Shown: positions 1 through 22,564 of the stretch, in pieces
Position numbering within the stretch: the stretch's first letter is position 1
Layout of the letters: each line of letters opens with the position of its first letter
Origin: a virus
Virus record (IMG/VR): IMGVR_UViG_3300044530_000276
Location: 1 to 22,564 of that record
Length of the DNA: 22,564 nt
Direction: 5' to 3' (one strand)
Made by a program: the position numbers and the translations under genes
Notes under the pieces: generated by a model
What the model was told of the DNA's origin: nothing
What the model saw: the letters and a program-made list of their open reading frames with translations, nothing else
Database searches by the model: none

Positions 1-65
1 ACACCTTTACAGCAGTCTGCGTATGATTCACAGTCCTGTGTTGGGCATCCTGTTCTACAAGCCAT
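1..65 (-). CDS. Small cysteine-rich phage protein (N-terminal part, cut by window edge)
   Basis: Only the first 21 codons lie in the window, and no product length can be given. The visible start reads MACRTGCPTQDCESYADCCK, with cysteines at 3, 7, 12, 18 and 19. The ATG at 65-63 overlaps the stop of the preceding gene by 11 bases and has an AGGA Shine-Dalgarno 8 bases upstream, so translation is probably coupled. A short family with a 'C-x-x-GCPTQD' opening is, from memory, common in phages of actinobacteria and in uncultured freshwater phages; its function is unknown to me. The regular cysteines suggest metal binding, which is inference. Another possible start in this stretch (GTG at 31-29, different frame) lacks the coupling and is less likely. 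Confidence 0.7.
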   Translation of the reverse strand, partial: MACRTGCPTQDCESYADCCKG

Positions 66-273
66 GGTTAATTTCCTGTACTGGGATGTTGTTTACAAAT
101 GCACCATCCACGTAATCCCAATCTATACCTGCTTCGCTATTAGCAACACAAAGTAAGTATGGTGCGCTTTCTTCAAATCCTACAGGAATACCAGTTTGTT
201 CTGTTTCGTATTCAACAATGTTTACAACTGTATTTGTTCTTGTGTCTACTATGCAATGTTTAATTAAATCCAC
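55..273 (-). CDS. Small conserved phage protein, fibre-region accessory
   Basis: This 72-residue protein starts at a GTG (273-271) with AGGA 6 bases upstream. It opens with a hydrophobic, strand-like segment (residues 6-22, ending VVNIVEYE) and has a second conserved-looking part around residues 50-60 (GIDWDYVDGAFVNN). This 'VVN-I ... GW-Y-DG-F' layout recurs in small proteins next to tail-fibre genes of many phages, some called tail-fibre assembly-like. I cannot assign a biochemical role. It lies 8 bases downstream of the glycine-rich adhesin-like gene and overlaps the next, cysteine-rich gene, so it belongs to the fibre end of the late operon. There is no signal peptide or membrane segment. 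Confidence 0.75.
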   Translation of the reverse strand: MDLIKHCIVDTRTNTVVNIVEYETEQTGIPVGFEESAPYLLCVANSEAGIDWDYVDGAFVNNIPVQEINHGL

Positions 274-281
274 AATTTATC

Positions 282-980
282 CTAAAAATATGCCGTAACA
301 ATAACTATTCCTGAGCCACCTGCTCCACCTTGACCACCGTTACCACCTGCTCCACCAGCACCAACAGCGTAGGAGTAAGAAGCAGCAGGAGATGAGATGC
401 TTCCTCTAGCATATCCACCTGCACCACCACCTCCTGCACCAAAAGCAACACCTCGGTTTGAACCACCACTAGCACCACCACCAGAACCAGTTGCAAATGC
501 TCCTGGTTCACCATTGGCTGCGTTTGAGCCACCCTTACCAGAGCCACCGCCACCATAGGGTCCATTGGCACCATTACCACCCCAGCCACCAGTACTAGGT
601 ACGGCATTAGGACCGCCACTACCACCAGATACCGCAATGCCTATTGCTCCAGAAGGTAAAGCGGCTGTTCCACCTGGACCGCCATTGTCGTTTGTGTATC
701 CTCCAACACCGCCATTGCAGTAACCAGTTCCAAAAGTTGTTGTTCCACCAGTAGCACCATTAAGACCAGTGTTACCAGCAGCACCACCGCCACCGCCGCC
801 GCCAATCATTTCAATAGTTAGATACTTGCAGTTAGCAGGGGTTGTATAAGTTCCAGAACCGCTTGTATAAACACTAACTGTTGGTGCAACTAAACTTGTT
901 TTTAATACATATAAACCTAAGTCAGTTGTACCACCAGCCTCAACTACCCAAGATGTACCGTTGTATCTTTTAACTGCCAC
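282..980 (-). CDS. Glycine-rich fibre/adhesin-like protein
   Basis: This 232-residue protein starts at GTG 980-978 with only a weak Shine-Dalgarno-like GGGGT upstream. Residues 1-55 form an ordinary N-terminal segment ending YTTPANCKYLTIEMIG. From about residue 59 to 225 the sequence is dominated by glycine runs (GGGGGGG, GGGGSGKGG, GAGGGGAGG), and it closes with a short hydrophobic strand (GIVIVTAYF). This layout matches glycine-rich domains of phage fibre tips, in which glycine-rich loops and polyglycine-II helices build a receptor-binding surface, as in T-even gp38-type adhesins. The receptor cannot be read from sequence. It follows two other fibre-type genes, which supports a virion surface role. 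A simple glycine-rich structural protein is the alternative. Confidence 0.75.
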   Translation of the reverse strand: MAVKRYNGTSWVVEAGGTTDLGLYVLKTSLVAPTVSVYTSGSGTYTTPANCKYLTIEMIGGGGGGGAAGNTGLNGATGGTTTFGTGYCNGGVGGYTNDNGGPGGTAALPSGAIGIAVSGGSGGPNAVPSTGGWGGNGANGPYGGGGSGKGGSNAANGEPGAFATGSGGGASGGSNRGVAFGAGGGGAGGYARGSISSPAASYSYAVGAGGAGGNGGQGGAGGSGIVIVTAYF

Positions 981-982
981 GA

Positions 983-1507
983 TTAAACCCCATCGTTGTA
1001 TCCATAGACTTGGTAAAAACCGCTGATGTTTCCAGTTCCAAGGCTTAATTCAAATCCTGTAAATGAATTAGTTGTTCCTTCGTGTCCACCAAAAGAGCCT
1101 TGAACACCAAGCCCTACAGCGTTGTACTGTCCAGTTATTGATTTGTAGCCACCAACAAAAGGATTATGCACATCCATTTCAAAATGAGTAACTAAGGTAT
1201 TTGTATAAGCAAAATGAAAAGCAGCAGCGTTGAAAGTGTTAATTGAAGCAACTGCAGTTGAGGTATATATGCCATGAACGTTTGAACCATAATGGCTTGA
1301 AGAATAACTGGCACCATTTTTGAACTTGAAGTAAGCGGCTACTGCCGCACCACCACCGCCAGTGCCAGTAAAGTTTCCAATAATTTTGTAGTTTTTGTAG
1401 TTTGAACTAAAAATTCCATCTAAAGAATTAGTGGCAGCAGCAGTTTGAGTTGAAGTTGTAATTAAAACTAAACCAGTTTGAGTTGCAATTTCTCTTGCTT
1501 TAGTCAT
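983..1507 (-). CDS. Fibre-tip-like structural protein, beta-rich
   Basis: This 174-residue protein starts at ATG 1507-1505, three bases after the collagen-like fibre gene stops; its own Shine-Dalgarno is weak, so it probably relies on coupling. After a short N-terminal helix (MTKAREIATQTG) the sequence is rich in Ser, Thr, Gly, Tyr and Phe with alternating strand-like segments, a GTGGGG loop near residues 48-53, and the ending GNISGFYQVYGYNDG. That ending (glycine, then alternating hydrophobics, then YGY-[NR]) is typical of small jelly-roll-like proteins in marine and freshwater phage fibre modules. The role as a fibre tip or host-recognition subunit is inferred from this resemblance and from position. 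There is no enzyme motif. Confidence 0.65.
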   Translation of the reverse strand: MTKAREIATQTGLVLITTSTQTAAATNSLDGIFSSNYKNYKIIGNFTGTGGGGAAVAAYFKFKNGASYSSSHYGSNVHGIYTSTAVASINTFNAAAFHFAYTNTLVTHFEMDVHNPFVGGYKSITGQYNAVGLGVQGSFGGHEGTTNSFTGFELSLGTGNISGFYQVYGYNDGV

Positions 1508-1510
1508 TGA

Positions 1511-3306
<1,796 letters not shown>

Positions 3307-3307
<1 letters not shown>

Positions 3308-3636
3308 TACTGCGTCACCTCAGGTGTAACAATAAACCGACCTTCCAGGATTCGTGTTACTTGTCCACCAGAAGATGTAAGTTCAATGTCGTATACCCAA
3401 CGACCTGCAGGTACATCAGCCATAGTAGCAGCACTAACTGTTGCCGTAACATGTCCAACAGAAGTCATAGTTGCTGAAGTAATATTAAGTAAAGTTGTAG
3501 TTGCAGAAGTAGAACGGCGAACCTGCATAGCAAATGTGTAGCCAGTTAGATTCCAAGGAGTACCATCTGTCTCAACTCTAAAGTTAAGGTTAAAGGTAGC
3601 GCCTTGTTCGGCTACAATGTTGTACTTACCACTCAT
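3307..3636 (-). CDS. Small beta-rich virion protein (BppU-N-like)
   Basis: This 109-residue protein starts at ATG 3636-3634, overlapping the previous stop by 4 bases (ATGA), with AAGGA 6 bases upstream. It opens [16 protein letters not shown], followed by [13 protein letters not shown] (residues 28-40) and WVYDIEL ... [15 protein letters not shown] near the end. This pattern (an EQG-T-F start, 'LTGYT..MQVR', 'G.VTR.LEG.F.V.PEVT') is common in small phage proteins next to fibre genes and resembles the N-terminal domain of baseplate-upper-protein-like families. An adaptor between virion and fibre is plausible because the collagen fibre gene follows directly, with a 1-base overlap. The function is inferred from family resemblance and place only. 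Confidence 0.72.
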
Positions 3637-3863
3637 AGTTCATCCTTAAGATGTAATGTAATGTGCTCATCTAAACGCTTTTCAATCCTGTCCACCGTAC
3701 GGGCAATGTCTGGAAGACTACGACCACCATTAGCCGTGGGCTGGATAGGATATGTCTGTTCTTTAATAAAGTTCTTAAGTGGATTAACAATTAACCACTT
3801 GCCCAACATAGCAATAATTCCTAAGGCTAAAGAAACTACGGACAGGGATTCTAATAATGTCAT
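3633..3863 (-). CDS. Small membrane protein with C-terminal helix, holin-like
   Basis: This 76-residue protein has one clear hydrophobic segment at residues about 7-27 (LSVVSLALGIIAMLGKWLIV), a basic patch (KNFIKEQ) after it, and a C-terminal amphipathic helix from about residue 50 (LPDIARTVDRIEKRLDEHIT) that looks like a coiled coil. The ATG at 3863 overlaps the previous stop (ATGA). Small phage proteins with one N-terminal membrane helix and a charged C-terminal coil are often annotated as holins or as membrane-anchored structural proteins. No endolysin gene is visible beside it, so the holin reading is weak. It could instead be a virion protein that contacts the membrane during entry. Confidence 0.7.
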   Translation of the reverse strand: MTLLESLSVVSLALGIIAMLGKWLIVNPLKNFIKEQTYPIQPTANGGRSLPDIARTVDRIEKRLDEHITLHLKDEL

Positions 3864-4111
3864 GTCGTAATCACATCATAGCCAGCAGCCTCAAGGTCAT
3901 TCTTTTCGGCTAGGGTTACTGGGTATTCATGTCCACCTAAGTAAACAACATCAGCAAGGTCTAGGTCATCTTGCGCCGGGAATCTATCTTCGTACCATTC
4001 GCCATCAATGCGAAATACACTAACGCCTTGCTTGCGTGTGTATCTGGCAAAGAGCCAGTTACCACCCATTGGTCCTTCATCAACCACTGGTGGTACAAAT
4101 AGATATCCCAT
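3860..4111 (-). CDS. Small conserved hypothetical protein downstream of capsid gene
   Basis: This 83-residue protein starts at ATG 4111-4109 with AGGA 6 bases upstream. It opens MGYLFVPPVVDEGPMGGNWL, with FRIDGEWYEDRFPAQDDLDLADVVYLGGHEY in the middle (quoted here in two parts: FRIDGEWYEDRFP and AQDDLDLADVVYLGGHEY). The VPP-VDEGP start and the 'FP-QD-L-AD-.YLGG' middle recur in small genes just after capsid genes of uncultured phages, but I know no function. It could be a head-tail joining or head-decoration protein from position. There is no membrane segment. It is the first gene after the capsid gene and its downstream hairpin, and it overlaps the next gene by 4 bases. Confidence 0.7.
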   Translation of the reverse strand: MGYLFVPPVVDEGPMGGNWLFARYTRKQGVSVFRIDGEWYEDRFPAQDDLDLADVVYLGGHEYPVTLAEKNDLEAAGYDVITT

Positions 4112-4142
4112 TACTTTTCCTTATATGTTAGAAACATAACCC

Positions 4143-4174
4143 CATCCCTAAACCCATTATATGATTTAGGGATG
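4143..4174 (-). terminator. Stem-loop after capsid gene, possible attenuator
   Basis: A perfect 10-bp stem (CATCCCTAAA at 4143-4152 and TTTAGGGATG at 4165-4174) with a 12-base loop lies between the capsid stop and the next gene. In the direction of transcription it is followed by GGGGTTATG and not by a T-run, so a classical intrinsic terminator is unlikely. It could stabilise the 3' end of capsid mRNA, act as a processing site, or reduce read-through. Confidence 0.5.
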
Positions 4175-4190
4175 AGATTAGCATTGCTAA

Positions 4191-5201
4191 TTAGCCAAGT
4201 GCTGAAGCGGACTCGATACGGTATAGCGCATCGTTGCGGTATACTGCGTGTCCTAGAACACCGTACCAACCGATTGGACGCTGACGCATCAAACGGTCAG
4301 TAACTGGGCCAATCACTACGTGTGGTTCTTCGGCAACTGCTTCTGCAAGTGCTTGCTGACCAGCAATGAAGGTACGGTAAACGTTGATGCTGGAAGCACC
4401 GTCGCCACTCTTCTTCAAACGTGGTGATTCTACGAAGTAAGCACCTTCAAAGTTACCAATTTCGCCAGCCCAGATGTTATCTGCTGCTGAGTACTCGTGT
4501 GGTAGACGCCAGTTGGCAGAACCACTCTGAGCACGAAGGTCATGGGATACTTCTGGGTGAATACCAGCCCAGTACATTGAACCCTTGCGACCATTGGCCT
4601 TGTTGGTACGCAACTTAGCAACAGCCTTACGGATGTCAGCAGCAGTGATTGTGTCATCTGAAGTGATACCGGAAGTAGTTGTTGCTACAGTTGAACCACC
4701 AGTTGCGTAAAGTACGTTAGTACCAGCAAGAAGGGCGGTCTGAGCCAACTCGTCAATGCTGTCGGCCATGTTGAATGCAATGATATTTGCAACAGCAGGG
4801 TCAACGTCAGCAAGAGACATCAACTGTAGTTTACGGCTAACTAGAGTAGCGTTACCGTATTCATTCAGTGTGACGTTCACAATGCTTGGTGTTGCTAAAG
4901 CAACTGCTGCTGGGTCTACCTCTTCAGATAGAGCAGTGGTTGCCTTTGCTAGGTCAGTGTAAATCTGTAGTGCTACAGATGAACCTGGCATTGCCTGACG
5001 AGCAGGCTTCTTGTCTGCTACGGAACGTAGCAATGGGGTTGAGCGCAGTTCAAATTCAACAAGGCGGTCGTATGCCTTCTGAACTAGACCTGCGGCGTTT
5101 GATGGTGTGAAAGCACCAACGTTGTTAGCGGAAGCGTATGCGCCACCACCAAGTCCACCGTTAGTTGCTGCACTACCACCGGATAAGCCTGTTACAGCCA
5201 T
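4191..5201 (-). CDS. Major capsid protein, N4-gp56 family
   Basis: This 336-residue protein forms the head shell. It starts at ATG 5201-5199 with AAGGA 6 bases upstream. After a Gly/Ala-rich flexible N-terminus (residues 1-35) it shows family features: RSTPLLRSVADKKPARQ (53-69), TLNEYGNATLVSRKL (111-125), DVDPAVANIIAFNMADS (132-148), LAGTNVLYA (158-166), HPEVSHDLR (215-223), WRLPHEY (231-237), GEIGNFEGAYFVESPR (246-261) and a hydrophobic C-terminus. These are hallmarks of the N4-gp56 branch of HK97-fold capsid proteins, and the length fits. The scaffold-like gene lies immediately upstream, the normal order. Whether the N-terminus is cleaved is unknown; the Ntn hydrolase encoded further upstream is the only visible candidate protease. 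Confidence 0.93.
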   Translation of the reverse strand: MAVTGLSGGSAATNGGLGGGAYASANNVGAFTPSNAAGLVQKAYDRLVEFELRSTPLLRSVADKKPARQAMPGSSVALQIYTDLAKATTALSEEVDPAAVALATPSIVNVTLNEYGNATLVSRKLQLMSLADVDPAVANIIAFNMADSIDELAQTALLAGTNVLYATGGSTVATTTSGITSDDTITAADIRKAVAKLRTNKANGRKGSMYWAGIHPEVSHDLRAQSGSANWRLPHEYSAADNIWAGEIGNFEGAYFVESPRLKKSGDGASSINVYRTFIAGQQALAEAVAEEPHVVIGPVTDRLMRQRPIGWYGVLGHAVYRNDALYRIESASALG

Positions 5202-5233
5202 GATTATTCCTTAGGGGTTAGTTTGATTTGCGA

Positions 5234-5728
5234 TTATTCCGCACCTTGTGAGTAGAGATAATCTAATAACTCTGCTGCACTCTGTGCGTTGTTGACCATG
5301 CTGAACGCGTCGTTCACATCGTCTGGAGTTAGTGCGCCTGATGCGACCATATCCATTTGTCGAAGAGCACCAATGTCCTCAGTGGACATAGGGCTTTCTT
5401 TGGCTTGTGCCGCAAAACCGAATAGGTCTCCATTGTCATTCAACCATGCGCTGATGGAATCAGCCGATAACTCAATATCTGCTGGAATGAATTTGGCAAC
5501 CTTTGGGTTGACACCTTTCTCATTTAAGACTTGGCTGATAGTAGACTCACGCTGGAACTTGCGCAAACTTTCCAGTTCTGCGAGTGCTTCTTTGAGTTGC
5601 TTATCCTTCGAGCGTTCTGCACGACGGACCTTCTTAAGTACATCATCGGAACTACGTGGTGTAGTTTCCTCTTCAGTATCAAAATCGAACTCATCATCTT
5701 CATACCAGTCTTGATTATTGTTGCTCAT
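5234..5728 (-). CDS. Scaffold-like protein, acidic and coiled-coil
   Basis: This 164-residue protein (starting MSNNNQDWYEDDEFDF) directly precedes the capsid gene, the usual place for a scaffold. Residues about 6-25 are strongly acidic, residues about 30-65 are a charged heptad-like helix (DVLKKVRRAERSKDKQLKEA), and the rest is helical and soluble. That matches phage scaffolding proteins in size and composition, though they are too diverse for a motif-based call. It would guide capsid assembly and be removed before DNA fills the head. An in-frame ATG nine bases earlier (5737) is only one base from GGGAG, whereas 5728 is 10 bases from it, so I prefer 5728. Upstream lies a 123-base hairpin-rich gap that may hold a promoter. 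Confidence 0.75.
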   Translation of the reverse strand: MSNNNQDWYEDDEFDFDTEEETTPRSSDDVLKKVRRAERSKDKQLKEALAELESLRKFQRESTISQVLNEKGVNPKVAKFIPADIELSADSISAWLNDNGDLFGFAAQAKESPMSTEDIGALRQMDMVASGALTPDDVNDAFSMVNNAQSAAELLDYLYSQGAE

Positions 5729-5737
5729 CGCAACCAT

Positions 5738-5851
5738 TCTCCCTTACATTGTTGTTTGAACGTACACTCTCACTCCTATACAGGGGCATATGGGTTGGTG
5801 TGTACTACCGCTCTAGTACTCGTTGGGGGCGGTCAATCCAACGAGAGTTTA
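5738..5851 (-). other. Intergenic gap before scaffold gene, two hairpins
   Basis: This is the longest gap inside the leftward block. Read leftward it contains a stem CTCGTTGG/CCAACGAG (5819-5826 with 5838-5845, 11-base loop) and then GTACTA/TAGTAC around a 6-base loop (about 5801-5818). A TTGGAT and TACTAG pair 17 bases apart could be a weak promoter but overlaps the first stem. No open frame here has a ribosome binding site. A separate promoter or RNA-processing signal for the highly expressed scaffold and capsid genes would make sense, but this is inference. Confidence 0.4.
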
Positions 5852-6751
5852 TTATACTTGCTTCTTGCGACCTAGTGAACCAGTCACGACACCGGACTGT
5901 CCACCAAACTGTGCTCTAGCCTGAGACTGTAAACGCTTTGTGCGCTGTGAAGTCTGACCAAGTAATGCTTCTTTTTCAAGTTCAGTCTGATACTCAGTTG
6001 CACTAATTTTATCTCCAAACATCTGACCTGCTTGTTGAATTCCAGTAGTAGATGTTTGTAGTGCATTTGCAACCTGTTGGAATCCAGTAGTAGCCTGTTC
6101 GTAACTTAAGTTACTTAACTGGTCAAGGCTTGTTTGCATGGTTAGTCCCGCTGCTGCAGCACCAGCCTTAACACCAGCACGTTGAATCTTAGACTTAAGG
6201 TTCTGAATTCCATCAGGACCCGTAAGTATGGCTTGAGCCATATCTGATTCTTGCAGGCTAGGGAACTCTGTCTTTAACTGGTTTTTAACATTTTGGTCAA
6301 GAGAATTAACACGAGATACTGCTTCTTCAATTCTGTTACGAGTTTCTCTAACAGAAATAGCATTACCAGTAATTCTTCCATAGGTCTGCTTGCTAGCCAA
6401 ATCATTCATACCAAATGACTTAACAAGGCTCATGTACTCTTCTTCACCAGCAACATACTCTGCAATGCTAGGAACGTAAACATTCTCACCAGCAAGTTTT
6501 TTTCTTTGAAGTTCAAGAGCACCAGAGAATCTTTCGGCAAACTTCTTAGGTGCTTTGCCTGAGTAAAGAATCTGTTGTGGAATTAAATCTGCTGATACAC
6601 CAACATCAACTAAAGGCTTTGCTAAACCATAGAACTCTGTAATCCATGCTTGCTCTTCTGGGTCATTAATGTTAAACATTGTACTAAGAACACCCTGGAG
6701 TACTTCACGAGCGGTACCCCAGCGTTCTGCTAATTCATCAACTGTAGCCAT
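5852..6751 (-). CDS. Helical structural-module protein, unknown function
   Basis: I do not recognise this 299-residue protein. It starts at an ATG sharing one base with the previous stop (TAATG), with AGGTG about 5 bases upstream. It is mostly helical, with a compact N-terminal part (WGTAREVLQGVLSTMFNIND), a charged middle (FAERFSGALELQRKKLAGEN near residues 70-90) and an Ala/Gln/Thr-rich C-terminal half; it ends Gly/Arg/Lys-rich. There is no membrane helix or enzyme motif. It sits between the giant protein gene and the scaffold gene, together with a similar-sized helical protein. In short-tailed phages such positions often hold internal head or ejection proteins, which is the best guess. A portal-associated or tail-tubular protein is an alternative. 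Confidence 0.72.
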   Translation of the reverse strand: MATVDELAERWGTAREVLQGVLSTMFNINDPEEQAWITEFYGLAKPLVDVGVSADLIPQQILYSGKAPKKFAERFSGALELQRKKLAGENVYVPSIAEYVAGEEEYMSLVKSFGMNDLASKQTYGRITGNAISVRETRNRIEEAVSRVNSLDQNVKNQLKTEFPSLQESDMAQAILTGPDGIQNLKSKIQRAGVKAGAAAAGLTMQTSLDQLSNLSYEQATTGFQQVANALQTSTTGIQQAGQMFGDKISATEYQTELEKEALLGQTSQRTKRLQSQARAQFGGQSGVVTGSLGRKKQV

Positions 6752-7680
6752 TATGCACCTCTACCTGAGAACGCACGAAGCATTGCTTCGCCAAGTTGAG
6801 CAGCCTCTGCTTTTGCACCGTAAGTAGTTTCAAACTTTGGGTCCTTGCGGAGAAGTGTTCTAAAATCACCTAATGACATTAGATTATCACCATTGACTGC
6901 TTTCTGAATTGTATCATTAGTTAACTTAATGGTATCTGCTGTTGTTTCCCAAGTATCTGCCATCATCTGAATGTATGGATTAACTAAGTCACGAACAGTT
7001 AGTTTAGAGTCTTGCTTTAATCTATCAGCGAAGTTCTTATAAAGAACCTGAGCATCTGTACGATAGCCAGCAATCACATCTTCAGTATTTAATTTCTTAC
7101 TTGCAATACTTGAAGCAGTTGAAGCAATTTCTCTTGCTGACTTAAATAGTCCCATTTCATTTGAGTAATCAGAAAGGGCTATTTGTGCTTTTCCAATTTC
7201 GCTTCCAGAACTAAACTTGTATTCAGGATTAAGTGTAACAAGTTTTGCAGCGTATGTTCCAATGTACTGTTGAACAAACGTACTTGCATCTACGCCTTGG
7301 ATTGATTGGCTCTTGCTTACACCACTACCAGAACGACTTACTGAACTACTTCCATATTGCTTTAAGAAAGCATTTGCACGTTTGTAGAAATCATCAAGTA
7401 CTTTTTTATCTGGTACAATACCTAGTGTGGTTAGCATTGCCTCTTTGATTAAGGCATCTGCTGCTGCTTTGTTTAGGGTAGATGGAAGACTGTAATTTGT
7501 GCTACCACTTCCAGTCTCATCTTTCTTTGCACCCTTTAATCCAGCAAGAATTGAGTCAACGTCAATTTTTTCACCACGTGAGGAGGCATCCTTAATAGAA
7601 GCAGTAAGGACTGCTAACTCTTCTGGAGTTAAGGAAGGACCTTCCCATTCACGGCGATTGGTGCTATTTTTGTCAGCCAC
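6751..7680 (-). CDS. Helical structural-module protein, unknown function
   Basis: I do not recognise this 309-residue protein. The start is GTG 7680-7678, with AGGAG 5 bases upstream overlapping the TAG stop of the giant gene. It has a charged N-terminus (NSTNRREWEGPSLTPEELAV), a Ser/Gly-rich linker at about residues 110-125 (GSSSVSRSGSGVSKS), and then a long helical part rich in Ala, Lys and Thr that ends FSGRG. There is no catalytic motif or membrane segment. The overlap with the following 299-residue protein and the similar size and helical make-up suggest that the two act together, possibly as internal virion proteins with the giant product. That is inference from order alone. Confidence 0.72.
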   Translation of the reverse strand: MADKNSTNRREWEGPSLTPEELAVLTASIKDASSRGEKIDVDSILAGLKGAKKDETGSGSTNYSLPSTLNKAAADALIKEAMLTTLGIVPDKKVLDDFYKRANAFLKQYGSSSVSRSGSGVSKSQSIQGVDASTFVQQYIGTYAAKLVTLNPEYKFSSGSEIGKAQIALSDYSNEMGLFKSAREIASTASSIASKKLNTEDVIAGYRTDAQVLYKNFADRLKQDSKLTVRDLVNPYIQMMADTWETTADTIKLTNDTIQKAVNGDNLMSLGDFRTLLRKDPKFETTYGAKAEAAQLGEAMLRAFSGRGA

Positions 7681-7688
7681 AGTAACTC

Positions 7689-10600
7689 CTAGTATCCATA
7701 TCCTGAAGTGTAAACTGATACGTCACCAAGTTTATCTCCATTAAAGTAAATGTCATGAACGCGCCTGAATCCAGGATACATTCTATCTAATTCTGAAACC
7801 ACTAAATCAAGTGCTTCACCAACGTAGGCATTAGCACGTGCATCAACAGTTTTTCTGCCACTGGCTTCTTTAGCAACTTCTAGTTCGGCCATTAACTTGC
7901 CACGAGCCTTGACATATTCTTGCATAGCAGCAACGGTAGGAATATTCTTTCCAACCGTATTCATGTAATTGCTATTGCTTAGCATTTCCTGAACCAATGC
8001 AACGTTCTTGTCTACACGATTCTGTCGTGAAGTAACATCACGAGCACCCCATAGTGGGTAGGTATCTGCAACCTTAAACTCTAGTTGCTTCTTTGCTTCG
8101 CCGTATGTCTTGTCATAGGCTACAGTACCCTTTTGAATACCTGCTGCACGAGCAGCGTTTTCAATTTTCTCAACACCAGCATAGTACTCACGATTACCGG
8201 AACGAACCTGTAGGTCTTCAGCAGCAGTCATTCTATCTTGTGCGCTATACTTGATTGGCTTACCGTTGATTGTGATGCTGTACATGGTGTCAGCAACAAC
8301 AGGTGAGTACTCAGCATTCCAATCACCCTGGTTGAAGAACACACCAATAAGAGACTTATCTGAAGTCATCTTATCTGCTTGTTCAATCAAGTTCTGGTTT
8401 GAATAGATTCCAGAAAGAGTCTTGTCTGTTGAGTTGAAAGCAAAGCGATTATCTGTTTGACTATCAGTTAATAACTTAACAACGTACTCACCTTGAGTAA
8501 TGTTTAACTTATCAGTAAACATTGCAGTACCAAGGTCGTAGCCATTCTGCTGAATGCTACGTTGCAACTCTGGCTTTAATGTTAAGTCAGTTGATGTGCG
8601 GAAACGTGATGACGCAATAGTAGGTAAACCATTGGCAACAGCCTCAAGCCAGAACGAGTTGATTGCTAGGGCAATAGACCTGTTACGAACATCTTCAATT
8701 ACAGCACCAGTGATTGGAGTGTTTGATTCTGCCATCTTAATTAACTTGTCCGTTTGAATAACATTGACACGGTTAGCAAACTTTGTTCCAGTTGATGTGC
8801 TGTCGAATGAACCACTCATACCACCAATGGCGGTCATTGCTGCCTGTAGTGCAACAGAGCCACCACCAAAGGCAGATGTTACAGTTCCGGTTACACCTTC
8901 ACCCTTTGTAGAATCATAGAATGGTTGTACATAACCAATGGCATCTTCAAGTTTGATACCAAATGCATCCATGAACTTAGTTGTGCCATACTCTTTACCA
9001 GCAATGAAACGAGATACTGTTCCAAGTGCAAGTGAAGCAATTGGACTACCAAGTTGAGGAACACCAATAGGTTGTCCCTGGAACATTACGTCAAATCCAC
9101 TAAGGGGAATCTCAGCCTTCATACTTGAGTCACCAGCAAAGAAGTTATCTGTCATCCACTTAGGATAGTCCATAAGCATGACGTGACCCTTGATATTCCA
9201 AGGTGTAGCAATCTGACTTGTATTTGCATAATACTCGTCACGGTTCTTTACAGTGCCAATACGGTATGGTGTGGTGTATGCTTCAACGATTCTAATGGCA
9301 ACATCAGGATTACGTATAGCGGTACTTAGCCAGTACTTTGCTGAGTTCTGTTGAGCCATGTAGAATGGCGACATGAACTTAAGAACCCCACCAATATTTG
9401 TGTGACGTTCTACGGTATACAGACGGTCAATTACAGCCTTATGCGCTGCACGAGCAGCAGACTGTTGAATTTGCTTAGTGTAGTCTGCAACGTCTTTGCC
9501 CTGTTTAGCAATGCTATTAGCCATGCGAGTGCCTTCAGCACGATAGACTGCATTGTAGAATGGATGACGAACAAGGGTATCTTCTGGCATTGTAGCCAAA
9601 GCATGGAACAAGTTGCCGACAAGGTTTCTGTAGAAGATTCCAACGCCAGTTTCTCTCTGTGCTTTGTTTCCATATACAGCAGAACGGAACTCATTAGGTA
9701 TTAAGGCAGATTGGATTTCAGTGAACTCTCCATCTTTAAGCGATTGACGCAAGAAAGAAAGGTCCTCATTAGCAGGTCCCTTCATAGGAAGGTACTTCTC
9801 TACGTCAGCAAAGATGGTTTCAGTTACGTCACTCCACTCAGCAGTGCTTAGTTTTTCACGGTAACTGTTTAAGTCAATGCGCTTTTCTGCACGCCAAGCG
9901 TCAGATGCAGGGCTATTAATCCAGTTAAGTAGATGTTCTTTAATTTCTGCATTGCTGTAATTGCCATCAAGGTAATCTCTGATTTCCTTAGGGGTCTTTC
10001 CAGCCTTCTTCATCTTCTCAACTTCTTTAGCAATAACCTTATCTGCCTTGTTTCGTTGAGTTACAGATAGGTCTACTACAATCTTACCAGCATCATCACC
10101 GTAGACTATGTTATTAACATACTCTGCATGTGCTCCAGTCCATTCAGCAGCATCAGTAGTTGTAATAAGTGACTGTCTGTTGCCAGTATTAAACATGTTT
10201 CCGAACGTAGTACGACGTGAGTTAAGCACTGCACGACTTGTACTGTTAGCAGAACTTACGCTAGAACGCTCAATATTGTTTAGGTAAGGAGCATCTATAG
10301 TAACACCAGGTGCAATTTTGATTGGCTTACGAGAGTAAGCAAAACCTTTTTGTGGAGCAACTGTGGTCTTACTTAGTGCATTCTTCCAGTCACCCATAAT
10401 CTTTACACGAGTGTCAAATGCACCCATTGTTACCTGTGCATTATCGGAAAGAAGTGCAAACATTTCGTCTGCTTTCTTTAAGTTTTCTGCAAAGATTGGG
10501 TTTCTCTTTGAGTTAACACTAGATGATACATTGGCAATCTTCTTGCGTGCGCTATTGGCACGTGTTGAAATCATGCTAAGAGTCTTAAAAACTAACTGTG

Positions 10601-13367
10601 GGTCTGATTGAACTGAGATATTGTATGCCAACTGGTAGTCACCAGAACGCAATGCATTCAATAGTGGTTCAGATACAGCACCTTTTTTAGTTACCTTAAA
10701 AATGCCATCAGATATCTTTGAGATTTCATCTGCAACTTGTTTGTTTGCACCACGGTATGTCTTAAAGAATCCAGTAGTGCGCATTGTTGCTTCAAACGAT
10801 GCAGCAAGAACATCTTTAGCCTGCTCAAGGAAGTAATCTCCCTCTTCACGATATCGTGCAGCAATCTTCTCTACAATAACTAGACCATCGTCGTTGGTTA
10901 TACCAAATGTTCTACCAATTTCAAGTTCGTTTTCAAACTTAGTTGCTTTTACTGCGTCAAATCTGCCCTTTGTTCCACCAGTACCAATGAGACCTTCACG
11001 TTGTACACGTGATGTAACGCGGTTTGTTGCGCTACGAATTGGTTCTGTTATTGCAGATGGACTAAAGAAACCTTTTGCAAGTGATGTCGCACTATATCCA
11101 TAGTGTGTGGTCATATCTGAAATACTAGATAGAACACGACCCCATCCTTCAAATACGTTACGACTTGAGTAACGTAGGGATAGAAGTACCGATGGTTTCC
11201 ATACATAGTTCTGAAAATCATTATACCATTGTGTCAAATAGTAATCTTTGGACTTTACAGCCGCTTCTTTAAGGCCCTGACCAAGACCAGGAGCAATATC
11301 CTTAACGTCATTAAGCAGTTTTACTGCACTTGACGAAGTTGCTTCAGGGTCATTACGTACATGTGATACAAGTGCGCTTACAAGAGTCTTATCATCTCTC
11401 ATAATCTTATCAAAGAGCGAGAAATCAATACCAAAGTGTACGTTAGGAACCTGAGTGCGGTACAATGGTGTGTTGGTTAGCAGGTCAATGGCTTGTTTTG
11501 TAAACTTATCTGGATTACTTGTGTAATCCACCTTGTTATCAGCAGCAATCTTTCTAGCAAGGTCATCAACCTTGTCCTTAAGTTCTTTTAGAACAATGCT
11601 ATCGCCAGTAACGTCATCAACATGCACGTAATTCTGTTCGTTAATGATTCTCTTGAGGTGATTAATTTTGTTTACACGCATATCATCAGCCATTTTTTGA
11701 ACTACTGCAGATATAGTCTTAAACTGTTCGTCATTCATGTTACCATTTAGGTAACGCTTGATTTCAGCCTCTTGTCTTCCGGCAGCGCGCATCTTCTGCA
11801 CTTCTTCAATGACCTTTTTGTCCTTTGGGTCACGGACAAACTTTTTAAGAATCATACGCTTAAGCACTTCTTCTTCAAAGTCATCTAAATACTGGAATCT
11901 TTGTGAATCAGTTGCAAGTTTAATGTAACCATTGTAGTAATTCTTCTGTTCTTCAACGGTTAGTTTAGCGACAGGGGCTGCTTGCAGTAGACGTGCTCTG
12001 AATTCGTCACCAGATTCACGGACCGACTTGCCTGCAATGGTAACAGAACCAGCAGGAACTTCACGTGGCTTAAATGTTGGAGTTAAATATCCAACAGTGC
12101 GTATCGCACGAGAGCCATAACCATAAAGTTTAGATAGTGCTTTTGCTTCTAGGGCATCATCAATTGGGTTGATGTCAACGTACATGCCTCGTGCGCTAAC
12201 TTCAGCACCAACACGACGCAGGTGTTCGTAAAAAGCAAAACGACTAAATGCTTGTTCCTGTATTTGTGGAACAATTGATTCTCCAGCAACTTCTTGAATT
12301 ACTGATAGTTCGGAACGTGTAGTTCCAAGTTCTTTTCTTACAGCCTTTAACTCTTCTTGGCTCTTTAGAAGGTCAGCGTTTGCTTTTTCTTTTGCACGAA
12401 TCTGAGCGGGAGTTAACTTAGGAGTATCGTAGCGTTCAAGTTTCTTGTTTACCTTGGCAATGTCTTCTTTGATTGCCTGCTTGTTTGAGCGAAGCAAATC
12501 AATTTGATTAGCAAGTTCTGGAACTTTAGCAGCAATCTCATCATACTTGTTGATATCACCAATGCCAACCTGTAGCACATCAATAACTGAGTCACGACCA
12601 CCAACCTTAGCAGCGTTAGAAAGCACGCGAGAAAGCGTTAGAGAGTCTTGTGAGCGAGCAACGATTGGAAGTAACTGCATTGTTGCTGGGTCATTAGCAA
12701 ACTTCATGATTGAATCAACAGTTACCGATGCACCATTTTTTACAGTTACATCTCTTGCTGATTCAAGTTCATTAGAAAGTTTTCCAATTTGATTTATCTT
12801 AGCACCAAACGGAAGATTGATTACAGTACGACGAGTTCCAGTAGCGGCAAGTTTTGCTACCTTAAGTGTCTTACCAGCAAACATTAATGGGTCAAGGAAT
12901 ACGTTAAACAAGAAGTCAGAACCACCAGAAATTTTCTTCTGAAGGCTTCCCTCTTTAGAGAAGTATCCATTAACCTGCATTGAATCTGCCCAGTTAATTT
13001 TATCCGCTTGTTGTTGCCCCGGAACATAACGACCAACAGCACCTACAAGTGCTTGTCCAGGAGAAATAAAGGAAGAACGTTCCCATCCAGTATTCCATGC
13101 ATTGCGAAGGTCAGCAGGATTCTTGGCATCTTTTATGGCTTGTAAGCCAGCAGACAATGGGCGCGAAACAAGTTTGCTGTAAGGCATTGCAAGTTTCTCG
13201 GCAGGACCAGCAACAAAGTCATTTACTAAAGCATTAGTTGCACCGCGTTTAATTCCACCAACAACGCCATACTCTTGGAATACACCAGGAACTTCTTTAA
13301 CGTTTTCAATAGTTGTACTTGCGGTTTTTTCCAACCAATCGCCAACACCATTCATAATGTCAGCCAT
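7689..13367 (-). CDS. Giant 1892-aa virion-associated protein, possible ejection protein
   Basis: At 1892 residues this is by far the largest product here. I start it at the ATG beginning MADIMNGVGDWLEKTAS, which overlaps the stop of the 57-aa gene by 8 bases; an in-frame ATG 24 bases earlier would lie inside that gene and lacks a Shine-Dalgarno. It is largely helical: an early segment FLFNVFLDPLMFAGKTLK (about residues 152-169), a coiled coil at about 285-362, and a helical unit present twice (about 514-546 and 1106-1140, sharing KVI-x-EV-x-KM-x-x-AG and EI-x-x-YL-x-GN). Around residues 1300-1360 is a conserved-looking part (NLVGNLFHALATMPEDTLV). Size, helicity and position suggest an internal virion or DNA-ejection protein. 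I see no lytic-transglycosylase, protease or RNA-polymerase motif. A tape-measure role is less likely because no tail-tube genes accompany it. Confidence 0.8.
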   Translation of the reverse strand: MADIMNGVGDWLEKTASTTIENVKEVPGVFQEYGVVGGIKRGATNALVNDFVAGPAEKLAMPYSKLVSRPLSAGLQAIKDAKNPADLRNAWNTGWERSSFISPGQALVGAVGRYVPGQQQADKINWADSMQVNGYFSKEGSLQKKISGGSDFLFNVFLDPLMFAGKTLKVAKLAATGTRRTVINLPFGAKINQIGKLSNELESARDVTVKNGASVTVDSIMKFANDPATMQLLPIVARSQDSLTLSRVLSNAAKVGGRDSVIDVLQVGIGDINKYDEIAAKVPELANQIDLLRSNKQAIKEDIAKVNKKLERYDTPKLTPAQIRAKEKANADLLKSQEELKAVRKELGTTRSELSVIQEVAGESIVPQIQEQAFSRFAFYEHLRRVGAEVSARGMYVDINPIDDALEAKALSKLYGYGSRAIRTVGYLTPTFKPREVPAGSVTIAGKSVRESGDEFRARLLQAAPVAKLTVEEQKNYYNGYIKLATDSQRFQYLDDFEEEVLKRMILKKFVRDPKDKKVIEEVQKMRAAGRQEAEIKRYLNGNMNDEQFKTISAVVQKMADDMRVNKINHLKRIINEQNYVHVDDVTGDSIVLKELKDKVDDLARKIAADNKVDYTSNPDKFTKQAIDLLTNTPLYRTQVPNVHFGIDFSLFDKIMRDDKTLVSALVSHVRNDPEATSSSAVKLLNDVKDIAPGLGQGLKEAAVKSKDYYLTQWYNDFQNYVWKPSVLLSLRYSSRNVFEGWGRVLSSISDMTTHYGYSATSLAKGFFSPSAITEPIRSATNRVTSRVQREGLIGTGGTKGRFDAVKATKFENELEIGRTFGITNDDGLVIVEKIAARYREEGDYFLEQAKDVLAASFEATMRTTGFFKTYRGANKQVADEISKISDGIFKVTKKGAVSEPLLNALRSGDYQLAYNISVQSDPQLVFKTLSMISTRANSARKKIANVSSSVNSKRNPIFAENLKKADEMFALLSDNAQVTMGAFDTRVKIMGDWKNALSKTTVAPQKGFAYSRKPIKIAPGVTIDAPYLNNIERSSVSSANSTSRAVLNSRRTTFGNMFNTGNRQSLITTTDAAEWTGAHAEYVNNIVYGDDAGKIVVDLSVTQRNKADKVIAKEVEKMKKAGKTPKEIRDYLDGNYSNAEIKEHLLNWINSPASDAWRAEKRIDLNSYREKLSTAEWSDVTETIFADVEKYLPMKGPANEDLSFLRQSLKDGEFTEIQSALIPNEFRSAVYGNKAQRETGVGIFYRNLVGNLFHALATMPEDTLVRHPFYNAVYRAEGTRMANSIAKQGKDVADYTKQIQQSAARAAHKAVIDRLYTVERHTNIGGVLKFMSPFYMAQQNSAKYWLSTAIRNPDVAIRIVEAYTTPYRIGTVKNRDEYYANTSQIATPWNIKGHVMLMDYPKWMTDNFFAGDSSMKAEIPLSGFDVMFQGQPIGVPQLGSPIASLALGTVSRFIAGKEYGTTKFMDAFGIKLEDAIGYVQPFYDSTKGEGVTGTVTSAFGGGSVALQAAMTAIGGMSGSFDSTSTGTKFANRVNVIQTDKLIKMAESNTPITGAVIEDVRNRSIALAINSFWLEAVANGLPTIASSRFRTSTDLTLKPELQRSIQQNGYDLGTAMFTDKLNITQGEYVVKLLTDSQTDNRFAFNSTDKTLSGIYSNQNLIEQADKMTSDKSLIGVFFNQGDWNAEYSPVVADTMYSITINGKPIKYSAQDRMTAAEDLQVRSGNREYYAGVEKIENAARAAGIQKGTVAYDKTYGEAKKQLEFKVADTYPLWGARDVTSRQNRVDKNVALVQEMLSNSNYMNTVGKNIPTVAAMQEYVKARGKLMAELEVAKEASGRKTVDARANAYVGEALDLVVSELDRMYPGFRRVHDIYFNGDKLGDVSVYTSGYGY

Positions 13368-13533
13368 TGTCAGTACCAATCTTTTGACCATTGTTAAGTT
13401 GTATTAGTTGTGCAATAAACTTGTTGCGGTCATCTGACGACTCCCACTTAGTAATTGCAAAAGGGAATGCTACGTCAGAGTTTTCCACACCAAAGATATT
13501 TACAAACGCTGTAACATCTTCTTGGAAACTCAT
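13360..13533 (-). CDS. 57-aa protein between Pro-rich and giant genes
   Basis: This short gene encodes 57 residues, starting MSFQEDVTAFVNIFGVENSD and ending KIGTDNG. Its ATG (13533-13531) shares one base with the TAA of the upstream gene, and its TGA (13362-13360) overlaps the start of the giant gene by 8 bases. Both junctions are of the coupled type used throughout this operon, which is good evidence that it is real and which also fixes the start of the giant gene. It is acidic, has the readable core FPFAITKWESSDDRNKF, and has no membrane segment. Function unknown; it may be a small partner or regulator of the giant product's translation. Confidence 0.75.
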   Translation of the reverse strand: MSFQEDVTAFVNIFGVENSDVAFPFAITKWESSDDRNKFIAQLIQLNNGQKIGTDNG

Positions 13534-13976
13534 TATTTTTGTGACTCTACCTTTACGTAGTTGACAAATGCCTTAAATGTTTCTGGTGCATCTGGCTGGG
13601 TTGCCATTGTTTCAAGTGCTGGCATGTACTTGTTAATCATGTCATAGTTGCCAGCAGGAGTTGGTACAGGACTTTCGCCAGGACCAATTGGAACTCCAGC
13701 AGTAACTGGTTCTTCTGGTCGCTGTGTTGGGGCAAATAGACCCTGTAGTGGTGATTGTGGTGCTGGAGCAGTAACTGGTGCAGGTGCTGGTGTACCACCA
13801 GACATTGGCGCACCTTGTTGTGCTTCCATCAATGCTTTACCTTCGCCATACTTACCACTTCCAGCCATATACTTTGCGCCTTGAGTTGGTCCACCGTCTG
13901 TACGACGTGATAGTTTACCTGGTCCTGAAACTGGTGCAGGGTTGGCTGGTCTGCGATATCCACCTTGTTTAGCCAT
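13533..13976 (-). CDS. Pro/Gly-rich virion-module protein
   Basis: This 147-residue protein begins MAKQGGYRRPANPAPVSGPG and continues KLSRRTDGGPTQ, an N-terminus I recall as common in phage genes located between portal and capsid genes in actinophage-like genomes. Residues about 40-110 are a Pro/Ala/Gly-rich disordered stretch (PAPAPVTAPAPQSP), and the last 40 residues form a helix (MINKYMPALETMATQPDAPE). The start overlaps the end of the Ntn hydrolase gene by 8 bases. Its role is unknown; the disordered basic N-terminus and helical C-terminus could suit a protein that binds another head component. There is no enzyme motif. Confidence 0.78.
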   Translation of the reverse strand: MAKQGGYRRPANPAPVSGPGKLSRRTDGGPTQGAKYMAGSGKYGEGKALMEAQQGAPMSGGTPAPAPVTAPAPQSPLQGLFAPTQRPEEPVTAGVPIGPGESPVPTPAGNYDMINKYMPALETMATQPDAPETFKAFVNYVKVESQK

Positions 13977-14490
13977 CTTGCTTTCCTCGTTTCACAATCT
14001 GTATTTTACCACCACTGTTTATATCAAACTTAATGGCAGTTCTCATTGCTTGTCTAATTGTAGCACCAGCGTGGTATGCACCTAGTGCAAGTTCTCCACC
14101 AGTACCCATTGCATAGATTCCAGTATCAGTGCGAAGCACTGAGTAATCTTCAGCAACATAGTAAATCTTGTTATCTAATCCTATTAGGAAAGAAAACCCA
14201 TCTTCTTTTTCTAGATTAACTCCAGTAGAGTCATGTGCTTTCTTTAACTCCGGGATAACCTTGCTAACCATAAAACGGTATCCGTCAGTTCCATCGTATC
14301 TAGGTAACTTCCATCCATACTGGACAACATCACAGAACCTTGCATTTCCTGCCCCAGCAATTACATAGTCACCATCTTCGGTGATTTTCCTAACATCACT
14401 GTGCATATAGGGGCGTTCGTTTTCAGTGATTTGGCTATCTGCTGCAAATACAAAACCATTTGGATATTGTACTGCTAAAATTGTTGTCAT
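13969..14490 (-). CDS. Proteasome/HslV-like Ntn hydrolase, candidate head protease
   Basis: This 173-residue protein begins MTTILAVQYPNGFVFAADSQ, the signature of proteasome beta/HslV-type peptidases. After loss of Met the N-terminal Thr2 would be the nucleophile. Asp18 (in AADSQ) corresponds to Asp17 of mature proteasome subunits, and Lys35 (VRKI) lies within one residue of the catalytic Lys33. Gly-rich MGTGGELALGAYHAG (128-142) matches the later conserved Gly/Ser region. The length fits HslV (about 175). No ATPase partner (HslU) is present. It lies 2 bases after the portal gene, where prohead proteases usually sit, and no other protease gene is visible, so capsid maturation is a reasonable inference. 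Alternatives are a role in host protein turnover or a non-proteolytic Ntn amidohydrolase. Confidence 0.82.
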   Translation of the reverse strand: MTTILAVQYPNGFVFAADSQITENERPYMHSDVRKITEDGDYVIAGAGNARFCDVVQYGWKLPRYDGTDGYRFMVSKVIPELKKAHDSTGVNLEKEDGFSFLIGLDNKIYYVAEDYSVLRTDTGIYAMGTGGELALGAYHAGATIRQAMRTAIKFDINSGGKIQIVKRGKQDG

Positions 14491-14492
14491 GG

Positions 14493-16280
14493 CTATCCGC
14501 CAAGTTGAGACAGAATTCCTGCTAAGTCAACTGGTGGTTGTCCCCCAGCAGGCGCAGCAGGTGGAGCCTGAGTAGGTTCGGTTGGTCCTGTTGGTTGTTC
14601 TGCTGGGGGAGCAGCCTGACCCATAGACTGTGCAACCATTTGGTCAACTGACTGTTGTTCTGGTTCTGGAGTTGCTGGTGGGGTTGGAACTTCTGGTTTT
14701 GGTTTTTCAAATACCTTAGTTACAGCCTCTTCAATGACTATGCCTTTTTTGCGTAGTTCAATTACTTTAGCAATCTGTCCAACAATCTCAGATGGGTCTT
14801 GTCCCTGCATAGCCATCTGTGGGATGGCATCAGACAAAGACGCTAGCGATGCTGATAATGAGTCACGCATTCGCTCTATATCAATGCGCTCTTGTTCACC
14901 TGAAACATTCATGCTCCATGGTAACTCTCGCATGATAAAATCACGGGATACTAGGTTGGCTTGCAAAGCCTGTAGTGAGAAGATAAGTGCGCGTGATGGG
15001 TCAAGTCCAGCCATAAGGCCATAACGAACCTGAACTGTGTAATCACCATTGATGTCTTTTTCTGGGTCGTATTCAAATTCATACGGTGCGCCATTAAATG
15101 TGCCACGCTGCTTCTTCTTGCCAGGAAATAGTTTTTCATCCATCTCAAAGCAAAGAGCAATAACTTCCTCTAGTGCATCTCCAAGGATTGTTTGCATAGC
15201 CTTGATTTGAGAATCAAAGCCACCCATCAAAGCCTGAACACCAGAACCTGTTACAATGCTTGCATCGATGTTTCCTGAGCGACCTTCAGGGTAGCGAGAA
15301 CCCATACGCATTTCTGTTTCCAGAATCTGCTGTTCGGTGAATGCACCAGTAGGTAGTTCTAAACCTACACGACGTACGCCTGCAGGGTTGTTAGTGCGAA
15401 GAATAGCATCAGGTCCGAATGCAAATTCTTGTAAATCTTGGGGAACGACAAGTGGAGCCTGTACAGATTTTTCTGCTGCTTCCATTGCCAAAAGGGAAAA
15501 GCGTGCTCGTGCAATCTGCACCCATAGCACATCGTCAAATTGACCACGTGGGTCATCAATGTCAATACCTGGTCTACGAGGTACAATGACAGATAGTTTG
15601 CCTAAAGGATTCTTTGCTTTACGCAGCACCAATGAGTCACGCTGTGGCAGGAACATGACGATTTGGTCTTTATCCTGATAGTGCATGACATCTAGTTCGG
15701 TGTTTAGGTCTTGGTTTTGGTAGCCAAGTTTACCTACGATAAGTGATTCGTATTCAGGGAAATCTATAATGAGTTCACGAATAGTCTTCAAATAACGCTT
15801 AGTATATGATACGCACTTTCCATAGCGATTGTACTCTGGGTAAGCACCCATAGGGTTTTCTATACGGATGCGTGGCATACGAGCCTCAAAGTCAGGCTCT
15901 ACAACAATGGGCATGTAGGCGTATGTGAACGCCCAGTCCGCACCAGTGTACATCTGAGTTTGTAACCCAGAAGATTGAACGTAGTTATTAGCAATCATGC
16001 TTCGTCTTTCAGAAGCCTTGCGAGATGAATCGCTTGTGCTATTAACTGTTGAGCAGTTTACTGATGGCAATGGTGCCAGCACTTCTGCCAAGTCACGTGC
16101 TACTACATCACAGAAGTTTGCAATCATTGGTTTGGAGATACCCTCAGGGAACATCTCTGGGTAAACTGCTTCCATGTTGCCACGACGAACCATAGTGATG
16201 TCGCGCATACGTTGGTCACGTGCAGAGTAACGGTCTTGCAAAGACGTTACCTTGTTAGTGATTTGTTCGATAGTTAGCAT
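14493..16280 (-). CDS. Portal protein
   Basis: This 595-residue protein is the portal, the dodecameric ring at one head vertex through which DNA passes. It starts at ATG 16280-16278 with AGGG 5 bases upstream, directly after the terminase. Supporting features are the size, the place between terminase and head genes, and portal-like segments: the helical N-terminus (TNKVTSLQDRYSARDQRMRD), MVRRGNMEAVYPEMFPEGIS (30-49), TGADWAFTYAYMPIVVEPDF (111-130), RIRIENPMGAYPEYNRYG and a long helical region with FDSQIKAMQTILGDALEEVI. The C-terminus from about residue 523 is Pro/Gln/Ala-rich and probably disordered. No fused protease is visible; the next gene encodes the Ntn hydrolase instead. Confidence 0.9.
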   Translation of the reverse strand: MLTIEQITNKVTSLQDRYSARDQRMRDITMVRRGNMEAVYPEMFPEGISKPMIANFCDVVARDLAEVLAPLPSVNCSTVNSTSDSSRKASERRSMIANNYVQSSGLQTQMYTGADWAFTYAYMPIVVEPDFEARMPRIRIENPMGAYPEYNRYGKCVSYTKRYLKTIRELIIDFPEYESLIVGKLGYQNQDLNTELDVMHYQDKDQIVMFLPQRDSLVLRKAKNPLGKLSVIVPRRPGIDIDDPRGQFDDVLWVQIARARFSLLAMEAAEKSVQAPLVVPQDLQEFAFGPDAILRTNNPAGVRRVGLELPTGAFTEQQILETEMRMGSRYPEGRSGNIDASIVTGSGVQALMGGFDSQIKAMQTILGDALEEVIALCFEMDEKLFPGKKKQRGTFNGAPYEFEYDPEKDINGDYTVQVRYGLMAGLDPSRALIFSLQALQANLVSRDFIMRELPWSMNVSGEQERIDIERMRDSLSASLASLSDAIPQMAMQGQDPSEIVGQIAKVIELRKKGIVIEEAVTKVFEKPKPEVPTPPATPEPEQQSVDQMVAQSMGQAAPPAEQPTGPTEPTQAPPAAPAGGQPPVDLAGILSQLGG

Positions 16281-16287
16281 TGTAACC

Positions 16288-18174
16288 CTAAATGTAGATT
16301 AATGATTGTTCTGCAGCAAGTTCGTCTAAGTCAAAGACTATGCGTTGCTCTTCGTTGCGACGTGTAGCGTACCTATTGTAGGTATGGTAGATGCGGCTTC
16401 CTGATTGCTGGACAAGTTCTTTTGCCCGCAACTCACAAAACCATAAAGCCATAACGCAGTCAGTCTTATTCTTAGTATCTGGCTTCCAAGTAATTAACTG
16501 GTTAACCAGAGCCTTGATGTGTTCGTTAGTATTATCTGGTAGTTCTATAAGATTATCGCCTTGGTGCTTTCCTTCTCGCACCGAGCCAAACAATCCAGAC
16601 ATACCAGCAACGCCAAAGTTTGTGTCCCACTTGTTCTTACCAGTGAATTGCTCACTGAATCGGACACCCCGATTGGCAAGCCACATGCGGAGGTCTTCAT
16701 CCAGTGCAAAGGCTTTTTGGAACGCATTAATTTCAATGCGAATTTCCATCGGGTTATACTTAGTAACCCATTCTTCAATGAGGTTACGAATCTTTGACGG
16801 GGTTGGTTCTGTCATGTTAAATACATCTAGAACCATGCGTTGCCCAGTTTGCCGTTCTACGGCGTAGGCTACCATAGCAGAGTTACCTACCATGGCTGGG
16901 TCAAACCCTAGAATGGTTACCCATTGTCCATCTCGTGGATGTCCTGGAGTACCGTACTTGATAATACCAGGCTTACGCATGCGGTTGATGCTCGCGTTAA
17001 CAGAGATGAGCGGAAAGATTGCGTCTTCTTCCACATCTTGCTGCTGGTATACAAGAGCCCAAGTAGAAGGGTTAACTTCACTGCGGCGATGGAAGAGTCG
17101 CTTGCCATCCCATTTGGGGTAGTATCCATCTTCATCCTGTACTAGAAGTTCTGCGTCGTATTCGGGGTCCGCCCCATCCCATACACGGTCCGAGTGGGGC
17201 CATAGGGTTACCCAGTTCTCAGGCTTATCTGAGTACTCAAGAACCGCTGGCATGGCCAGATAGGTAAATGGGGACTTATCGCCAGACCAGTTATCTGGGT
17301 TGCGGATTTCCTTATAGAGGTCAATTGAGGAAACGCGGGTTCCTGCAATAACCAGAGTACCGGTAGCACCCACACGGGTGATAACCATCTTCTGTAGCCA
17401 GTTAAGTTGCTTTTCCCACTCGTGAGCGTTAGTAGTAGTGATAACGTCATCTAGGATGATTAGGTCGGCACGAGTACCGTAAATCTGTTGACCCATACCA
17501 ATAGCCTGTACGGTAGGGTCTTTCTCGCCAGAGTCGCGCTCTAGGTAGATTCTATCCTGAGTCCACTGGTCTGCGGTGGCTTGGTAGCCTCCAGCAGGTC
17601 CGTAGACGGATTGCATCTTAGCCCAAGCAGGCTCGGTGAGCCGTTGCTTGATGGAGAAGAGGAATTCCTTGGCGCGAGCCTGAGTCTGGGAAACTACCAC
17701 AATACGGATATTTGGGTCCATGGCTATGCGGTAGGTCGCGTAGCCTACAGTTAGAACCGTGGACTTGGCATGCTCGGGGGGTACGTTAATTAGCAAGCGG
17801 CGACGGTTGCCTGGCTCATAGGTCATAGACTCATGAATCCAAGATGGGTCATTACCCTCTAGAACGTCAATCCAGGACTGATGGTGGGGGAATACCTCTG
17901 AGTTCAGGAACTCCTTGGAGAACGTGGCGTAGTCAATATTCTTGCCAGAGGCTAGGGTTTCGCCGAATAGTTTATTGGATTCGGTGCGCGCGGCTTCTAG
18001 GCGCGAGGCAAACTTCCCATCCCGGAGCCATGTCTTTAAGGCAGGCAGTTTACGGCCCGTTAATCCTAGGGCGGTATGTTCATCAATACCGGAGGCTACA
18101 GAGGCTAGAAACGCAGCCTGGTCCTGTTCGCGCCGTACTGTGAAGTGATGGTTCTCTCCACTTTTCGCGGACAT
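16288..18174 (-). CDS. terL: Terminase large subunit with TerS-like N-terminal HTH
   Basis: This 628-residue packaging motor cuts concatemeric DNA and pumps it into the head. I use ATG 18174 because AGG lies 6 bases upstream; an in-frame TTG at 18198 has no such signal. Residues about 17-65 form a helix-turn-helix-like part resembling small-terminase DNA-binding domains (AAFLASVASGIDEHTALGLT). The ATPase domain has the Walker A-type loop PPEHAKST (132-139), Walker B LIILDD (238-243) and the coupling-type segment IAGTRVS (277-283). The RNase-H-like nuclease shows Asp425 (GFDPA), Glu481 (RIEIN) and Asp572 (TDCVMALWF) as likely metal ligands. No separate small terminase is visible. It heads the leftward late block, so its upstream region should hold the late promoter. 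Confidence 0.95.
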   Translation of the reverse strand: MSAKSGENHHFTVRREQDQAAFLASVASGIDEHTALGLTGRKLPALKTWLRDGKFASRLEAARTESNKLFGETLASGKNIDYATFSKEFLNSEVFPHHQSWIDVLEGNDPSWIHESMTYEPGNRRRLLINVPPEHAKSTVLTVGYATYRIAMDPNIRIVVVSQTQARAKEFLFSIKQRLTEPAWAKMQSVYGPAGGYQATADQWTQDRIYLERDSGEKDPTVQAIGMGQQIYGTRADLIILDDVITTTNAHEWEKQLNWLQKMVITRVGATGTLVIAGTRVSSIDLYKEIRNPDNWSGDKSPFTYLAMPAVLEYSDKPENWVTLWPHSDRVWDGADPEYDAELLVQDEDGYYPKWDGKRLFHRRSEVNPSTWALVYQQQDVEEDAIFPLISVNASINRMRKPGIIKYGTPGHPRDGQWVTILGFDPAMVGNSAMVAYAVERQTGQRMVLDVFNMTEPTPSKIRNLIEEWVTKYNPMEIRIEINAFQKAFALDEDLRMWLANRGVRFSEQFTGKNKWDTNFGVAGMSGLFGSVREGKHQGDNLIELPDNTNEHIKALVNQLITWKPDTKNKTDCVMALWFCELRAKELVQQSGSRIYHTYNRYATRRNEEQRIVFDLDELAAEQSLIYI

Positions 18175-18215
18175 AATAAACCTCGTAAAACTAGACAATA
18201 AAAACTACATATAAA

Positions 18216-18271
18216 GCATCGCGCCAGGCGATGCGTATTATGTTATATTATAGCGTCCCGTCAGGGGACGC
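18216..18271 (-). other. Tandem hairpins in terminase 5' leader
   Basis: Two hairpins with 7-bp stems and near-identical 5-base loops stand 18 bases apart: GCATCGC/GCGATGC (18216-18234, loop GCCAG) and GCGTCCC/GGGACGC (18253-18271, loop GTCAG). The stems differ but both start GC and end GC with compensating bases, so structure is kept rather than sequence. If late transcription starts right of 18271 they lie in the terminase leader RNA. A leftward TATAAT (18252-18247) sits between them. They may be RNA-processing or translation-control elements. Confidence 0.55.
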
Positions 18272-18302
18272 ATAATAAAGAACTATACATATATACTAAC
18301 CC

Positions 18303-18336
18303 CATTATGGTATACCCCGTAACGCATTGTTATCAA
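18303..18336 (-). promoter_or_regulatory. Candidate leftward late promoter
   Basis: Read leftward, TTGATA (18336-18331) and TATACC (18314-18309) are separated by 16 bases, a reasonable fit to a host sigma-70-type promoter (5 of 6 and 4 of 6). It would transcribe the terminase and everything below it, and the CRP/GlxR-type dyad would be centred about 52 bases upstream of the start. This is pattern matching only. Confidence 0.35.
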
Positions 18337-18346
18337 ATATTTATTG

Positions 18347-18362
18347 TGTGACTTAGGTCACA
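18347..18362. promoter_or_regulatory. CRP/GlxR-type operator
   Basis: TGTGACTTAGGTCACA is a perfect match to the CRP consensus half-sites (TGTGA-N6-TCACA) and also to the TA-centred actinobacterial GlxR form TGTGANNTANNTCACA. It lies between the leftward promoter candidate and the rightward -10. A host cAMP-receptor-family regulator binding here could set expression of both arms according to host carbon state. The sequence match is direct; the binding is inferred, and the dyad could serve a phage protein instead. Confidence 0.6.
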
Positions 18363-18381
18363 TGTAAGAAATCCTTATACT
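18353..18381 (+). promoter_or_regulatory. Candidate rightward promoter with palindromic -10
   Basis: TATACT (18376-18381) makes a good -10, with a weak -35 TTAGGT (18353-18358) 17 bases upstream that overlaps the CRP/GlxR-type dyad. The -10 sits in a perfect odd palindrome, CTTATA-C-TATAAG (18374-18386), and so could also be read leftward as TATAGT. With a weak -35 inside the operator, the site would suit activator-dependent or repressible transcription. Confidence 0.35.
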
Positions 18382-18500
18382 ATAAGCACATTCCCCCAAA
18401 AACAGCACAAAAAATTATGAGAGAGTCATGGGTGGGTGTATGGGACTCGGTTTAATCACCCTAGGTCATGTTGTCGGTTGGTGTCTGTCCCTGTCCATTG

Positions 18501-18543
18501 GTTGCCTTTGGCAACGTGTACCCCGTACCCCGTTGAGACGGGG
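18501..18543. other. Two adjacent GC-rich hairpins
   Basis: GTTGCC/GGCAAC (18501-18515, loop TTT) and CCCCGT/ACGGGG (18528-18543, loop TGAG) follow each other closely. The second stem's left arm ACCCCGT is also repeated just before it (18520-18526 and 18527-18533), allowing an alternative pairing. No T-run follows in either direction, so these are not clear terminators. They may belong to a structured leader RNA or an initiation site. Confidence 0.45.
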
Positions 18544-18614
18544 CAGGTAGGTATTTAATAAAGGCAGATTTATTCAATGGTGACTGTCTGCATGGGTTGA
18601 ATCGGTGGCAGGTT

Positions 18615-18646
18615 TACCAGGTGAATCCCGATACCAGGTGAATCCC
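18615..18646. repeat. 15-bp direct repeat next to palindrome
   Basis: TACCAGGTGAATCCC occurs at 18615-18629 and again at 18632-18646, a 17-base period. The second copy ends on the first base of a CTAACAGTACTGTTAG palindrome. Two closely spaced identical boxes abutting an operator-like site suggest a protein-binding array. Confidence 0.7.
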
Positions 18647-18661
18647 TAACAGTACTGTTAG
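18646..18661. promoter_or_regulatory. Palindrome copy 1, CTAACAGTACTGTTAG
   Basis: Exact 16-bp palindrome, the first of five in the rightward half. It lies 31 bases upstream of a candidate promoter for the HTH gene and about 190 bases before that gene's start. An operator for the HTH protein (autoregulation) is a natural hypothesis. Confidence 0.8.
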
Positions 18662-18691
18662 ACCCATTGCCTAAAGGGTTATTGGCTCAAG

Positions 18692-18719
18692 TTGCGTATC
18701 TGTGGAATGTGTGTATTCT
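18692..18719 (+). promoter_or_regulatory. Candidate promoter for HTH gene
   Basis: TTGCGT (18692-18697) and TATTCT (18714-18719) are 16 bases apart. It is the best sigma-70-like pair close to the HTH gene, though both boxes are imperfect. Transcription would begin near 18726, giving a leader of about 125 bases that contains three hairpins. Confidence 0.3.
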
Positions 18720-18793
18720 TGGAGTGTGGACATTGTGCAATTCTGCAATGGCTCACTTGTAACCTGATAACTCAATAGCGCGTAGGTGTCCCT

Positions 18794-18845
18794 AGTTGGG
18801 CAACTGCTCACAAGATTTGTGAGTGGTTACTCATCTAGGAGATGA
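18794..18845 (+). promoter_or_regulatory. Structured leader covering the HTH gene's RBS
   Basis: Three stems follow one another: AGTTG/CAACT (18794-18805), CTCACAA/TTGTGAG (18807-18823, loop GAT) and TCATCT/AGATGA (18831-18845, loop AGG). The last holds the Shine-Dalgarno AGGAG (18837-18841) in its loop and right arm. Together with the 9-base spacing to ATG 18851, this arrangement could reduce translation until opened. The stems are seen directly; the regulatory effect is inferred. Confidence 0.5.
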
Positions 18846-18850
18846 ACACA

Positions 18851-19420
18851 ATGAATAAATTGCAACTAACAGAAGCAACAGGCAACGCGATACGCGTAGC
18901 CATTGAAGCCCAAGCAACAGCGAAGCGAGCAGTTATCGAAGCGAGCGAAGCCGTTAACGTTAGCGATAGTCGCGTAAATGATGCTTGTGAAATTGCCTTC
19001 AAGGCATCTCAGGCAGGTATCACAGGCGACGCCATTGCAAAGGTCGCTGGCGTAACTGCAATGACTGTTAGCCGTTACATTGCTGGCGGTAAGTTGATGA
19101 TGCAGACAGAAGGCAAAATCACAGGAAGCAAGGCAGTTAGCGACATGGGTAATGGTTACTTAACCGTAGGAACGGTTAAGGAATGCGAGAACGTGAGCCA
19201 ATACAATAAGGCAGTTGCTGAAGGCAAGAAGGCTAAGGCGGGCAAGGCGGGCAAGGCAGATAAGCGTGAGCCTATCGAAATTGCACAGAGTCACGTCGAA
19301 GCATTAGGCAAGGCGATTAAGTCAGGCAGGGTAACCCTTGAACAGGTAACCGATTTATTTGCAGACATGGTAACCGACCTAATGGCAGAAGCCGAAGCAG
19401 AAGAGATGCAAGAAGCATAG
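18851..19420 (+). CDS. Helix-turn-helix DNA-binding protein, candidate regulator
   Basis: This 189-residue protein is the first gene of the rightward block. Residues about 54-83 (AGITGDAIAKVAGVTAMTVS then RYIAGGK) form a clear helix-turn-helix of the type in which a second helix 'T-x-x-TVSRYI' reads DNA. It is preceded by an Ala-rich helix (residues 8-50) and followed by a basic Lys/Ala/Gly linker (125-139) and an acidic C-terminal helix (160-189). I start at ATG 18851, 9 bases after AGGAG; the ATG at 18842 touches AGGAG and is unlikely. It has its own terminator, so it is probably a single-gene unit. It is the best candidate in this window to bind the CTAACAGTACTGTTAG sites, one of which lies upstream of it. 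Whether it represses or activates is unknown. Confidence 0.82.
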   Translation: MNKLQLTEATGNAIRVAIEAQATAKRAVIEASEAVNVSDSRVNDACEIAFKASQAGITGDAIAKVAGVTAMTVSRYIAGGKLMMQTEGKITGSKAVSDMGNGYLTVGTVKECENVSQYNKAVAEGKKAKAGKAGKADKREPIEIAQSHVEALGKAIKSGRVTLEQVTDLFADMVTDLMAEAEAEEMQEA

Positions 19421-19432
19421 GGACACACCAAG

Positions 19433-19466
19433 AAAATACCCCAGAGAAATCTGGGGTATTTTTTTT
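19433..19466 (+). terminator. Strong intrinsic terminator after HTH gene
   Basis: A perfect 13-bp stem (AAAATACCCCAGA at 19433-19445, TCTGGGGTATTTT at 19450-19462) with a GAAA tetraloop runs into a T-tract (19459-19466). It lies 12 bases after the HTH gene's stop. It should end that transcript, so the following genes need their own promoter in 19467-19668. Read leftward it also has an A/T-rich end but no transcript is expected there. Confidence 0.93.
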
Positions 19467-19486
19467 GTCCAAAATTAAGTTAGTTT

Positions 19487-19502
19487 CTAACAGTACTGTT
19501 AG
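19487..19502. promoter_or_regulatory. Palindrome copy 2, CTAACAGTACTGTTAG
   Basis: Exact 16-bp copy, 20 bases after the terminator T-tract and ahead of the small-gene operon. This non-coding place is suitable for an operator controlling that operon's promoter, although I cannot pick a convincing -35/-10 pair nearby. Confidence 0.8.
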
Positions 19503-19538
19503 GGTTTTGCTGGTGTACTGCTCGTGTATTGCTTGAAT

Positions 19539-19575
19539 ACTACTGATTTGGTGCTTGCACTACTGATTTGGTGCT
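19539..19575. repeat. 17-bp direct repeat, 20-bp period
   Basis: ACTACTGATTTGGTGCT occurs at 19539-19555 and at 19559-19575. The 20-base period puts both copies on nearly the same face of the helix (about two turns), as expected for a pair of cooperatively bound sites. It lies in the non-coding stretch before the small-gene operon, between palindrome copies 2 and 3. Confidence 0.8.
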
Positions 19576-19640
19576 AAGTTGCGAACGGATTGGATACCTG
19601 ATAGACTGAACGTAGTTCAGGAGATGCTTGAACGCTGTCA

Positions 19641-19656
19641 CTAACAGTACTGTTAG
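19641..19656. promoter_or_regulatory. Palindrome copy 3, merged with a Shine-Dalgarno
   Basis: Exact copy whose last bases (TTAG) run into GGAG, so the palindrome and the ribosome binding site of the gene at 19669 overlap. The 20 bases TAACAGTACTGTTAGGAGTT are identical to those at copy 4. As RNA it could fold into a 6-bp hairpin touching the Shine-Dalgarno. Confidence 0.85.
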
Positions 19657-19668
19657 GAGTTGGGTGAC

Positions 19669-19878
19669 GTGAGCAAGGGCAAAGGTATGCGTGGGTATGA
19701 CGGTTCAACCGTTCCCACTAATCGGGTGCTACGAAGTGCCTCTTATGTACAGGTGAGGACTGTTGCTAAGGTACAGTTGCGAACCAACTGCAAGTCCAGT
19801 AAGATACGAGTATCGTACAACGCTGAGGCTATCGCCAAAGCATTAGCCGTACTGGGTAACAGTACTGTTAGGAGTTAA
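19669..19878 (+). CDS. Small basic protein, unknown
   Basis: I do not recognise this 69-residue protein. The start is GTG 19669, 9 bases after AGGAG; a TTG at 19660 would abut the Shine-Dalgarno. It is strongly basic (Lys and Arg spread throughout, e.g. SKGKGMRGYDG, YVQVRTVAKVQLRTN, KSSKIRVSYN), with a helical AEAIAKALAVLG near the end. That could suit nucleic-acid binding, but there is no motif. Its last codons contain palindrome copy 4 (NSTVRS), which also carries the next gene's ribosome binding site. It is the first gene of the operon that leads to the amidoligase. Confidence 0.65.
   Translation: MSKGKGMRGYDGSTVPTNRVLRSASYVQVRTVAKVQLRTNCKSSKIRVSYNAEAIAKALAVLGNSTVRS
19857..19871. promoter_or_regulatory. 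Palindrome copy 4, 14-bp core merged with a Shine-Dalgarno
   Basis: The core TAACAGTACTGTTA (19857-19870) is exact; the outer C of the 16-mer is G here (19856). It runs into GGAG (19871-19874), the ribosome binding site of the gene at 19880, and lies in the coding end of the previous gene in a frame different from that used by copy 5, so conservation is at DNA or RNA level. Confidence 0.82.
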
Positions 19879-19879
19879 G

Positions 19880-20071
19880 ATGATTACTAAAGACATTGAA
19901 GTGCTGGCTTACTACGAAACTATTGACGGGTCAGGTGCAATGTTAAGTCAGATGTTCACCTATGACTGTCACAAGTGCGACTACTCACACGCTAGAGGTA
20001 GCCGCCTACTATCGGAGATTGCTAGGCAGATTGCCGAGCATGTACTAACGCAAGAACATCAGGAGAAATGA
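19880..20071 (+). CDS. Small putative zinc-finger protein
   Basis: This 63-residue protein starts at ATG 19880, 5 bases after GGAG, just after the previous stop. Residues 30-33 are CHKC and two histidines follow at 54 and 60 on a predicted helix (LLSEIARQIAEHVLTQEHQE), which gives a C-x2-C-x20-H-x5-H pattern. The linker is longer than in a classical C2H2 finger, so a finger-like metal site is possible but not proven. The N-terminal strand part (IEVLAYYETIDGSGAML) has no family I recognise. The stop shares bases with the start of the next gene. It may bind nucleic acid or act as a small partner protein. Confidence 0.7.
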   Translation: MITKDIEVLAYYETIDGSGAMLSQMFTYDCHKCDYSHARGSRLLSEIARQIAEHVLTQEHQEK

Positions 20072-20265
20072 TGCGTACTACATGGAAAGAAATGGTTGCC
20101 TTCCTTATGGATTGGCGCGACTACCTTAACGGACTCAAGCCCGCGAGCCATGCAGAGTTGGGCTGGTCAGGTACTGATAGTGATACCCCTATCTATGATG
20201 AGTTGCTAGAGATGGCTAAGCATTATGGTTGGGCATACCCAGGCAAGGTGTATGACAATGAGTGA
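20071..20265 (+). CDS. Small acidic protein, unknown
   Basis: This 64-residue protein is unrecognised. Two ATGs (20068, 20071) are in frame; 20071 is 5 bases from GGAG and 20068 only 2, so I take 20071. The sequence is Trp/Tyr-rich (WKEMVAFLMDWRDYLNGLKP and YGWAYPGKVYDNE) with an acidic middle (GTDSDTPIYDELLEMAKHYG). The start overlaps the previous stop by one base, and the end overlaps the next gene by 8 bases, as expected of a coupled operon. Function unknown. Confidence 0.65.
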   Translation: MRTTWKEMVAFLMDWRDYLNGLKPASHAELGWSGTDSDTPIYDELLEMAKHYGWAYPGKVYDNE

Positions 20266-20419
20266 AGAACCAACATGGAAAGATGAGGCTATCTCTTGGT
20301 ACGCTAGTGACCTACATGAGATGGGCTACATCAAGAATGAAGATGAGTGGAACGAGTTGCTCAATCTGCTATGCGAAACTGTGCAAGTACATCTTGAGGA
20401 GATGAAAGACAATGGCTAA
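20258..20419 (+). CDS. Small acidic helical protein, unknown
   Basis: This gene encodes 53 residues from ATG 20258 (MSEEPTWKDEAISWYASDLH). The start lies 7 bases after AAGGTG, and the first bases overlap the previous stop (ATGAGTGA). Longer in-frame starts would lie inside the upstream gene and lack a ribosome binding site. The product is very acidic and likely two helices (DEWNELLNLLCETVQVHLEE). It has the opening W and D/E richness seen in small early phage proteins, but I know no function. The stop overlaps the next start by 8 bases. Confidence 0.62.
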   Translation: MSEEPTWKDEAISWYASDLHEMGYIKNEDEWNELLNLLCETVQVHLEEMKDNG

Positions 20420-20597
20420 GGCACACATGACCAAGATGTACTGGTTTGAGTCTGAGGTAGATAAACTAATCGCACAAGGTGTCCCTAATGGTGAGGCACT
20501 ACAAATAATTCTGGATAGGCTTACCACTATGGATAGTATCGAGTGGTACGAACCAACCAACAACCTAACAGTACTGTTAGAACAGGAGGAACTCTGA
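20412..20597 (+). CDS. Small helical protein upstream of amidoligase
   Basis: This 61-residue protein starts at ATG 20412, 10 bases after AGGAG and overlapping the previous stop by 8 bases. It is helical (SEVDKLIAQGVPNGEALQII) and acidic at the end (LLEQEEL). Palindrome copy 5 lies inside its last codons (NLTVLL) in another frame than copy 4. Its TGA shares one base with the amidoligase ATG, so the two are translationally linked. The tight join may mean that it helps the amidoligase, but there is no motif to test this. Confidence 0.65.
   Translation: MAKAHMTKMYWFESEVDKLIAQGVPNGEALQIILDRLTTMDSIEWYEPTNNLTVLLEQEEL
20565..20580. promoter_or_regulatory. Palindrome copy 5, before the amidoligase
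   Basis: Exact 16-bp copy ending 16 bases before the amidoligase ATG, followed by AGGAGG. It is inside the coding end of the previous gene but read in a different frame from copy 4, so protein sequence does not explain it. It marks the amidoligase start as a regulated point inside the operon. Confidence 0.85.
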
Positions 20598-21796
20598 TGA
20601 CTGACATAGATACAACATACCTTGATGTTGAGGTAGATGAACGACAAGTAGTATGTTGTTATGGTACATGTACTAACACCATAGACATGGACAATGACAC
20701 ATACGCACTTGATAGTAGCGAGGATGCGTACTGCGAGGCTCACATCTTCCTATGCAACTGGTGTAACTGCACATTCCCAGACACCGAGGTGCACGATAAC
20801 TTCGGTGGTTACTGTGTCCCATGTGGCAACAGAATGTCTACATGTGACAGATGTGGTAGGACTGAACACGAGAATGACATGTACAACATTAGTAGTGATG
20901 ATTGGTGTCACAGTTGTTACGAGGATTACTCTGAGCATTGCAGTCGTTGCGATTATAGTTATGACCCTAGACAGGGTAGGTGTTGTGGTGGTAGCCATGA
21001 TGTCCATGACTATGGTTACAAACCTTATCCTCAGTTTCATTGGGTAGATAACGACCCTGATGCTGACCGCCATGTATTCATGGGCTTTGAGTTAGAGGTT
21101 GAGTCTAGTGGTGATGACTATGATGGTCCGGAATTAGTGGAGTCATACTTAGGCGACCTTGCTTACTTCAAGGAAGACGGCTCACTTAATGACGGCTTCG
21201 AGATAGTCACGCATCCAATGACCCTTGCCTATGCACACAGCATGAACTGGGAATGGACTAAAGGTCTACTGGATAAGGGCTATCGCTCATGGGACAGGAG
21301 TACCTGTGGCTTACATGTTCACGTTGATAGACGTGGCTTCAATGGTAGGTTACATCAGTACTCATTCACCCTGCTACTCATGCGTAACAAGGCTTTGTCT
21401 TACCTAATTGCAGGTAGACAAGGCAACTCGTATGCATCCTTTGACAAGAACGTACGCACAGAAATACCTAAGCATCTAAAGGGTCAAGACAACTGTGCTC
21501 AACGGTATTCTGCTGTCAATGTACTACCAACATCTACCCTTGAAGTGCGTATGTTCAGGGGTTCACTAAAGAAAGAACGCATACTCGCTGCACTTGAGTA
21601 TGTGCATAGTGCCGTAGAGTATTCACGCGGTGCTAGGTCAGGTGTTGGTGCTGAGGAATACTTAACAGCACCTGCATTTATCCAATGGTTACGAGGTAAC
21701 AAGGCTTTGTATCCAAACCTATTAAGTTACATAAATCAATCAGTCGAGTTCGGCTTTAGCGAGAAGTCCTATACTTCTCAGAATAGTGGAGAGTAA
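20597..21796 (+). CDS. Amidoligase-like enzyme with N-terminal zinc fingers
   Basis: I start this 399-residue protein at ATG 20597, after AGGAGG and sharing a base with the previous stop. Residues 1-130 carry 17 cysteines, mostly as CxxC pairs (53/56, 73/76, 83/86, 104/107, 115/118, with 20/21/25 and 129/130), like stacked treble-clef or LIM-type zinc fingers. Residues about 160-345 look like the amidoligase (COOH-NH2 ligase, Pfam Amidoligase_2-type) fold: GFELEVE (163-169), KEDGS (192-196), GFEIVTHP (200-207), CGLHVHVD (237-244) and LEVRMFRGS (315-323). Known members of this glutamine-synthetase-like group use ATP to join a carboxylate to an amine; the substrate here is unknown. The next gene, a glutamine amidotransferase, could supply ammonia. 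The zinc fingers may direct the enzyme to nucleic acid or protein. Confidence 0.82.
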   Translation: MTDIDTTYLDVEVDERQVVCCYGTCTNTIDMDNDTYALDSSEDAYCEAHIFLCNWCNCTFPDTEVHDNFGGYCVPCGNRMSTCDRCGRTEHENDMYNISSDDWCHSCYEDYSEHCSRCDYSYDPRQGRCCGGSHDVHDYGYKPYPQFHWVDNDPDADRHVFMGFELEVESSGDDYDGPELVESYLGDLAYFKEDGSLNDGFEIVTHPMTLAYAHSMNWEWTKGLLDKGYRSWDRSTCGLHVHVDRRGFNGRLHQYSFTLLLMRNKALSYLIAGRQGNSYASFDKNVRTEIPKHLKGQDNCAQRYSAVNVLPTSTLEVRMFRGSLKKERILAALEYVHSAVEYSRGARSGVGAEEYLTAPAFIQWLRGNKALYPNLLSYINQSVEFGFSEKSYTSQNSGE

Positions 21797-21798
21797 TT

Positions 21799-22564
21799 AT
21801 GTGTATGCTATGTGTATCCCTTCCAGGGTCACGTCCAACACGCGAGCAGTTAGAGATTGCTTGCTATAACAACAACGATGGCTTCGGCTATGCAGTAAAT
21901 CATGGTGACCACATTGTGGCTGGTCGTGGTATGCTGATAGATGTCACCATTGACAGGTTCTTTGCTGAGTTAGATAAGAATCCCAACGCTATCGGTATGT
22001 TCCACGCACGTCTTACCACACATGGTACGACACACGTTGAGAACAATCACCCATTCAGGGTAGATGGTCGCAAGGACATTGTGTTAGGTCACAATGGTAT
22101 GCTTCCAGTTACTATCAAACCTGGTGACAAACGCTCAGATACCCGTATCTTTGCTGAGGATTTGCTACCTAGCATGGGTGTCGGTGTGCTCGACGACCCT
22201 GCATACTTCAAGCAACTAGAGGACTGGGCTAGAGGTAGCAAGATTGCTATCCTCAACACATCACCTGACCTCAAGGACGACGTGTACATTCTCAACGAGA
22301 AGGACGGTCATTGGGCTGATGGTGTGTGGTGGTCTAACACCTCATACAAGTCACGCAGTTACTGGGCTACCAGTTACACTGGTGGGTACTACAATGGCTA
22401 TGCATCTAAGGAGGACTATGACTTCTTCGAGAGAGACAAGCATCTACTGCTATCATCTGATGAATTGCTTGATGCTGACGGTACTGTCAGAACTATCTAT
22501 GATGTGTGCTACCATTGCTACTCACACCTACGAGAGGACGACTACAACGAGGGTGCTTGCACTG
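21799..22564 (+). CDS. Class II glutamine amidotransferase (C-terminus cut by window edge)
   Basis: 255 codons are visible, without a stop. The ATG at 21799 is 5 bases after GGAGAG, and the preceding amidoligase stops 2 bases earlier. After loss of Met, Cys2 would be the catalytic nucleophile (MCMLCVS). Further PurF/GlmS-type features are GFGYAV (28-33), FHARLTTHG followed by NNHPF (68-86), LGHNGML (96-102) and SDTRIF (113-118). This is the glutaminase domain, releasing ammonia from glutamine. After about residue 190 the sequence is Tyr/Ser/Gly-rich, and near the edge C237-x2-C240 and C254 hint at a zinc ribbon. No synthase domain (as in GlmS or PurF) is visible, so the neighbouring amidoligase is the likely ammonia user. 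A host-type asparagine synthetase is excluded by the motifs seen only if the missing C-terminus is short. Confidence 0.85.
   Translation, partial: MCMLCVSLPGSRPTREQLEIACYNNNDGFGYAVNHGDHIVAGRGMLIDVTIDRFFAELDKNPNAIGMFHARLTTHGTTHVENNHPFRVDGRKDIVLGHNGMLPVTIKPGDKRSDTRIFAEDLLPSMGVGVLDDPAYFKQLEDWARGSKIAILNTSPDLKDDVYILNEKDGHWADGVWWSNTSYKSRSYWATSYTGGYYNGYASKEDYDFFERDKHLLLSSDELLDADGTVRTIYDVCYHCYSHLREDDYNEGACT

Follow-up and report, generated by a model that had tools for sequence, protein, structure and literature searches.

The two genes at the right end of this viral record raise the question of whether a cysteine-rich amidoligase and the glutaminase that follows it work as one enzyme, and if so on what. 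The window analysed here is the whole stretch of 22,564 bases, which is an entire IMG/VR virus record. Minus-strand late genes (terminase, portal, major head protein) lie in its left part and small plus-strand genes in its right part, the amidoligase and the glutaminase being the last two (Table 1). The amidoligase runs from an ATG at 20597, closely preceded by an AGGAGG ribosome site, to a stop at 21796, and since the glutaminase ATG is at 21799 the gap between them is 2 bases. The small ORF upstream of the amidoligase (20412-20597), considered as a candidate substrate peptide, belongs to a family recovered in close relatives only. The hosts of the phage are probably actinobacteria, because a WhiB gene was present in 69 viral loci (for example L003:12381-12881, shortly downstream of the pair).

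Table 1. Positions of the features discussed, in window coordinates.
Feature	Position	Strand	Basis
Zinc-finger amidoligase (predicted), 399 aa	20597..21796	+	ORF, Pfam, alignment, model
Class-II glutamine amidotransferase (glutaminase), cut by window end	21799..22564	+	
Codons of the five CxxC pairs (residues 53-118), N-terminal putative zinc region	20753..20950	+	Sequence and conservation
14-bp palindrome TAACAGTACTGTTA, just upstream of amidoligase start	20566..20579	.	One of five exact copies
Helix-turn-helix protein, candidate regulator of the repeated palindromes	18842..19420	+	

The preliminary description had read the first gene as an amidoligase-like enzyme with five or more CxxC pairs, and this was borne out by five pairs (residues 53-56, 73-76, 83-86, 104-107 and 115-118), an Amidoligase_2 match and a GS/GCS fold. 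In an alignment of 74 relatives the cysteines of these pairs were invariant or at least 90% conserved, and C130 was invariant. Residues ~20-134 are cysteine-rich and look LIM-like or like a tandem zinc ribbon, and we infer that this N-terminal region binds zinc. Pfam LIM matched 15/74 relatives, with a linker between pairs of 6-7 residues versus 2 in LIM, where the spacing criterion is C-x2-C-x~17-H/C-x2-C-x2-C-x2-C... The match of the window protein to Pfam Amidoligase_2 (PF12224) was a marginal pass (22.3 bits, cut-off 22), and the same profile matched all 74 relatives at E<=0.01.

We sought a solved amidoligase structure by sequence and obtained a chance match only. The AlphaFold2 model of the amidoligase had a mean pLDDT of 83, and residues 153-389 were modelled confidently as a GS/GCS fold; residues 160-345, which had been assigned to the amidoligase fold beforehand, lie inside this domain. 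The best structural match was YbdK (Z 13.1, rmsd 3.8, 217 residues), with glutamine synthetases next (Z up to 12.2), and PafA (the Pup ligase), Dop (the depupylase) and plant GCL were also in the Foldseek list. A Z of at least 8 was reached by 223 of the 1000 compared chains, a comparison that covered structures in Foldseek's list, and families outside it may still match. Invariant in all 74 sequences were G163, E165, E167, D194, S196, H240, H242, R274, N308, E316 and R318, which make up the motifs GxExE, DxS, HxH, R, N and ExR, a putative active-site set of acidic, His and Arg residues. Alignment and model together show gene 1 to encode a predicted carboxylate-amine ligase of the GS/GCS fold with these family-invariant residues.

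Gene 2 had been described as a stand-alone glutaminase domain with an N-terminal Cys, and both the conservation of Cys2 and the other motifs and a GlmS-type model agreed with this. The window holds a fragment of 255 aa that runs off its end. The complete protein in locus L003 (298 aa, 91% identical) also has a CxxC-rich module at its C-terminus and is followed by a 100-aa ORF and then the WhiB gene. Across the phage-type glutaminases Cys2, H69xR71, T74, HNG (98-100) and D114-T115 were invariant, so that the Cys2, His and Asn motifs, the loss of which in relatives would have spoken against the assignment, were kept. Both curated alignments, A5 and A7, likewise kept Cys2 without exception, and removal of Met would expose this residue. 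Residues 1-180 were modelled mostly at pLDDT >90. The model matched the GlmS glutaminase domain (1xff) with Z 14.2 and EgtC with Z 13.7, values that are equal within error.

Sequence profiles were more selective and favoured the Gln-hydrolysing enzymes, matching 25/26 glutaminase members for GlmS, 22/26 for PurF and 2/26 for EgtC; the two EgtC matches were weak (best E 0.00059) and the NCBIfam TIGR03442 cut-off was not reached. With 19-20 bits the window fragment fell short of the Pfam cut-offs for GATase_4 (PF13230; 23 bits) and GATase_6 (PF13522; 27 bits), and its class-II assignment therefore rests on structure and motifs. A clostridial glutaminase partner passed a curated Pfam GATase cut-off. 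These comparisons show gene 2 to be a class-II glutaminase with a predicted intact active site. The actinophage type carries the C-terminal CxxC-rich module, the first four cysteines of which are at least 90% conserved, while the clostridial partners form a separate subtype with a GlmS/PurF-like RGxDAxGI motif and without the module. A RING-like domain at the glutaminase C-terminus was considered and rejected (non-significant match, E 1.2).

To follow the pair through other genomes we kept the best 80 of more than 450 ligase relatives in viral contigs and the best 80 of more than 420 in genome contigs. A same-strand glutaminase was found in 162/170 recovered ligase loci, almost always directly downstream and with a median separation of about zero, and several of the eight loci without one were truncated contigs. 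Among terminase-anchored contigs, all 12 with the amidoligase also had the glutaminase and none had just one of the two. Nine records of sister phages, 31-41 kb long, had no amidoligase, and where sister loci were inspected the corresponding region was filled by other small genes. In sister phages without the pair (L294, L308, L317, L319 and L324) a gene of about 326 aa there was called DUF932-like by eye. The pair is thus an accessory unit with joint gain or loss, and the adjacency and joint presence support the functional pairing that had been suggested. The further pathway genes expected to the right of the pair did not appear in relatives, where the WhiB gene and replication-type genes lie downstream, and among the recovered loci, which span very different elements, no third gene was a conserved companion of the pair.

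Two further observations were not counted as support. Mirror-tree distances of ligase and glutaminase correlated with r 0.92 (partial 0.69), and this was set aside because the neighbouring WhiB gene scored nearly as high (0.89). The natural fusion in locus L046 was rejected as proof of interaction, as it is a deletion that left the ligase truncated at its C-terminus and the glutaminase without Cys2. A search for known defence systems gave no PADLOC match.

The phages with the pair belonged to Mycobacterium, OM43 methylotrophs, Acinetobacter and human gut communities, and chromosomes with the pair to Nocardia, Rugosimonospora, Actinokineospora and Amycolatopsis. Ruminococcus and its relatives had many such loci, with as many as nine ligase matches in a single genome when fragments and interrupted copies are counted. 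The usual gene order there was DUF960, ligase, glutaminase, resolvase or integrase. A same-strand recombinase lay within 2.5 kb downstream in 43 of the 62 Ruminococcus-type loci with room for one, a MobA/VirD2-like relaxase was near the pair in 21/80 loci of Ruminococcus and relatives, a probable ribbon-helix-helix (RHH) gene likewise in 21/80, and some loci also had a TrwB/TraG-like coupling protein. From gene content these loci look like integrative mobilizable elements. Several, among them L105, L107, L163 and L180, combined DUF960, ligase, glutaminase, recombinase, relaxase and the probable RHH gene.

In Nocardia a phage-type integrase was near the pair, and in Actinokineospora an ArdC-N anti-restriction-like gene followed directly after it. 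The Actinokineospora locus, with the ArdC-like gene near, also holds a gene of the HamA (Hachiman defence) family about 6 kb from the pair (L106:15691-16452, minus strand). The Rugosimonospora locus with the pair has, at its edge, a gene for a protein with Caspase and Roadblock domains (L104:2-1804).

We sampled genomes of Bacillota, of the class of Ruminococcus and of Actinomycetota and scanned them for PF12224. The sample comprised the recovered loci and low-scoring places; ligases were classed by their cysteines and downstream partner, and near-duplicates were removed. The results showed a glutaminase beside 11/13 zinc-finger ligases and a gamma-glutamyl cyclotransferase beside none of the 13, whereas 29/36 zinc-less ligases had the cyclotransferase and 0/36 the glutaminase. 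Fisher's test gave p of about 3e-9, a value that ignores kinship and overstates independence because the genes are related by descent. Two separate clades, and not two mechanisms, may underlie the split. Outside the sample, the zinc-less ligase of locus L021 has a glutaminase, and podovirus cassettes carry both kinds of partner. CxxC pairs are less numerous in the ligase homologues of Marvin and the OM43 phages, so that the link between the zinc array and the gene pair is not strict.

The pair itself is already described, for mycobacteriophage Marvin, for OM43 phages and in the proposal of Iyer 2009, to the extent that the citing literature relays it. PMC10580990 reported the OM43 phage pair as PF12224 plus PF13522 and refers to previous proposals on Marvin and phiEco32. 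Marvin (gp105/gp106) and the OM43 phages MEP401/402 have a homologous pair, adjacent and in the same order, at a protein identity to the window of about 25-36%, but with fewer CxxC pairs in the N-terminal regions of their ligases and, in MEP402, a glutaminase without the C-terminal zinc module. In the podovirus peptidoglycan modification cassette (phiEco32, LUZ24-like, StenR_269) Amidoligase_2 and class-II GATase genes lie close together, but the window pair is not accompanied by any of the enzymes that the cassette adds: an ATP-grasp enzyme, another ligase and a gamma-glutamyl cyclotransferase. Clostridial amidoligase and GGCT pairs such as Tn6164 orf22-23 share an Amidoligase_2 gene, a small downstream partner and a location on mobile DNA; the sampled members, however, had neither zinc fingers nor a glutaminase, and the partner is the cyclotransferase. 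YbdK/GCS and the glutamine synthetases share the fold of amidoligase residues 153-389 at a sequence identity of about 9-16%. These enzymes are not known to carry a zinc array or to have a glutaminase as partner.

The zinc-finger/glutaminase subclass, its contrast with the cyclotransferase subclass and the Ruminococcus element-like contexts were not found in the accessible literature (Iyer 2009 and the Marvin paper being outside its scope), and the subclass and its element contexts look like a new form of the known pair. The preliminary description knew of no experimentally defined substrate, and none was found in the same literature. Amidoligases are common in phage genomes, and what emerges here is a subclass set apart from the zinc-less, cyclotransferase-linked one and common to phages, Ruminococcus element-like loci and actinobacterial chromosomes. 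As it is a self-contained two-gene unit, a direct functional test is practical.

From sequence and models, we give a probability of about 0.5 to the reading that the pair forms one glutamine-dependent, two-subunit amidating enzyme, an accessory cassette of phages and other mobile elements. Gene 2 would hydrolyse glutamine, the ammonia would pass to gene 1, and gene 1 would activate a carboxylate with ATP and convert it to an amide. The putative zinc-binding N-terminus of gene 1 might recognise a macromolecular host target or dock the glutaminase; candidate targets are a cell-wall precursor, a protein or a tRNA. As the pair is found in very different elements without a conserved third gene beside it, the target is probably a component common to many bacteria. 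The most probable benefit would be an altered host component that blocks rival phages or host defences. The mobile contexts, with relaxase, coupling protein, integrase or resolvase and an ArdC-like neighbour, were counted in favour of the amidating enzyme.

Two alternatives are substrate-specific versions of this reading. The first is that the pair amidates peptidoglycan, at the D-glutamate or diaminopimelate of precursors, like MurT-GatD or AsnB, and so serves superinfection exclusion or lysis control. The hosts are mostly actinobacteria and clostridia, and MurT-GatD offers a likeness, by description, of a separate ligase and glutaminase acting jointly, GatD being a class-I glutaminase. According to PMC3267633, peptidoglycan amidation by this ligase and glutaminase is established and MurT is a Mur-ligase-type enzyme. 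The Iyer 2009 proposal, in the form cited in PMC10580990, and the 'peptidoglycan modification cassette' idea for the podoviruses point the same way. However, zinc fingers would not be expected in an enzyme acting on a small lipid-linked precursor, the pair has no conserved cell-wall gene beside it, and it also occurs in phages of Gram-negative hosts. We regard this version as possible but tentative.

The second version, which we consider doubtful, has a host or phage protein or a tRNA as substrate and the zinc fingers as a targeting device, by analogy with the Pup ligase PafA of the same fold. The usual ligands of LIM-like zinc modules are proteins or nucleic acids. The presence of PafA and Dop among the fold matches, the Pfam LIM matches in some relatives and the CxxC module on many actinophage-type glutaminases would all fit, but the pair has no conserved tag protein as a partner, and the role of the zinc region could be simply structural. 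A more specific form, that a zinc-finger-guided GS-like ligase and its own glutaminase amidate a particular host protein or RNA to switch a defence off or take a process over, is distinctly unlikely. If true, it would describe a widespread mobile-element enzyme class and a post-translational or RNA modification of undescribed type.

The main rival outside the amidating reading is a gamma-glutamyl cycle, in which the amidoligase would join the gamma carboxyl of glutamate to an amine, like its structural relatives YbdK and glutamate-cysteine ligase, and an EgtC-like GATase would remove or edit the product, as EgtA and EgtC do in ergothioneine synthesis. It takes that place because gamma-glutamyl amides are cleaved by cyclotransferase and EgtC-like enzymes alike and the two share one gene position, the cyclotransferase of the zinc-less Amidoligase_2 systems standing downstream where the glutaminase stands here. 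YbdK as top fold match of gene 1, plant GCL in the same list and the near-equal EgtC match of gene 2 fit the cycle, and PMC5498523 places the cyclotransferase and the glutamine amidotransferase of the related podovirus cassette among degradation genes. However, the glutaminase profiles prefer GlmS and PurF over EgtC, the clostridial partners are GlmS/PurF-like, and a third enzyme acting on the intermediate would normally be needed, while none is conserved with the pair. The profiles and the absent third gene lead us to favour an amide synthetase, short of proof, and we consider the cycle unlikely. That the genes are chance neighbours without functional coupling is very improbable, since tight gene packing is frequent in phages but the adjacency holds across distant hosts and the pair is gained or lost jointly.

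A palindrome at the amidoligase start had been taken as a sign of dedicated control. The palindrome is real, but the dedicated control did not hold, because the palindrome is a phage-wide repeated operator-like site. Exact copies of TAACAGTACTGTTA start at 18647, 19488, 19642, 19857 and 20566, all in the early region, within 18647-20579. Close relatives had repeated compensatory variants (GACAGTACTGTC, GACGGTACCGTC and GACTGTACAGTC), mostly with a single main variant in each phage, and in more distant relatives other palindromes were repeated. The variants co-vary with the recognition region (helix) of the nearby HTH protein, and this variation in step, with the five copies, led us to reject a dedicated amidoligase operator. 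The palindromes are a phage-wide putative operator set that includes the amidoligase, and together with the HTH protein they suggest an operator-regulator specificity system resembling phage immunity groups.

Three minus-strand genes in the left part of the window were also recorded. An HslV/proteasome-like Ntn hydrolase gene (13969-14490; PHROG 'peptidase HslV family', E 1.4e-34) adjoins the portal gene and is possibly a head-maturation protease. A protein of 1900 aa (7689-13391) matched solely PHROG phrog_10618, an entry annotated as of unknown function. A collagen-like protein with GPTGPTG repeats (1511-3307) is probably a tail or fibre protein.
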